Part shown: piece after piece, positions 1 through 64,000 of the stretch | Numbering within the stretch: position 1 is the stretch's first letter | How the letters are laid out: the number at the start of each line of letters is the position of its first letter | Assembly: GCF_000613885.1 (NCBI RefSeq) | Contig: NZ_BAJV01000011.1 | Span: 62,001 to 126,000, forward strand | DNA: 64,000 bases | Direction: 5' to 3' | DNA from: Asaia prunellae JCM 25354 | GTDB lineage: Bacteria; Pseudomonadota; Alphaproteobacteria; Acetobacterales; Acetobacteraceae | The notes under the pieces: generated by a model | The model's input: only the letters and a program-made list of their open reading frames with translations | Told to the model about the DNA's origin: nothing | The model's database searches: none | Program-made: the position numbers and the translations under genes

Positions 1-711
1 GTATTGTCGGTAAAGCCCGATCAGAACGCCCTGGATGCGTACCCGGCTCTGCGGAAATATCTGTGTCTCATATAGAGCATTGGCTGGTTCCAGAGCGATC
101 GAATTGCCTTTCTGTCTCAGGCGCTTGAGAGTCACCTCCTGATCATCAACCAGGGCAACGACGATCTGACCGTTTTCGGCTGTTTCGCTTTGACGGATAA
201 TCACTGTGTCGCCGTCCAGAATGCCTGCATCGATCATGGAATCACCGGAGACGTGCAGGGCGTAATGTTGTCCCTTGGTCAACTGGCCAGCCGGAAGATC
301 AATCTGTTCACCGGAGTCACGAAAGGCTTCAATGGGTAAGCCGGCAGCAATGCGTCCATAAAGAGGTACACCCACTACAGCAGGATGAATTGTTTCCAAT
401 ACTGTGGCTGGAAAGCGATCCTGATTATGGACGAGCTGCGGAAAGTTGCCGGTTACCGGTCCCTCAGCCTGTGATGCCGATATCTTACTGTTCTCGATAA
501 TGGGCAGGCGTATGATTTCCAGCGCTCGTGCACGGTGATGATGACGGCGCAAGAAGCCTCTCTCCTCCAGTGCCGAGATCAGCCGATGGATACCGGATTT
601 GGAACGTAGATCGAGGGCTTCTTTCATCTCATCAAAAGAGGGGGAGAACCCGGTTCGCTTCAGATAGGAATCGATGAAAAGCAGGAGCTGATGTTGCTTG
701 CGTGTGAGCAT
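1..711 (-). CDS. lexA: LexA repressor (SOS regulator), 3' end cut by window edge
   Basis: Transcriptional repressor of the SOS DNA-damage regulon; RecA-stimulated self-cleavage inactivates it. From the ATG at 711 the frame runs 237 codons to the window edge without a stop, so only a few C-terminal residues are missing. The N-terminal winged helix-turn-helix spans about residues 1-65. The cleavage site AAGLP puts the scissile Ala123-Gly124 bond in the usual place, and the catalytic dyad is Ser158 (HVSGDSM) and Lys196 (VTLKR), as in S24 peptidases. It is longer than the 202-residue E. coli protein, as is usual in alphaproteobacteria. A GTTC-N7-GTTC box lies about 57 bp upstream, which implies autoregulation. 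It is divergent from rpmG. Confidence 0.97.
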
Positions 712-767
712 AGGGTTCCTCTCCCCTGGGCAGGGCAGCAGAAACCACCCTATCCCGGAATCATTAT

Positions 768-782
768 GTTCTTCTTAAGTTC
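768..782. promoter_or_regulatory. LexA box (GTTC-N7-GTTC)
   Basis: The sequence GTTC TTCTTAA GTTC matches the direct-repeat LexA operator known in alphaproteobacteria. It lies in the 234-bp divergent region between lexA and rpmG, nearer lexA, so it most likely mediates lexA autoregulation. The rest of 712-945 holds no visible gene. Confidence 0.75.
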
Positions 783-945
783 TCGCTTCGGTCTCTTCAA
801 GATTTTTTCCCCGGAACATCAAAATTAATCCCCGGATTGACGGGAAAGACTTGACCTGAACCCGTAATACACGCATTTAAGCGCCCAGCTTGAAAACGCT
901 GCCGTTCATGTCGCGCGCAGCGACAGATCAGTTTGCGAGGACCAC

Positions 946-1113
946 ATGGCAAAGACCAACGTCATCCAGATCCGTCTCGTTTCGACCGCGGATACCGGAT
1001 ATTTCTACGTCACCAAGAAGAACGCCCGTTCAGCAACCGGCAAGATGGAAGTACGCAAGTACGATCCGGTTGTCCGCAAGCATGTTGCGTTCCGTGAAGC
1101 CAAGATCAAGTAA
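946..1113 (+). CDS. rpmG: 50S ribosomal protein L33
   Basis: Small ribosomal protein of the large subunit. The 55-residue product starts [18 protein letters not shown] and ends FREAKIK, as in bacterial L33. It lacks the two CxxC pairs of the zinc-binding form, so it is the C-minus type. The ATG at 946 gives the normal family length; a longer overlapping frame starting at 890 is a shadow. A candidate -35 (TTGACC, 851-856) is visible but no convincing -10. A strong intrinsic terminator follows 20 bases after the stop. Confidence 0.97.
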
Positions 1114-1132
1114 GGTCAGGTTTCTTCGGTAG

Positions 1133-1163
1133 AAAAAAGCGGCTCATTAAAGCCGCTTTTTTT
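1133..1163 (+). terminator. Intrinsic terminator of rpmG, possibly bidirectional
   Basis: A perfect stem of about 12 bp (AAAAAAGCGGCT paired with AGCCGCTTTTTT) has a 6-nt loop and ends in a run of seven T. The A-run on the left arm gives a T-run on the other strand, so it could also stop transcription leaving the convergent ftsB (stop at 1250). Confidence 0.9.
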
Positions 1164-1249
1164 ATGTCCGGTTCTGAATGACTTGAATGAGATATGGGTA
1201 TAGAGAGGCCGTTCAGCTGTGAGCGGACCTGGTTCCCGTGAGGCGCCCT

Positions 1250-1579
1250 TCAGTAGAGTTTTTCATGAGGGCCGTAAGGAATGATCGTATCACCACTGCG
1301 CGCAAGATTCAGCATGGCGCGTGAGCGTTCATCAAGCATGTCGGCATCAAGAGCGCGCTCGTTGAGGCTGGCAATACGACGTTTCCAGACAGCCTGTTCT
1401 GCATCAGCGTCTTTTTGTGCCTGCAGAGCCTGATCCATGAGCTTGAGCTGCTGGTGATAGGCTTTGAGGCCATGATCACCCTGAAGGGCGTTCCACCCGA
1501 AATAAGCGGTCAATCCCAGAAAGAGGGCAGGGGGAACCACAGCACGTACGATGCGACGGATGGTACGAACGATTTGCAC
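1250..1579 (-). CDS. ftsB: Septum formation initiator FtsB/DivIC family
   Basis: Small bitopic divisome protein that, with FtsL and FtsQ, links the early and late division machinery. The 109-residue product has a short cytoplasmic N-terminus rich in Arg, one membrane segment at about residues 15-33 (VPPALFLGLTAYFGWNAL), then a coiled coil through about residue 80. It ends in the LNLARSGDTIIPY stretch, which resembles the end of alphaproteobacterial FtsB. It lies downstream of eno on the same strand, a neighbourhood conserved in this class, but a hairpin sits between them. Confidence 0.88.
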   Translation of the reverse strand: MQIVRTIRRIVRAVVPPALFLGLTAYFGWNALQGDHGLKAYHQQLKLMDQALQAQKDADAEQAVWKRRIASLNERALDADMLDERSRAMLNLARSGDTIIPYGPHEKLY

Positions 1580-1655
1580 AGGATCTCCACGATGTCAGAT
1601 AGCCGGATATCCTGATCCTACCCTCGTAAAAGCATCGCTTACAATCGTGCATTTC

Positions 1656-1684
1656 AAAGAGGGAGCGAAAAAACGCTCCCTCTT
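1656..1684 (-). terminator. Hairpin after eno
   Basis: On the minus strand, 11 bases after the eno stop region, AAGAGGGAGCG and CGCTCCCTCTT form an 11-bp perfect stem with a TTTTTT loop. The tail is only weakly T-rich, so it may attenuate rather than fully end transcription from eno towards ftsB. Confidence 0.6.
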
Positions 1685-1691
1685 CGTCAGA

Positions 1692-3007
<1,316 letters not shown>

Positions 3008-3070
3008 TCACAAGGCGTCGAGACACCGACGCTGTCAACTGGCGTTATGTGAAATGAGGATGGATATTCT

Positions 3071-3559
3071 GTGAAACCCCTGTCGCCACTTGTCATTTTT
3101 CTCGGAATTGCCGGACTGGTTCCCTTTGTTGGTCTTGCCATGGCCGCTCTGTTCTGGGGCAGTCTCGGGCCGATTACCCATATCGGCGTAGCGATGCTGG
3201 CTTATGGCGGCTGCATCCTGTCCTTTCTCGGTGCAGTCCATTGGGGATTTGCACTGGAGCAGCCGGCCATTATGCCGGCACAGGGAATGGGCGCTATCAA
3301 CAGGCGTCGACTGTTCCTTGGTGTGCTGCCAGCGTTATGGAGCTGGATCGCGATTTATGCTGGAGTTGTCTGGGCACCGCGTGGCGGGATATTGATGGAA
3401 ATGGTTGGCTTTGTGCTGGTACTGCTTGCCGAGCGTGCAGCCTATCGCAAAGGTGCGTTGCCAGCAGGATATTTCCCGTTTCGTACCCTGCTGACAGTAA
3501 TTGTCATATTGAGCCTTGCTGCGTGCCTCAGCGCGCCGCTTCAGCCTTATACGATCTGA
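3071..3559 (+). CDS. DUF3429 family membrane protein
   Basis: A 162-residue integral membrane protein of unknown function. It has about five hydrophobic segments (around residues 7-30, 38-58, 78-100, 108-122 and 138-155) and the HWGFAL motif after the second segment that is typical of DUF3429. The GTG at 3071 is the only start that keeps the first helix. Its 3' end overlaps the 3' end of the convergent OsmC-like gene by 13 bases. It is divergent from eno. The family is recognised from its pattern of helices, not from a search. Confidence 0.75.
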   Translation: MKPLSPLVIFLGIAGLVPFVGLAMAALFWGSLGPITHIGVAMLAYGGCILSFLGAVHWGFALEQPAIMPAQGMGAINRRRLFLGVLPALWSWIAIYAGVVWAPRGGILMEMVGFVLVLLAERAAYRKGALPAGYFPFRTLLTVIVILSLAACLSAPLQPYTI

Positions 3560-4019
3560 AATACCGGCTCACAGATGACCGGAAAATTGACCGAGCGTGC
3601 GATGAAGCAATGCGCATGGGCCTGTTCATGCAGGGCCTGCGCGTGAGGTATGGAACTGCCGCTTGCGAGGGTGATCACAGGTCGCAAGGTGGCGCTTTCA
3701 AATTCGCCATCACCCTGTGGGTTTTCCACCATTATGGCCTCTGCTGAGTCACGATAGGCGGTGACCACAATTCCGGCGCTGCACAAAGGCCCAGATACCA
3801 GAGCTTGTGACAGGCGCTGAGTGAGGCCAGCAGGAGTTCGCCAGGGTTCCAGCCTGTCGGGTCGCCATGAAAGCTCGGATCGGCCGAGCCGTGAATCACG
3901 GGTTTGCCTTCCGCCGAGATATCGTGGTTACGGCCATAGACATGCCAGGACTGGGTGCCGAGCCCGTGATTGCCGGTCCATTCGGTATCGACCGAATAGA
4001 AATGCCGCTTAGACCCCAT
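3547..4019 (-). CDS. OsmC/Ohr-like family protein (frameshift)
   Basis: Member of the OsmC-like family (YhfA/Ohr-type redox proteins acting on peroxides or thiols). The ATG at 4019 overlaps the kdsA stop by 11 bases. The first part, from [17 protein letters not shown] to [20 protein letters not shown], carries the conserved family Cys in SACHKLW. The reading frame shifts near 3780 (TGTGCAGC where TGTGCCAGC fits) and continues [14 protein letters not shown] to [12 protein letters not shown], which holds the second conserved Cys. One restored base gives 157 residues. Position after kdsA suggests co-transcription from the tpiA-secG-pyrG-kdsA side. Confidence 0.85.
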
Positions 4020-4832
4020 CGGATTTCGCGAGCTTGTCAAAAGCCTGAAGCGTGGCGAGCAGACTGCGCATTTCCGAAATCGGCACCATATTCGGGCCGT
4101 CGCTCGGGGCCTGGTCGGGGTTCTCATGCGTCTCGATAAAAACCGCAGCCACACCGATCGCAACAGCAGCGCGTGCGAGAGGGGGCACAAACTGGCGTTG
4201 ACCGCCCGAGGAGCCGCCCAGACCACCTGGCTGCTGTACGGAATGCGTTGCATCAAACACGACCGGATAGCCGGTTTCAGCCATAATAGGCAGGCCGCGC
4301 ATGTCGCTTACAAGAGTGTTGTATCCAAAGCTTGTGCCGCGGTCACAGAGCATGATCCTGTCATTGCCTGTCGATGCAATCTTGGCAGCAACATTGGCCA
4401 TGTCCCAAGGGGCAAGAAACTGACCCTTCTTGACATTGATCGCACGTCCCGTTTCACCGGCAGCCAGAAGCAGGTCGGTCTGACGGCACAAAAAGGCAGG
4501 GATCTGCAGCACGTCCACGGCTTCAGCTGCGGGTTTGCACTGGGCAGCGTCATGCACGTCTGTCAGAACAGGGCAGCCGAATTCTTCACGAATGCCAGCC
4601 AGAATGGCGAGCCCTTCGGCAAGGCCAATGCCACGCTCAGCTTTCAGCGACGTTCGGTTGGCCTTGTCAAACGAGCTTTTGTAAATCCAGCCAATGCCGA
4701 GTGCGTCGCAGATCTCGGCAAGTCCTGCAGCCATTTCCCGCGCATGAGCGCGGGATTCGATCTGGCAGGGGCCTGCAATCAGGGTGAAATTCTTGCGGTT
4801 GCCGATCGTGAGGGAACCAAGGGTGATATCGG

Positions 4833-4836
<4 letters not shown>
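4009..4836 (-). CDS. kdsA: 3-deoxy-8-phosphooctulonate (KDO-8-P) synthase
   Basis: Condenses phosphoenolpyruvate with arabinose 5-phosphate to KDO-8-phosphate for the lipid A inner core. The 275-residue product is full length for the class. Family motifs are clear: [12 protein letters not shown] near the start, [29 protein letters not shown], and [12 protein letters not shown]. Its ATG overlaps the pyrG stop (ATGA), and its stop overlaps the OsmC-like start. It is part of a compact minus-strand operon with pyrG. Confidence 0.98.
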
Positions 4837-6490
<1,654 letters not shown>

Positions 6491-6555
6491 TCATTTGGAA
6501 CGAGAAGAATGCCGTCAGAGCGTATCTGACGGCAGAAATTTTTCGTCTTGTTGCC

Positions 6556-6909
6556 TTACTGCTTCGGAGGGGCAGCCGGAGCAGGTGCCGGGGCTGTGGT
6601 GGTCGGAGCCGTTGCTGATGGGGTGTGGGCTACTGGTGCCGGAGCAGGTTGAGCGAGAATGTCGCTGCCAGTGTTTGTGGCTGCCCCTCGGTTCAGAACA
6701 GCAAGAAGAAGGCACAGGACCATGAATACACCAGCAAGAACCGCGGTGGTTCGTGTCAGGAGATTTGCGGTACCACGACCGGTCATGAACGAGCCCATTC
6801 CCTGACTGCTGCCAATACCGAGGCCGCCACCTTCACTACGCTGGATAAGGATGACGCCTATCAGGGCAATGGTCACGAAGAAATTGAGAACGAGCAGCAG
6901 CGTGGTCAT
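6556..6909 (-). CDS. secG: Preprotein translocase subunit SecG
   Basis: Auxiliary subunit of the SecYEG channel. The 117-residue protein has two membrane segments (about 3-20 and 53-70) around the conserved cytosolic loop ILIQRSEGGGLGIG...FMTGRGTANLLTRTTA. The C-terminal 40 residues are a Pro/Ala/Thr-rich tail (repeated PAPAP-like), longer than in E. coli SecG and common in alphaproteobacteria. It lies between tpiA and pyrG on the same strand. Confidence 0.96.
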   Translation of the reverse strand: MTTLLLVLNFFVTIALIGVILIQRSEGGGLGIGSSQGMGSFMTGRGTANLLTRTTAVLAGVFMVLCLLLAVLNRGAATNTGSDILAQPAPAPVAHTPSATAPTTTAPAPAPAAPPKQ

Positions 6910-6943
6910 GTCCGGCTTTCAGGTAAACACGATAAATATGCCG

Positions 6944-7693
6944 TCAGGGCGCCAGCGAAAGACCTGCCTGTGCAATGCCGAGAAACGATTTTGCAGACAG
7001 ACTGGCCCCGCCGACGAGCACGCCCCCCACACCGGAAACAGCGAGGATGGACGCGGCATCTTCGGGCTTGACTGAGCCGCCATACAGGACACGGTGTGAT
7101 TTGTCATCCGTTTCCAGATGTCTGGACAAAGCGCCATGCAGAAAAGTCAGACGGGATTCGATATCCTCAGGTGTCGCTGCAACCCCTGTTCCTATGGCCC
7201 AGATTGGCTCATAGGCGAGTATTCCGTCGAATTCAGGGGGAAGGCATTCGACGATCTGGGTTGTCAGCCAGGCTTCTGCGCGTTTGTCTTCTCTCTGATG
7301 AGCGCCTTCACCAATGCAGACGACGGGGCAGAGGCCATGCTCGCGTGCTCGTTGTACCTTCTTTCGGATCCCGGCATTGGTCTCGTGATGATGCTCACGT
7401 CGCTCGGAGTGACCCAGAATGACATGGCTGACTCCCAGATCGGCCAGCATCACGGCGGAGATATCACCGGTATAGGCGCCCTCCGGCTCAGCGTGGCAAT
7501 CCTGCGCGCCGAGTCTGACAGCATGCCGGCTCAGGAGCGGTGCAAGATGACCAAGGAGTGTGAAAGGCGGTGCCAGAACGACATCGCGCGCCGCCAGAAC
7601 CGGCTCTATTGCTGATGTGATCTCTCTGGCGAGATCGGTGCCTGACTCAAGCAGGCCGTGCATCTTCCAGTTGCCGATAATCATTTGGCGCAT
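6944..7693 (-). CDS. tpiA: Triosephosphate isomerase
   Basis: Interconverts glyceraldehyde 3-phosphate and dihydroxyacetone phosphate. The 249-residue TIM barrel has all catalytic elements: Lys in GNWKMHG, electrophilic His in ILGHSERR, and general base Glu in AYEPIWAIGTG, followed by YGGSVKP and the phosphate-binding GVLVGGASL. The start has a GGGGGAGG Shine-Dalgarno. It is the first gene of the minus-strand run tpiA-secG-pyrG-kdsA and is divergent from ppiD across a 235-bp region in which I see no further gene. Confidence 0.98.
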   Translation of the reverse strand: MRQMIIGNWKMHGLLESGTDLAREITSAIEPVLAARDVVLAPPFTLLGHLAPLLSRHAVRLGAQDCHAEPEGAYTGDISAVMLADLGVSHVILGHSERREHHHETNAGIRKKVQRAREHGLCPVVCIGEGAHQREDKRAEAWLTTQIVECLPPEFDGILAYEPIWAIGTGVAATPEDIESRLTFLHGALSRHLETDDKSHRVLYGGSVKPEDAASILAVSGVGGVLVGGASLSAKSFLGIAQAGLSLAP

Positions 7694-7928
7694 GATGGTC
7701 TTTTCCTCCCCCGGCGTTGGACCTGCTTAGCTCAGGTCTTTGAGAGCCGAACAGGGGCTGAGAGTGAAATACACATCATCTTCCTGTCAGTTCTGTCACA
7801 GGATATGTGATCTGCTTTCTGGCACGACCCGGAAAATGCCTGTCTGGCGCGTCTGTCTGGTCAAGATGGGCATGTAGCATTATGGTCCGCTCCTTCAATC
7901 CTTGGCGAATTGCGGATTTCAAGCGCGT

Positions 7929-9847
7929 ATGATTTCGACTTTGCGGCATTTTGTTGTCGATTCCTGGATCGGGCGTGTGATCGCGCTCCTCATTTTTCTC
8001 GCTTTTGTGGGATGGGGCGTGGGCGACATGCTGGGTTCCTACAACGGGAGCCAGGCCGATACCGTCGCGACGATTGGTACACGTCGGATCACTGCAGAGG
8101 AATTCGAGCGAGACATACGCTCGCAGCTTCCCGCCATCGCCCAGCAGATGGGCGTAAGCGATCCGTCACAGCTGACGCCTGCTACCCGTCGCGAAGTGGC
8201 ACAGAGTGTGTTGCAGCATCTGCTGTCTCAGAAAGAGGTTCTGGCACTGGCCGATCGTAACGGCATGAAGGTGCCCGATACTCTCGTGCGCAAGGAAATC
8301 TTCGGTTTTCGTGTTTTTCAGGGCACTGACGGGCAGTTTGACCGCAAGCTTTTTGATGCCAAGCTCAGGCAGCTCGGTCTTCAGGAACGTGTCTTCCTAG
8401 AATCCGTACGTGATGATCTGGGTGCACGTGGTCTGCTCGATGGTCTGGGCAAGACGATGATTGTGCCGGATTCGGTGCTTGATCAGCTGCTTGCCTATAA
8501 TACGAAGCAGTACAAGACCGACCTCCTGCGCCTGGACAGTGCGGATGTTACGATTCCTGCTGCAGCGGAAGAAGCTCAGCTTCGTAGGTTTTACGACACG
8601 CATCCATGGCTTTATCGTTCAGCAGAGTACCGTCATGCCAAGATTGTCGTGCTTTCGCCGGAAAGTATTGCGCGTGATCTGGTTGTGCCCGATGCCCAGC
8701 TCAAGCAGGTCTATGAATTCGAGAACCAGAAATATGATGTTCCGGAAACGCGTGATATCGAGGTGATGACTGTACCTGAGCAGGAGCCTGCATCAGCTTT
8801 GGCGTCTGCTTGGAAAAACAATGCGGACTGGGACGCTCTTCAGAAAAGCAACCCGTCCGCAGCATCTGTTTCTTTTCCGCATGCGCGTGAGACCGATATT
8901 CCAAGCCCTGAACTTGCCAAGGCTGCGTTTGCTGCCGGTGTGAATACAGTTGAGGGGCCACTCAAAACTCCGACGGGCTGGGTTGTCTTCAAGGTGACGG
9001 CCATCACGCCTCCTCATAAAACCGGTTTGACCAGGCCAAGGCAGAGATTCGTGACGAAATTGCCCGATCACAGGCGCCTCAGCTTCTGGCCCAGCGTTTT
9101 GCAGCATTGCAGGATGCAATTGCCGGCAGTTCGGATCTTGATCAGGTTCCGACCAATCTCGGGGCAGTTCCGGCACAGGGATCCCTTGACGCACAAGGTA
9201 TGACCAAAGACGGTGAGCTTGCTCCTCTGCCGGGTGATGACACCTTACGCAAGGCGATCATTGCGCGTATTTTTTCCCAGAAGAAGGGTGAGAAACCGAC
9301 GCTCGTCAATGGTCCGGGTAATAGCGGTTTTGCTGTGCTGGTCGACGAAGTCGAACCGGGCCATGTGAAGTCTTACGAGACTGTACGCGAGCAGGTCGGT
9401 CATGACTGGCTCAAGGCCCAGCAAATGCATCAGGCAGATGAGCGTGCGACCACGATCATGCTGGCTGCGCGCAGATCAGGCGGTCTTGAGAAAGCCGTGA
9501 CTGGAACAACCGATGCGGCAGCGATGCAGAAGAATCTGCTGGTTTCCCGTATGCAGAACGGCAATCTGCCTTCGGCACTGCTTTCGGAGATCTTCGCAAC
9601 GGCCCCCGGTAAGACAGGTATGGTAGCGGTGGGTGATTCGCTCTACGTCTTCACCGTGACAGGGGTTGCAGCAGCTAGCCCCGAGAGTACGAAGGCATTG
9701 CGCGACAATATGCGTGGGCAGTTGCAGGAAACGCTGCAGGCGGATGTCCCTGCCGTTTTTGTGCGCAGTCTGGAAAATGACATCAAGCCCGTGCCCAATA
9801 TGCCAGTTCTTCAACAGGTCATGAACGATGTCGCGGGGCAACAATGA
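7929..9847 (+). CDS. ppiD: PpiD-type peptidyl-prolyl isomerase / periplasmic chaperone (frameshift)
   Basis: Membrane-anchored folding factor for envelope proteins. The ATG at 7929 gives MISTLRHFVVDSW, then one transmembrane helix (about residues 14-36), a SurA_N-like chaperone region, and a parvulin-like PPIase region. An alternative TTG lies at 7902. The frame breaks near 9027, after the sequence ITPPHKTG, where TTT probably should be TTTT. Restoring one base gives 639 residues, the usual PpiD size. The TGA overlaps the trpE start (ATGA), so it is probably co-transcribed with the trp genes, an order typical of Acetobacteraceae. Confidence 0.9.
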
Positions 9848-11314
9848 CGACCCGGTTTCTCTATAGTGTTGAGGCCGCTGATCTTCTGACGCCCGTCGCC
9901 GCGTTCATGAAGCTTTCATCCCTCGTTCCTGAGGGGATGGAGGGACGGCCCTATCGGCTACTTTTTGAAAGCGTTGAAGGCGGTGCCGCCAGGGGGCGCT
10001 ATTCCGTCATTGCGCTGCTGCCTGATCTGATATGGCGTTGCGTGCATGGTGTCGCTTCAATCAACAATGCACCTCTTGAGCCGGACTCCCGGTTTCATGA
10101 CTGTGCCGAGGGGCCGTTTGCATCGCTGCGGCACCTGGTCGAAGAAAGCCGTGCCGAATTGCCTGACGGTCTACCGATCATGATTGGTGGTGTATTCGGC
10201 TATCTCGGTTATGACATGGTGCGTCAGATCGAGGTTTTACCAGAGGCTCCGCCGGATGATCTTCATCTCCGATGGTGTCATGATCCGTCCGAGCCTTTTT
10301 GCTGTCTTTGATTCCGTACGTGACGAGCTTTATCTTGCCGTGCCGATGCGTGAAGGGGGATTGTCACCTGATTCTGCCCGAGCTCTTCTGGATCGTGCGC
10401 GCAGGGCATTGGTTGAGGCGCCGCTTGATGCCTCGCCCACCCTGCCAGCAGGGACGCAGCTCAAAACGCCTGTCTCGACTGTTTCGGCCGACGCTTTCAT
10501 GAGCAAGGTGCGCAAGGCACAAGAATATATCGCTGCGGGTGATGCCTTCCAGATCGTGCCAAGTCAGAGATTTGAAACAGAATTTCCTTTACCGCCACTG
10601 GCGCTTTATCGTTCGTTGCGACGAGTCAATCCGGCGCCATTCCTGTTTCTAGTCGAGATGGATGGTTTCTCGCTGGTAGGTTCGTCACCGGAAATTCTGG
10701 TGCGTTTGCGTGACGGGGAAGTCACGGTGCGTCCCCTAGCCGGAACCCGTCCCCGTGGAGCTGACCGTGAGGAAGATGAGCGTCTTGAGGCCGAATTGCT
10801 GGCCGATCAGAAAGAGCGCGCAGAGCATCTGATGCTGATCGATCTCGGTCGCAACGATGTTGGTCGTGTGGCGCGAACGGGCTCGGTGAGAGTGCCGTCC
10901 TCTTTTGTGGTCGAGCGCTACAGTCATGTCATGCACATCTCGTCGACGGTTCAGGGCCATATCAGGCCTGGATGTGACGCACTTGACGCGCTCTCTGCCG
11001 CGTTCCCTGCGGGCACACTGACAGGTGCGCCCAAGATCAGGGCTATGGAGATCATTGACGAGCTGGAGGTTACCCGCCGCGGTCCTTATTCCGGGTGCAT
11101 CGGTTATATCGGAGCTGACGGAGATATGGATACCTGCATCGGCCTGCGTATGGCGGTTCTTAACAAGGGGCGCATGTATGTACAGGCTGGTTGCGGCGTT
11201 GTTGCTGATAGTGATCCCGCGAGTGAAGAAATGGAGACGCGTCACAAGTCGCGCGCCATTTTCCGCGCAGCAGAGCTCGCTGTTGCACAGGCATGCGACA
11301 ATGGCGAAATGTAA
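9844..11314 (+). CDS. trpE: Anthranilate synthase component I (frameshift)
   Basis: Converts chorismate to anthranilate with ammonia from TrpG. The N-terminal domain (FLYSVEAADLLTPVAAFMKL) and the C-terminal chorismate-binding domain (RPLAGTRPRGADREED, LIDLGRNDVGRV, FPAGTLTGAPKIRAME) are intact. The frame changes near 10270 around PPDDLHL/DGVMIRP. Two lost bases (CTCCGAT for CTCCCCGAT) restore 490 residues and a Pro expected there, but one inserted base is also possible. The start overlaps the ppiD stop by 4 bases, and trpG follows after 41 bp. Confidence 0.95.
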
Positions 11315-11355
11315 CCGGATTTGACCTGCAACCAAGACAACGCCATCTTAGTGAC

Positions 11356-11952
11356 ATGATATTGCTGATCGACAACTACGACAGTTTTACGTTCAATCTC
11401 GTCCATCATTTCGGGGCGCTTGGCGAAGCCTGCGAGGTCTGGCGTAACGATGCGCTGAGCGTGGATCAGGCTCTCGCTCTCAAGCCTGAGGCGATCGTGA
11501 TCTCGCCCGGCCCATGTTCCCCCAATGAGGCAGGAATATGCTGTGCACTGATTGAAGCGGCGGCACCGACACTCCCCGTTCTGGGAGTCTGTCTTGGCCA
11601 TCAGGCAATCGGGCAGGTTTTTGGTGCCCAAGTCGTACGGGCGCCACGTCCGATGCATGGGAAGGTCGATGCCATCGATCATGATGGAACGGGTGTTTTT
11701 GAAGGGCTCACCTCTCCGACCCAGGCGACTCGATACCACAGCCTGACCCTGGCGCCGGAAACCATTCCTGACAGTCTGGTCGTCAATGCACGTTCTGCCG
11801 ATGGTGTAATCATGGGCGTACATCATCGTACGCTTGATGTGCATGGTGTGCAGTTTCATCCCGAAAGTATTGCTTCCGAAGATGGTCAGATGATGCTGGC
11901 CAATTTTATCAACATTGCTCGCGCCGCTCGCCAGAAAAGGCAGGCGGCCTGA
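11356..11952 (+). CDS. trpG: Anthranilate synthase component II (glutamine amidotransferase)
   Basis: Supplies ammonia from glutamine to TrpE. The ATG at 11356 opens MILLIDNYDSFTFNLV, the classic TrpG N-terminus; longer in-frame readings from 11293 add unrelated sequence. The 198-residue protein has the nucleophile in GVCLGHQAIG and the His-Glu pair in VQFHPESI. Its TGA is directly followed by the trpD ATG, so translation is likely coupled. Confidence 0.98.
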   Translation: MILLIDNYDSFTFNLVHHFGALGEACEVWRNDALSVDQALALKPEAIVISPGPCSPNEAGICCALIEAAAPTLPVLGVCLGHQAIGQVFGAQVVRAPRPMHGKVDAIDHDGTGVFEGLTSPTQATRYHSLTLAPETIPDSLVVNARSADGVIMGVHHRTLDVHGVQFHPESIASEDGQMMLANFINIARAARQKRQAA

Positions 11953-13071
11953 ATGGAGACGCAAAAAGGCAGCCTGACAGGTACATTGCGTTATCTTGCC
12001 GAGGGCAGGCGGCTGACAAGGGACGAAACCGAAACGCTTTTTACCATGATCATGCAGGGTTCCGTCCCTGCCGAACATCTTGCTGCCATTCTGATGGCAT
12101 TAAAGATCCGTGGTGAGACAGTAGACGAGTTGAGTGGTGCGGTAAGGGCGGTTCGTGCCTGTATGACAAGTCTGCCTTTTGTACCACCCGATGCCATGGA
12201 TGTATGCGGAACAGGGGGGGACGGGCTTGGTACGCTCAATGTCTCCACTGCTGTTGCCTTTGTCATGGCGGGATTGGGCGTGCCTGTAGCCAAACACGGT
12301 AACAGAGCGCTTTCTTCCCGTTCCGGGGCAACTGACACGCTTATGGCGCTGGGCATCGCTCCTTGTGATGATTTCGAAGAACAGGCGAGGCGTCTGCGTG
12401 ACGGCAAGCTCGCTTTTCTGGCTGCCCCCCTGCATCATCCGGCCATGCGTTTTGCTGCACCAGTGCGCGCCACGCTGGGTTTCCGTACTATTTTCAATCT
12501 TATAGGTCCGCTTTGCAATCCGGCCCAGGTGCGCCGGCAGATGATCGGCATCTATGATGAACGGTGGTTGCGTCCTGTAGTCGAGACCTTGGCATCTCTC
12601 GGGGCTGAATGTGTCTGGGCTGTGCATGGTGAGACCGATCTGGGTGGGAGCGATGAGATCACGCTTGCGGGCGTCTCACATATTCGCGCCTGGAACTACG
12701 ACCGTTTTCTCGAGCTTGAACTGACGCCTGACATGGCGGGCCTTTCCCGCAGACCGATCGCCACTATCGCGGGGGGGGATTCGGCTCATAATGCCAATCA
12801 GCTGCTTGAAATGCTGTCAGGCCAGGAAGGCCCTTACCGGGACACGGTTCTCCTGAATGCCGCCGTTGCGCTTCATATTTCAGGGCGTGCAGGTATTCTT
12901 GAAAACGGTGAGATCGTTCCCACTCTTCTGCGCAGAAATATCGATATGGCGGCAAGCGCCATCGACAGTGGCCTTGCTCTTTCAGCACTCGTACATGCCC
13001 AGCAGGGCGTCAAGCGACCTGCAGAGCCGATTAATTCATCTCATCTGATCCAGACGTCAGGACTAACATGA
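11953..13071 (+). CDS. trpD: Anthranilate phosphoribosyltransferase
   Basis: Transfers phosphoribose from PRPP to anthranilate. The 372-residue product has the PRPP-binding glycine loop DVCGTGGDGLGTLNVST, the KHGNRALSSRSGATD anthranilate site, and the family motif RTIFNLIGPLCNPA. It starts immediately after trpG and overlaps trpC by 4 bases. The C-terminal 25 residues past the catalytic domain are unlike the core and may be a lineage extension. Confidence 0.98.
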   Translation: METQKGSLTGTLRYLAEGRRLTRDETETLFTMIMQGSVPAEHLAAILMALKIRGETVDELSGAVRAVRACMTSLPFVPPDAMDVCGTGGDGLGTLNVSTAVAFVMAGLGVPVAKHGNRALSSRSGATDTLMALGIAPCDDFEEQARRLRDGKLAFLAAPLHHPAMRFAAPVRATLGFRTIFNLIGPLCNPAQVRRQMIGIYDERWLRPVVETLASLGAECVWAVHGETDLGGSDEITLAGVSHIRAWNYDRFLELELTPDMAGLSRRPIATIAGGDSAHNANQLLEMLSGQEGPYRDTVLLNAAVALHISGRAGILENGEIVPTLLRRNIDMAASAIDSGLALSALVHAQQGVKRPAEPINSSHLIQTSGLT

Positions 13072-13979
13072 CCGATCAACCGTCCAGTCCGATTCACGAC
13101 ACACCTTCCGGCTATCCGGATGTGCAGGTCCCTGGCACGATCGTGCAGGAAGAAACGGCTCTTCCTGTCTCAGGGGCTGATATGCCGGACGTACTGGCTC
13201 GTATCTGCGCGCGTACACGAATTGATGTCGAGCAGCGTGCGCTTTTGATGCCGCTCAAGGAAATCACTGCCCGTGCGCGCGAAGTGAATGTGCCCACCCG
13301 TGGTTTCGGCCAGGCTCTCAAGCAAATGGCCGCTGATCGCCGCGTTGGCCTGATTGCTGAAATCAAGAAGGCGTCTCCCTCAGCGGGTATTCTGCGCCCG
13401 GACTATGATCCTGTAGCCATTGCGAAATCATATGAGGCTGCCGGTGCAATATGCCTGTCAATCCTGACTGAGGGATCCTGCTTTCATGGATCGATCGAGG
13501 ATCTGACCGCTGTAAAGGAAGTCTGTTCACTCCCGATTCTGCGCAAGGATTTCATACTGGACCCCTGGCAGGTGCATGAAAGCCGTCTCATCGGGGCTGA
13601 CTGTATTCTCATTATCCTGTCTGCGCTGACAGATGCCCAGGCCGCAGAATTGATCGCCCTCGCACGAGGGCTTGATCTCGACGTGCTCTGTGAAGTGCAT
13701 GACGAGGCGGAACTCAACAGGGCGCTGGCGCTCGATACCTCCCTGATCGGGATCAATAACCGCAACCTGCGCAGCCTGGTGACGGATCTGGACACAACAG
13801 CCAGACTCGCACCTCTGGTGCCACCCGATCGCATTCTTGTTTCAGAGAGCGGTATTCGCACCCTCGAAGATGTGAAGCGTGTTGGCGAAGTCGGCGCCAG
13901 CGGTATTCTCGTTGGCGAAAGTCTTTTGAGAGAAGAAGATCCGGGCCATGCAGCCCGTCGACTTCTCGGGACGCTCTAA
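13068..13979 (+). CDS. trpC: Indole-3-glycerol-phosphate synthase, with N-terminal extension
   Basis: Closes the indole ring from carboxyphenylaminodeoxyribulose phosphate. The TIM barrel from about residue 40 shows the active-site segments IAEIKKASPSAG, ILRKDFI, EVHDEAEL, GINNRNLRS and VSESGI. Starting at 13068 (ATGA overlap with trpD) gives 303 residues, about 40 longer than usual; an in-frame ATG at 13182 would give normal length. The coupled start is favoured by spacing but not proven. It is the last gene of the trp block. Confidence 0.97.
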   Translation: MTDQPSSPIHDTPSGYPDVQVPGTIVQEETALPVSGADMPDVLARICARTRIDVEQRALLMPLKEITARAREVNVPTRGFGQALKQMAADRRVGLIAEIKKASPSAGILRPDYDPVAIAKSYEAAGAICLSILTEGSCFHGSIEDLTAVKEVCSLPILRKDFILDPWQVHESRLIGADCILIILSALTDAQAAELIALARGLDLDVLCEVHDEAELNRALALDTSLIGINNRNLRSLVTDLDTTARLAPLVPPDRILVSESGIRTLEDVKRVGEVGASGILVGESLLREEDPGHAARRLLGTL

Positions 13980-14083
13980 CGCACATATTAACAGCTTAGG
14001 TTGTGGACTTGCGCAACGGGACTGGTAAATACCGGTCCCTGAATTGCGCTCGTCGCAACTGCCAGGCTCAGGAGATACTCAGC

Positions 14084-15105
14084 ATGTCCGGTAAAGCCCA
14101 CAAGGGGGCGGCTCAGCCGCTCGCGGATCATAACGGACCGATCCTGCCTTTGGAGACAGTTCGTACGGCATATCGTGATATGCTGCTGCTCCGCCGTTTT
14201 GAAGAGAAAGCCGGACAGCTTTACGGCATGGGGCTCATCGGCGGGTTCTGCCACCTCTATATCGGTCAGGAAGCCGTAATTGTCGGCATGTCTCTGGCCA
14301 TGAAGCCAGGCGACAAGATTGTCACCTCTTATCGCGATCACGCCCATATGCTGATGATGGGCATGAGCCCGGTGGTGTGATGGCCGAGCTGACCGGACGC
14401 AAGGACGGTTATTCGCACGGCAAGGGCGGCTCAATGCACATGTTCTCGCGCGAGAAGAATTTCTACGGCGGTCATGGTATCGTGGGTGCGCAGGTGGCGA
14501 TTGGCACGGGTCTGGCATTTGCCAATAAATACCGCGGTACCGATGAAGTAGGCGTGGCCTATTTCGGTGAGGGGGCGGCTCAGCAAGGCCAGGTCTATGA
14601 GAGCTTCAATCTCGCCGCCCTGCACAAGCTCCCCTGCATCTATGTAATCGAGAACAACCGATACGGCATGGGCACGAGCGTCGAGCGCTCAAGTGCTGCC
14701 GCTCATAATCTCTCAGAGATCGGGGCACCCTGGAAGATCCCGGGGCGCAAGGTCGACGGCATGGATCTGTTCGCGGTGCACGAAGCTGCGCAGGAAGCTG
14801 TGGCGTATTGCCGTGCAGGCAAGGGGCCGTTCCTGCTCGAGATGGAAACCTATCGTTATCGCGGTCATTCGATGTCCGATCCGGCGCGCTACCGCGACCG
14901 TTCGGAAGTCGAGGAAATGCGCCGCACGCGTGATCCGATCGAGGCGTTGCACAAGCTGCTGTCTGAAAAAGGCACCAGCGATGAGGAATTCAAGGAGATC
15001 GATGTCGAGGTGAAGCAGATCGTCAACGACGCTGCCGAGTTCGCCCAGAACAGCCCCGAGCCCGATCTCTCCGAACTTTGGACCGATATTCTGGTGGAGG
15101 CGTAA
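14084..15105 (+). CDS. pdhA: Pyruvate dehydrogenase E1 alpha subunit (frameshift)
   Basis: Thiamine-diphosphate-binding half of the E1 component that decarboxylates pyruvate. The ATG 14084 has GGAG upstream and gives MSGKAHKGAAQPLADHN. Conserved parts include YGMGLIGGFCHLYIGQEA, KGGSMHMFS, FGEGAAQQGQVYESFN (ThDP site) and the phosphorylation-loop region YRYRGHSMSDPA. The frame breaks near 14370, after MGMSP, where a missing base (probably C, giving PRGVMAELTGR) restores 340 residues. pdhB follows after 3 bp. It is an expected housekeeping gene, so the break is probably an error. Confidence 0.95.
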
Positions 15106-15108
15106 GTT

Positions 15109-16454
15109 ATGGCCGCTCCTGTTCTCATGCCGGCTCTTTCGCCTACCATGACCGAAGGCACGCTTTCCAAATGGACGGTGAAGCAGGGTGACAAGATCAA
15201 CTCGGGCGATGTGATTGCCGAGATCGAGACCGACAAGGCAACGATGGAAGTCGAGGCCGTCGATAGCGGTATCATGGCCAGGATCCTGGTGCCCGAAGGC
15301 TCGGAAAATGTCGCCGTGAATACGCAGATCGCGATTATCGCCGAAGAGGGTGAAGACATTTCCGCGCTGGAAAACGGTCCTGCAGCGGCTCAGGCCGTAC
15401 CAGCGCAGACCGCTGTAGAAGAAAAGGCTCCCCTGAAGCCGCAGGAACTGGTGGCAACACCGGATCGCGAATGGGGTGAGACTTCGGTCATCACCGTGCG
15501 TGAGGCGCTTCGCGATGCGATGGCCGCCGAGCTGCGTCGCGACGAAGACGTGTTCCTGCTCGGTGAGGAAGTGGCCCAGTATCAGGGCGCCTACAAGGTC
15601 AGCCAGGGTCTGCTCGACGAGTTCGGCGATAAGCGTATCATCGACACGCCGATCACCGAGCATGGCTTTACCGGCATGGCCGTTGGTGCAGCGCTGACCG
15701 GCCTCAAGCCATTGTCGAATTCATGACCATGAACTTCGCGATGCAGGCCATTGATCATATCATCAACTCCGCAGCCAAGACGCTCTACATGTCGGGTGGC
15801 CAGATGGGCTGTCCGATCGTGTTCCGCGGTCCCAATGGGGCGGCTGCGCGCGTCGGTGCCCAGCATTCGCAGTGCTATGCAAGCTGGTATGCCCATGTGC
15901 CGGGCCTGAAGGTGGTTGCTCCCTGGTCGTCTGAAGATGCCAAGGGCCTGCTTCGTGCCGCCATTCGCGACCCGAACCCGGTGATCGTGCTCGAAAACGA
16001 AATTCTTTACGGCCAGAAATTCCCTTGCCCGGTCGATGAGGATTTCATCCTGCCGATCGGCAAGGCGAAGATCGAGCGTGAAGGCAAGGACGTGACCCTC
16101 GTTGCCTTCTCGATCATGGTTGGTGTGGCGCTCGAAGCCGCGGCCAAGCTGGCCGAGCGGGGGATTGAGGCTGAAGTCATCAATCTGCGTACGATCCGTC
16201 CGCTCGACACCGAGACCATCGTCAACAGTGTGAAGAAGACGAGCCGCATCGTCTCTGTCGAGGAAGGCTGGCCCGTGGCCGGTATCGGCGCCGAGATCTG
16301 TGCCGTAGCGTGTGAACAGGCCTTCGATTATCTCGATGCCCCGCCCGCGCGCGTCTGCGGTCTCGATATCCCGCTGCCTTATGCCGCCAATCTCGAAAAA
16401 CATGCGCTTCCGCAGCCTGACTGGGTGGTGGACGCGGTTCGCAAACTGTTCTGA
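15109..16454 (+). CDS. pdhB: Pyruvate dehydrogenase E1 beta subunit with N-terminal lipoyl domain (frameshift)
   Basis: Second half of E1. Unlike the enteric enzyme it begins with a lipoyl domain (residues 1-80; the lipoyl Lys is in [12 protein letters not shown]), then an Ala/Pro linker, then the transketolase-like domain from about residue 125 ([32 protein letters not shown]). This layout is known in alphaproteobacteria. The frame breaks near 15710, after ALTGLKP, where AAGCC should read AAGCCC; it resumes [15 protein letters not shown]. One restored C gives 448 residues. pdhC starts 12 bp downstream. Confidence 0.95.
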
Positions 16455-16466
16455 GGGGCTGCGACC

Positions 16467-17717
16467 ATGGCTATCAATATCCTGATGCCCGCGCTTTCGC
16501 CGACCATGACCGAAGGAACGGTCTCGCGTTGGCTGAAGAAAGAGGGCGACACGGTGAAGTCCGGCGATCTGATCGCCGAGATCGAAACCGACAAGGCAAC
16601 GATGGAAGTCGAAGCCGTCGATGAGGGCATTCTCGGCCGCATTGTCGTGCCGGAAGGGACCGAAGGGGTGAAGGTCAACTCGCCCATCGCCATCCTCGTC
16701 GAAGAGGGCGAAGCCGTGCCGGAAACGGCTGAGGCGGCGCCTGCAAAGAAGGCCGAGCCTGCCCCGCAAACGGCAGCCCAGCCAGCTTCTGCCCCGGCCT
16801 CCTCTGCGCCGACTGTGCCCTCGCATGCTACACCTGCCGCGACATCGTCGGGCAAGCGCGTGTTTGCGTCACCTCTCGCGCGCCGTATCGCTGCAAAGAA
16901 GGGGCTCGATCTGTCTGGCGTGAAGGGTACAGGCCCCAATGGCCGTATTTTGCGTCGCGATGTCGAGAATGCGCAGGTCGAAGCACCCGCCAAAGCCGAA
17001 ATGGCAATATCGGCACCGGCAGAAGTGACACGTGTTGCCAACTCCACGATGCGCAAGGTCATCGCGCGTCGCCTGAGCGAGTCCAAGCAGAACGTCCCGC
17101 ATTTCTATGTGGCTGTTGATATCGAACTTGACGCGCTGCTCGCGTTGCGCGCCCAGCTCAACGCCGCATCGCCGAGTGAAGGCGAGGGGCAGTTCAAGAT
17201 CTCGGTTAACGACATGATGATCAAGGCCGTGGCGCTTGCGCTCCGCAGCTGCCCTGGTCTGAACGTGCAGTTCACCGAAGCCGAGACACTGCATTTCCCC
17301 GATATCGACATCTCGATGGCTGTTTCCATCCCTGATGGTCTGATCACCCCGATCATCCGTCAGGCCGACCGCAAATCGCTGCGCGACATCAGCGCAGAGG
17401 CGCGCGATCTGGCCAAGCGCGCGCGTGACGGCAAGCTGAAGCCCGAAGAGTTTCAGGGTGGCACGTTCTCGATCTCGAATATGGGCATGTTCGGCGTGCG
17501 TGAGTTCTCAGCCATCATCAACCCGCCTCAGGCCGGTATTCTGGCCATCGCGGCAGGTGAAAAGCGCGCTGTCGTGCGCGGAGACGAGCTGGCGGTTGCG
17601 ACCGTGATGACGGCCACGCTCTCCGTTGATCATCGTGCAGTCGATGGGGCGCTCGGCGCCCAGTGGCTGAACGCGCTGCGCGACATCGTTCAAAACCCCT
17701 ATCGTCTGGTGATCTGA
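16467..17717 (+). CDS. pdhC: Dihydrolipoamide acetyltransferase (E2 of pyruvate dehydrogenase)
   Basis: Core E2 enzyme that passes the acetyl group to CoA. The 416-residue protein has one lipoyl domain (residues 1-78; lipoyl Lys in ETDKATME), an Ala/Pro-rich linker, a peripheral subunit-binding domain (about 130-168: [19 protein letters not shown]), and the catalytic domain from about 185. The HxxxDG acetyltransferase motif is [10 protein letters not shown] near the end. It is intact and lies between pdhB and lpd with gaps under 15 bp. Confidence 0.97.
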
Positions 17718-17720
17718 GCC

Positions 17721-19124
17721 ATGGACAAATTCGATCTGATCGTCGTTGGCGGCGGTCCGGGCGGGTATGTCGCCGCCCTGCGTGCCGCACAGCTCGGCAA
17801 GAATGTTGCCGTTGTCGAAAGCACTCATCTGGGCGGTATCTGCCTCAACTGGGGCTGCATCCCGACCAAGGCGCTCTTGCGCGCTTCCGAACTGAACCAC
17901 CAGCTGCATAATCTGGCCGAGTTCGGTTTCAGTGCCGAGAAAGTGAGCTTCGATCTCGAAAAGGTCGTTGCCCGTTCGCGTGCAGTCTCGCGTCAGCTTT
18001 CACGCGGCGTGTCTGGCCTGCTCAAGAAAGCCAAGGTCAAGGTTTATGATGGCCGAGCCAAACTGGCCGGGCGTGACGGAAACGCCCATGTGGTGTCGGT
18101 CACCAAGGATGGCGCGGAACTGACGCGCATTGCGGCCCCCGATGTCATTCTGGCGACAGGCGCCCGCGCCCGTCATTTCCCCGGGCTTGAGCCCGATGGC
18201 GAGCTGGTCTGGACCTATCGCGAAGCGATGGTGCCCAAGGAACTGCCCAAGCGTCTGCTTGTCATCGGTTCCGGGGCGATCGGTGTGGAATTTGCGTCTT
18301 TCTATCGCAATATGGGCGCGGAAGTGACCATTGCCGAAGTCGCCGACCGCATCATGATCGCCGAAGACGCCGAGATCAGCGCCATGGCGCAGAAATCCTT
18401 CGAAAAGCAGGGAATCAAGGTGCTGACCGGGGCCAAGGTCGGCCCGTTGAACAAGAAGGACGGCACGGTCTCCACCCAGATCGTTACGGTCTCTGGCACG
18501 TATGATCTCGTGGTCGATAAGGTCATTCTCGCTGTCGGTATCGTTGGCAATGTCGAAGATCTCGGTCTGGAAAAGACCAAGGTGAAAATCGACAAGACGC
18601 ATATCATCGTCGATGAGTTCTGCCGCACGGGTGAGCCGGGACTCTGGGCTATCGGTGACGTGGCGGGTGCCCCCTGGCTGGCGCATAAGGCGAGCCATGA
18701 GGGCGTGATCTGCGTCGAGAAGATCGCCGGCCATGATCCCGAGCCGCTTCATCCCCTCAACATTCCGGGCTGTACCTATAGCCGTCCGCAAGTGGCGTCT
18801 GTCGGGCTGACGGAAGAAAAGGCGAAAGCGACAGGGCGCAAGCTCAAGATCGGACGCTTCCCGTTCATGGCAAACGGCAAGGCACTGGCCATGGGCGAGC
18901 CCGATGGCCTGACCAAGACCATTTTCGACGCCGAAACCGGCGAGTTGCTCGGCGCGCATATGATCGGCGCCGAGGTGACGGAAATGATCCAGGGCTATGT
19001 GATTGCGCGCACGTCCGAGCTGACGGAGGCAGAACTGAAGGAAACCGTTTTCCCGCATCCGACCATTTCGGAGACAATGCATGAATCGGTCCTTGCAGCC
19101 TGGGGTGGGGCGCTCCACTTCTAG
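17721..19124 (+). CDS. lpd: Dihydrolipoamide dehydrogenase (E3)
   Basis: FAD-dependent E3 that reoxidises the E2 lipoyl groups with NAD. The 467-residue protein has the FAD-binding [19 protein letters not shown], the redox-active disulfide in [15 protein letters not shown], the NAD-binding [22 protein letters not shown], and the C-terminal His-Glu active site in [10 protein letters not shown]. It starts 3 bp after pdhC, which fits a dedicated pyruvate dehydrogenase E3. Confidence 0.98.
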
Positions 19125-19126
19125 TC

Positions 19127-20116
19127 ATGACCATGCAGCGCATCACCATCGATCATCGGAAGCCGACGTCACTCCGTCACCCTGAAAAGGCCAACCGGCC
19201 TGACAACCCGGTCCAGCGCAAGCCTGACTGGATCCGGGTGAGGGCACCAAATAGCCCGGTCTATCAGGAGACACGCAAACTGATGCGTGACAACAGGCTG
19301 GTAACGGTCTGTGAGGAAGCGGCCTGTCCGAATATTGGGGAATGCTGGTCCCAGCGTCATGCAACCATGATGATCATGGGTGAAATCTGCACACGCGCCT
19401 GTGCGTTCTGCAATGTCACAACAGGCATGCCTCATGTGCTGGATCATGATGAACCCCAGCGTGTCGCCGAAGCTGTTGCCAAGCTTGGGCTCCGTCATGT
19501 CGTCGTCACGTCTGTTGATCGTGACGATCTGGCCGATGGAGGTGCTTTGCATTTTGCCCATACTATTACAGCCATACGTAACGCCTCTCCTGCCACCACA
19601 ATCGAGATCCTGACGCCGGATTTCCTGCGCAAGCCTGGCGCACTGGAAGTGGTGGTGAAGGCGAGACCCGACGTATTCAATCATAATATTGAAACTGTTC
19701 CCCGTCTTTATCCGTCTATCCGCCCAGGCGCGCGTTATTTTCAGTCCGTCCGGCTACTGGATGATGTGAAGGCATTCGACGCGTCCATCTTCACCAAATC
19801 AGGCCTCATGCTTGGACTTGGCGAAGAAAAGATGGAGGTAGCGCAGGTGATGGATGATTTTCGCATTGCTGATGTCGATTTCATCACGATGGGGCAATAT
19901 TTGCAGCCAACACCCAAACACGCCGGTGTTGCCAGATTTGTTACACCTGACGAATTTGATGAATATGCCCGACTGGCTCGTGCGAAGGGCTTTCTGCAGG
20001 TGAGCGCGAGCCCGCTTACCCGTTCTTCCTATCATGCTGATTCTGACTTCGCTGCGCTCAGAGAGGCACGGCAGAACAGATTGAAGCAAACCCCGCTTCA
20101 GTCGGAGAATCAGTGA
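19127..20116 (+). CDS. lipA: Lipoyl synthase
   Basis: Radical-SAM enzyme that inserts sulfur at C6 and C8 of protein-bound octanoyl groups. The 329-residue product has the radical-SAM cluster CTRACAFC (Cx3Cx2C) and the auxiliary-cluster cysteines in [12 protein letters not shown], with the RSSYHAD C-terminal motif that carries the third-cluster Ser. It begins 2 bp after lpd, so the operon makes both the complex and its cofactor. Confidence 0.98.
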
Positions 20117-20578
20117 ATGCCCACCCATGCTGAACAACGGCTGATCGCTTATACTCCTGAGCAGCTTTTTGATCTCGTGGCCGATGTGGGGGCCTATCCG
20201 CAATTTCTGCCCTGGTGTGTCAAGGCGACTATCAAATCACAAACAGACCAGGAGCTGGTCGCGGATCTGACAGTGGGTTTTGGTCCTTTTCGCGAAACAT
20301 TTACCAGTCGGGTTGCGCTGGAACGTCCAGATCGTATCAGGGTCCGGTATGAGAAAGGACCATTCCGCTATCTGAACAATGTCTGGACATTTACCCCTGA
20401 TCCCCGTGGCTGTCTGGTCGATTTCTTTGTTGATTTCGAGTTCCGGTCACGTCTGTTGCAAAATGCGATTGGTGTGGTCTTCAACGAAGGCGTGCGACTG
20501 ATGGTCTCGGCATTCATAAAGAGAGCACGTGATATCTACGGGGTCTCTACTCAGCCTGGTGCGGTAATTCGAGAGTGA
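20117..20578 (+). CDS. RatA/Coq10 (START-like) family protein
   Basis: A 153-residue START-fold protein of the ubiquinone-binding Coq10/RatA family. Characteristic sequence is YTPEQLFDLVADVGAYPQFLPWC near the N-terminus, GPFRYLNNVWTF in the middle and VDFFVDFEFRSRLLQ before the C-terminal helix. Homologues bind ubiquinone or are linked to ribosome association; the role here is not shown. It starts directly after the lipA stop, a pairing conserved in alphaproteobacteria. Confidence 0.9.
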   Translation: MPTHAEQRLIAYTPEQLFDLVADVGAYPQFLPWCVKATIKSQTDQELVADLTVGFGPFRETFTSRVALERPDRIRVRYEKGPFRYLNNVWTFTPDPRGCLVDFFVDFEFRSRLLQNAIGVVFNEGVRLMVSAFIKRARDIYGVSTQPGAVIRE

Positions 20579-20711
20579 TCACGCGGTCGTTTTTTTGAGC
20601 TTCCGCAACTGCAACGTCTTCGTTACGTTCTCTCCTGGTCAAAAAAGAATCCTGCATGGAGCAAATGCCTTGCAGGGGCTTTCAGAACCGGGATTATCGG
20701 AAGGAAGAAAC

Positions 20712-21032
20712 ATGAAATTTGCCAAACTGTGTGCCACGCTGACGGCCGCCACCTTTGTTGTTGCGACCCCGGCTTTTGCCAAGCATGCTTCGCACAAGTC
20801 TCATGCAAGCAAGAGCGAAATGCACAAGAAGGGTTCCAAAGCGGCCAAGGGCTCTGACGCGACTGAAGACCTGAACGCACGCAGCCTGCAGCAGGCACAG
20901 ACGCCGGTTCCGGCATCTTCTCCGGCTGCGGCACCAGCTGCAAATGCAACGGCTCCGGTTCCGGCTCCCATGCCGATGGACCCTTCCATGAAGATGCCGG
21001 CTTCTTCGATGCCTGCACCTGCAGGGCAGTAA
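20712..21032 (+). CDS. Small secreted low-complexity basic protein (acid-shock-like)
   Basis: A 106-residue protein of unknown function. It has a clear Sec signal peptide (MKFAKLCATLTAATFVVATPAFA, cleavage after AFA; 23 residues). The mature part starts as a His/Lys/Ser-rich stretch (KHASHKSHASKSEMHKKGSK) and ends as a Pro/Ala/Met-rich tail with no cysteine after the signal. The composition and layout recall enterobacterial acid-shock protein Asr, a disordered basic periplasmic protein; this is analogy only. The start ATG has AGGAAG upstream. It stands alone, followed by a strong terminator. Confidence 0.75.
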   Translation: MKFAKLCATLTAATFVVATPAFAKHASHKSHASKSEMHKKGSKAAKGSDATEDLNARSLQQAQTPVPASSPAAAPAANATAPVPAPMPMDPSMKMPASSMPAPAGQ

Positions 21033-21098
21033 GAAATCACGATCCGGAAGGGACAGATTCCTCTGGTCTCTGTTTCCTGCCTGAACTGAAGATTTCAG

Positions 21099-21130
21099 AA
21101 AAACCTCGTCGCAATGCGGCGGGGTTTTTT
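21099..21130 (+). terminator. Intrinsic terminator after the small secreted protein
   Basis: A stem of 14 pairs (AAAAACCTCGTCGC with GCGGCGGGGTTTTT, two G-T pairs) has a 3-nt loop AAT and a six-T tail. It closes the single-gene unit starting at 20712. Confidence 0.93.
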
Positions 21131-21238
21131 GTTTTCGGCCTGATGCTTTCTTTTTCCACGCGTAGCTGACTAAATGTTCTGCAATCTCACGCGTGAGTCC
21201 CTACCGTTTCCTGCCCGGATTACCTATATCCCCCGGTT

Positions 21239-22944
21239 ATGAGCGGTGTAGATAAGAAACTGGTACGGGCCTGGGTCCGGCAACAATCCGGTCCGGCCAG
21301 ACGTGCAGTCCTGCCTGTCGTCATGTTGGGGTGTCTTGGCACGTTGATCGGCATTGCCCAGGCATGGTGTCTCGCCTCTGTTATTGGCTCGTTATTGCAA
21401 ACACGCGGCCTGCAGGTTCTGGGACTGATCGCTGAATTTGCCGCTCTCGCCTTTTGTCGGGCGCTTTGCCTGTATTTTCAGGAAAGTCTGGCCGCACGCG
21501 CGGGGATCGTGGCACGCGAACGTCTGCGTCGTTCGGTTCTGGATACGGTTATCGGGATTGGACCCGCCTTGCTGCGTCGACAGCATTCCGCCGAAATAGC
21601 GGCTTTGCTGGTCGATCGTATTGAAGTGCTGGATGGGTATTTCGCGCGCTGGCTTCCTGCATCCATGACATGGATGCTCTTTCCGCTCGTCGTGCTGGTT
21701 GCCGTTTTCGTGGTCAACCCGCGTTCAGCACTCATCCTCGCCGTTTGCGGTATGTTGGTGCCGGTCGCTCAGGCTGTGTTCGGGATCGGGGCAGCGCTCG
21801 CCTCACGTAACCAGTTTCTGGCGATGGTCAGGCTGCAGGCGCGTTTTCTTGATCGGATCCGGGGCATTGCAACAATTGTGCTCTCGAACGCAACCGACCG
21901 CGAGGCGCAGGCGCTTTCGTCTGCTGCCGATGACCTGCGTCGACGCACGATGAAAATTCTGCGTATCGCGTTTTTTTCCTCTGCAGCAATCGATATGGCC
22001 ATGGTGGCTGCGATTATTCTTGTCGTTCTGACGCAGGGACATTTTGTACATCTCGATGCATTTTCGATGCCCAACATCTATCCTGCACCTCATTTCACCG
22101 AGACCTTGTTCGCACTTTTCCTGGTACCTGAATTTTTTGCCCCGTTCAGGGGATTGGCTCTGGCATATCAGGACCGCGCTCATGCTGCAGGTGCCGCCGA
22201 AGCCATGGGAAATATCGGCGATGGTGAACAGAGAGCGGGAGAGGAAACGTCAGAAACGCCTGAGCAGATTGACCCTGTCGCAACCATCGAGGCCCGGTCT
22301 CTCTCCTATCGCTGGAATGATACGGCGCCCTGGATCTTCGAGGATCTTGATTTCTCGGTAGGGCCGGGTGAGGTACTCGTGCTTGACGGCCCTTCAGGGT
22401 CCGGAAAATCGACCCTTATCGAGTTGCTTCTCGGCTTCGTCAGACCCAGCTCGGGACGTATCCTGTTCAATGAACAGGATATCGCGACGATGCGTGGTCG
22501 GGATATCGCCCGGCATCTTGCCTGGATAGGTCAGAAACCGGTGCTGTTCGCGGGAACACTGCGTGATAATCTTCTTTTTGCCCGTCCGGATGCGGATAAG
22601 GAAACACTTGATAACGTTATCGCAGCTGCCTCTATCGACGATTTTCTCAAGGATCTCCCTCTGGGCCTCGATACGCAGATTGGAGAGGGGGGCTTTGGTC
22701 TCTCGGGTGGCCAGGCACAGCGAGTGCTATTGCTCGCGCCTATCTCAAGGATGCGCCGCTTCTCCTGCTTGATGAGCCAACGGCTCATCTCGATCCCCAG
22801 ACCGAAAACGGGATCATAGAAGCACTGAAGCGACTGGCAGAGGGGCGGACAGTTATTCTCAGTTCTCATTCCGCAGCCATGAAGGCACTTGGTACCAGAT
22901 ATCTTCAACTGGGCAGGGCATCATTGCAGGAGGCTCAGTCATGA
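21239..22944 (+). CDS. cydD: ABC transporter CydD, cysteine/glutathione exporter (frameshift)
   Basis: Half of the CydDC exporter of thiols to the periplasm, needed for cytochrome bd assembly. The first 330 residues are a six-helix ABC exporter domain; the nucleotide-binding domain has Walker A GPSGSGKSTLIELL and signature LSGGQAQR. The frame breaks near 22732, after QRVL, where TTGCTC should read TTGGCTC. Restoring one G gives ARAYLKDAPLLLLDEPTAHLD (Walker B) and 568 residues ending at the TGA 22942-22944, overlapping cydC by 4 bases. Confidence 0.92.
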
Positions 22945-24643
22945 GTCTTGCTCCGAACCGAAATCCGGGAATGACGGGCAGTCTCAGCAGGCAGAGCCCG
23001 GTGTGACATTGGCTCTGGGACGTATTCTGGGCGTCTGGCGTCCGTTCTATGTGCGACTTGCTACCGGCCTTCTGCTTTCTGCACTGGCTCTGCTGAGTGG
23101 TCTTGCGTTGATGTGGAATGCTGGTGTTGGTGTGTCAGCACTTGCACTTGGTACCGGCCTGGCTTTCGGTCTGTTACGTGGTTTTGGTGCGGCGCGTATT
23201 GTCCTGCGCTATGCAGAGCGGCTTTTTGCCCATGATGCCATGTTCAGGGCTCTGGCAGCCCTGCGTGTCTGGTTCTTTCGCCATCTGGCGAAGGGCGCTG
23301 CGGCTGGTCTTGGTTTTCGGCGTGCTGGCGACCTGATGAACCGTCTGGTCGGCGACGTCGAGATGCTGGATAATCTCTATCTGCGTATTGCGATGCCTGT
23401 ACTGGGCATTCTGATATCGTTGCCCGTACTTGCCCTTGTTGCAGGTTACGAAGACTGGCGTCTGGGCATGATCTTAGGCGTACTCTTCCTGCTCGCTGCC
23501 TGTATTGTTCCGTTGGCTGCTGCGCGTATGGCTTCGCGTCGTAGCGGCGCGATCCTGCATGCCGAAGCCTCACTGCGTGTGGCGGCACTGGATCTTGCGA
23601 CTGGATTGCGTGAGGCACGTGCCTTTTCCGGCGAAGCCCGTCTTGCCGAACGGATAATCAGCGAAGAGTCACGTCTGCACCAGGCTCAGCTGGTGCAGGC
23701 GCGTGCAATGGCCGGAGCTGGGGCCATGTCCTATCTCTGCGGTCAGGCCGCACTCGTACTGGTGCTGCTTGCCCTTACAGGGATTGCCGGTTTTAGTCTC
23801 AGCTTTCTGTCTGGCGTGGCTCTCGTTTTTCTGACGGGTACAGTTTTTGAATCAGTTGGAACCCTGGCGCGAACAAGTGTGCTTGCCAGTCAGGTCGGAC
23901 AGGCTGCCCGCCGTGTGGTCGGTGTGGCCGACCAGGATCAGTCGTCTGGTGCAGCAGGCTGTGCCGCGCCGGAGGCAGGCGATATTGTTTTGCGGGATGT
24001 AACCTTTCGCTGGGAGAGCGCGCGTGCCGCTGTCTTGCATCGTCTGAACATGACCGTTCATGCTGGCGAGCATGTGGCGCTTATTGGCCCTTCAGGCGCA
24101 GGAAAATCCAGTCTCGCGGCGTTGCTGCTCAAGGTCGCAGTACCGGAGAGCGGAGATATCCTCTTTGGTGGTCATTCCATTTCAACGCTTGATACGGATA
24201 GTCTTCGTGCGCGCATCGGGTGGCTTTCGCAGGCAACGCATCTTTTCAGCGATACAATCCGGAACAATCTGCTGCTTGGGCAGGAAAATATTCCGGAGTC
24301 CCGTCTCTGGGAGGCACTGGAGCGGGCCGAAATAGCTGAAACCGTTCAGGCTCTTCCAGATGGTCTCGATAGCTGGGTCGGCGAAGGAGGGGCCCGACTA
24401 TCGGGCGGGCAGGGGCGCCGTATCGCTCTGGCGCGTACACTGCTGCAGGAAACCCCCATTGTTATTCTGGACGAGCCGGCAAGCGGTCTGGATTCAGCCA
24501 CCGAACGATCCTTTCTCGAAACTCTGGGTCGCACCATGCAGGGCCGCACAGTCATTCTGATTGCGCATCGCCTGACTGGTATCGAGAGTCTCGATCGTGC
24601 CTGGCGACTGGAAAACGGAGAATTGCATCCTTTGCCTCTCTGA
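22941..24643 (+). CDS. cydC: ABC transporter CydC, cysteine/glutathione exporter (probable N-terminal frameshift)
   Basis: Partner of CydD. The membrane domain runs from GRILGVWRPFYVRLATG to about residue 340; the ATPase has Walker A GPSGAGKSSLAALLLK, signature LSGGQGRRIAL and Walker B VILDEPASGLD. The ATG at 22941 overlaps the cydD stop but is one base out of frame with the rest; one restored G near 23000 (CCGGTG to CCGGGTG) would join them into 567 residues. If there is no error, the in-frame GTG at 23003 is the likely start. cydAB is not in this window. Confidence 0.9.
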
Positions 24644-24739
24644 GGGCGTAAGGGCTTTGCTTGACGCAAGAACAGTCACACGGCAGTGACAGAGCTACAG
24701 CTCCGTGGATGTCACGGCGATTCGAAAAGGAAATAAAAG

Positions 24740-25135
24740 ATGCGTCGTCTGCCTGTGATGTTGTCGGTCTGCGCCCTTGCAGGGCTTGGTGCCTGTACAA
24801 ACGGCTCTGATCGTGACCGCTACCCGGTCTTTTTCGAGCCCGCATCGACGGCAATCTCGCCGACGGCGCAGGGGATTATCGACAAGGCGGCTGCTGAGGC
24901 GCGCAATAATCATGCCAAGACGGTCGAGGTGATTGGGCACGCCGGTGCTCATGGCAATCTTTCTACCGATGAGATGCTGTCTGTCGAACGTGCCAAAATT
25001 GTGGCGGCAGCGCTGACCAAGGCTGGTGTTGGTGACGCCCAGATCACTCAGATCGCGCATCCTCCCAAGAATAACGAAGATGCAAGTATTGCTTCACGAC
25101 TGGTGACGATTGAAGTCGATCCCTCGACGCCCTGA
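24740..25135 (+). CDS. OmpA-like lipoprotein
   Basis: A 131-residue probable outer-membrane lipoprotein. The N-terminus MRRLPVMLSVCALAGLGAC ends in a lipobox (LGAC) with the lipidated Cys at residue 19. The rest resembles a short OmpA C-terminal domain (FFEPASTAIS, then EVIGHAGAHG in place of the usual GHTD, then SVERAKIVAAALTKAG). The standard peptidoglycan-binding Asp and Arg positions are only partly kept. It starts after an AAGGAAATAAAAG Shine-Dalgarno region and precedes recQ. Confidence 0.72.
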   Translation: MRRLPVMLSVCALAGLGACTNGSDRDRYPVFFEPASTAISPTAQGIIDKAAAEARNNHAKTVEVIGHAGAHGNLSTDEMLSVERAKIVAAALTKAGVGDAQITQIAHPPKNNEDASIASRLVTIEVDPSTP

Positions 25136-25164
25136 AGCGTCAATCCGATGGTTCGCAGCGCTCT

Positions 25165-27006
25165 TTGACCGATACTGATCTCTCTTCCCTGACTAAGGAA
25201 ACCTGCGAAACTCCTGACGCGGTGTTACACCGCGTTTTCGGCTTTACCGCTTTCAGGGGGCAGCAGGAGGAAGTCATCAATACGGTCATGGGCGGTGAAG
25301 ACGTGCTCGTGATCATGCCAACGGGCGGTGGCAAAAGTCTCTGCTACCAGGTGCCTGCATTGTGCAGGCCCGGTATGGGGATTGTTATCTCGCCGCTGAT
25401 TGCGTTGATGGATGACCAGGTTGCAGCCCTGCGCCAGCTCGGCGTCAATGCCGCTGCACTTCATTCCGAAGTTGCTCCGGACCGCCTGGACCAGACACGC
25501 GCTGATCTGCGTGAAGCGCGTATTGATCTGCTATATATTTCACCCGAGCGTCTTGTCTCGCCCGGCACAGCGCGCTGGCTGGCGCGTAATCCTGTCTCTG
25601 TTCTGGCCATCGACGAAGCCCATTGCGTTTCGGCATGGGGGCATGAATTCAGGCCGGAATATCGTTCTCTGGCCGATCTGCCGAGCATTTTCCCCGGCGT
25701 CCCCCGGATTGCGCTGACTGCAACCGCAGATTCGCGCACGCAGGATGATATCCTGCTTGCTCTGGGTATGCCCGATGCAAAACGTCTGACATCAAGTTTT
25801 CATCGTCCAAACCTGTTTCTTGCAGCTTCACCGAAGGGGTCCGAAACCAGACAGGTGCAGGAGGCGCTCGCGCCCCATCGTGAGGAGGCCTCGATCGTCT
25901 ATTGCGGCAGCCGGAGCCGTACCGAACGCATGGCCAGGAGCCTGAGGGAGCGTGGTTTCAATGCCCTGTCTTATCATGCAGGGCTGTCTTCCCAGGAAAA
26001 ACATGCCACGCTCATGCGCTTCAGAAGCGGCGAGCCAATGGTGATTGTTGCAACAGTCGCTTTCGGTATGGGCATCGATCGCCCCGATGTGCGCTGCGTC
26101 GTCCATCTCGATATGCCAGCCTCGCCCGAAGCCTATTATCAGCAGATCGGTCGGGCCGGACGTGACGGTGAACCTGCAGATACGCTGCTGCTGTATGGCG
26201 GTGAGGACATGGCGCGCGCGCGCCACTGGCTGGAACAGTCAAGTGCACCTGACACCGAAAAGCGCGTGATGCAGGCGCGTCTTGAAAGCATGATTGCCCT
26301 GACCGAAACAGTTGGCTGTCGTACCCAGGCGCTTCTGGCCTGTTTTGGTGAAGCGCTCTCTGCCCCATGCGGTCATTGTGACAATTGCCGTAACCCGGCC
26401 CAGACTTTCGACGGTACTGAAGCCGCACAGAAAGTATTGTCCGCCATCTACCGGACCGGTCAGCGCTTTGGTGCGGTTCACCTTACAACTGTTCTGCGTG
26501 GCAAGCTGACCGAAGCCATTGAACGCCATGCCCATCAGCATCTTACCGTATTCGGTGTCGGCAAGGAGCATTCCGAGCAATGGTGGCGTGGTGTGATCCG
26601 TCAGTTGATTGCACGAGGAGCGATCAGGATGAGCGGTGAGCATGGTGCGTTGGGACTCGATGTCGAGGCTGCCCGTCCCATTCTTCGTGGTGAGGAAAGT
26701 CTGCGTCTGCGCATGGATCCTCTCAAGCCGTCAACAGGCTCAGCAAGAGCTCCGTCAGCGACGACGCTGGTCGATACGCTGGACGAACACGAGCGCCATC
26801 GTTTCGAGGCCTTGCGTCGCTGGAGACGCGACGAGGCGCGGGAGCAGGAGATTCCGCCCTACGTCATTTTTCATGATGCCGTGCTGACCGAGATCGCCCG
26901 TGAGAATCCGGAGAGTGTCGAAGAGCTCTCGGTTATCAAGGGCGTCGGTGCGTCGAAACTCAAACGCTATGGCGATGCCGTGATCGCCGCTCTCGAGGAG
27001 TCCTGA
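25165..27006 (+). CDS. recQ: ATP-dependent DNA helicase RecQ
   Basis: 3'-5' helicase of the RecF recombination pathway. The 613-residue protein has Walker A PTGGGKSLCYQ, the DEAH box and following loop (AIDEAHCVSAWGHEFRPEYR), motif VI QQIGRAGRDG, four zinc-binding Cys (CRTQALLAC ... CGHCDNC), an RQC winged-helix region, and a C-terminal HRDC domain (from HERHRFEALRRWRRDEA). The only start in frame that keeps the N-terminus is TTG at 25165. It is intact. Confidence 0.97.
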   Translation: MTDTDLSSLTKETCETPDAVLHRVFGFTAFRGQQEEVINTVMGGEDVLVIMPTGGGKSLCYQVPALCRPGMGIVISPLIALMDDQVAALRQLGVNAAALHSEVAPDRLDQTRADLREARIDLLYISPERLVSPGTARWLARNPVSVLAIDEAHCVSAWGHEFRPEYRSLADLPSIFPGVPRIALTATADSRTQDDILLALGMPDAKRLTSSFHRPNLFLAASPKGSETRQVQEALAPHREEASIVYCGSRSRTERMARSLRERGFNALSYHAGLSSQEKHATLMRFRSGEPMVIVATVAFGMGIDRPDVRCVVHLDMPASPEAYYQQIGRAGRDGEPADTLLLYGGEDMARARHWLEQSSAPDTEKRVMQARLESMIALTETVGCRTQALLACFGEALSAPCGHCDNCRNPAQTFDGTEAAQKVLSAIYRTGQRFGAVHLTTVLRGKLTEAIERHAHQHLTVFGVGKEHSEQWWRGVIRQLIARGAIRMSGEHGALGLDVEAARPILRGEESLRLRMDPLKPSTGSARAPSATTLVDTLDEHERHRFEALRRWRRDEAREQEIPPYVIFHDAVLTEIARENPESVEELSVIKGVGASKLKRYGDAVIAALEES

Positions 27007-27029
27007 CGCAGTAGCCAGTCAGACCGGTC

Positions 27030-27512
27030 CTATTCCTTGAGTTTGAAATTGACGGTTGTCGAGCTGCCGCCAAGATATCTGAATGTCATGGGAACAGTGT
27101 CACCCACCTTGATCGTATCCGGAAAATTGCGGCAGATCAGATGGTAGCCCCCTTCGGGAAAGACCATCGTCATGTCACCGGGTATGGTGAAATGTGAGAA
27201 GAGACTCGCCGTATGACTCGTGACTTCCTGTTCGCTATGAAAGGCGTCGATATCAGCGCAGTCGGGTGAGGTTACTCCTGAAATCAGATGCGCCTCATGA
27301 CTTTTATTGACGATGGTGAAGTACGCGGCTGCCAGGCCCGGGTAATGAGGGGCGCGACGCATCCAGCCCTCAATCGTAATGTCGCGATTGGCATTTTTCT
27401 GCCCCGGCAGATTGTTGTCGTCGGTCTGGGCGTGTCCGGCAGACGGGGCAATTACTGCTCCTGTCATGCAAACCGACACGAGTGATGCCAGAATAGCTTG
27501 CACTCTTCTCAC
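27030..27512 (-). CDS. PCuAC-family periplasmic protein with degenerate copper site
   Basis: Related to periplasmic copper chaperone PCu(A)C (DUF461). The GTG at 27512 has AAGGAG seven bases upstream and gives a 160-residue protein with a signal peptide ending near AGHAQ. The core has the family's AAYFTIVN, then a His (FHSEQ) and GGYHLICRN. In known members the copper ligands are two His and two Met (HxM type); here His residues remain but both Met positions are replaced, so copper binding is doubtful. It is convergent with recQ and divergent from nrdR. Confidence 0.78.
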
Positions 27513-27586
27513 CAATACGCTCCTTTCTGCCCCCGGTCCGCAGGGCCGGGTTCGCACCATTATCTGCCCATCAGGGGGAAACTCTC

Positions 27587-28099
27587 ATGAATTGTCCGTT
27601 CTGCGGCCATGAAGATACGCAGGTCAAGGATAGTCGTTCGACAGATGATGGTGCGGCAATACGCCGCCGTCGTGTCTGTGCGGGTTGTGCCCAGCGTTTT
27701 ACGACAATTGAACGTGTGCAATTGCGTGAACTTGTGGTGACCAAGATGGATGGCCGACGCGTGCCTTTCGACAGGGACAAGCTGGCGCGATCGATCCGTA
27801 TTGCGCTGCGCAAGCGCCCGGTTGAGGAAGAAAGACAGGAGCGTATTGTGAACGGGCTGGTAAGACAGCTCGAAGCTTCGGGTGAGGCAGAAATTTCTTC
27901 GTCGCGTATCGGCGAATTGGCCATGGATGCATTGCGCAGCATCGATGGTGTCGCTTATGTGCGCTTTGCAAGTGTATATCGCGATTTTCGCGAAGTAGAA
28001 GCTTTCTCGAAGCTCCTGACGGATATGCGTCCAGGCGAGGAGGGAGGTCTCCTTCCCGCTATTGGCGAGCGCGAGAAAGACAAGGAAGCAGGAAAATGA
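27587..28099 (+). CDS. nrdR: Transcriptional repressor NrdR
   Basis: Zinc-finger/ATP-cone repressor of ribonucleotide reductase genes. The zinc ribbon is [15 protein letters not shown]...[14 protein letters not shown] (residues 3-41), followed by the ATP-cone domain ([21 protein letters not shown] to [11 protein letters not shown]). At 170 residues it is normal length. Its stop overlaps nusB (ATGA). In many alphaproteobacteria rib genes separate nrdR and nusB; here they are adjacent. Confidence 0.97.
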
Positions 28100-28608
28100 C
28101 CGACGAAGCCCAGACCAAGAACCCGCCCAAGCGCTCGCGCACTGTCGCACGCGTTGCGGCCGTTCAGGCGTTGTTCCAGTGCGAACAGGGTGGTGAAAAC
28201 GCCGAAACGGTCATCAATCAGTTTCAGCGTCATCGTCTTGGGGGCAGCGTGGGCGACGGTTTTGAGGAAGGGTATGTTCCTGACGCCGACTTCCGTCTCT
28301 TTGGCCTTATCGTCAAAGGGACGACTCTTGCCCAGGATCGCATTGATCAGGCTCTTTTGGGCGCTCTGCCGACCAACTGGCCGCTATCGCGTCTTGACCC
28401 AGTGCTGCGTGCGCTTCTGCGCGCAGGGGTGTGGGAGCTGGGGGAGGATATTCCGTCACGCGTTGTGATCAACGAATATCTCGATGTGGCTCACGGTTTT
28501 TTCTCGGGTGATGAGGCTCGTCTTGTGAATGGTGTGCTTGACACGCTCAGCAAGGCCCGTGATGCCGGAAAAGACAGTGCGAAAGAGGGCGGAGCCGACG
28601 CTTCCTGA
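28096..28608 (+). CDS. nusB: Transcription antitermination factor NusB
   Basis: Binds boxA RNA with S10 and supports rRNA antitermination. The 170-residue protein shows the helical NusB fold: [16 protein letters not shown], the central [19 protein letters not shown], and the conserved end [13 protein letters not shown]-like stretch and [30 protein letters not shown]. The C-terminal 18 residues are a charged tail. It overlaps nrdR by 4 bases, and thiL starts 2 bases after its stop. Confidence 0.97.
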
Positions 28609-28609
28609 A

Positions 28610-29581
28610 ATGAGCGGCGGCGAATTCGACTTCATTGAGCGTTTCTTCAAGCCGCTTGCTGGCGAAGGAGCGCTTGGACTGAGCAACGACGCAGCGCTGT
28701 ATGAGGTGTCTCCTGACAGACAGCTGGTCCTCTCGACCGATACGCTTGTCGAGGCGGTGCATTTCCTGCCTGATGATCCGGCCGAGACGATCAGTCGCAA
28801 ATTGCTGCGTGTCAGCCTTTCCGATTGTGCAGCGATGGGGGCGGAACCGAAAGCCTATCTGCTGAACATCAGTCGCCCCAGTGCGTTTGATGACCAATGG
28901 TTTGCCAGTTTCAGCACGGGGCTTGCTCTTGATCAGGCACAATATGGTGTGCGGCTGCTCGGAGGTGACACCACGGGTACACGCGGTCCGCTTGTGCTGA
29001 GCCTTACTGTTCTGGGCGAGGTGGGACGCGGGAAGGCGGTCAGCCGCTCTGGTGCGCAGCCGGGCGACACTCTCTGGGTAACGGGGACAATCGGGGATTC
29101 GGCACTCGGATTGCAGGCTCTTCTGGGCGAGATCACCGATCCTGACGGGTATCTTGCGGCCCGTTATCGTATTCCCCAGCCTCGTGTCGGTTTTCCGCTC
29201 TCGGATTTTGCAAGCAGCGGCATGGATGTATCTGATGGGTTGATCCAGGATGCAGGGCATCTGGCCCATGAAAGCGGCGTGAAAATCGAGATTAATGCCT
29301 GTTCCGTGCCGCTATCCTCTCATGCCCGTGCGGCAGGCGTTGCCTGGTTTGAGACCTGTCTGACAGGCGGCGATGATTACGAACTTCTGTTTACGGCTCC
29401 CTGCGAGAAGACCGTGCAGATCAGGGAGGCCGGAAAAGCCTTTGGTCTGGCCGTCACGCCCATAGGGCGTGTGAGTGACGGACAGGGCGTGTCTCTGCTC
29501 GATGATGAGGGAGAGAAATGTCTCTTTCCCGCAAGGGCTGGCAACATTTCTGACCCTGACCGGGTCAGAACGGCCGGTTGA
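28610..29581 (+). CDS. thiL: Thiamine-monophosphate kinase
   Basis: Phosphorylates thiamine monophosphate to thiamine diphosphate, the cofactor of the pyruvate dehydrogenase E1 in this window. The ATG at 28610 gives MSGGEFDFIERFFKPLA and 323 residues; readings from upstream GTG codons overlap nusB. Motifs: LSTDTLVEAVHF, SDCAAMGAEP, GGDTTGTRGPLVLS, GMDVSDGLIQDAGHLA and TGGDDYELLFT. An 8-bp hairpin (29549-29569) lies inside its last codons, next to the convergent neighbour. Confidence 0.97.
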   Translation: MSGGEFDFIERFFKPLAGEGALGLSNDAALYEVSPDRQLVLSTDTLVEAVHFLPDDPAETISRKLLRVSLSDCAAMGAEPKAYLLNISRPSAFDDQWFASFSTGLALDQAQYGVRLLGGDTTGTRGPLVLSLTVLGEVGRGKAVSRSGAQPGDTLWVTGTIGDSALGLQALLGEITDPDGYLAARYRIPQPRVGFPLSDFASSGMDVSDGLIQDAGHLAHESGVKIEINACSVPLSSHARAAGVAWFETCLTGGDDYELLFTAPCEKTVQIREAGKAFGLAVTPIGRVSDGQGVSLLDDEGEKCLFPARAGNISDPDRVRTAG

Positions 29582-30946
29582 TCAGGACAAGGCCCGATCA
29601 ATGTCCTTTTCATAAAGACGATGGATCTTGTTCGGTTCGGGAACAAGTCTCTTCACAAGATTGAGCATGGGCGTGTTGGTATCAAGAATCCAGCCAAGCT
29701 CGACGGATTTGTAGGGAAGCGTTGCACGCCGGCGTATCAGCTCATCAATCGCCAGTGAGGGCATGAGTGCGCCAAGAACTGTACCGCGCATCTTGTGTGA
29801 AACACCGAGCAAAATGACCCGTGCTGAGTCGAAGCGATGCGACAGCAGGCGTGTTCCGAGTCTGGCCCAGCCGAGCAGGGAAGGGGTACCATCGATATCC
29901 GGTATGATATCAAAGATATTCGGGACCACCAGTGCCATGGCAGCAGGCTCACCGGCATGATCGATCTGAACGTAGTGTTCGGGGCGCAGGACCAGCTTGA
30001 GCTGTTCGATCAACCCCGCCATCTCGTAGGACTGAAGCGGGACGAAGTTATAGGTGCCTGCCCAAGCATCATTATAAAGAGAGCGAAGCACCTCACCTTG
30101 CGCTGTAATTTCCCTTTTGGAGAGGTGCGATACTGTGACATCCCCGAGCTTGCCTTGCCCCGGTTTGAGCGCACCGGGAACGATATGGCGGTCATCGAGG
30201 TCATCAGTAAGATCAAGCTTGAATGTCAACAGATCCCGTGTGGGTTCGAAGCCAAGGGCCTCGATGAGGCCATGCAACTCAGGCGGATGCCATGGGGTAC
30301 CAATCATGGGCGATTGCGTCTGCCCCTGTATCATGAGACCCGATTCACCATGATAGCCTAACGTGACAGGACCACGCATGCGGTTCATGCCCTGATCGCG
30401 CAGCCAGAGCTCTGCCGTATCCAGAAGCGCCTTGACGATTTCCGCTTCGGGCAGGGCATCAAGTGCGCCGAACCAGCCGATTTTTTCGTCCCAGGCTTCG
30501 AGCGCCTTGCCATCCACGACAGCTGAAATACGCCCGACCGGCATGCCGTTGCGCCAGGCCATGAAGTAGCGAACGGACGCATGGCGGAAGATGCCATTGC
30601 GTTTCGGATTCAGAAGGTCGTTCTGCTCCATATCGAGAGGTGGCATATAGCCGTCCTGCCCCTTGTAGAGCAGGCGAGGAAGCCGGATGAAGAGCTTGAG
30701 ATCCCTCCGTGACGTCACCGGGCGAATTGTCAGGCCGTCATCTTCATGATCATGATCTGGAGAGCGGGCTGCGACCGGAGCGTCATGCCGCGGCCTGACC
30801 GCTTTTGCCTCACCGAAAGAACGAGGGGTGACCGATCGGTCAGCGATAAGCACATCAGTGACAATCTGGCGGGAATCTGCTGCGTCCGGCAAGGTGAACT
30901 CTCTGTTGCAATAGGCCGGTTGGACCTGATGGCTTGACCGGAACAT
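29582..30946 (-). CDS. Conserved protein with GNAT-like (acyltransferase) fold
   Basis: A 454-residue protein that I recognise as a conserved family found next to other housekeeping genes and variously labelled N-acetyltransferase or dATP pyrophosphohydrolase; neither activity is shown here. The first 70 residues are low-similarity and charged. The core has LFIRLPRLLYKGQDGYMPPL, WRNGMPVGRISAVVD (resembling a GNAT beta-strand pair) and GPVTLGYHGESGLMIQG. It is convergent with thiL, with no gap, and divergent from the SDR gene 25 bp away. Confidence 0.55.
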   Translation of the reverse strand: MFRSSHQVQPAYCNREFTLPDAADSRQIVTDVLIADRSVTPRSFGEAKAVRPRHDAPVAARSPDHDHEDDGLTIRPVTSRRDLKLFIRLPRLLYKGQDGYMPPLDMEQNDLLNPKRNGIFRHASVRYFMAWRNGMPVGRISAVVDGKALEAWDEKIGWFGALDALPEAEIVKALLDTAELWLRDQGMNRMRGPVTLGYHGESGLMIQGQTQSPMIGTPWHPPELHGLIEALGFEPTRDLLTFKLDLTDDLDDRHIVPGALKPGQGKLGDVTVSHLSKREITAQGEVLRSLYNDAWAGTYNFVPLQSYEMAGLIEQLKLVLRPEHYVQIDHAGEPAAMALVVPNIFDIIPDIDGTPSLLGWARLGTRLLSHRFDSARVILLGVSHKMRGTVLGALMPSLAIDELIRRRATLPYKSVELGWILDTNTPMLNLVKRLVPEPNKIHRLYEKDIDRALS

Positions 30947-30971
30947 ATCTTAATTGACGAAAGCGCGTTGA

Positions 30972-31778
30972 ATGTCACGTCCAGAACGGTTTGCAAAGCC
31001 AGAGTTTGTTCCTGGTCATACCCTTATCACGGGGGCCTCAGGTGGTCTCGGTCAGGCGTTGGCCCTGCATTATGCGCGTTCCGGAACCCATCTCACACTC
31101 TGGGGACGCAATCTGCAAAAACTTGAAAAGCTTGCTGCTGCCTGTAGTGCCAAGGGGAGCACCGTTACCGTTCATGCTTTGCCGCTGACGGATCTCGATG
31201 CCGGGATCGCTCTTTTCCGGGAGGACGACACCCGAAAACCTGTCGATCTGCTCATTCTGAATGCAGGTGTCTCTGATATACGCCCCTATGGCGCGTTGAC
31301 TGAGAGTATTGAAAGCGTCAAAGAGGCCGCCTTGGTCAATTATGCCGCGCCGGTAACGCTGGCGACTGCGGCTGCTTCTGTTATGGCGCCGCGACATTGT
31401 GGACGTATTGTGCTGATCGGGTCTGTCGCAGCACATCATGATCTGCCGTTTGCCACCGCCTATAGCAGCTCAAAGGCCGGTCTTGCACGATTTGCCACCA
31501 GTCTTCATGCAGCAATGACACCCCATCAGGTAGGGGTAACGCTGATCGAGCCCGGGTATATTGATACGGCGATGAGCCGTCGCCTTGAAGGTGCGCGGCC
31601 ATTTCTTGTTTCTGCTGAAAAAGCAGCAGCGCTTATTGCTCAGGCGGCGGCGTCGAAACGTGCTGTTGTAATTTTTCCCGGTATCTTTGCTTTGCTCAAG
31701 CTGGTGTCGCTTCTGGTACCGCGGGCAATTGCTCATCGTCTGTTGCGTCTCGCACGGGTCAAACAGAACGCTGCGTAA
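30972..31778 (+). CDS. Short-chain dehydrogenase/reductase
   Basis: A 268-residue classical SDR oxidoreductase. The NAD(P)-binding motif is TGASGGLG (residues about 20-27), with LNAGVS after strand 4, the catalytic Ser in VLIGSVAAH and Tyr/Lys in AYSSSKAG, then IEPGYIDTAMS. An unusual C-terminal hydrophobic stretch (IFPGIFALLKLVSLLVPRAI) may associate with the membrane. Substrate cannot be told from sequence. It precedes glk by 127 bp. Confidence 0.9.
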   Translation: MSRPERFAKPEFVPGHTLITGASGGLGQALALHYARSGTHLTLWGRNLQKLEKLAAACSAKGSTVTVHALPLTDLDAGIALFREDDTRKPVDLLILNAGVSDIRPYGALTESIESVKEAALVNYAAPVTLATAAASVMAPRHCGRIVLIGSVAAHHDLPFATAYSSSKAGLARFATSLHAAMTPHQVGVTLIEPGYIDTAMSRRLEGARPFLVSAEKAAALIAQAAASKRAVVIFPGIFALLKLVSLLVPRAIAHRLLRLARVKQNAA

Positions 31779-31905
31779 GGGATATTTGTGATGCCAGGTG
31801 TTGACGCAGACCCTATTGCCTGCAAGTTCTGCGTCACGAATTGCCGGATTTTCAATCAAACCTGACTCTCGTTCGGGTATTGCCCCCTGTGAAATGGAGC
31901 ATGTC

Positions 31906-32880
31906 ATGCAGGATATTGTCACTGTCGATATTGGAGGCACAAACGCACGTTTTGCGATTGCCAGGGTCGATCAGGGGCGTGTCGTCGAGCTTGGTGAAGC
32001 AACGACTCTCCGCACGGCAGATCATGCAAGCCTTGCTCTTGCCTGGGAAGCTTTCGGTCGTGCGATCGATCGCGAGCTGCCATGCTATGCTGGCATCGCC
32101 ATAGCCTGTCCCATCCAGGGTGAAACCCTCAAGATGACGAATAACCCCTGGGTTATCCAGCCAGCCATGCTGGCTGAGCGTCTTCATCTGGATGACTTTA
32201 CCCTTGTGAATGATTTCGGTGCGGTCGGTCATGCTGTGGCCCAGATCGATGACCGTTATCTCCGTCATCTCTGCGGTCCAGATCGGCCTTTGCCCAGTGA
32301 AGGAACGACAACAATTGTCGGTCCGGGGACCGGGCTCGGGGCTGCTTGTCTCTTGCGTCGCAAGGGCCAGTATTTCGTGATAGAGACTGAGGGCGGCCAC
32401 ATCGATTTCGCACCTCTGGATGAATTTGAAGACAAGATTCTCCGTGCCCTGCGCCGTCGTTTTCGGCGTGTGTCTGCAGAACGGATTGTATCAGGTCCCG
32501 GTCTGACCAATCTTTATGAAATCATCGCTGAAATGCAGGGGCTGCCTATCACCATGCGTGACAACAAGGCCTTGTGGGAAATGGCGATGGAGGGGCGGGA
32601 TTCTATGGCAGCTGCCGCACTGGAACGCTTCTTCCTTTCTCTTGGCGCTGTTGCAGGTGATCTGGCTCTGGCCCATCGCGCGCAAGGGGTGGTGATTGCG
32701 GGCGGGCTTGGACTGCGTGTGGCTGACAGATTGCCGCATTCCGGTTTTGCAGAGCGTTTTATCGCCAAGGGTCGGTTTGAGACCATGATGAGCGATATGC
32801 CTGTGAAAATTATAACCCATCCCCAGCCCGGCCTGTTCGGGGCTGCGGCCGCTTTCGCCTCCGAGCATCCGGAGCTCTGA
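31906..32880 (+). CDS. glk: Glucokinase
   Basis: Phosphorylates glucose with ATP. The ATG 31906 has GGAG six bases upstream; in-frame codons from 31798 lack support. The 324-residue product has the phosphate-1 motif VTVDIGGTNARFA, glucose-binding residues around MTNNPWVI and LVNDFGAVGHA, VGPGTGLGAACL, the EGGHIDF Glu/His pair and the C-terminal VVIAGGLGLRV. This is the bacterial Glk family (not ROK). An intrinsic terminator follows. Confidence 0.95.
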   Translation: MQDIVTVDIGGTNARFAIARVDQGRVVELGEATTLRTADHASLALAWEAFGRAIDRELPCYAGIAIACPIQGETLKMTNNPWVIQPAMLAERLHLDDFTLVNDFGAVGHAVAQIDDRYLRHLCGPDRPLPSEGTTTIVGPGTGLGAACLLRRKGQYFVIETEGGHIDFAPLDEFEDKILRALRRRFRRVSAERIVSGPGLTNLYEIIAEMQGLPITMRDNKALWEMAMEGRDSMAAAALERFFLSLGAVAGDLALAHRAQGVVIAGGLGLRVADRLPHSGFAERFIAKGRFETMMSDMPVKIITHPQPGLFGAAAAFASEHPEL

Positions 32881-32970
32881 GGACAGAATATTTTGTGTCA
32901 TCCTAATAACAAGGGAATATGACAAAAAAAATTCGAGAGTTTCTGAAAACACAGCTATTCAGTATGTGTG

Positions 32971-33001
32971 AAGAGCCCGGCTATAGGTCGGGCTCTTTTT
33001 A
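32971..33001 (+). terminator. Intrinsic terminator downstream of glk
   Basis: AAGAGCCCG and CGGGCTCTT form a 9-bp stem with a 9-nt loop, followed by a T-run. The 303-bp gap from 32881 to 33183 holds this terminator and the upstream region of the symporter gene; I see no gene in it. Confidence 0.9.
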
Positions 33002-33128
33002 TTTGGCAGGTTGTTCATAACTGCGTGAGGCAGAGTCAGGCGAGACAATAGTTCTTTTGAACGCGTCTTGATGTTAAGCGGGCAAGAGTACTTGTGCAAA
33101 GCCACAAACCTTGTTTATACCGTAAAAA

Positions 33129-33144
33129 ATTACAATTATGTAAT
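33129..33144. promoter_or_regulatory. Inverted repeat ATTACA-N4-TGTAAT upstream of symporter gene
   Basis: Perfect 6-bp arms around ATTA, in an AT-rich stretch 39 bp before the symporter start codon. The overlapping TACAAT could serve as a -10 element. It looks like a small operator, but no regulator is adjacent. Confidence 0.35.
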
Positions 33145-33183
33145 CCGGTATCTCCACCAGGTGAATGGACATAAAGGCCAGAT

Positions 33184-34529
33184 ATGAAAATCGTTCCGGA
33201 CACTGATTTGGTGGATCCTGCACACAAGACAGCCAGAGCCACGCCCTTTTATTATCACACCTATTTCCAGGTGATCTTGGCCATTGTGGCAGGATCTTTG
33301 ATTGGCCACTACGCACCCCATACCGGCCAGGCTTTGCAGCCCTTTGGCGACGGATTCATCCGTCTTGTCAAAATGATCATTCCCCCGGTGATTTTCCTGA
33401 CGATTGTGACTGGCATTGCCGGGATGCGCGACCTGGGGGCCGTGGCCCGCGTTGCAGGAAAAACGTTTTGCTATTTTCTTTTCTTTTCAACTCTGGCGCT
33501 GGTTGTTGGCCTCGTAACTGCAAACGTTATCCGTCCCGGATCTGGCATTCATGCGAAGATTGGCGAAGCAGGTCATCATGCAGAAAAGCTGGATAAATAT
33601 ATAAGTAAGGCGCACGATAGTAATGTCGTGGATTTTGTCCTTAATATCATTCCTGACACCTTTGTTTCCGCATTTACGAGTGGAAATATTCTTCAGGCGC
33701 TTTTTGTTGCCATTCTGACAGGAATTGGTCTTGCCCTGATGGGTGAGCGAGGCGCGCGTATCTATGGCGTGCTTGAGGAAGTCTCGGCAGTTGCGTTCCG
33801 CATTGTCTCTATTCTGATGAAAGCCGCTCCGATCGGTGCTTTCGGCGCCATGGCCTATACGGTCGGAACATACGGGGCAGGTAGCCTTGCTGATCTTGCG
33901 ACGCTGATCGTCACTTTCTATCTGACCGCTATCATTTTCGTCGTGGTCGTTCTGGGACTGGTCGGGCGATGGCAGGGTTTTCGATACTGCGCCTGATTGC
34001 CTATCTGCGGGGTGAACTGCTTCTGGTTCTGGGGACATCGTCGTCGGAGAGTGCTCTGCCGAGCCTCATGAACAAAATGGAACGAGCCGGGTGCCCCAAA
34101 AGCATCGTCGGGCTTGTCGTGCCGATGGGTTATTCTTTCAATCTGGACGGTACGAATATCTACATGACGCTTGCGGCATTGTTCATTGCTCAGGCCTATG
34201 ACATCCATCTCAGTCTTGGTCAGCAGGCCCTGCTTCTCGGCATGGCGATGTTGTCCTCAAAAGGGGCAGCAGGTGTCACCGGGGCAGGGTTCATCACCCT
34301 GGCCGCTACGCTTTCAATCCTGCCGACGATTCCGGTTGCCGGTATTGGTCTGATTCTTGGTGTCGATCGCTTTATGAGCGAGTGCCGAAGCCTGACAAAT
34401 TTCATAGGCAACGCAGTGGCGACCATTGTTGTGGCCCGATGGGAGGGCGTACTGGACCGTAAAGCCCTAGCATACGCTCTCAGCGGTCATGGTGAAGATC
34501 CCGGCGCGCCGTCCTTGACGGCCGAGTGA
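33184..34529 (+). CDS. Dicarboxylate/amino acid:cation symporter, DAACS family (frameshift)
   Basis: Sodium- or proton-coupled uptake carrier of the GltP/DctA family. About eight membrane helices and two hairpins are expected; visible hallmarks are [20 protein letters not shown], the serine-rich hairpin [14 protein letters not shown] and the substrate/ion motif [12 protein letters not shown]. The frame breaks near 33968, after VLGLVGR, where one base is missing (CGATGG for CGGATGG); restoring it gives 448 residues. Whether it carries C4-dicarboxylates or glutamate cannot be decided by eye. The porin gene follows 18 bp downstream, so both may form one uptake unit. Confidence 0.9.
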
Positions 34530-34547
34530 AGAGCAGGATCTGATCTG

Positions 34548-36069
34548 ATGGAAAACTGGATGCGGTATGTCCAACGGTCCAGCGCGCCGAAGGTGGCAAT
34601 GCTTGCGTTCTGCATCATGACTGGCGGGTCGTCGGGTCATGCGCAGGGTCTTAATCCGGCTCCCGAATTGCCATCCCAGACACGGGCTCCCGCTGAACCT
34701 GCGGTCAGTGCCTATCCGGCACCAGCGGCGGGCGACGGGCTGACGACATCGGGTTATAACCTGTCACGCTGCTGAAGACTGGACGAAGATGCGCGACGCC
34801 AAAAATCGCCGTGATATTCTCGATCGACTCAAATTCATTCCGCTCAGCAAGGCGCAGAACATCTATCTGACCTTCTCCGGCGAAATGAGATTACGTCTGA
34901 ATCAGACAGGCAATCCGAATCTGAAAAAAGGGCCAGCACAGCGTCAGGATATCATGCGCCTCGTTGGGGGTGCCGACCTTCATATCACGCGGTATTTTCG
35001 GGCATTTGGCGAATTGGCTCATGGTGGTATCTCTGGGCCGAATATCGGTGTTCCAGCGGCGAGCATGCGTAACAAGCTCGTGCTACAGCAATATTTTGCC
35101 GAGGCTGATGCGCCGTTTCCTGGTCTGCATGCCGGGATACGTTATGGGCGTCAGGAGTTCACCGACGGTGCCAATCTCCTGACGTCACAGCGCGACAACA
35201 ACACGCTGCGCTTTGCTCTCAATGGCACGCGTTTCTGGCTACGTGGCAAGAAAATCAGGGGAGATTTCTTTGATTTTCATTATACGCGTCTTGGTCGCGG
35301 CGGGGTTCGCGACGATGTGCTCAACCGTGATATCCGGTTTTCCGGCGGTACGGCCGGGCTCGTGATCCCGGAAAATTTCCTAGGTAAATCCAGGCTGTAC
35401 CTTGACCCCTTCATATGGCGCCTGCGTAACAGGCATGCCTTATGGGGCGGTGCTGCGGCGCGGGAGGAGCGCCTCTATTACGGTGTCCGGTTATGGGGAA
35501 ATATCGACCGGCTGACTATTGACTGGGTCGCCAATTATCAGGGTGGCCGTTATGATAGTCGAAAGATAGAAGCGTTTCAGGTCTTTCTGGCCCAGACCTG
35601 GCGTCTGGGCAGCAAGAGTACGGCGCCACGTCTTGGCCTGCATGGTGATTATGCCAGTGGCGGAGGCGGTTTTGGCAAGGGAACCCTGAGAAACGCCTAT
35701 GCGCCCTTTGGTAATAATATTTACTACAGTTATCAGCTCTTTCTGACGCCGACCAACCTGATTGCTCTGGCGCCGAACGTGACGGTCTCTCCGATAGAGA
35801 GCCTACGTCTGACATTCGAACATCAATTCGCCTGGCGAGCCAGTCTGACCGATGCGGTCTATCGCGCCAACGGTTCTGCTTTTGCCGGTACCCAGAAAAC
35901 CCATGCCCGTCGGGTCGCACAATCGACCCGTGTGCAGGGCGTCTGGACCTGGACGCCCCGGTTGAGTTTTACAGGGCGCTACGAACATCTCCAGGCTGGA
36001 CCGGCACTGACACGTGCGGGGTATTGCAGCTCGGATTTCGTGGCGGGATGGGCAAATTACCGGTTCTAG
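34548..36069 (+). CDS. Alginate-export-type outer-membrane porin (frameshift)
   Basis: Outer-membrane beta-barrel of the AlgE-like alginate export domain family, which in many bacteria acts as a general or substrate porin. The N-terminus has a signal peptide ending near GHAQ, then a Pro/Ala linker. The barrel starts RLKFIPLSKAQNIYLTFSGEMRLR and ends in Phe (FVAGWANYRF), as expected for BamA recognition. The frame breaks near 34771: CGCTGCTGAA should be CGCTGGGCTGAA, giving the family motif RWAEDW. Two lost G restore 507 residues. It follows the symporter gene closely. Confidence 0.85.
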
Positions 36070-36109
36070 GCCAATCTTTCCTGCAAGATCCGACCGGCTC
36101 CATGCCAAG

Positions 36110-36139
36110 TGGCTTGCGCAAATGAATCAGCGCAAGCCA
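36110..36139. terminator. Inverted repeat between convergent porin and DUF934 genes
   Basis: Arms TGGCTTGCGC and GCGCAAGCCA form a perfect 10-bp stem with a 10-nt loop. It overlaps the DUF934 stop codon and lies 40 bp after the porin stop. There is no T-run on either side, so it is at best an atypical bidirectional terminator. Confidence 0.45.
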
Positions 36140-36528
36140 AGGCGTGTCTGGTAAGTAACCGGAAAAAGTGAAAGGGCTCGCAGCCAGGGGGTTGTGTCAG
36201 CTCTGTCATCCAGCAGGACATTATCGACACCACAGCTGCGCAGGAATTGCGCCTGATCCGCGATGAGATGACCTTCAGCCCGGATTTCCCCAGAAAACCC
36301 GTAATATTCGCGTAGGGCGCGAGCCTGGGAGAAGCCGCGCCCGTCGCGGAATATTGGAAAAGTCACGATGATGAGATCAAGATGGTCAAGTGCTGTACCC
36401 AGCGTCTCAACATCGAAATCCGGTGTCAGACGGATGGCACGGGTTGATTCTGTCATCTCGGCGACTGGCACGACTTCCAGGTTCGCAGGGGCGGGGTGTC
36501 TGGCCGGAGCAAGGTCAAACTGTTTCAT
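36127..36528 (-). CDS. DUF934 protein of the sulfite reductase cluster
   Basis: A 133-residue member of the DUF934 family, which is regularly encoded beside cysI and annotated as an oxidoreductase-associated protein of sulfite reduction; its activity is not established. Conserved parts are LDHLDLIIVTFPIFRDGRGFSQARALRE, GFSGEIRAEGHLIADQAQFL and the following CGVDNVLL. The ATG at 36528 overlaps the end of cysI by 14 bases, which indicates translational coupling. Confidence 0.85.
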   Translation of the reverse strand: MKQFDLAPARHPAPANLEVVPVAEMTESTRAIRLTPDFDVETLGTALDHLDLIIVTFPIFRDGRGFSQARALREYYGFSGEIRAEGHLIADQAQFLRSCGVDNVLLDDRADTTPWLRALSLFPVTYQTRLGLR

Positions 36529-38184
36529 AAGCCGCTTCCTTGAAGGGGGCGTCGCCAAGACGTGTCAGTGTGTCGAGAAACTGCTCGCCCTGTTCACGCA
36601 CACTCAGATAGCGATCGACGATACGGGCGATGGCATCAACCATATCATCTTCCGGCAAGGCCGCCCCGAGTATGTCACCGGTACGTGACAGTGCATCATC
36701 GCGACCACCCAGAGTGATCTGGAAAAACTCCTCACCACGTTTGTCAACACCAAGCAGGCCGATATGCCCGACATGATGATGGCCACAGGCATTGATGCAT
36801 CCCGAGATATTGATGCGCAGTTTGCCGATCTCTTCCTGCAACGCATTATCCCAAAGCGTGCACTCAGTTTCTGGGCGATCGGAATGGAACGTGCATTGGC
36901 GAGTGCGCAATAATCCAGACCAGGGCATGCGACGATATCGCCAATCAGTTCATGATTGGCGTCGGCCAGTCCGATTTCATTGAGTACCTCCCACAGCTCC
37001 AGCAACTTGTCCTGTGCTACATGGGCAAGGACGACATTCTGGAGATGGGTGACACGCAGCTCACCAAAGGAGAACTGGTCAGCAAGATCCGCCAGCCGGT
37101 CGAGTTGATCTGATGTGGCGTCACCGGGGATTCCACCAGCAGGTTTGATCGAGACCGTTACGGCAATACGGCCAGGTGCAAAATGCGGATGCGTATTGCT
37201 GCGCACCCACCGGTCAAATGCGATATTGCCCTGTCTGTCATTTCTGAGGCGCGCTTCCGCGTCGGGTGAAGCTGTCAGATCAGGCGCTGCAAAACGTGCC
37301 CTGATCGCGGCCACTGTCTCGGGTGCAAGGCGATAATGTGCCGGATTCATCAGGGAAAGTTCGTGTTCGACTGCCTTGCGGTAGCCCTCGATACCGAGCG
37401 CCTGAACGAGAATCTTGATACGTGCCTTGTAGATATTATCACGTCTGCCATAGGCGTTATAGACACGGAGTACGGCTTCAAGTGTCATCAGCAGATCGGC
37501 TTCGGGTACGGAGTCGAACAGTTCGTGCCCGACAAGGGGGGTGCGACCAAGCCCTCCGCCGACGAAAATGCGAAAGAGCGGTCCGTGCTCACCGGGGCGG
37601 GCCAGAATACCGATATCGTGGAAGCGAGCCGCCACACGGTCATGCGGGCTGCCGGAAATCGCGATCTTGAATTTGCGGGGCAGAAAGGTGAACTCGGGAT
37701 GAAGGGTCGACCACTGACGCAGGATCTCAGCGTGAACGCGTGGATCCATCAACTCGTCAGCAGCTGCGCCCGCAAACTGATCGCATGTCACATTACGTAT
37801 GCAATTACCGCTGGTCTGGATGGCATGCATATCGACATCGGCAAGCTGTCGCAGGATCTCAGGTGTCTCTTCCAGCTTGATCCAATTGAACTGGATATTC
37901 TGTCTGGTCGTAAAATGCCCGTAATTACGATCATAATGGCGTGCAATATGGGCAAGTTTACGCATCTGGCGGGAATCCAGCACGCCATAAGGTATGGCAA
38001 TGCGCAGCATGTAGGCATGAAGCTGGAGATAGAGGCCGTTCATTAGACGCAGGGGTTTGAATTCGTCTTCGGTCAGTTCACCGCTCAGGCGGCGCTGAAC
38101 CTGCCCCTCGAATTCAGCAATACGCGAAGCCAGAAACTCGCGATCGGCAGTCTGATACTGGTAGTGGCCGACAGGCGCATTCAT
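36515..38184 (-). CDS. cysI: Nitrite/sulfite reductase, siroheme [4Fe-4S] type (frameshift)
   Basis: Reduces sulfite to sulfide in cysteine biosynthesis (assigned over nitrite from its DUF2849/DUF934 neighbours). Siroheme- and cluster-binding regions are FTTRQNIQFNWI, QTSGNCIRNVTCD and, near the end, SGCINACGHHHVGHIGL. The frame breaks near 36851, after QKLSARF: TTTGGGATAAT should be TTTGGGGATAAT. Restoring one G yields 556 residues. It starts overlapping the DUF2849 stop (ATGA) and ends overlapping DUF934. No separate flavoprotein subunit (cysJ) is seen, so a ferredoxin or other donor is likely. Confidence 0.93.
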
Positions 38185-38498
38185 GCGTCCAACTCCGTAG
38201 CAAATTGCGGGTGCACAGTCGGGCCAAAGGCCCTGATTCGCTCTCTCACACTGACAGGCTCAGCTGGTATTCCGGGACGGACCACAACTTCGTAGACACC
38301 GACCACACCATCACTCTGCGCTGATTTTATGGCAGTTTCGAGTTCAGCTTCGTATGTTTCAGGAGAGAAAATGGCGGCATGAACAATCGAACGCTGCCAG
38401 AGGCCATGGCTGTCGCGCCAGACAATATGTCCGTCGAGCAATCTGTTGGCCGTCAGCACGAGTGCCTCGCCAGCGCCTATGCGTATCGCCCGTTTCAT
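38181..38498 (-). CDS. DUF2849 domain protein of the sulfite reductase cluster
   Basis: A 105-residue family protein of unknown activity, typically just upstream of cysI in alphaproteobacteria. The ATG at 38498 has GGGAGCG before it; the longer reading from 38528 adds unsupported residues. Core: VLTANRLLDGHIVWRD and AAIFSPETYEAELETAI, then VYEVVVRPG. Its stop overlaps the cysI start. It is the first gene of the three-gene unit. Confidence 0.85.
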   Translation of the reverse strand: MKRAIRIGAGEALVLTANRLLDGHIVWRDSHGLWQRSIVHAAIFSPETYEAELETAIKSAQSDGVVGVYEVVVRPGIPAEPVSVRERIRAFGPTVHPQFATELDA

Positions 38499-38696
38499 GG
38501 TCGCTCCCGCCCTGTCTGAGCTTTTCACTGAGTGGATTATAAACTATCCACGATAATCGTGTGTTTATATCACAGGAAACCGTGTCAGGAGCAAGGCGCT
38601 AATCCACGCCTTTTTGCAGGAAATTGCATGATAGCCTCTTGCAGCCTGGTAAAATTCTCGCATACCGGTGCCTTGAACTTCTGTGGAGCTGAATCG

Positions 38697-39191
38697 ATGC
38701 AGGATCGCTCACCCCTGTCGAAAGAAATTTTTCGCAATGCCATGGCACGCCTGGCCAGTGCGGTAACGATCATCACCACTGATGGCGAAAACGGGCGTCA
38801 CGGCTTTACGGCTTCAGCAGTCTGCAGCGTATCCGATGAGCCGGCGACCCTGCTTGTGTGTGTGAATCGCACTGCATCGACTCACGCCCATCTGGTGCAG
38901 AACGGGCTTCTGGCGATCAATATTCTCGCCCATGAGCAGGAGGAACTCTCGACGCTTTTCGGCAGCTCGCGTTTTGATATGCAGACCCGCTTTGCCTCGG
39001 GCTCCTGGCGTAAGGGAGAGATTGGCATGCCAGTGCTTGAGGGTGCTCTGGTTTCTCTCGAATGCCGGATCAGTCTCACTCAGGAAATCGGTACGCACAG
39101 CGTGTTCTTTGTTGAACCGCTTTGCGCTGAATTTACCCAGGAAGAGGCATCGGGGCTTGTATGGTTTGACCGGGCCTATCGCCGCGCCTGA
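38697..39191 (+). CDS. Flavin reductase family protein
   Basis: A 164-residue FMN/FAD-binding protein of the flavin-reductase-like family (HpaC/RutF type), which supplies reduced flavin to a monooxygenase or acts as a stand-alone NAD(P)H:flavin reductase. The ATG at 38697 has GGAG eight bases upstream. Typical sequence: ASAVTIITTDGENGRHGFTASAVCSVS, LLVCVNRTAS, and LAINILAHEQEELSTLF. It is divergent from the sulfite reductase cluster, so it might feed electrons there, but that is only positional. No partner monooxygenase is nearby. Confidence 0.87.
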   Translation: MQDRSPLSKEIFRNAMARLASAVTIITTDGENGRHGFTASAVCSVSDEPATLLVCVNRTASTHAHLVQNGLLAINILAHEQEELSTLFGSSRFDMQTRFASGSWRKGEIGMPVLEGALVSLECRISLTQEIGTHSVFFVEPLCAEFTQEEASGLVWFDRAYRRA

Positions 39192-39220
39192 GCTGACAGG
39201 ATGTGAGACTATGGGAGACA

Positions 39221-39237
39221 AGCCTGTGAAACAGGCT
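39221..39237. terminator. Small hairpin between flavin reductase and mtnK
   Basis: AGCCTGT and ACAGGCT pair perfectly over 7 bp with a GAA loop, in the 53-bp gap between two convergent genes. No clear T-run; a weak shared terminator is likely. Confidence 0.45.
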
Positions 39238-39244
39238 CGATTCC

Positions 39245-40438
39245 TCAGATATGCTCCAACAGAGCTTCGATCGTGTCGATCTGAAAAGCCTTCTGTATCA
39301 GGCTGCGCCCTGTGATCAGGGCACGACGTCGCGCTTCGATTTCACTCTCCCGGTCCCGGGCAGCCTCATAATCGGCAACCTGAGCAAAACCGATTGTTCG
39401 TCTTACCAGTTCAAGTCCGGCAAATCCGGCACTGTCATGCATGACCTGCTGCAAGAAACGCTTGCGTTCTGCAGCGCTTGCAGCGGATCCGGTAAGCGAG
39501 CCCATGTCACCACGTCCTGTTCCGGTCTCCCATCGTTCGAGATAGGCGTGCCGGAAGCTTGACCAGAACAGGGCGATCTCGTCACGCATCCAGTCTTCAT
39601 GCTCCGGTTGAGCATAGGCATTCATGACCAGATTGGCGAGAAACATGCCAAGATCGAATCCGATTGGACCATAAAGCGCAAATTCTCCGTCGATGATCCG
39701 GACGTCATCTCCCGAGATCATGACCGATCCTGTATGCAGATCGCCATGAAGAAGAGACTGGCTGTTTGCAAGAAAGCGTTCCTGCAGACGCTCTACGGCT
39801 GAATGAAGTGTGCCGTCTTCCTGCAAGGCTGTAACCAGATCGTCCAGATCGGGGCTGATCCAGCGATTACGGGAGCACTCGCTGCGATAGGGGTCGGTAA
39901 GAACCAGATCAACTGTAATACGGGTCAGTGCCAGATTACGCGAGAAGAGATCCCGTATCGCATGGACATCCTCGAAGGGAAGGGCGCGCCATGATGTCGC
40001 GTAGCCTGCATGTCCCACAAACTCACCGATCCGTGCGGCAAAACCGGCGGGGGCGATTCCGGTGATCAGCGCATGACGCAACACGTGATGGGTCGCAAGA
40101 TTTTCCATCACAATCAGAAAAAGCCCTTCATCGAGATGGTAGAGTTCAGGAATCTGGTGGCCGATAGCCGGGCTTACAGCCTGCATCCAGCGGGCTTCGA
40201 ACAATGTGCGTTCAAGGGGCATGGCCCATGCAGGATCAACACGGACATAGGGCAGGGATTGCTTGCAGCAGACGCTTCCTGACAGGCCGGATACGATGAA
40301 GACTGTATTGAGATTGCCGTCGCTGACTTCGCGCGCGGTCCAGTCGATCGCTTCACCACCGAGACGGGATTTTACAGAAGGCAGCGTCGCGAGATAAGCG
40401 ATCAGGGTCGAGGCTGTGAAGGGGCGATAGGCGCTCAT
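39245..40438 (-). CDS. mtnK: 5-methylthioribose kinase
   Basis: Phosphorylates methylthioribose in methionine salvage. The ATG 40438 (MSAYRPFTASTLIAYLA) gives 397 residues, the family length. The APH-like kinase core shows GNLNTVFIV near the N-terminus, the catalytic loop LLHGDLHTGSVMI and the metal-binding RIIDGEFALYGPIGFDLG, with the MtnK-specific LVRRTIGFAQVADYE-type ending. It overlaps the upstream Nudix gene by 4 bases. No mtnA is visible nearby. Confidence 0.93.
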   Translation of the reverse strand: MSAYRPFTASTLIAYLATLPSVKSRLGGEAIDWTAREVSDGNLNTVFIVSGLSGSVCCKQSLPYVRVDPAWAMPLERTLFEARWMQAVSPAIGHQIPELYHLDEGLFLIVMENLATHHVLRHALITGIAPAGFAARIGEFVGHAGYATSWRALPFEDVHAIRDLFSRNLALTRITVDLVLTDPYRSECSRNRWISPDLDDLVTALQEDGTLHSAVERLQERFLANSQSLLHGDLHTGSVMISGDDVRIIDGEFALYGPIGFDLGMFLANLVMNAYAQPEHEDWMRDEIALFWSSFRHAYLERWETGTGRGDMGSLTGSAASAAERKRFLQQVMHDSAGFAGLELVRRTIGFAQVADYEAARDRESEIEARRRALITGRSLIQKAFQIDTIEALLEHI

Positions 40439-41138
40439 GGGACCAGTTGCTTCAGCAGGGCGCGTGTCGTTGGTAGAACGCGCGATTTGAGCAGGGTAAT
40501 CGCCTGCAGGTCGTGACATTCCAGCATGTCATATTCATCATTGGCGTTGCATCGCCATGCAGTTTCTATGGCAGCAAAACTCTGGTTCGTGTGGATGGTA
40601 AAACCGAGATCAACGATCCGGGTTGTATCGTGTTCGCAAGCCAGAAGGGCCCCGTCACTGAGACTTCCCCGGTCAGGCCGATTTCCTCTTCCAGTTCTGT
40701 GAGAAGTTGCGTCTTGAGATCCACGCCCTCGTTTCCCAGACGGGACTCGACGCTTCCGGCAGGTACGCCTTGCCAGAAACCGGGAAGATAAAGGGAGTCC
40801 GGATGGCGTCGCCCCAGAACAATTCCTTCGGGACAGATCAGAAGAGCGGTTACGGCGAGCGACCGCAAATTCAGTCGGGTGGCAAGCTCGGGCGAGCGCA
40901 TTTGCGCCAGAACCCAACGATATTCGCACCAGAAGCCTGAGAGAGAGCTTTCTCTCAGCTCCGAAAGGCAGAAGACGCGCCCGTTATAGAGCCTGGGGTG
41001 CTTTTGCAGCGTTTGCTGCCAGACAGCTTCGATCCCCTGTTCTACTGCCGTGTCCAGAAGGGCGGGAGCAGAATGACAGGTGATCGACAGATCCGCAGAA
41101 AGCGGCGTGAGATGCCAGTTCTGTTCGGTAGGATTCAT
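40435..41138 (-). CDS. Nudix hydrolase (frameshift)
   Basis: Predicted pyrophosphohydrolase of a nucleoside-diphosphate-linked substrate. The Nudix box region is LLTELEEEIGL, close to the REUXEEXGU consensus but with Thr in place of the Arg; the acidic metal ligands are kept. The N-terminal 80 residues form an extra domain. The frame breaks near 40635, after TGPFWLA, where one base (probably G) is missing; continuing EHDTTRIVDLGFTIHT restores 234 residues to the stop at 40435. It overlaps the AKR and mtnK genes by 4 bases each, so the three are surely co-transcribed. Confidence 0.85.
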
Positions 41139-42115
41139 GAGAGTGCCTCATTGGCGCCAAGCAATTCATCCAGCTCGGCATAAAGAGCTTCACTCATGTT
41201 GCGGGCGCATGAACGGGCATTGGCTTGCAGCTGAAGTTCAGAGGTGGCGCCAGCAATTACGCTGCCTGTGGCGTCGTGTCGTAACAGCCAGCCGAAAGCA
41301 AGATCTGCAAGGCCACAGCCGTGACGTTCCGCAAGAGCCGTCAGTGTGTCGAGAAGCGTCCAGACCGAGGGATTACGGTAACGCTCCTGCAGATAGGTCC
41401 AGGCGGCGAGGCGGGATCCTTCCGGAGGAGAGGCATCCTGTCGGTATTTTCCGGTCAGCAGTCCCGAAGCGAGGGGGAAATACGGGAGCAGTCCAAGGCT
41501 GAAACGTCTCAGGGCAGGCAGGAGGTCGGTTTGGGCCTTGCGTTCAATGAGAGAGAGCTCATCCTGACAGCAAATGATCCCGGCCAGTCTGTCGCGGCGG
41601 GCAATATGGCAGGCATCGGCCACTTGCCAGGCGGGAAGATTTGATACGCCTGCATAGCGGATCTTTCCGGCGCGAGTGAGATCATCCAGCGTATGAAGCG
41701 TCTCTTCAATCGGGGTGCGCGGATCAGGGCAATGCAACTGGTAGAGATCAATCCAGTCTGTTTTGAGCCGCTTCAGACTCGCGTCGACTGCCTGCATGAT
41801 ATAGCGACGCGACGCGCCTGAGGCGTTTCCCGCCTCATCTGGTCCATCGACCATTTTCATGCCGAATTTTGTGGCCAGAACAGCCTTGTTCCGTTTGCCG
41901 ACGAGGGCATTACCCAGCGCCTCTTCGGAGGCGCCGGGATAGGCGTCGCGACGGCCATACATATCAGCCACATCGAACAGGGTAACGCCCATATCGATTG
42001 CGGCATCGACAAGATGGCTCGATCGGACATTATCGATGCGACCGCCCAGATTGTTACAGCCAAGCCCGAGTTCTGACACGATCAGGCCTGATCTTCCCAG
42101 AGAGCGATAACGCAT
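41135..42115 (-). CDS. Aldo/keto reductase
   Basis: A 326-residue NADPH-dependent oxidoreductase of the AKR superfamily. The start MRYRSLGRSGLIVSELGLG is typical, and the catalytic tetrad is visible: Asp/Tyr in FDVADMYG, Lys in LATKFG, His in YQLHCPD. The C-terminal cofactor region has SVIAGATSELQLQAN. Overlap with the Nudix gene and coupling to mtnK suggest a role in sugar-phosphate or thio-sugar salvage, but the substrate is unknown. Confidence 0.93.
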   Translation of the reverse strand: MRYRSLGRSGLIVSELGLGCNNLGGRIDNVRSSHLVDAAIDMGVTLFDVADMYGRRDAYPGASEEALGNALVGKRNKAVLATKFGMKMVDGPDEAGNASGASRRYIMQAVDASLKRLKTDWIDLYQLHCPDPRTPIEETLHTLDDLTRAGKIRYAGVSNLPAWQVADACHIARRDRLAGIICCQDELSLIERKAQTDLLPALRRFSLGLLPYFPLASGLLTGKYRQDASPPEGSRLAAWTYLQERYRNPSVWTLLDTLTALAERHGCGLADLAFGWLLRHDATGSVIAGATSELQLQANARSCARNMSEALYAELDELLGANEALS

Positions 42116-42201
42116 GCCAGTCTCCTCATCTTTCAGGTAAAGTCTAGATCAGCCGTCCCTGCTTGCAAAATCGCTTTTCGAACAAGTGCCGTGCCCAGAA
42201 G

Positions 42202-43077
42202 TCAGGGTAGAGAGAGTCTGACAGAAACGGGGCAATGATCCGAGAGAGTCAGAGCTGTATCCCGAGGTGGGTAGATCAGAACACGCAGACTATCCCTGAC
42301 CAGCCAGGCACGTGCTGCCCCACCAAGCAGAATGTGATCGATAAAGTAGTTTCCACCCTCGCAGGGACTGGCAAATCCGCTCGTTGTCAGGACCGGTTTC
42401 AGGCTTCCGGTCATTTTCAGGAAATAGGGATCGTGCAGGGTCAGACGTCTGTTGAAATCACCAAGGACGACATAGGCCTCTCCCTTGTTCTCACGTGCTG
42501 CCATCCAGTCGGAAACAAGGGCGATCTGCTCGCGCAGAATCGGACAGGAATGACCGTTTTCGTTCCAGAGCCGATCCCAGCAGCCTGATTTGAGATGGAC
42601 CACCAGTATATGCAGGGTCTGAATGCCATTGCCTATCAGGACATCGAGCCCGGGACGCAGGGCGTGGCCACCGTGAATGGGAGACCGGTCGAAAGCCGGT
42701 AATTCATCATGAGCCAGTATATGCCACGGGGGCTGGAGTACCAGGCCGATATTCTGGGCAATAGGTGCCTGACTCAGGATCAGTGTCTTGTCTCGAGAGG
42801 GAAAGAGCCGTCTGAGTGCGGCAAGGTCGCTGACTTCCTGTACGGCGAGGATATCAGCATTCAGACGTTGACCGATTGCGGCAAGTTCTGACCAGTCACG
42901 CAAAGACCGGTGCGGAATATCACGCGGTAATCCCGGGGTAGGAAGAAGAGTCAGCCAGTCGAGATTCCAGGTCGCGATCTTGACTGGCGCGGCTTCCACC
43001 GTCCGGGACAGTGCCCAGACGATGAGAAGCAGTAAAGGGAGGCGATCAGCCCGTAATGCCAAGATCGCCGAGCACAT
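42202..43077 (-). CDS. Endonuclease/exonuclease/phosphatase family protein, secreted
   Basis: A 291-residue EEP-fold metal-dependent phosphodiesterase or phosphatase. The ATG at 43077 overlaps the end of the carbonic anhydrase gene and gives a signal peptide or anchor (LPLLLLIVWALSRTVEAAP). Catalytic motifs: ATWNLDWL, AVQEVSD, VVHLKSG, LGDFNRRL and SDHCPVSV. Families with this fold include DNases, phosphatases and sphingomyelinases; a periplasmic nuclease or phosphatase role fits. Four Cys in the mature part could form disulfides. Confidence 0.87.
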   Translation of the reverse strand: MCSAILALRADRLPLLLLIVWALSRTVEAAPVKIATWNLDWLTLLPTPGLPRDIPHRSLRDWSELAAIGQRLNADILAVQEVSDLAALRRLFPSRDKTLILSQAPIAQNIGLVLQPPWHILAHDELPAFDRSPIHGGHALRPGLDVLIGNGIQTLHILVVHLKSGCWDRLWNENGHSCPILREQIALVSDWMAARENKGEAYVVLGDFNRRLTLHDPYFLKMTGSLKPVLTTSGFASPCEGGNYFIDHILLGGAARAWLVRDSLRVLIYPPRDTALTLSDHCPVSVRLSLP

Positions 43078-43720
43078 CACGCACTGTGCGTTCCTTGCGG
43101 GTCTGCTCATCGATTACGACGACCTGACCGGTGCCGATATCGTAGAACCAGCCCTGCAGAGCGAGTTCGCCTGCAGCCAGCGCGCCAACGACAGCAGGAT
43201 GGGTGCGCAGATGAGCGAGCTGGAGCAGTACGTTCTGCTGGGCGAGTTCACGTACGGTTTCCGGACCGGCATCCTCGGCCTTGAATGGTCCCAGTGCTGC
43301 ACGCGCTGCTTCGGCATTACGCAACCAGCGCTGAACTGTCGGCATGGCGTCGAACTTGGGATTGTTGAGGTCGCAGAGTGCGCCCATGGCACCGCAATTC
43401 GAGTGCCCGCATACGACAATATGCTTCACCTTGAGTACGAGCACGGCATATTCGATGGCCGACGATACAGCTCCGAGCATCTCACCATGCGGGGGCACGA
43501 TATTGCCGACATTGCGCACAATGAACAGGTCACCCGGTGCGGTCTGGGTGATCATGCTCGGATTGATGCGGCTATCGGAGCAGGTGATGAACAAGGTGGA
43601 GGGTGACTGGCTATCGGCGAGGCTCTCAAAGAGTTCGCGATGCTCCTCATAAACCTCGTCGTCGAAATGCTGTACGCCCTTGAGCAGGGTGATCAAGCTG
43701 TTTTCGATTTCAGTTTTCAT
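43046..43720 (-). CDS. Beta-class carbonic anhydrase
   Basis: Interconverts CO2 and bicarbonate. The 224-residue protein from ATG 43720 (GAGG five bases upstream) has the zinc ligands in ITCSDSRI (Cys, Asp-Arg dyad) and VVCGHSNCGAM (His, Cys). Sequence IVRNVGNIVPP is typical of the Can/CynT type. It overlaps the EEP-family gene by 32 bases and lies after alaS on the same strand. Confidence 0.95.
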   Translation of the reverse strand: MKTEIENSLITLLKGVQHFDDEVYEEHRELFESLADSQSPSTLFITCSDSRINPSMITQTAPGDLFIVRNVGNIVPPHGEMLGAVSSAIEYAVLVLKVKHIVVCGHSNCGAMGALCDLNNPKFDAMPTVQRWLRNAEAARAALGPFKAEDAGPETVRELAQQNVLLQLAHLRTHPAVVGALAAGELALQGWFYDIGTGQVVVIDEQTRKERTVRDVLGDLGITG

Positions 43721-43856
43721 CAAGACCTCATCTGGTGAATAGGGCATGGCTTACTGTGAGCTTTACGCCACACCTGAAAGTCAGATGACTCCGATGCCGT
43801 GGATTTGATGAGGTGTCCATGCCTGAACGGCATGGTTCACCCTTTGTCATGAATGA

Positions 43857-46508
43857 TCAGGCAGAAAGCGTTTTTCTGAGTGAATCGAACACGGCGGCAC
43901 TATTGGGCTGCGGCCCACCGGCCTGTGCCATGTCGGGGCGACCGCCGCCGCCTTTTCCGCCCATTTCTGCGGCGGCCAGACGCACCAGATCGACCGCGCT
44001 GAAACGATCATTCAGATCCTTGGTAACAGCGACTACCACACTGCCTTTACCCTCTGCGGTCGAGATGAGAGCCACGATGCCACTGCCAATCTGCTTGGTA
44101 ATGGCCTCGGCCACGTTCTTGAGCTCCCGTGGGGCGACATCCCCAAGATCGCGCGGTACGAAAGTGATGCCGTTGATGGTCTCGCTGGCAGAATCGGCCT
44201 GACCGGTTGCAAGACGCTTCTGGAGTTCGGAAACCTGACGCTCCAGAGAACGACGTTCCTCAACCAGAGCCGCAAGACGGTCAGGGGCTTCGGCAACCGT
44301 CGATTTCAGGAGATCGGCCATGCGACGCAAACGCTCGTCTGCCTCGGTGGCCAGACGGTCGGCAGCCATACCGCATACCGCCTCGATCCGGCGCACGCCG
44401 GCGGAGACACCACTTTCGGACACGATGCGGAAGGGGCCGATCTCGCCGGTACGACCAACATGGGTGCCGCCGCAAAGTTCGATTGAATAGGCGTTTCGGG
44501 AATCGTCCCCGAGTCCCATCGAGACCACGCGCACTTCGTCACCGTATTTTTCCCCGAACAATGCCATGGCACCTTCTGCCACAGCCGTTTCCGGTGTCAT
44601 GATGCGGGTCTCAACGGCACTGTTTTCGCGGATACGCGCATTCACTTCACGTTCGACCAGCGCCAGTTCTTCCGCGGTGATCGGGCGTGGTTGCGACACG
44701 TCAAAACGCAGGCGTTCCGGGGCGTTCAGACTGCCTTTCTGGGCGACATGGTCGCCAAGCTGGCGACGCAGTGCTTCATGAAGCAGATGAGTAGCCGAGT
44801 GATGGCCGCGTACTGCCTGGCGCCGTGTATGGTCGATCTCTGCTGTGACCGACATACCGGGGCGTAATGTGCCTTCGACAATGCGGCCATAATGTACCAG
44901 CAGATCACCGTTGCGCTTCTGGGTATCGGTAATTTCAACGCGCAACTTGTCGCCCAGCAGCACACCATGATCGCCGACCTGACCACCGCTTTCGCCATAG
45001 AAGGGGGTCTGGTTCAGGAGAATGGCCACGTCCTCGCCAGCTGAGGCGTTCTCGCTTTCGATTCCGGCCTTGGCGATCAGGATTACTTCGGCATCTGCTT
45101 TTTCAGAGCTGTAGCCAAGAAATTCGGAGGCTCCGAAGCGCTCGCGGGCATCGAACCAGATTGTCTCTGCTGCGGCATCGCCAGAGCCCACCCAGGCGGC
45201 GCGGGCACGGGCACGCTGCTCTGCCATGGCGGCTTCGAATCCGGCCACATCGACAGTACGGCCCTGTTCGCGCAGCGCATCCTGCGTCAGATCAAGCGGA
45301 AAGCCGAAAGTGTCATAGAGTTTGAAGGCTACGTCACCCGGTAGAGCCCCGCCTTCGGCTACACGGGCGGTTTCATCCTCAAGCAGCGACATGCCACGCT
45401 CAAGAAGGGCGGTGAACCGCTCTTCCTCACCCTTCATGGTCTCGGCGATGAGCGACTGATGCTGCACGAGTTCGGGATAAGCTGAACCCATCTGACGGAT
45501 CAGGGCAGGGAGGAGGCGGTAAAAGACCGGTTCGGTTGCGCCCAGACGCTGAAGATGACGCATGGCGCGACGCATGATGCGACGCAGCACATAGCCGCGA
45601 CCGTCTTTTGACGGCATGACACCATCGGCAATCAGAAAGGCCGTCGAACGCAGATGGTCAGCCACGACGCGATGACTGGCGCGCAGCGCACCATCTGGGT
45701 CAGTGCTGAGTGCATTCGCCGTCGCTTCGACCAGACTGCGCAGCACGTCAGTATCATACACATCGCGCTTGCCCTGCATGACGGCGGCAAAACGTTCTAG
45801 CCCCATGCCCGTATCGATCGAGGGGCGTGGCAGCGGCGCGCGCGTGCCCGGAGGTCCCTCGAGATATTGCATGAAGACGAGATTCCAGATCTCGACAAAG
45901 CGATCGCCATCTTCTTCAGGCGAACCCGGAGGGCCACCCCAGACATCGGGGCCGTGATCAAAGAAGATTTCCGAACAGGGACCGCAGGGGCCGGTATCGC
46001 CCATGCGCCAGAAATTGTCTGAAGTCGGAATACGGATGATTTTCTCTTCAGGCAGGCCTGCGATCTTGCGCCACAGACCGGCTGCTTTCTCATCTTCGGC
46101 ATAGACTGTGGCAAGCAGTTTTTCTTTCGGCAGACCATAGCCCCTGGTCAGCAGGTTCCAGGCGAATTCGATCGCCTCGGCCTTGAAATAATCGCCAAAG
46201 GAGAAATTGCCGAGCATTTCGAAAAAGGTCAGATGGCGGGCAGTATAACCGACATTGTCGAGGTCGTTATGCTTGCCGCCCGCACGAACGACCTTCTGGG
46301 CCGTCGTTGCGCGGGAATAGGGACGGGTTTCCTGTCCGGTGAACACGTTCTTGAACGGCACCATGCCAGCATTGGTAAAAAGCAGGGTCGGGTCGTTCTG
46401 CGGCACCAGAGGGGCCGACGGAACGATTTTGTGGCCATGGTCTCCGAAATACTTCAGAAACGCGCTGCGCAGCTCATTTGTTGTGGTGTTATGGATCGAA
46501 GTGGTCAT
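43857..46508 (-). CDS. alaS: Alanine--tRNA ligase
   Basis: Charges tRNA-Ala. The 883-residue protein is complete. The class II aminoacylation domain ([35 protein letters not shown]-like region, [17 protein letters not shown]) is followed by the editing domain with zinc ligands HHSATHLLH and [15 protein letters not shown], and a C-terminal C-Ala domain with [17 protein letters not shown] 7-bp hairpin (43817-43835) lies past its stop without a T-run. No frameshift is present. Confidence 0.98.
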
Positions 46509-46598
46509 GGCGCGAGCAGAAAATCCCGATTGCGGCGTGAAGATGGCATCTCCACTAGAGCAAAGAGACGGTAAAGGGAATGTTTTGCGCGTGAGGGT

Positions 46599-47105
46599 TC
46601 AGGATTCCAGATCCTTGTCGGTTGGATCGACATTCAGATCGACTGTCATTTTTGCGAGTTCAAGAGGCGTCTCGGGCACTTTTGCGCGGAAAACAAGCTT
46701 GCGTGACAGGTTGAAATTCGCCAGCAGCCCCATCAGGGAGCCGGCAGCCAGAGGCAGGGCCACATGCTGGGCGCAAAAGGGGACGGTAAAGCATAGCGTA
46801 TAGACCGTTCCGCGATTCAGCAGAAATCCGAAGCTGTTGGCCGCCAGAAAACGCAGCCATTGCAGAATGGGATGGTCCCTGTGTGCTACATTTCTGAAGG
46901 TCCAGAGCTGGTTGAGGAGCCAGTTCAGGCTGGCGACCGCAAAATAGGAAAGAAGTGTTGCGGCAGTCAGTCCGATATACGGTCGCAGAACGGTTACCAG
47001 CAAAATATCCCAGACCAGCCCCATGGCCCCGATCACACCGAAGCGCATGAACTGCCTCAGGAGCTGCTGTGGTGCCCGTGGATAGAAGATCTTTTTCTTC
47101 TGCAC
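46599..47105 (-). CDS. GtrA-like membrane protein
   Basis: A four-helix membrane protein of the GtrA family, often linked to transport of undecaprenyl-linked sugars for surface glycans. Helices lie around FGVIGAMGLVWDILLVTVL, TLLSYFAVASLNWLLNQLW, WLRFLAANSFGFLLNRGTVY and the last near LPLAAGSLMGLLANF. The GTG at 47105 (AGGG upstream) gives 168 residues; a longer GTG start at 47165 is possible. The charged C-terminal tail is poorly conserved. It lies 86 bp downstream of pnuC and may be in that operon or separate. Confidence 0.78.
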   Translation of the reverse strand: MQKKKIFYPRAPQQLLRQFMRFGVIGAMGLVWDILLVTVLRPYIGLTAATLLSYFAVASLNWLLNQLWTFRNVAHRDHPILQWLRFLAANSFGFLLNRGTVYTLCFTVPFCAQHVALPLAAGSLMGLLANFNLSRKLVFRAKVPETPLELAKMTVDLNVDPTDKDLES

Positions 47106-47190
47106 TGAGAGCCCTGCCTTTCGCACGTTTCTGGAAAACTGGCGACAAGCTGGTAGGGCGATCACCCGCAGGATGCAAGCTGCCTAAGCG

Positions 47191-47787
47191 TCAGTCAGGC
47201 TGGCGCTGTATCGGTTTTTCCATGACGGCAGGGGACTTTGCCGAGATATGCCAGCTCCGCCAGCCATACAGGGCGATCACAATCAGTCCTGCATAGAGTC
47301 CTGCACTCAGCCATAGTCCGCGTTCGATGAACAGCATGATATAGGCGCCATCGACCAGGATCCAGAGCAGCCAGCAGGCCATGAATCGTTTCCCTGTCCA
47401 GATTTGTCCGACCACGCTGAGGACACTCAGCGTGGCGTCAGTCATGGGAGCAGCATCGCTCGTCCAGAGCCTCAGAAATGTTCCCAGAGTAAGGCTGCAC
47501 CAGCCGGCGATCAGGAGATCGCGCATTAGGATACGACCAGATGCGCGCTGCACGACAATTTCTGCCGTCACCAGACGCAGTTTATGCCACTCGTACCAGC
47601 CTTTGAGAATGAAGAGGCAGAAAACAAGCTGAAGAGCTGAGTCTGCGTAGAGTCGTGATCTTGCAAACACGACCAGATAGAGCAGGGAAGCCAGAAGCGA
47701 GCATGGCCATCCCAGAACGCGCCTGCGTGCCATGAGCCATATTCCCGTCATGGTGACAAGAACGGCCAGAGCTTCGACGGGCGACAT
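47191..47787 (-). CDS. PnuC-family vitamin transporter
   Basis: A 198-residue, probably seven-helix facilitator of the PnuC family, whose members carry nicotinamide riboside (PnuC), thiamine (PnuT) or riboflavin (PnuX). Hallmarks are GWPCSLLASLLYLVVFA, SRLYADSALQLVFCLF, LKGWYEWHK and the final GLYAGLIVIALYGWRSW. Substrate is not told by these motifs. Its ATG overlaps the kinase stop by one base (TAATG). A kinase upstream fits the family's trapping mechanism: facilitated diffusion, then phosphorylation. Confidence 0.9.
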   Translation of the reverse strand: MSPVEALAVLVTMTGIWLMARRRVLGWPCSLLASLLYLVVFARSRLYADSALQLVFCLFILKGWYEWHKLRLVTAEIVVQRASGRILMRDLLIAGWCSLTLGTFLRLWTSDAAPMTDATLSVLSVVGQIWTGKRFMACWLLWILVDGAYIMLFIERGLWLSAGLYAGLIVIALYGWRSWHISAKSPAVMEKPIQRQPD

Positions 47788-48967
47788 TATATGTCGGCTC
47801 TCTCTGGTTTGACGATACGGTTGAGCAATGATTTGCCTTCAGCCGTGCCAAACCATTGTGCGTGACCCAGAAGATAGGTTTCGTAGGTCGTTTTTGCGAG
47901 TTCAGGTGCGTTGAGAAGGGCCTGATAGTACCAGATTTCCGAACAGGCAAAGGTGATGTGAGCGAGAGGGAGAAAGGCCGCGATATCCTCGCGCTCCTGC
48001 ATCGTGAGAGGATGAGACCGTTCGTATCCGGCAAGGAAAGCCACGATCTGTTCTGGTTCGGTCCTGAAAAACGGAGGTGAATGCGCCAGAGTACGCCTTG
48101 GCTTCATCCAGTCGATCATGCTTCGTTCAAGTGCCACGGCGATATCGAAGCAGCGCGTCGTCTTGTCCGCCATGCTGAAATCGAAGACGGCACTAACTGT
48201 CTCCTTGCCTGATGGTCCTTGCCATATGAGATTTGATCCATACCAGTCGCCATGTCCCCATTGCAGCTCGGCACGGGCCAGAGAGGCTGTTGCGTTGCGG
48301 AACAAAGGCGTCAGTGTGGCCAGAATATCGTCAATATTTCCGTGGATCTCGACAGACTGCCTGAGGGCCGGATTGTCTTCTATCCATCTTTCAGACCTGT
48401 TTCCGGGCCGTGGCGATCAAGCAGGGGAATCACCGACGAGACGAGGGGGCGTGTTGAGCGGGACGGCGCATTCCAGCTTTGTGCCTTTTCGTGGAGGCAG
48501 GCCAGGGCATATCCGGCCTCCTGAGCATGATGACGCGTAAGATACGGTTCCCATGACAGGCGATCGCGATAAAGATCGTTTCCTCCGAGAGCGGGAAAGC
48601 ACTCATAGCACCATTCACCAAGGCTCAGGCTGGTCTTTCCCGATGATGCCTCCAATGGGCAGGCAACGGAGAGACCCTGTCCGGCAAGGTGGGCGATCAG
48701 ATCATGTTCCTCTGCCAGAGCTGATTCATCACGCAGGAAGCGATGGTGACGTTTGAGAAACCAGTTCTTTCCGTCGCAATCGCTCAGACGCGAGACTGCG
48801 GAGAATGGTCGTGCACTGTGCCATTCGATGGGGGTGATATCAGGCAGATCAAACGCTGCCAGAACAAGAGATGCCTCGTCCTGTGTGATCAGCGGCCAGT
48901 CACGCTTTGTCTCTCTGCCCCAAAGCCCGAATTGACCAGGTGAGGTGAGCTTTGGCCTTACTGACAT
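47787..48967 (-). CDS. APH/choline-kinase-fold small-molecule kinase (frameshift)
   Basis: Predicted ATP-dependent phosphotransferase. The catalytic loop is HGDWYGSNLI and the metal-binding segment VFDFSMADKTTRCFDIA; the N-lobe has NWFLKRHHRFLRDESALAEEHD. The frame breaks near 48387 where GATGGAT should be GATTGGAT; one restored T joins LKDWIEDNPALRQ and gives 393 residues. It starts overlapping the receptor stop (TGATG) and ends overlapping pnuC, so the three genes are translationally coupled. By analogy with thiamine kinase (same fold) and PnuT it may trap a vitamin, but thiamine, riboside or another substrate is open. Confidence 0.8.
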
Positions 48968-51347
48968 CAGAAACCGGCGGTTGCAGTTGCAAGAGCCGAG
49001 AATCCGCCCCCGATATAATAGTCAGGAGATGACCCTGCGATGGTTGTGCCATAACGACCAGTGGTATTCCTGGCATTCAGTGTGGGGTCCGCCACGCCTG
49101 AAAGATAATGTTCATTGGTGATGTTGATCAGGTTGAGGCGCAGAGAGGGCGCCTTGAGGCGCTTGAGGTCGGAGAAGCGATAACCGATTGCAAGATCACC
49201 GGTTGTACGATCGCTTATCCGTTGGTCATTTATGAATGTTGAATACTGCCGACCGGTATAATGCACTGAGGCAAACCCGAAAACATGACCGTCATCATAA
49301 GTCAGACCAGCCGAAGCCTGCAGGCTTGGGCTACGAACTGCGATCTTGCCTCGTGTCGGGAGCAGATCGCCATTGCTGGCAATATCATTGTCGATCGTGG
49401 CGTGGAGATATTCGCCGGAGAGGTAGGGTGCAAAATGATGCCAGGGCCTTAGGCCAAGCTCGATGTCAATGCCTCGTGAAGTCTGCCCACCTGCATTGAT
49501 GGTCGAGGAAATCGGTGTGTTGTTGATCTGGATCTGGGTTTCGATCTGGCGGTTCGTGAAATTGTAATTGAAGAAGGTCAGGCTGCCCGTTACGAGCGGC
49601 CCGGTATAACGATAGCCCAGTTCCTCGGAAATCGAGTATTCGTTGCGGAGACTGGTTGCACCATTTGTGCTGGTTTCACCGCTGGTAGGATCATACACGT
49701 TGTAGAGTGCGGTGAAAGAAGGGGCACGAAAATTGGTTGTGGCATTCAGGAAGACTGGTGCTGTGGCGTGATCTGAAAACGCATACCAAGACGGGGCAGG
49801 GGTACCGCGCTGTTGCTGCCGACATGATATTGTGGTCCCGGTACGGCGTTGGTGCCTGTCCGGTTGACCATGACTTCCTTGAAGCCGAGTTCGATGAGCA
49901 TACGATCCGAAAGAAAACTCATCCGGTCACCGATGAACAGTGCATTGGTCATACTGATCGTATGATTGTCGCCCGCCAGATACACGCTGCCATTGGAAAG
50001 CCTGACGAAATTACGTGTGCCGCTGCCCCAGATGTTGGCGGATGTTCCGTTTGTGCTAATCGGGGAGAATGACTGTACTTCGTGATCGTCGCCATAGTCG
50101 AACCAATAACCGAGAATGAGCTCGTTCCAGCTCTTTTTCCAGACGAGTTCAGAAGTGAAGCCGGAGCGGGTGCTACGCTGCGTGTAATTCGCACGTACCA
50201 GAGCCTGACCATCCTGTGTGCTGGGCAGGGTAAGCGTATCACTGAGTGGTTGTGTACCCGTGTAAAGATCCGTAAGTGGCAGTGTCGAGCCGCTGGGCAC
50301 ATTACCGTAAGCGCCTTGTGCATAAGGTGTCGCCCGCAAGGTGATGTGGTCGGTCAGGGCCAGGTTCACAGGCGCACCCATGTATAGTGTGCGCTCGGGT
50401 GCACGCCACAAGCGCTGGTAATCCTGAGCCTCGTCCGGGTTCTGTGGATCGTACCGGCTGTTCAGAGCATTGCCTGCCGAGACGCCATATTGTCTGAAAA
50501 GATCTTTTGTAACCTGCGGGTAGTAACTCGTGACTGTACTGTTGAAGCTTCCGACAAGAGCTGCATGCGATTGTTCGCCGATATCGCGGACGAGTTTGAA
50601 ATCGATATGATGCCGCATGTCATGACCGGGGCTACGCCAGTTTTCGGCACTGGTGTGAGAATAGGAGACAAAACCGCGTAATCCTGTGTGCCCTATCAGA
50701 CCGGTATCGAACCGGATGAACTCACGGTTGCTGTTATAGGAGCCATACGAAGCTTCGACCATGCCACCTGCCTTGCGCGCAGGATCGCGAAAGCTCAGAC
50801 TCATCAACCCGCCTGCAGCATTCAGAACGGGGCTGTCCAGATCAGCAGCGCCCTGGCTCAGCGCTACCTGACGATAGTTCTCGCCATCGGCAAACTGGCT
50901 GGGATAGCCGGAATAGAAAGCCAGATCGTTGAGCGGCATGCCTTCCAGCACATAGCCAATTGAATCCGTGTTCAACCCGCGCACTGAGATTGTGGTCTGC
51001 GGTGATAACCCCATCGCATCCGACGCTGCGACATTGGCACCAGGCAATAGCGATACCAGCTGATAGGCGGTGGCGATGGGAGCCTGTTTGGCGATGAAGG
51101 TACTATCGACACTACTGACCGAGCGGATCTCATGCTGAGCCCGTATCAGCCCGCCACCACGTTCGGCATTGCGTTTCTCGGGTTCAGTTGCCCGAACGGT
51201 AATATGTTCGCTCTTTTTCTGCCTGGCTGATCCTTCAGCTGCCTCTGCGCTCATCCAGGAGATCATGTAGAGCGTCGAGATCGTGGAGAGAAGCCAGAAC
51301 CGTCTGACCGATCGATGCGAGCAAGCCAAAGCGTGTGCCAATGTCAT
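48967..51347 (-). CDS. TonB-dependent outer-membrane receptor (frameshift)
   Basis: Energy-coupled outer-membrane uptake channel. The ATG 51347 gives a long signal peptide (n-region with RSVRRF, core WLLSTISTLYMISWM, AEAAEG); 51401 is an alternative start inside a hairpin. The plug domain has TAYQLVSLLPGANV and TISVRGLNTDSIGYVLEGMPL. The barrel ends in Phe. The frame breaks near 49755, after ITPQHQ, where CAGTC should be CAGGTC; restoring one G gives VFLNATTNFRAPSFTALYN and about 793 residues. Coupled to the kinase and pnuC, it should import the same substrate across the outer membrane. Confidence 0.87.
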
Positions 51348-51359
51348 GATCCAGTTATG

Positions 51360-51414
51360 AAAAAACGATAGGGCACGCCCCTGTATGAGAGCAGTTCTCA
51401 TATCCTCGCTATCG
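51360..51414 (-). promoter_or_regulatory. Terminator-like structured leader before the TonB-receptor gene
   Basis: On the minus strand, CGATAG (51414-51409) and CTATCG (51371-51366) can pair and are followed at once by six T, ending 13 bases before the ATG 51347. Inside lies a perfect 7-bp hairpin (TATGAGA/TCTCATA, 51384-51402) and a second one around GGGGCGTGCCC. It looks like an intrinsic terminator placed to attenuate the operon. Further upstream, 51415-51712, I see no gene and no known riboswitch core. Confidence 0.45.
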
Positions 51415-51694
51415 AAACAATCGAATTTCCATTCTTTCTGTCGTGAGATGAAGCAGAAACCCTCTCTTCTTTCTCAGGAAAGCGATGGGATCGCGTGTTT
51501 CTGGATCTCGCCCTACTCGATAGTGTCTCGTTTTGTCGGTAGGATGAGTACCAGTCTTCGGAGAAAACTGTTCCGCAGAATCTGCACAAGGCGTTTTTCT
51601 GTATTTCGGTGAATTCTGACGATCGCATGGTAACTGAAAAACAAGATTTCTCCCCTGCCAGCCGTAAAAAAGCGTTTCAGGGAGAGGCCAGAAA

Positions 51695-52317
51695 CCTGAG
51701 GAGAATGGTGGGATGCTCGATCCGGATATTGCCCGATATGTCGAGAACTGGGTGATCAAGACCCCGGCTGATCCGACGCCGCGTCGCGTTTCGTCACAAG
51801 ATCGGACTTTGATTGAGTGGATTCTGCAAGAGCAGGCAGGAAAGACGCGTGATGAGGCGATCAAGGCCCTTGACGCCTCATTCGCCGGATGGATCGTGCA
51901 GCGGGGCAGGGGCCAAAGACCCTCGGCTTTGAATGAAACTGATTTTCTGGCTCTGTGCGCTCTTCTGCCCGAGCCTGAAAAACCTTCTCATAGTGAGGCA
52001 GTTCCGGAGCGAGGGCCTCGCTGCGCTCAGCTCGATCCTGAGGAAAATGGTGGGACGCCCAAGCTGGATATTGCCCGATATGTCGAGGATTGGGTGATCA
52101 AGACTCCGGCTGATCCGGTGCCGCGCCGTGTTTCGTTACAAGATCGGACTTTTATTGAGTGGATTTTGCAAGAGCAGGCAGGAAAGACGCGTGATGGGGC
52201 GATCAAGGCCCTTGACGCTTCATTCGCCGGGTGGATCGTGCAGCGGTGCAGGGGCCAAAGACCTTCGCCTCTGAATGAAACTGATTTTCTGGCTTTGTGC
52301 GCTCTTCTGCCCGAGCC
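51695..52317 (+). repeat. Tandem duplication, 342-bp period, inside an orphan gene
   Basis: Positions 51695-51975 and 52037-52317 match almost base for base at a constant offset of 342. The linker of copy 1 (51971-52036) recurs at 52418-52480, after an extra 100 bp that is unique to copy 2. Copy 1 begins 18 bases upstream of the start codon, so the duplicated unit includes the leader CCTGAGGA-AATGGTGGGA. High identity implies a recent event. Confidence 0.95.
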
Positions 52318-52513
52318 AGGGATACGTGCGCCTGAGGACGTGGTTACTTCCGGGGAGACCGGGATTCCCCACACTATCGTGACAGAGCCTCAGAAGAATG
52401 AACCGGCAGCCCCTTCCGAGCCTGAAAAAACCCATAGTGAGGAGGTTCCGGAGCGAGGGCCTCGCTACGCTCAGCTCGATATGGCGCTTTTTCATCTGGA
52501 GTACGGTGTCTGA
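51713..52513 (+). CDS. Orphan protein made of two near-identical repeats
   Basis: A 266-residue soluble protein that I do not recognise. Two repeats of about 94 residues start DIARYVENWVIKTPADP and DIARYVEDWVIKTPADP and each run through RRVS, DRTLIEWILQEQAGKTRD, IKALDASFAGWIVQR and NETDFLALCALLPEP. A Pro/Glu-rich linker with PERGPRxAQLD follows each. There is no signal peptide or membrane segment. Most repeat differences are single substitutions. The predicted alpha-helical repeat with a conserved WI/WIVQR core could be a small DNA- or protein-binding module. ATG 51713 has GGAG 10 bases upstream. Confidence 0.75.
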   Translation: MLDPDIARYVENWVIKTPADPTPRRVSSQDRTLIEWILQEQAGKTRDEAIKALDASFAGWIVQRGRGQRPSALNETDFLALCALLPEPEKPSHSEAVPERGPRCAQLDPEENGGTPKLDIARYVEDWVIKTPADPVPRRVSLQDRTFIEWILQEQAGKTRDGAIKALDASFAGWIVQRCRGQRPSPLNETDFLALCALLPEPGIRAPEDVVTSGETGIPHTIVTEPQKNEPAAPSEPEKTHSEEVPERGPRYAQLDMALFHLEYGV

Positions 52514-52543
52514 TCCCTGATCCCTGATCAGTGGCTGACAGGC

Positions 52544-52563
52544 AGCTGACGCGTCTGTCAGCT
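52544..52563. terminator. Hairpin shared by convergent genes
   Basis: AGCTGAC and GTCAGCT pair over 7 bp with a 6-nt loop, overlapping the MFS stop codon. A second reading, GCTGACAG with CTGTCAGC, gives an alternative longer stem (52534-52562). Just before it lies a small TGATCCC tandem repeat. No T-run. Confidence 0.45.
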
Positions 52564-53748
52564 CGATTGAATATTATCAGTGGCAGCCAGATCGCGTCGT
52601 TGCAAGGTCATAACGAGAACAAGGCCGACTATTGCGCAGGCCATGCCCATCAGGAAGATGGATTTGTAGCCCAGACAGTCAGAAAGCGTTCCTGCGATTG
52701 GTCCGCTTACGGCATAGGAGAGGTCCTGAAACGCAGCAAATCCCCCTAGCGCCGTGGCCCGGATAGATGCGGGTACACGCTTGACGACTTCGACGCCCAT
52801 CGAAGGGTAGATCAGCGAACACCCTGCACCCGTCAGCACTGCTCCCACCAGAGCCAGAACCGGCGAGGGTGCGAACGCGATACAGCCCTGACCCAGGGCC
52901 TCGATCGTGAGGGAGAGCATGGCAACCCGAATACCGCCCATATGCTCTGGCAGATGGCCGCAGAATATACGCCCTGCAACGAAGGCCAGACCGAAGCAGG
53001 TCAGGCCCAGACTGCCGAAACGCCAGTGTTCGGCAAGGAAGTAGACCGAGAGAAACGCACCCAGCACGGCGAATCCGACACCCTGCAAGGCAACCACCAT
53101 ACCGTAGGGGCGAATAACACCGAGAACAGGCCAGAAGGATTCGCGCTTTCCTGCCAGAATGGGGGCCGCGGGTACGCCCTGGACGATGGCGAGACCGACA
53201 AGAGGCAATATGATGCAGATGGCCATCAGGCTGGAGAAGCCGGCGAGATGATAAAGGCTGAGCCCGATTGGGCCACCGAAGGCGAAAGCACCATACATGG
53301 CTGCCCCCGTCCAAGTGAGCACTTTTCCCGCGCCTTGAGGGCCGGTCAGTCCGATGCCCCAGCCATGCATGCCGACAAGCGTATAGCTTTCCCCAACGCC
53401 AAGCAGAAGACGCCCGATAATCAGAAGACCGAAAGAAGCGGATCTCGGGAACAGATCGAGTGCAGAAAGCAGACATATGGCACTTGCAAGTGCGTACAGG
53501 ATCAATCCCAGACGCATTGCATTGCGTCCACCTTTATGGTCGGCAAATCCTCCGGCAAGCGTGCGGGTCAGAATAGTCGAGACGAATGCGCAGCCTACAG
53601 CGACGCCTGCAATACCATTGCCATAACCGGGCCATGAGGTGATGAAGGGGGGGATGACTGCCAGGGGCATGGCTACGGCCATATAGGAAAGAACGAGTGC
53701 AATGGTCAGCGCAGGCAGATGCCTGAAGGAACTATCTTTGTCGGTCAT
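52558..53748 (-). CDS. MFS transporter (YhhS/YfcJ-like)
   Basis: A 396-residue 12-helix major facilitator. The loop 2-3 motif is GGFADHKGGRNAMRLG, with the repeated second-half equivalent GRIFCGHLPEHMGG. The general plan and the ending ALGGFAAFQDLSYAVSGPIAG resemble the YhhS/YfcJ exporter group (arabinose or drug efflux family members); substrate is unknown. The ATG at 53748 is preceded by a 15-bp inverted repeat about 44 bp upstream. It converges on the orphan repeat gene. Confidence 0.87.
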   Translation of the reverse strand: MTDKDSSFRHLPALTIALVLSYMAVAMPLAVIPPFITSWPGYGNGIAGVAVGCAFVSTILTRTLAGGFADHKGGRNAMRLGLILYALASAICLLSALDLFPRSASFGLLIIGRLLLGVGESYTLVGMHGWGIGLTGPQGAGKVLTWTGAAMYGAFAFGGPIGLSLYHLAGFSSLMAICIILPLVGLAIVQGVPAAPILAGKRESFWPVLGVIRPYGMVVALQGVGFAVLGAFLSVYFLAEHWRFGSLGLTCFGLAFVAGRIFCGHLPEHMGGIRVAMLSLTIEALGQGCIAFAPSPVLALVGAVLTGAGCSLIYPSMGVEVVKRVPASIRATALGGFAAFQDLSYAVSGPIAGTLSDCLGYKSIFLMGMACAIVGLVLVMTLQRRDLAATDNIQSS

Positions 53749-53791
53749 AAAGGGGCGCCCGGTCTGCTTTTTATAGCTCTGCCTGTCTGCA

Positions 53792-53829
53792 TGTGTCGTT
53801 GCCTGAAGACATGGTCAGGCAACGACACA
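53792..53829. promoter_or_regulatory. Perfect 15-bp inverted repeat upstream of MFS gene
   Basis: TGTGTCGTTGCCTGA and TCAGGCAACGACACA are exact reverse complements around an 8-nt spacer. It lies in the 211-bp gap between the amidase stop (53960) and the MFS start (53748), both on the minus strand. No T-run follows on either strand, so it could be a Rho-type or non-canonical terminator of the amidase unit, or an operator of the MFS gene. Confidence 0.55.
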
Positions 53830-53959
53830 GCCCTGATCGAGGAGAAAAGAGTCGTGACGCTAGCCCCGGGTGCTCAATGGTTCAAATAACGCTCTGGTGA
53901 CGACTCTTGTCCGATCCGTCTTTCAGTCGGAATTGCAACGGGGGCAGGAACAGTAGGTA

Positions 53960-55339
53960 TTATCCTTTGAGGCGTGCTTCGCAGCGTCGGGCAATGCGTG
54001 TCAGGATATTGTCGCGACCATGACAGGCGGTCAGCATAAGTCCCGCTGCCAGTCCTTGCCAGTAGAAAGGCAGGCTGAAAGAACAGCCATCAAGCAGATT
54101 GGCGAGAGATGGATTACGCAGGACGAGTCTGTTGAGCCGCCCGTATTGTGCCGGTTCATCACATTCTGCGATCAATGGGGGCAGTATAGGAGAAGTCGGG
54201 CAGACAAGGGCATCAAAGCCGTTCATATCTGCATTGAACCGAGTGCACAGTTTCTGGCGTTCGATATAGAGCTGCCTGAGTTCCTGTACGGTTGTTCTTG
54301 CCCCCATGATTATACGTTCTTTCACACGGGGGTCGAAATCCTGCTCGTGATGAATCAGATCGTCATGAAAATAGTGATAGGCTTCCGCAGCGACGATCTG
54401 TCCTTGCAGGTTCAGATCGATGATATCCTGCAGGAGAGGCAGGGGCTGACGGACAATTTCTATTCCGCCTGCCTCAAGATGTCGAATGACGGCTTCAAAA
54501 ACGGCCAGGACCTGTGGATCCGCTTCATTACGTACAATCGATGTAGGAAGAAGCAGGCGTATCGGGCCTTCTTCAGCTTCGACCGATGTCCATTTTTCGT
54601 GTCTGCCTGCCATAATGTGATCGAGCAGTGCGCAATCCTCAACAGTCTGGGCAATGCTGCCAACACTGTCCAGGCTGGGTGAAAGAGGAATCATGCCTTT
54701 GCGGCTTATATGCCCCGCCGTCGGCTTGAAGCCCGTCAGCCCGTTCATGGCGGCTGGAATACGGCAGGAGCCGCCTGTATCCGAGCCAATACTTGCGAGA
54801 GCTGCACCGGTTGCGACAGAGATAGCACCCCCTGAACTGGATCCTCCAGGTATGGCGCGACCTTCCTCGACAAGTGTATTCCAGGGCTGCGGATAATGCG
54901 GATTGAGGCCAAGACCTGAATAGGCGAATTCTGTCATCTGGGTACGGCCAAGAAAGATGAAGCCTGCTGCCCGCAGGGGGGCAATAGCCTCGGCATCGTT
55001 CAAAGCGACCGGGCGACCGGAAAGAATCGTGGAGCCTGCACGTGTTACCTGTCCCTTGATATCGAAGAGATCCTTTATTGAGATCGGCAGGCCGCTCCAG
55101 GGAGAGGCCTCATAGCCTTTTGCCCGTATCCGGTCGGCGGCGTCAGCATATTGTCTCGCCCGATCTGCAGAGAACTCTTCTGTGTAGGCGGCGCGTGCAT
55201 TGTCGCACGTTTCTATTTTCTCGATAAAGTGTTCAACGAGGGCACGGCTGGTGATTTCTCCCAGAGCAAGGCGTCTGGCAGTCCCTGTCAGTGACTCTTT
55301 ATAGGGGGCAAAGCTCGAACGGATTGTCGGACTGTTCAT
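53960..55339 (-). CDS. Amidase signature family hydrolase
   Basis: A 459-residue amidase with the Ser-cisSer-Lys triad: Lys in LPISIKDLFD, cis-Ser in PGGSSSGGAISVATG, nucleophile Ser in GSDTGGSCRIPAA. The last part (FSLPFYWQGLAAGLMLTA) matches stand-alone amidases more than GatA, so it likely hydrolyses small amides. The ATG 55339 is preferred; a TTG at 55381 would overlap the NAD kinase stop. It lies just downstream of the NAD kinase gene on the same strand. Confidence 0.92.
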   Translation of the reverse strand: MNSPTIRSSFAPYKESLTGTARRLALGEITSRALVEHFIEKIETCDNARAAYTEEFSADRARQYADAADRIRAKGYEASPWSGLPISIKDLFDIKGQVTRAGSTILSGRPVALNDAEAIAPLRAAGFIFLGRTQMTEFAYSGLGLNPHYPQPWNTLVEEGRAIPGGSSSGGAISVATGAALASIGSDTGGSCRIPAAMNGLTGFKPTAGHISRKGMIPLSPSLDSVGSIAQTVEDCALLDHIMAGRHEKWTSVEAEEGPIRLLLPTSIVRNEADPQVLAVFEAVIRHLEAGGIEIVRQPLPLLQDIIDLNLQGQIVAAEAYHYFHDDLIHHEQDFDPRVKERIIMGARTTVQELRQLYIERQKLCTRFNADMNGFDALVCPTSPILPPLIAECDEPAQYGRLNRLVLRNPSLANLLDGCSFSLPFYWQGLAAGLMLTACHGRDNILTRIARRCEARLKG

Positions 55340-55370
55340 AGGCTGCGCCTTCTTTTTTTGTCTGGGCGAT

Positions 55371-56164
55371 TTATTCGGCAAATTGCTCGGCTATGATCCG
55401 CTCTGAAAGACCATGGTCCGGATCGAAAAGAATGGTTGCTGTAATCGAACGATCCTCGCGGACGGTTATTTCAGCAACGTCGCGTACTTCCATGAAATCT
55501 GCGACGGCGGCACAGGGACGTTTGTCCTGCTCCAGAAGCGTAAGACGAACGGTCGCCGATGACGGTAGCAGAGCTCCACGCCAGCGTCTGGGTCTGAAAG
55601 CCGAAATTGGTGTCAGAGGAAGCAGATTGGCGGTGAGAGGGACGATCGGCCCGTGAGCAGAAAGATTATAGGCTGTTGATCCGGCCGGTGTGGCCACGAT
55701 CACCCCGTCGCAGATGAGCTCTGGCAGACGTACACGCTGATCGACCTCAATGCGTATCTTTACGGCCTGGCGTGTCTGACGGAACAGAAAAACATCGTTG
55801 AAGGCAATGCTTCATGAAAAGTCCCGTCGCGTCCAATCGCTTTCATTCTCAGCGGATGCAGCTCGGATGGTTGAGCGCGTGTCAGCCTGCTGATCAGATC
55901 CTCATCTGAAACAGCGTTGAGAAGAAATCCGATCGAGCCGCAATTGAGCCCGTAGGCGGGTATGTTGTGCTCGGCAACTTTGTGCAGCACCTCAAGCAGA
56001 AATCCGTCCCCGCCAAGGCAAACGACAATTTCTGCTTCGCAGAGAGGAGCATCGCCATGGATGGCAATGAGCTTGAGACGCGCTTTCTGTGCTATTTCGC
56101 TCGGCGATGCGAGAAACGCGATACGCTCGGGAGGCTTCCGAAAGCAGGTAAGGGGCAGGCTCAC
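55371..56164 (-). CDS. nadK: NAD kinase (frameshift)
   Basis: Phosphorylates NAD to NADP. The N-domain motif [16 protein letters not shown] carries the GGDG ATP-binding site; [10 protein letters not shown] and the C-domain [21 protein letters not shown] bind NAD. The start is GTG 56164. The frame breaks near 55805, after TFHEAL, where TTGCC should read TTGGCC; the sequence resumes [17 protein letters not shown]. One restored G gives 264 residues, normal for the short alphaproteobacterial form. The gene is expected to be essential, so a sequence error is likely. Confidence 0.93.
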
Positions 56165-56394
56165 GCCTTTAGACCAAGCTGAAAGGGCTGAGCCCGATCA
56201 GGAGAAGCAGGAAACACCAGATAATCCACCTGTTCGCACACCTGAACTGGAATTTATAAAACTACCCTAACGGTGAGTGCCGATCCTCGCAACCATGCTT
56301 GTAAACAGCTTTATACCGTCAGGCGCCAGTCGTTTGCCTCCTTTTCTGATAGAGCGTTATTCTGTCAGTCATTTCAGAGAGAAAGAGGCCGGTC

Positions 56395-56925
56395 GTGTCG
56401 CAAATTGATCATGAACCCAGTTTCAGACCTTGCCGTTTTGCCGTTTTGACCGTTTCTGACACAAGGACGTTTGAAACGGATCGATCTGGTGCAGTTCTGG
56501 CCGATCGTATTGAAAAGGCGGGCCATCATCTGGTTGAGCGCGCTCTCGTTGCCGATACGCTAGAAGATATCGCAGAGTATCTGCGGTTATGGATTGAACG
56601 CGACGATATCGAGGCAATCATCACGACAGGAGGGACTGGCATCACAGCAAGAGATGTCACGCCGGAGGCTTTCGCGCATGTCATCGAGAAAGAAATTCCG
56701 GGGTTTGGCGAGCTTTTCCGCATGCTCTCCTACGCCAAGATTGGCACGTCAACGATACAATCCCGCGCTATGGGAGGGATTGCGAAGGGGACCCTGCTTT
56801 TCGCTCTTCCCGGATCGACGGGCGCTGTAGCTGATGGCTGGGACATGATTCTCTGCCAACAATTCGACAGTTGTCACCGTCCCTGCAATTTTGTTGATCT
56901 GATGCCGCGTCTGCGCGAAGGCTGA
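56395..56925 (+). CDS. moaB: Molybdenum cofactor biosynthesis protein MoaB/MogA family
   Basis: Molybdopterin adenylyltransferase-type protein acting late in molybdenum cofactor synthesis. The 176-residue protein starts at GTG 56395 (GGCCGGTC upstream is weak) and has the family signature AVLTVSDTRT near the N-terminus, ITTGGTGITARDVTPEAF, and LFALPGSTGAVADGWDMIL. No other Mo-cofactor gene is in the window. It is divergent from nadK across a 230-bp gap with no visible gene. Confidence 0.93.
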   Translation: MSQIDHEPSFRPCRFAVLTVSDTRTFETDRSGAVLADRIEKAGHHLVERALVADTLEDIAEYLRLWIERDDIEAIITTGGTGITARDVTPEAFAHVIEKEIPGFGELFRMLSYAKIGTSTIQSRAMGGIAKGTLLFALPGSTGAVADGWDMILCQQFDSCHRPCNFVDLMPRLREG

Positions 56926-56971
56926 AGCGGGAAGAGCAGGACTCATCGCTATCGGGTTGCTTGCCTCCTGA

Positions 56972-59900
56972 TCAGCATTGTCGGGACTTTTTCCCTCCGG
57001 GCTGCGGCTTCATGCCGAACTGGATCTTCAGCTGGTCCCGATAGGCGCGCTGGGACTCGATCAACCCGAGTGGTGCACCAAGGCGGCTCGAGATCAGTTT
57101 GTGCATCAAGGCAATTTCCTGCAGATGAGCTCCATGATCGATCAGACCTGTCACTGATTTCTCATGGCGGCGATGGATATTCAGGGGGCGGGAAAGATAA
57201 GCCAGCTGGCTTCCGGGCCGCAGAAGCAATTCGACGTAAAGGCGCCAGTCACCAGCCACACGAAAACGATTGAGATCGGCGCGGCACGAAGTCAGGGCAG
57301 TCAGAAAATCGCGCTTTCGGAACAGAACGGCGCTGACATTCATCACGAGGTTACATTTGCCAAGAAAGTCGCGGACAAAGCTCTCTCCATCAATCAGTAC
57401 ATCATTTCCCAGCCTGTGCCCGACGTGGTGATGGTAATAGGCCTGGTAATCAGCGGAGATCTCAGCGCCGTTTTCATCGATTGAGCGGCTGTCACAAAAG
57501 GCCATATTGATATCTGGCACCTGCGAAATGATCTCACTGAGGGCCAAGAGAAATTCCGGTTCCGACAGATCATCGGCCTCGGCGATCCAGAGCCAGTCAC
57601 CGCTCGCGAGTTCAGCGGCTTTCTGCCATTGATTGAAAACCGAGCCGCTTTGTCTTTTCCCTGTTACAAGTGTGATGGCCCGGTTGAACGCATTCGCCAC
57701 GCGCGTTGACAGTTCGGCACTTCCGTCATCCGAGGCATCGTCCAGAACGATGATTTCCCTGACGGGACAATTCTGGGCAAAAATCGTGGCCAGGCGCGCC
57801 GACAGATAATGCGCATAGTTGTATGAGAGAACGACAACTGAAATCGAAGGCAGGTGGGGCAGGGTAATTGTCCTGAGGCGATCCACATAACGATCAAAGG
57901 AAAAGCGTCTCGCCAGCTCAGCGCCACGTCGTATCCGTCTTGTGGGAATGTCAGATGGGGTTAGCGTCTGGTGCAGAATCAGCTCGCCTATGGCAGGCAG
58001 GTCTCCGGGCTCAATGATCCGATGGCGTTCGTCGCCTTCCTCCTCGAGCTCCTGCAAAAGCTCAGGGATCATTCCGTTACGGGCAAAGGCGATACAGGGC
58101 AATCCGGAGGCAAGAGCTTCCAGCGCGGCTGAGGGGTAGGGGTCTTCACGCGAAAGAAGCAGGAACAGATCTGCAGCTGAAAGAAACGGACTGACGTCTT
58201 CCACCCGTCCCGGGAGGTGAAAGCGCCGTGTTGCAAGGGCGGAATTGAGATCATGTTCGAGAATTGCTCTGGTCTCGTCTGCAATGGCCCCGACCCAGAT
58301 GAAATGAATCGGGCGGGGCTTTTCTGTATGACCAGGCTGGATACGCGGCGCTTTGAAACTCGGGCTTTGCAATATTTCCCAGAGCCGCAGAAAGAGGTCG
58401 AAACCTTTCCTGTTATCACCATATCCTATGCCAATGACCAGAAGCGCCTCATTTTCTATCCCGTATGCCATGCGAACGCGTCTGCGATCAGGTTCGAAAA
58501 AGGCAATCCGGTTGTAGAGACCTTGGGGCAATATCGTTGCTTCGGGGTACAGACGTGTCAGTTTTGCACCGGGGACAATAATCGCATCCGTCAGTTTACG
58601 TGCATGTTCAAGTGAGGCCTCAAGGTGATGCTGACGGATCATTCCCGGTAGTTCGTGAATGAGAAGGATAAACGATATACCTGCTATGCTGAGATCGGGT
58701 GCCAGTTTTGTGGAGGCGGCACTGTTTATGATGGCACGAGAGAATCCTTCGGTCCTGAGGGACGAAAGTCGTTCCATGCAGGCAGGCGTACCAGGATCAA
58801 GAATCTCGACATTGCCGATCTGGCGATAGCGGGAGAGCAGGTCTCCCCCGCCAAGCAGGATAAACGCGATCTCGATACCATGATTGCGTATGAGCGCAGC
58901 ACCGATAGCGAGTAACAACATCTGTGCACCTGCAGGAAAAGCATCATGACCGACCAGCAGCAGGCGATGTCGGGCAAGTCGACTCTGGAAGCTGGTGACG
59001 GCGCGCGCCGTGGCATTCAGATACGCAGAACCGAAATGGAGATCCGGCTCCAGATAGGCGCCCTCGGCCCATTCGTTCCAGGCATTCACGCAAAGAAGGG
59101 CTTCACCCATGAAAGGGTGATGACGGGCCTTCGCGACCGTTTCCTTTAGCCAGTGCTCATATAGCCGAGGTGTTGACCCATGGAGCACGAGCCCGGCACC
59201 CTGGCGTCTCGGATCATTGTCCCATGAGGGGGTGACAGTACGAATAAGCGGAAAACCAGGTTCTGGTTCGGCCAGCGCCTTATCTACCAGCTCGGCATAG
59301 TCGTATATGCGCGCAGTCATGTCCTCATCGAGAACCTGCACCTTGTTCTCGATGGGAGTACAGGTTGTTGTCAGCTTGTGTGGGGGAAACTCGATGGCGC
59401 CATCCATGCCAAAGACTGTCGGGTCATTGTCATTAAAAGCCTGTGCCATGATGAAGATCGGATCGAGTGCTTCATTCGCCTGAAAGAGAAGGCGCCATCT
59501 GGCGATCCGTGCTGCTGCATCAGGAATGGCGCCAGGACGATACAGCATGAAAAGAGGTCGACCACCGATACGGATGTAACGAGGGTCTTTCATGTGACGG
59601 CCAAGATCGGCGATCAGGGCGTCATCCTCTTCCACACGATAATTCTGAGAGATCAGAACATCATTATTACCACCATCCCAACGCCGGCTCCAGTTTTCAT
59701 TGGCCCACATGAGACAGAAGGGAAGGTCGATCTCAGGCGTTCGAAGCAGAAGCTCCATGGGGCGGTCGAGCAGGCGTCTGCCGTTGAACCAGTAATGATA
59801 GAAGATGAATCCTTCTACACCGCTTTCGCGTGCCATGCGCGCCTGGATCGTGAGAGTTTCAAGATTATCAAGCCGGTAATGACCGAGATCGCGTGGCGTG

Positions 59901-60724
59901 CGCGGCTGATAGTGATCGGCAAAGCGCGGTACACCTCGTGCGAGATTGGTCCATTCCGTGAACCCTTTGCCCCACCAGAGATCATTGGCTTCGTTCGGAT
60001 GAAATTGTGGCAGGTAGTAGGCCAGAACCCGTGCCCGTCGGATGGCGGCATCTGGCAGAGGGTGCCGCTCCTCATAATGCGGTCCAGGCTGTGTACGGCG
60101 TCTGATTTCGCGTGCAATTGTCGTTTCATGTACCGGCAGGCAGGGGAAAATGCCTGCTTCATGACGATGAGCCAGCCAATGCAGAAAGGGATTGGCGTCT
60201 GGTTCGTGGCGCATATAGCGCATACGATAAAAGACAGGATCGAAGGTTTCGAAGGGCCGTCTTACTTCACGAAAGCCCTGCACCATATAGTGCTCGACCG
60301 GATCCATGCCTGACGACGCCACATCGGGATAGCTGCGCAGATAAAATTCCGGATCGAATTCGGGAACCGGACGAATGTCAGACCTATGCCTGTTTGCCAG
60401 ATAATGGGCGAGGGCGTTCATATTGGCTGGGACCTGGTTGGCCTGCCGGTACCAGAGGGGATCAAACCAGGGTACTGGACGGCGCCCTTCATACTCGCCG
60501 CGTTGGAGGTAATGATACAGAGGGTCTTCAATGACATCCCGATAGGTTGTCATGTACCACGCAGGGTCGAAAAAAGCGTTGGGTTTGCGTCCTTCCCGCC
60601 ATCCGGTCTTGTGATAGTGGGCGAGTGCGGCGCTCCCTATTTCATGCAGGTCCGGGTTACGCGACAGATAGAATGCCGTATCAAAAAGCCCGGAATGCCC
60701 GATAGTCCTCAGGATCATAGGCAT
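56972..60724 (-). CDS. Giant glycan-synthesis fusion: YPDV repeats, WbsX-like, GT4 and GT2 domains
   Basis: A 1250-residue cytoplasmic multidomain protein. Residues about 13-200 hold four to five repeats of about 45 residues with FDPxxYxxxYPDV...HYxxxGxxEGRxP pattern. Residues about 232-570 are a WbsX/GH99-like domain (RVLAYYLPQFHP, GFTEWTNLARGVPRF, MWANENWSRRWDG, NAWNEWAEGAYLEPD). Residues about 580-930 are a GT-B glycosyltransferase of the GT4 type (SREDPYPSAALEALASGLP). From about 955 there is a GT-A/GT2 domain (VVVLSYNYAHYLSARL, VLDDASDDGS, AEADDLSEPEF). It probably builds a capsule or O-antigen; no other glycan gene is adjacent. Confidence 0.88.
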   Translation of the reverse strand: MPMILRTIGHSGLFDTAFYLSRNPDLHEIGSAALAHYHKTGWREGRKPNAFFDPAWYMTTYRDVIEDPLYHYLQRGEYEGRRPVPWFDPLWYRQANQVPANMNALAHYLANRHRSDIRPVPEFDPEFYLRSYPDVASSGMDPVEHYMVQGFREVRRPFETFDPVFYRMRYMRHEPDANPFLHWLAHRHEAGIFPCLPVHETTIAREIRRRTQPGPHYEERHPLPDAAIRRARVLAYYLPQFHPNEANDLWWGKGFTEWTNLARGVPRFADHYQPRTPRDLGHYRLDNLETLTIQARMARESGVEGFIFYHYWFNGRRLLDRPMELLLRTPEIDLPFCLMWANENWSRRWDGGNNDVLISQNYRVEEDDALIADLGRHMKDPRYIRIGGRPLFMLYRPGAIPDAAARIARWRLLFQANEALDPIFIMAQAFNDNDPTVFGMDGAIEFPPHKLTTTCTPIENKVQVLDEDMTARIYDYAELVDKALAEPEPGFPLIRTVTPSWDNDPRRQGAGLVLHGSTPRLYEHWLKETVAKARHHPFMGEALLCVNAWNEWAEGAYLEPDLHFGSAYLNATARAVTSFQSRLARHRLLLVGHDAFPAGAQMLLLAIGAALIRNHGIEIAFILLGGGDLLSRYRQIGNVEILDPGTPACMERLSSLRTEGFSRAIINSAASTKLAPDLSIAGISFILLIHELPGMIRQHHLEASLEHARKLTDAIIVPGAKLTRLYPEATILPQGLYNRIAFFEPDRRRVRMAYGIENEALLVIGIGYGDNRKGFDLFLRLWEILQSPSFKAPRIQPGHTEKPRPIHFIWVGAIADETRAILEHDLNSALATRRFHLPGRVEDVSPFLSAADLFLLLSREDPYPSAALEALASGLPCIAFARNGMIPELLQELEEEGDERHRIIEPGDLPAIGELILHQTLTPSDIPTRRIRRGAELARRFSFDRYVDRLRTITLPHLPSISVVVLSYNYAHYLSARLATIFAQNCPVREIIVLDDASDDGSAELSTRVANAFNRAITLVTGKRQSGSVFNQWQKAAELASGDWLWIAEADDLSEPEFLLALSEIISQVPDINMAFCDSRSIDENGAEISADYQAYYHHHVGHRLGNDVLIDGESFVRDFLGKCNLVMNVSAVLFRKRDFLTALTSCRADLNRFRVAGDWRLYVELLLRPGSQLAYLSRPLNIHRRHEKSVTGLIDHGAHLQEIALMHKLISSRLGAPLGLIESQRAYRDQLKIQFGMKPQPGGKKSRQC

Positions 60725-60988
60725 GGTCGCTTTCTCCCGCGATTCGTTAATAAAACATTAAACGACTTCGGGGGGAACAACCATAGCCGTTACTGGCTTG
60801 TGTCTCTGACAACCCAGCCAGATGGGGCGGCAACGAAGTCCGGTCTGATTGCCCTGATTCCATATCTGCTCGCCTTGGCTTGGCGATGACGGTGCAGTCG
60901 GGTTAAGGGCTTCGGAGTTGTATTTGAGACTTTGGGGTGATCCGGTCTTTCCTGGGGAGAGATTGATATCCATGCGAGTTGTGAGGCC

Positions 60989-62227
60989 ATGCATTATCAT
61001 TCTGATGCGTCCAGGACAGGAACCGAAGTGCCAGGCCGGACCGGAACCGGATGCATGCCAGTCAGCAATGGCTCGGCAACCTCGTTCAAGGTCTCGCTTG
61101 ATGAGGGGCTGATTCTTGAATGCGGAACGCATATAGCACCGCTTGATATAGCCTATTGTGCCTATGGCACCCTTTCATCTGCGCGTGATAATGTCATTCT
61201 TGTCTGTCATGCACTGACGGGTGACCAATATGTGGCGGAAACCCATCCTGTAACTGGCAAACCGGGCTGGTGGAGCCGGACGGTTGGACCAGGCAAGGCG
61301 ATCGACACGGATCGTTTCTATGTCATCTGCGTCAATGTGCTGGGGGGATGTCTGGGATCGTCGGGACCCAAGAGCCTGCGTGAGAGCGGTGAACTCTGGG
61401 GGACGGATTTTCCGCCGGTTACCATACGGGATATGGTATCTGCCCAGTCGAAGCTGTTGGATCATCTTGGTATCGGGCGTCTGTTTGCTGCGATCGGGGG
61501 GTCCATGGGCGGTATGCAGGTCCTCCAATGGGTGGCGAGCTTTCCCGAGCGTGTCGGGGCGGCAATGCCCATTGCCACAGCGCCCTTTCATTCAGCCCAG
61601 AATATCGCCTTCAATGAAGTAAGCCGTCAGGCAATCTGTGGTGACCCTGACTGGCACGGTGGTCGATACTGGGAAAAAGGTATCGTTCCGGCCAAGGGGC
61701 TCGCAGTGGCACGTATGATGGCCCATATCACGTATCTGTCCGAAGAGGCTCTGACCCAGAAATTCGGGCGCAGAACACGGCGTGATACAGTGTCATCTCC
61801 TGCTGGTGCGACAACGGGTAACTCGCTTTTTGGTGAGATATTCGAGGTGGAGAGCTACCTGCGTCACCAGGGATCAAGTTTCGTTCGTCGTTTTGATGCC
61901 AATTCCTATCTCACGATAACCCGTGCGCTCGATTATTTTGACCTCAGCGCCGATTATGATGGCGATCTGTCAGCACCGTTTCGGGGGTGCTCGACCCGGT
62001 TCTGTATCATTTCCTTCACGTCGGACTGGCTTTTTCCTACCTCGCAGTCACGGCTTCTGGCGCGTGCGCTGAACAAGGCCGGAGTGAATGTCTCCTTCGT
62101 CGAAATCGAAAGCGATCGGGGACATGACGCCTTTCTGCTCGATGAACCTGATCTGGAGCGTACCATGCGCGGATTTATAAATGGTGCGGCGGAACAGGCC
62201 GGTCTGGGAGGTCATAATGCGTCTTGA
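60989..62227 (+). CDS. metX: Homoserine O-acetyltransferase
   Basis: Acylates homoserine for methionine synthesis (acetyl or succinyl donor not resolvable here). The alpha/beta hydrolase has the oxyanion/nucleophile motif [12 protein letters not shown], Asp in [14 protein letters not shown] and His in SDRGHDAFL. Start 60989 gives 412 residues; the in-frame ATG 61055 ([13 protein letters not shown]) gives 390 and is a good alternative, as neither has a strong Shine-Dalgarno. metW overlaps its end by 11 bases. Upstream 60725-60988 has no gene and no clear SAM riboswitch. Confidence 0.95.
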
Positions 62228-62816
62228 TCAGCATCTGATAGCCGAGATGATTGCGCCAGGTACCCGTGTGCTTGATATCGGGAGTGGCGACGGGGCGCTG
62301 ATTGATCATCTCTTTCGTACCCGGCAATGCGACGCCCGCGGTATCGAGATCGATATGAGGGAGGTGACACGGTCGGTCGCTCATGGTTTGCCGGTCATGC
62401 ATGGCGATGCCGATCACGATCTGGTCCATTATTCAGATGATGCGTTTGATTATGTGGTGTTGCAACGTACGCTACAGGCCGTTGAAAAGCCGCGCGAAGT
62501 GCTGCGGCAGATGCTTCGTATCGGCCGTCATGCGATTGTCTCTTTTCCGAATTTCGGTCACTGGCGCCTGAGATTGCAGATCCTGCTCAGCGGTCGTATG
62601 CCCATGAATGCTGTGTGGCATACCCCCTGGTACGAAACACCCAATATCCATCCGTGCACCATTCAGGACTTCCTGGAGCTCTGCGATGCAGAGGGTTACG
62701 TCATTGATCGATGGCTCGCTGTTGATGAGGCCGGTGAGCGTGCGCCCTGGCGGCGGTCGATAAGATTGGCCAATCTGTTTGGTGAGCAGGCGCTCTTTCT
62801 TTTGCGCCGTAAATGA
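62217..62816 (+). CDS. metW: Methionine biosynthesis protein MetW
   Basis: SAM-dependent methyltransferase-fold partner of MetX. The ATG 62217 gives 199 residues. Motif I is [15 protein letters not shown], followed by RGIEIDM, and MetW-type sequence [20 protein letters not shown] and [12 protein letters not shown]. MetX-MetW pairing with overlapping ends is conserved in alpha- and betaproteobacteria and indicates a complex or coupled translation. Confidence 0.96.
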
Positions 62817-62942
62817 TCTCTCATTGAGGGGATTGTTTCGTATTTTATCGAAGTAATGCTTTACTCGCCCTGAATGTCATGATTGCATGCCAGCTCCTCC
62901 CGATATTCCCATCACCCTGCCAAGAGAGGGTGCGGAGCATTC

Positions 62943-63550
62943 ATGACCGATATTATGACCGCCATTGCAGAGCGCCGTTCCGCCAAGCGTTTTGACCCCT
63001 CCGTTATTATCCCAGAGCACGAATTGCGTGCCATTCTTGATGCCGGACGCAAGGCACCGACAGCTTTCAACATCCAGCACTGGCGTTTTGTTGTCGTTTC
63101 CGATCCTGAGCTCCGGAAGCAGATCCGTGCTGTTTCATGGGATCAGCCTCAGGTTGAAGAGGCCGGCGCTCTGATCATTCTCTGTGCCGATTTCAAGGCC
63201 TGGGACAAGAACCCGGCCCGTTACTGGGCTGCCGCTCCTGAAAACATGCAGACTACTTATGAAGGAATGATCAGACAATTCTATGACGGTAATGAGCAGT
63301 TTCAGCGGGATGAGGGTATCCGGTCCTGCGGTATGGCGGCCTATGCCTGATGCTGGCTGCTGCTGCTCACGGCTATCAGAGCTGTCCTATGGACGGGTTT
63401 GATTTCAAGGCTGTCGGGTCACTGATCAATCTGCCTGCCGACCATGAGGTTGTCATGTTCGTCGCGATCGGAAAAAAAGCGGCGGAATATCCGCCCCATG
63501 GTGGTCAACTGCCAGAGGAAGAGACCGTTATTCATAACCGTTTTGCCTGA
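62943..63550 (+). CDS. Nitroreductase family protein (frameshift)
   Basis: FMN-dependent NAD(P)H oxidoreductase of the nitroreductase/NfsB-like fold. The ATG 62943 gives MTDIMTAIAERRSAKRFDPS; the N-terminal RRSxKRF flavin-binding motif and LRAILDAGRKAPTAFNIQ are typical. The frame breaks near 63347, after SCGMAAYA, where GCCTG should be GCCCTG; it resumes LMLAAAAHGYQSCPMDGFD. One restored C gives 202 residues, ending at 63550. Physiological substrate unknown. Confidence 0.9.
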
Positions 63551-63790
63551 GCGGTACTATCGAGGCAGGTTCAGTGCATTACGTGTGTTTTTTCGCTGCA
63601 TTGAACATTGTTTTATCGTTGGAACTGCTTGCGTCCGGGATGGGCTCTGCCTATATGGGGGCCTCCCCGGTCCAGATTTGACTCAGTCGGCTCTGGCGTC
63701 AGGACTCTGACGTCGCAAGCGCGGTCTGCTCTGTCATCCCCGGATCTTTTCTATCCCTTGTGACGTCCGGGCCAGGAGGCGTCATCCCGT

Positions 63791-63815
63791 GAGCCGTACG
63801 TGCAACGCGCGGCTC
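63791..63815 (+). promoter_or_regulatory. Hairpin in the leader of the DEAD-box helicase gene
   Basis: GAGCCG and CGGCTC pair 8 bases before the AGGAGG ribosome site (63823-63828), and TGACG at 63761-63765 can pair with CGTCA at 63780-63784 just upstream. A further perfect 6-bp hairpin lies at 63697-63712. Such leaders are known to control cold-shock helicase genes, but function is not shown here. The gap 63551-63838 holds no gene. Confidence 0.35.
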
Positions 63816-63838
63816 GTGCCATAGGAGGCGCCTTTTAT

Positions 63839-64000
63839 ATGACCAGTTTTGCCGATCTTCAGCTTGCCATGCCGATTCAGCGTGCCCTGACGGAAGAGGG
63901 ATATACAACCCCGACACCGATCCAGGCGGGCGCTATCCCGCATCTGCTGCAAGGTCGCGATCTTCTTGGTCTGGCTCAGACCGGTACCGGCAAGACAGCG
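63839..64000 (+). CDS. DEAD-box RNA helicase, 5' part (RhlE-like)
   Basis: First 54 codons of an ATP-dependent RNA helicase cut by the window end. ATG 63839 has AGGAGG ten bases upstream. The Q motif is visible ([31 protein letters not shown]) and motif I begins in AQTGTGKTA. This start resembles RhlE/DeaD-type helicases, but the DEAD box itself lies beyond the window. Confidence 0.9.

Follow-up and report, generated by a model that had tools for sequence, protein, structure and literature searches.

An operon in Asaia prunellae that encodes a TonB-dependent receptor, an APH-fold kinase (KIN) and a PnuC-family protein is likely to be a thiamine (vitamin B1) uptake-and-trap system, as read from its own sequence and from the equivalent loci of related bacteria. 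In the proposed mechanism, the receptor would carry thiamine through the outer membrane, the PnuT-like PnuC protein would let it equilibrate across the inner membrane, and KIN would phosphorylate it to thiamine monophosphate, a form unable to leave the cell that ThiL would convert to thiamine pyrophosphate. A first-pass annotation of the locus had already suggested the uptake and trapping of a vitamin, and this reading gains support from the TPP riboswitches and thiamine genes described below for relatives.

The window analyzed here, a stretch of 64,000 nucleotides, carries the three genes on the minus strand in the order originally annotated (receptor, APH kinase, PnuC), as matches to PF07715 plus PF00593, PF01636 and PF04973 confirm. 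The receptor and the kinase had been taken for one gene each, which does not hold for the window sequence, where both are split over two open reading frames (ORFs). The N-terminal receptor piece, with the plug and the first part of the barrel (49746..51401; 551 aa; PF07715, 2.5e-07), aligns with residues 1-534 of the Asaia sp. W19 receptor (796 aa in full), and the frame of the C-terminal β-barrel piece (48967..49698; 243 aa; PF00593, 2e-20) with residues 535-796. For KIN, the N-terminal piece (48380..48967; PF01636, 4.6e-07) aligns with residues 1-197 of the W19 kinase. Its C-terminal piece (47787..48305; PF01636, 1.1e-08) contains the motifs WGHGDW(Y)GSN and DFSMAD and lies in a frame that corresponds to residues 192-403, with the alignment beginning at about 48407. 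The PnuC gene (47191..47787; 198 aa; PF04973, 7.4e-38) is intact. Overlaps of 1-4 bases had been reported between the genes; the overlaps are real, but the range was loose, since both junctions share a single base: TGATG at 48967, where the KIN start codon meets the receptor stop, and TAATG at 47787, where PnuC overlaps the KIN stop. The gene for ThiL, the thiamine-monophosphate kinase, is unlinked to the operon and lies at 28529..29581 on the plus strand; it has AIRS domains and matches TIGR01379 above the cut-off (2.9e-88; contig positions 90619-91542). A GtrA gene (PF04138) adjoins the trio, again as annotated. GtrA and AlaS were considered as additional operon members and rejected: of the loci compared, those of Asaia, G016, G437 and G513 have them beside the trio, and the others gave no match.

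Among 249 Acetobacteraceae genomes sampled, KIN was found in 36, PnuC above its cut-off in 35, and both in 32 (Fisher p 1.6e-32, a value that ignores shared ancestry). The two genes are at most 120 bp apart in 31 of these 32 genomes and 443 bp apart in the remaining one. The receptor gene adjoins them in 30 of the 32, while inspection of the loci in G429 and G505 revealed no receptor beside KIN. The linkage of KIN and PnuC is beyond chance. The complete trio occurs in 30 of the 249 genomes, and all nine Asaia genomes have it together. In a class-wide draw of 385 genomes, of which only five were Acetobacteraceae and for which at most four candidates per genome were scored, KIN was detected at 1e-25 in two, the window's own genome and G291, both Acetobacteraceae.

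Regulation in the relatives points to thiamine. Of the 36 KIN-bearing genomes, 15 have a TPP riboswitch in front of the receptor gene. Twelve of these are trio genomes, in which the element lies 126-378 bp upstream of the first receptor residue in the alignment and scores above the gathering threshold in every case; the others are three of the four KIN genomes lacking PnuC, where the match is under the gathering score with an E value of 7e-7 or better. No TPP riboswitch was found at the operon in the other 18 of the 30 trio genomes, including G422, whose contig ends too early to tell. All nine Asaia genomes lack one at the operon and have a single TPP riboswitch each, at thiC. For the window operon, its absence had been noted at first pass and was borne out: an Rfam scan of the window returned no family at gathering score, and a permissive scan of 50900-52600 found no TPP element. 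The substrate had been regarded as left open by this absence; in relatives, the same operon carries a TPP riboswitch. Rfam at gathering thresholds was likewise silent for 13 PnuC loci, nine thiC loci and two nadA loci; at Asaia thiC this is because the riboswitch scores 41-44 bits, below the cut-off, and it was recovered by a genome search with the same TPP model. In the kinase tree, Asaia and G016 fall on a side without a TPP riboswitch at the operon. This tree has 36 rows and was used only for label clustering; SrkA forms a very long branch in it, G004 and L004 are the same genome, G515 is represented by a fragment, and the tree omits the KIN sequences of G513, G566 and the window, which are broken or split.

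Genomes with KIN or PnuC but not both are also informative. Three with KIN and no PnuC (G440, G469 and G515) have an NMT1/THI5-type binding-protein gene beside the receptor, and in G440 and G469 an ABC permease gene sits beside KIN. All three with PnuC and no KIN carry genes of a thiamine-splitting type. G421 and G504 show the order TPP riboswitch, receptor, TenA-type gene; the third, G439, has receptor, thiaminase-I-like gene and PnuC with ThiM nearby. The TenA and thiaminase-I model matches are under their cut-offs. Overall, the genes replacing PnuC or KIN are thiamine-linked in six of the seven exceptional genomes, the seventh, G009, being ambiguous. From the first-pass list of candidate substrates thiamine is therefore favored, whereas nicotinamide riboside and riboflavin find little support.

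The content of thiamine genes bears on the reaction of KIN. In an inventory of relatives covering matches to ThiC, ThiE and ThiL, ThiL was above its cut-off in all 39 genomes. Five KIN-bearing genomes (G424, G459, G469, G523 and G627) keep ThiL with no ThiC and only a weak ThiE-family match, and their thiamine phosphate must therefore come from outside the de novo route. On this ground we infer that KIN is a thiamine kinase. Asaia itself carries ThiC, so that its need for the operon is not evident; here the operon would serve as a salvage route without a TPP riboswitch of its own.

The window PnuC protein matches PF04973 with 130.7 bits (cut-off 27.3), and its structural model (seven helices, mean pLDDT 66) matches PnuC 4qtn with a TMq of 0.73. 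It shares a WxxWxxxD motif with the PnuC proteins of all 12 TPP-controlled trios. The E. coli nicotinamide riboside transporter has N at the D position, as do the PnuC proteins of G437 and G513. From this motif and the genomic context at orthologous loci, we infer that the window protein is a PnuT-like, thiamine-handling member of the family. The substrate assigned to the receptor rests on context, because its NCBIfam matches are limited to generic siderophore/heme/FecA-type models under cut-off and a sequence search found no PDB relative at 1e-6.

KIN is recognizable as a kinase of the APH fold. PF01636 is matched by all 12 intact KIN relatives and by both window pieces, and the catalytic motifs (HGDxxxxN and a DFG-like motif) are conserved, being invariant or nearly so in the 12. 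An identity as E. coli-type ThiK was rejected, since homology is absent beyond one short motif (hhalign probability 0.3, 13 columns aligned). SrkA is nearer (probability 95, E 2.7e-8). Naming KIN by sequence was dropped as well: a PDB sequence search gave four weak, mixed matches at 0.01, and the best NCBIfam models, for homoserine kinase and an SrkA-type kinase, were far under their cut-offs. The KIN structure model is itself weak, with a mean pLDDT of 62 and values below 50 for residues 235-283, which include the catalytic motif.

Several other explanations have to be weighed against thiamine uptake. The system could import one half of thiamine, either the pyrimidine (HMP) or the thiazole (HET), with KIN phosphorylating that half. 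Known pyrimidine salvage systems are associated with THI5/NMT1-type binding proteins and with TenA, and the uptake of precursors, like that of thiamine, is controlled by TPP riboswitches. The genes and riboswitches at the relatives' loci suit this explanation too, as do three genomes (G440, G515 and G009) that lack ThiC and have a strong ThiE match. We nevertheless think it unlikely. In the five KIN genomes without a good ThiE match, a phosphorylated half would for that reason be a dead end. Moreover, G421 and G504 look like pyrimidine salvagers (TenA-type genes and ThiE without ThiC, and ThiG seen in G421), yet they have no KIN at 1e-20. Uptake of a different vitamin, nicotinamide riboside or riboflavin, is highly improbable. 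The window PnuC does exceed the cut-off of the NCBIfam nicotinamide riboside transporter model (67.6 versus 42.45 bits), but so do its counterparts in G421 and G504, which are thiamine-salvage genomes. NadA is present in all nine Asaia genomes, the pocket motif is unlike that of E. coli PnuC, scans covering all riboswitch classes gave no match at gathering score in the window or at the 13 relatives' PnuC loci, and the riboswitches at the operon in other relatives are of the TPP class.

Two further explanations concern the kinase and the state of the operon. The grouping of KIN with antibiotic phosphotransferases, raised at first pass as a possible refutation, found an echo in amicoumacin kinase, which topped both the sequence search of the PDB (E 2.9e-4) and a fold search from the low-confidence model; on the other hand, none of the five NCBIfam models matched by 12 KIN members at 1e-3 is an antibiotic-kinase model. 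That KIN is an antibiotic-inactivating or other detoxifying kinase lying beside transport genes by chance can be given almost no credence: its best family models are of the homoserine kinase and SrkA types, E. coli YihE/SrkA and a homoserine kinase appeared in both searches, and both the close spacing to PnuC in 31 of 32 genomes and the riboswitch control of its operon in relatives speak against chance. As for the frame breaks, near 49755 in the receptor and within about 48389-48407 in KIN, they might mean that the operon is decaying in this strain, with receptor and kinase as pseudogenes and PnuC alone open; the operon of G513 and a second copy in G555 also look broken. We consider decay rather unlikely. 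When the ORFs of a neighboring Asaia genome were compared with the window, 15 of 53 matches, some of which are probably antisense ORFs and not genes, were frame-split, the receptor and KIN included, and AlaS itself is split in two other Asaia drafts. With 13 of the 51 other matches split too, the two breaks are probably draft indels. The receptor and kinase pieces are still 46-84% identical to the W19 proteins, the kinase motifs are kept, and both genes are open in the Asaia relatives L003, L004 and L020.

Beyond thiamine uptake as such, we tentatively put forward a two-part proposal that may well need revision: KIN would represent a new and non-orthologous family of thiamine kinases, distinct from ThiK and from the pyrophosphokinases, and the TPP-regulated TonB/PnuC pair would be a chassis on which different lineages mount different trapping partners. 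For whole thiamine the partner might be KIN; in G421 and G504 it might be an exported TenA that releases the pyrimidine outside the inner membrane, and in G439 an exported thiaminase-I-like protein with ThiM, for thiazole. KIN, which matched only generic kinase models in our searches, is a candidate new thiamine kinase, and the locus illustrates how riboswitch-bearing relatives can reveal the substrate of an operon that has no riboswitch itself. Insect-associated acetic acid bacteria vary in thiamine production, with effects on their fly hosts (PMC8474910, PMC5845000). The main text of PMC8474910 contains none of the terms TonB, riboswitch, pnuC or transporter, and thiamine uptake by its non-producing Gluconobacter therefore seems not to be covered there. 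The operon provides candidate genes for this uptake step in acetic acid bacteria.

Several known systems offer parallels. ThiK belongs to the APH superfamily, and the reaction proposed for KIN is that of E. coli ThiK, thiamine to thiamine monophosphate followed by ThiL; unlike ThiK, KIN shares only the 13-column motif and is nearer to SrkA. PnuT relies on metabolic trapping of its substrate, and the specificity proposed here derives from genomic context. PnuT, as cited in PMC7749635, is likewise a PnuC-family protein with occasional TPP riboswitch association, and the title cited there describes facilitated diffusion. Thiamin TonB receptors have been predicted from receptor genes near a PnuC-family thiamin transporter gene, as seen here, and the passages of that study on thiamin receptors mention neither an APH kinase nor Acetobacteraceae (PMC2771747). 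A close counterpart is OMthi-pnuT-tnr3 of Bacteroides, which also combines a TonB receptor, a PnuC-family transporter and a thiamine-phosphorylating enzyme, the last being a prediction in our case; when one or the other transporter was deleted from a biosynthesis mutant, about ten times as much thiamine was required (PMC5613172). The Bacteroides operon is under TPP riboswitch control and has the pyrophosphorylating Tnr3 as its trapping enzyme (PMC5613172). Here, a TPP riboswitch stands at the operon in relatives and not in Asaia, and the APH-fold kinase would supply the monophosphate to ThiL.

Open reading frames and domain matches on the minus strand of the window place three genes in the order TonB receptor (in two pieces, 49746-51401 and 48967-49698), kinase (also in two pieces, 48380-48967 and 47787-48305; hereafter KIN) and PnuC (47191-47787). 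As the first-pass annotation had proposed, the genes overlap, by 1 base at each of the junctions TGATG and TAATG, and GtrA adjoins the operon, with AlaS following it. In the window sequence (G000:C28:62001-126000, from a 3.18 Mb draft genome of 38 contigs), one frameshift splits the receptor and another the kinase. Both genes are open in Asaia sp. W19 (796 and 409 aa, respectively) and in A. krungthepensis (817 and 408 aa). Comparison of the full window with the ORFs of a neighbouring Asaia genome (G003) gave 53 matches, some of them probably antisense ORFs; 15 of the 53, both operon genes included, were split between frames. AlaS is split as well in two further Asaia drafts. The breaks in the receptor and the kinase are therefore likeliest to be draft indels, and frame-based gene calls in this draft need care. 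A divergent gene upstream of the operon (51713-52513), with a counterpart in the corresponding position of other Asaia loci, shows an internal duplication in its translation and had no match in a Pfam search at 1e-5.

The arrangement is conserved among relatives. PnuC relatives were detected in 14 of 60 genomes searched, including 9/9 Asaia genomes (that of the window and eight others of its genus), and the closest among named genomes were those of A. astilbis, Asaia sp. W19 and A. krungthepensis. Receptor and kinase adjoin PnuC in all nine Asaia loci and in the genomes G016, G030, G033 and G017; in the same locus comparison, in which loci L002 and L029 represent one genome, they were not beside the more distant PnuC of G039. 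Across 249 Acetobacteraceae genomes, KIN was identified in 36 (at 1e-20) and PnuC above cut-off in 35. The two occur together in 32, spaced at most 120 bp apart in 31 and 443 bp in the last, and 30 of these have an adjoining receptor (trio genomes). In the other two, G429 (L123) and G505 (L151), KIN adjoins PnuC but no TonB receptor was matched beside KIN. Genome G555 carries an extra, broken-looking copy of KIN and PnuC (L121:8857-10359) besides its intact trio. A class-wide draw of 385 genomes yielded KIN at 1e-25 in only two: the window genome and one other member of the Acetobacteraceae.

The operon had been described as lacking a TPP riboswitch, and this held: the window as a whole gave no Rfam match at gathering scores, and a permissive scan of 50900-52600 found no TPP element. 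Each Asaia genome (9/9) has exactly one TPP riboswitch match, of 41-44 bits, upstream of thiC (G000:C32:92538-92677 in the window genome). Annotation at the Rfam gathering score of 54.3 bits would miss this element across the genus. In having its one TPP riboswitch at thiC, Asaia is like Gluconobacter oxydans 621H, for which an excerpt of PMC5756330 lists one TPP riboswitch, preceding the ThiC gene. The 39 genomes with KIN or PnuC were also searched, and in 14 of the 36 with KIN the coordinates of a TPP riboswitch fall at the operon. Twelve of the 14 belong to the trio genomes and score above cut-off, at 67.7-77.5 bits; in all 12 the receptor follows the riboswitch, its first aligned residue lying 126-378 bp downstream. 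In G440 and G469 the element, which scores below cut-off at 51.1 and 43.0 bits, respectively, is flanked by KIN and the receptor. In a fifteenth KIN genome, G515, whose receptor is on a different contig from KIN, it precedes that receptor (50.5 bits, also below cut-off). The remaining 18 trio genomes yielded no such element at the operon; in one of them, G422, the contig stops within the receptor gene, before any upstream element could be reached. At least three changes of the riboswitch label are required on the kinase tree, with Asaia and G016 forming a clade without it. The distribution fits an ancestral operon riboswitch that was lost several times, though independent gains may have occurred instead.

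ThiL, which requires thiamine monophosphate, scored above cut-off in 39/39 genomes with KIN or PnuC. ThiC is absent from 10 of them (8/36 KIN genomes) and broken in G596. ThiE-family matches comprised a strong copy of at least 121 bits (85 bits and in pieces in G596), often with a weaker paralogue of at most 75 bits. Five KIN genomes (G424, G459, G523, G627 and G469) had only a weak match of 26-63 bits, G469 being placed among them less surely because its match scores 63 bits and its assembly is 94% complete; all five lack ThiC as well. The search in these five covered ThiC, ThiE and ThiL. Judged by that gene content, they should obtain thiamine monophosphate through neither the pyrimidine route nor coupling. 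They would then be expected to have a thiamine kinase, or else to take up thiamine monophosphate, and the kinase encoded in the TPP-controlled locus is KIN. Since ThiC is present in 9/9 Asaia genomes, the operon there would act as a salvage supplement.

The assignment of KIN to the APH fold was borne out, with PF01636 matched by 12/12 intact members and the catalytic motifs conserved. Profile comparison aligned only 13 columns with ThiK (probability 0.3) and gave probability 95 (E 2.7e-8) with SrkA. Weak sequence matches in the PDB were to amicoumacin kinase, YihE/SrkA and homoserine kinase, and a model built from three sequences (mean pLDDT 62) best matched APH-type kinases, amicoumacin kinase first. 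The structure model of PnuC shows the PnuC fold. Its WxxWxxxD motif, shared by the PnuC proteins of 12/12 TPP-controlled trios, is WxxWxxxN in E. coli PnuC; the last position, which presumably bears on substrate choice, is N in G437, in G513 and in one of the two PnuC copies of G421, and Y in G439.

The genes of exceptional genomes point to thiamine as the substrate. Four have KIN without PnuC. In three of these, an NMT1/THI5-type binding protein (PF09084) follows the receptor (G440, 2.8e-51; G469, 2e-52; G515, 4.9e-52), and in G440 and G469 an ABC permease gene precedes KIN. The fourth, G009, has an ABC ATPase gene near KIN (L112:7230-10185), with no receptor beside KIN and no PnuC nearby; its TPP riboswitch is on a contig other than KIN's. 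PnuC occurs without KIN in G421, G504 and G439. The first two, which also lack ThiC, have a TPP riboswitch and, downstream of it, a TonB receptor with one or two TenA-family genes (PF03070; L139:2566-6590 and L138:3105-6357, respectively), scoring 109-121 bits against the thiaminase II model and thus not reaching its cut-off of 130. The starts of these TenA-family proteins look signal-peptide-like by eye. The arrangement as a whole hints that the two genomes salvage the thiamine pyrimidine and that TenA works on the outer side of the inner membrane. G421 carries two more TPP riboswitches, one preceding a PnuC gene, the other genes including ThiG and ThiE. In G439 (L117:2444-9187), a thiaminase-I-like gene is flanked by a TonB receptor and PnuC, near ThiM and a luciferase-like monooxygenase; the thiaminase-I-like protein matched TIGR04541 below cut-off (1.3e-11, 44 bits versus 175) and had no Pfam match. 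The role of this PnuC is the least clear, because it is the closest to the enteric PnuC model among the proteins compared, has neither D nor N in the motif, and comes from a genome whose sole TPP riboswitch is at thiC.

The idea of a vitamin uptake-and-trap system, whose substrate had been left among thiamine, nicotinamide riboside, riboflavin or a new compound, is thus supported by the conserved trio, by the TPP riboswitches and thiamine genes of relatives, and by the ThiL logic. From these genomic patterns, the substrate is most probably thiamine. No description of the operon or its kinase was found among the literature matches listed, most subscription papers being outside that scope; one of these, Rodionov 2002, may list related loci. 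In the portions of the literature covered, riboswitch class can predict PnuC-family specificity (PMC7749635), and TonB receptors near PnuT had been predicted to serve thiamin, then unproven (PMC2771747). According to extracts of PMC5613172, OMthi, pnuT and tnr3 form one operon with TPP riboswitches in most Bacteroides genomes, deletion of either transporter raised the thiamine requirement of a B. thetaiotaomicron biosynthesis mutant about tenfold, and in that species transcripts of the transport operons did not respond to thiamine. The Asaia operon shares this already known architecture; unlike the Bacteroides operon as described there, it carries no riboswitch of its own and has a different kinase.
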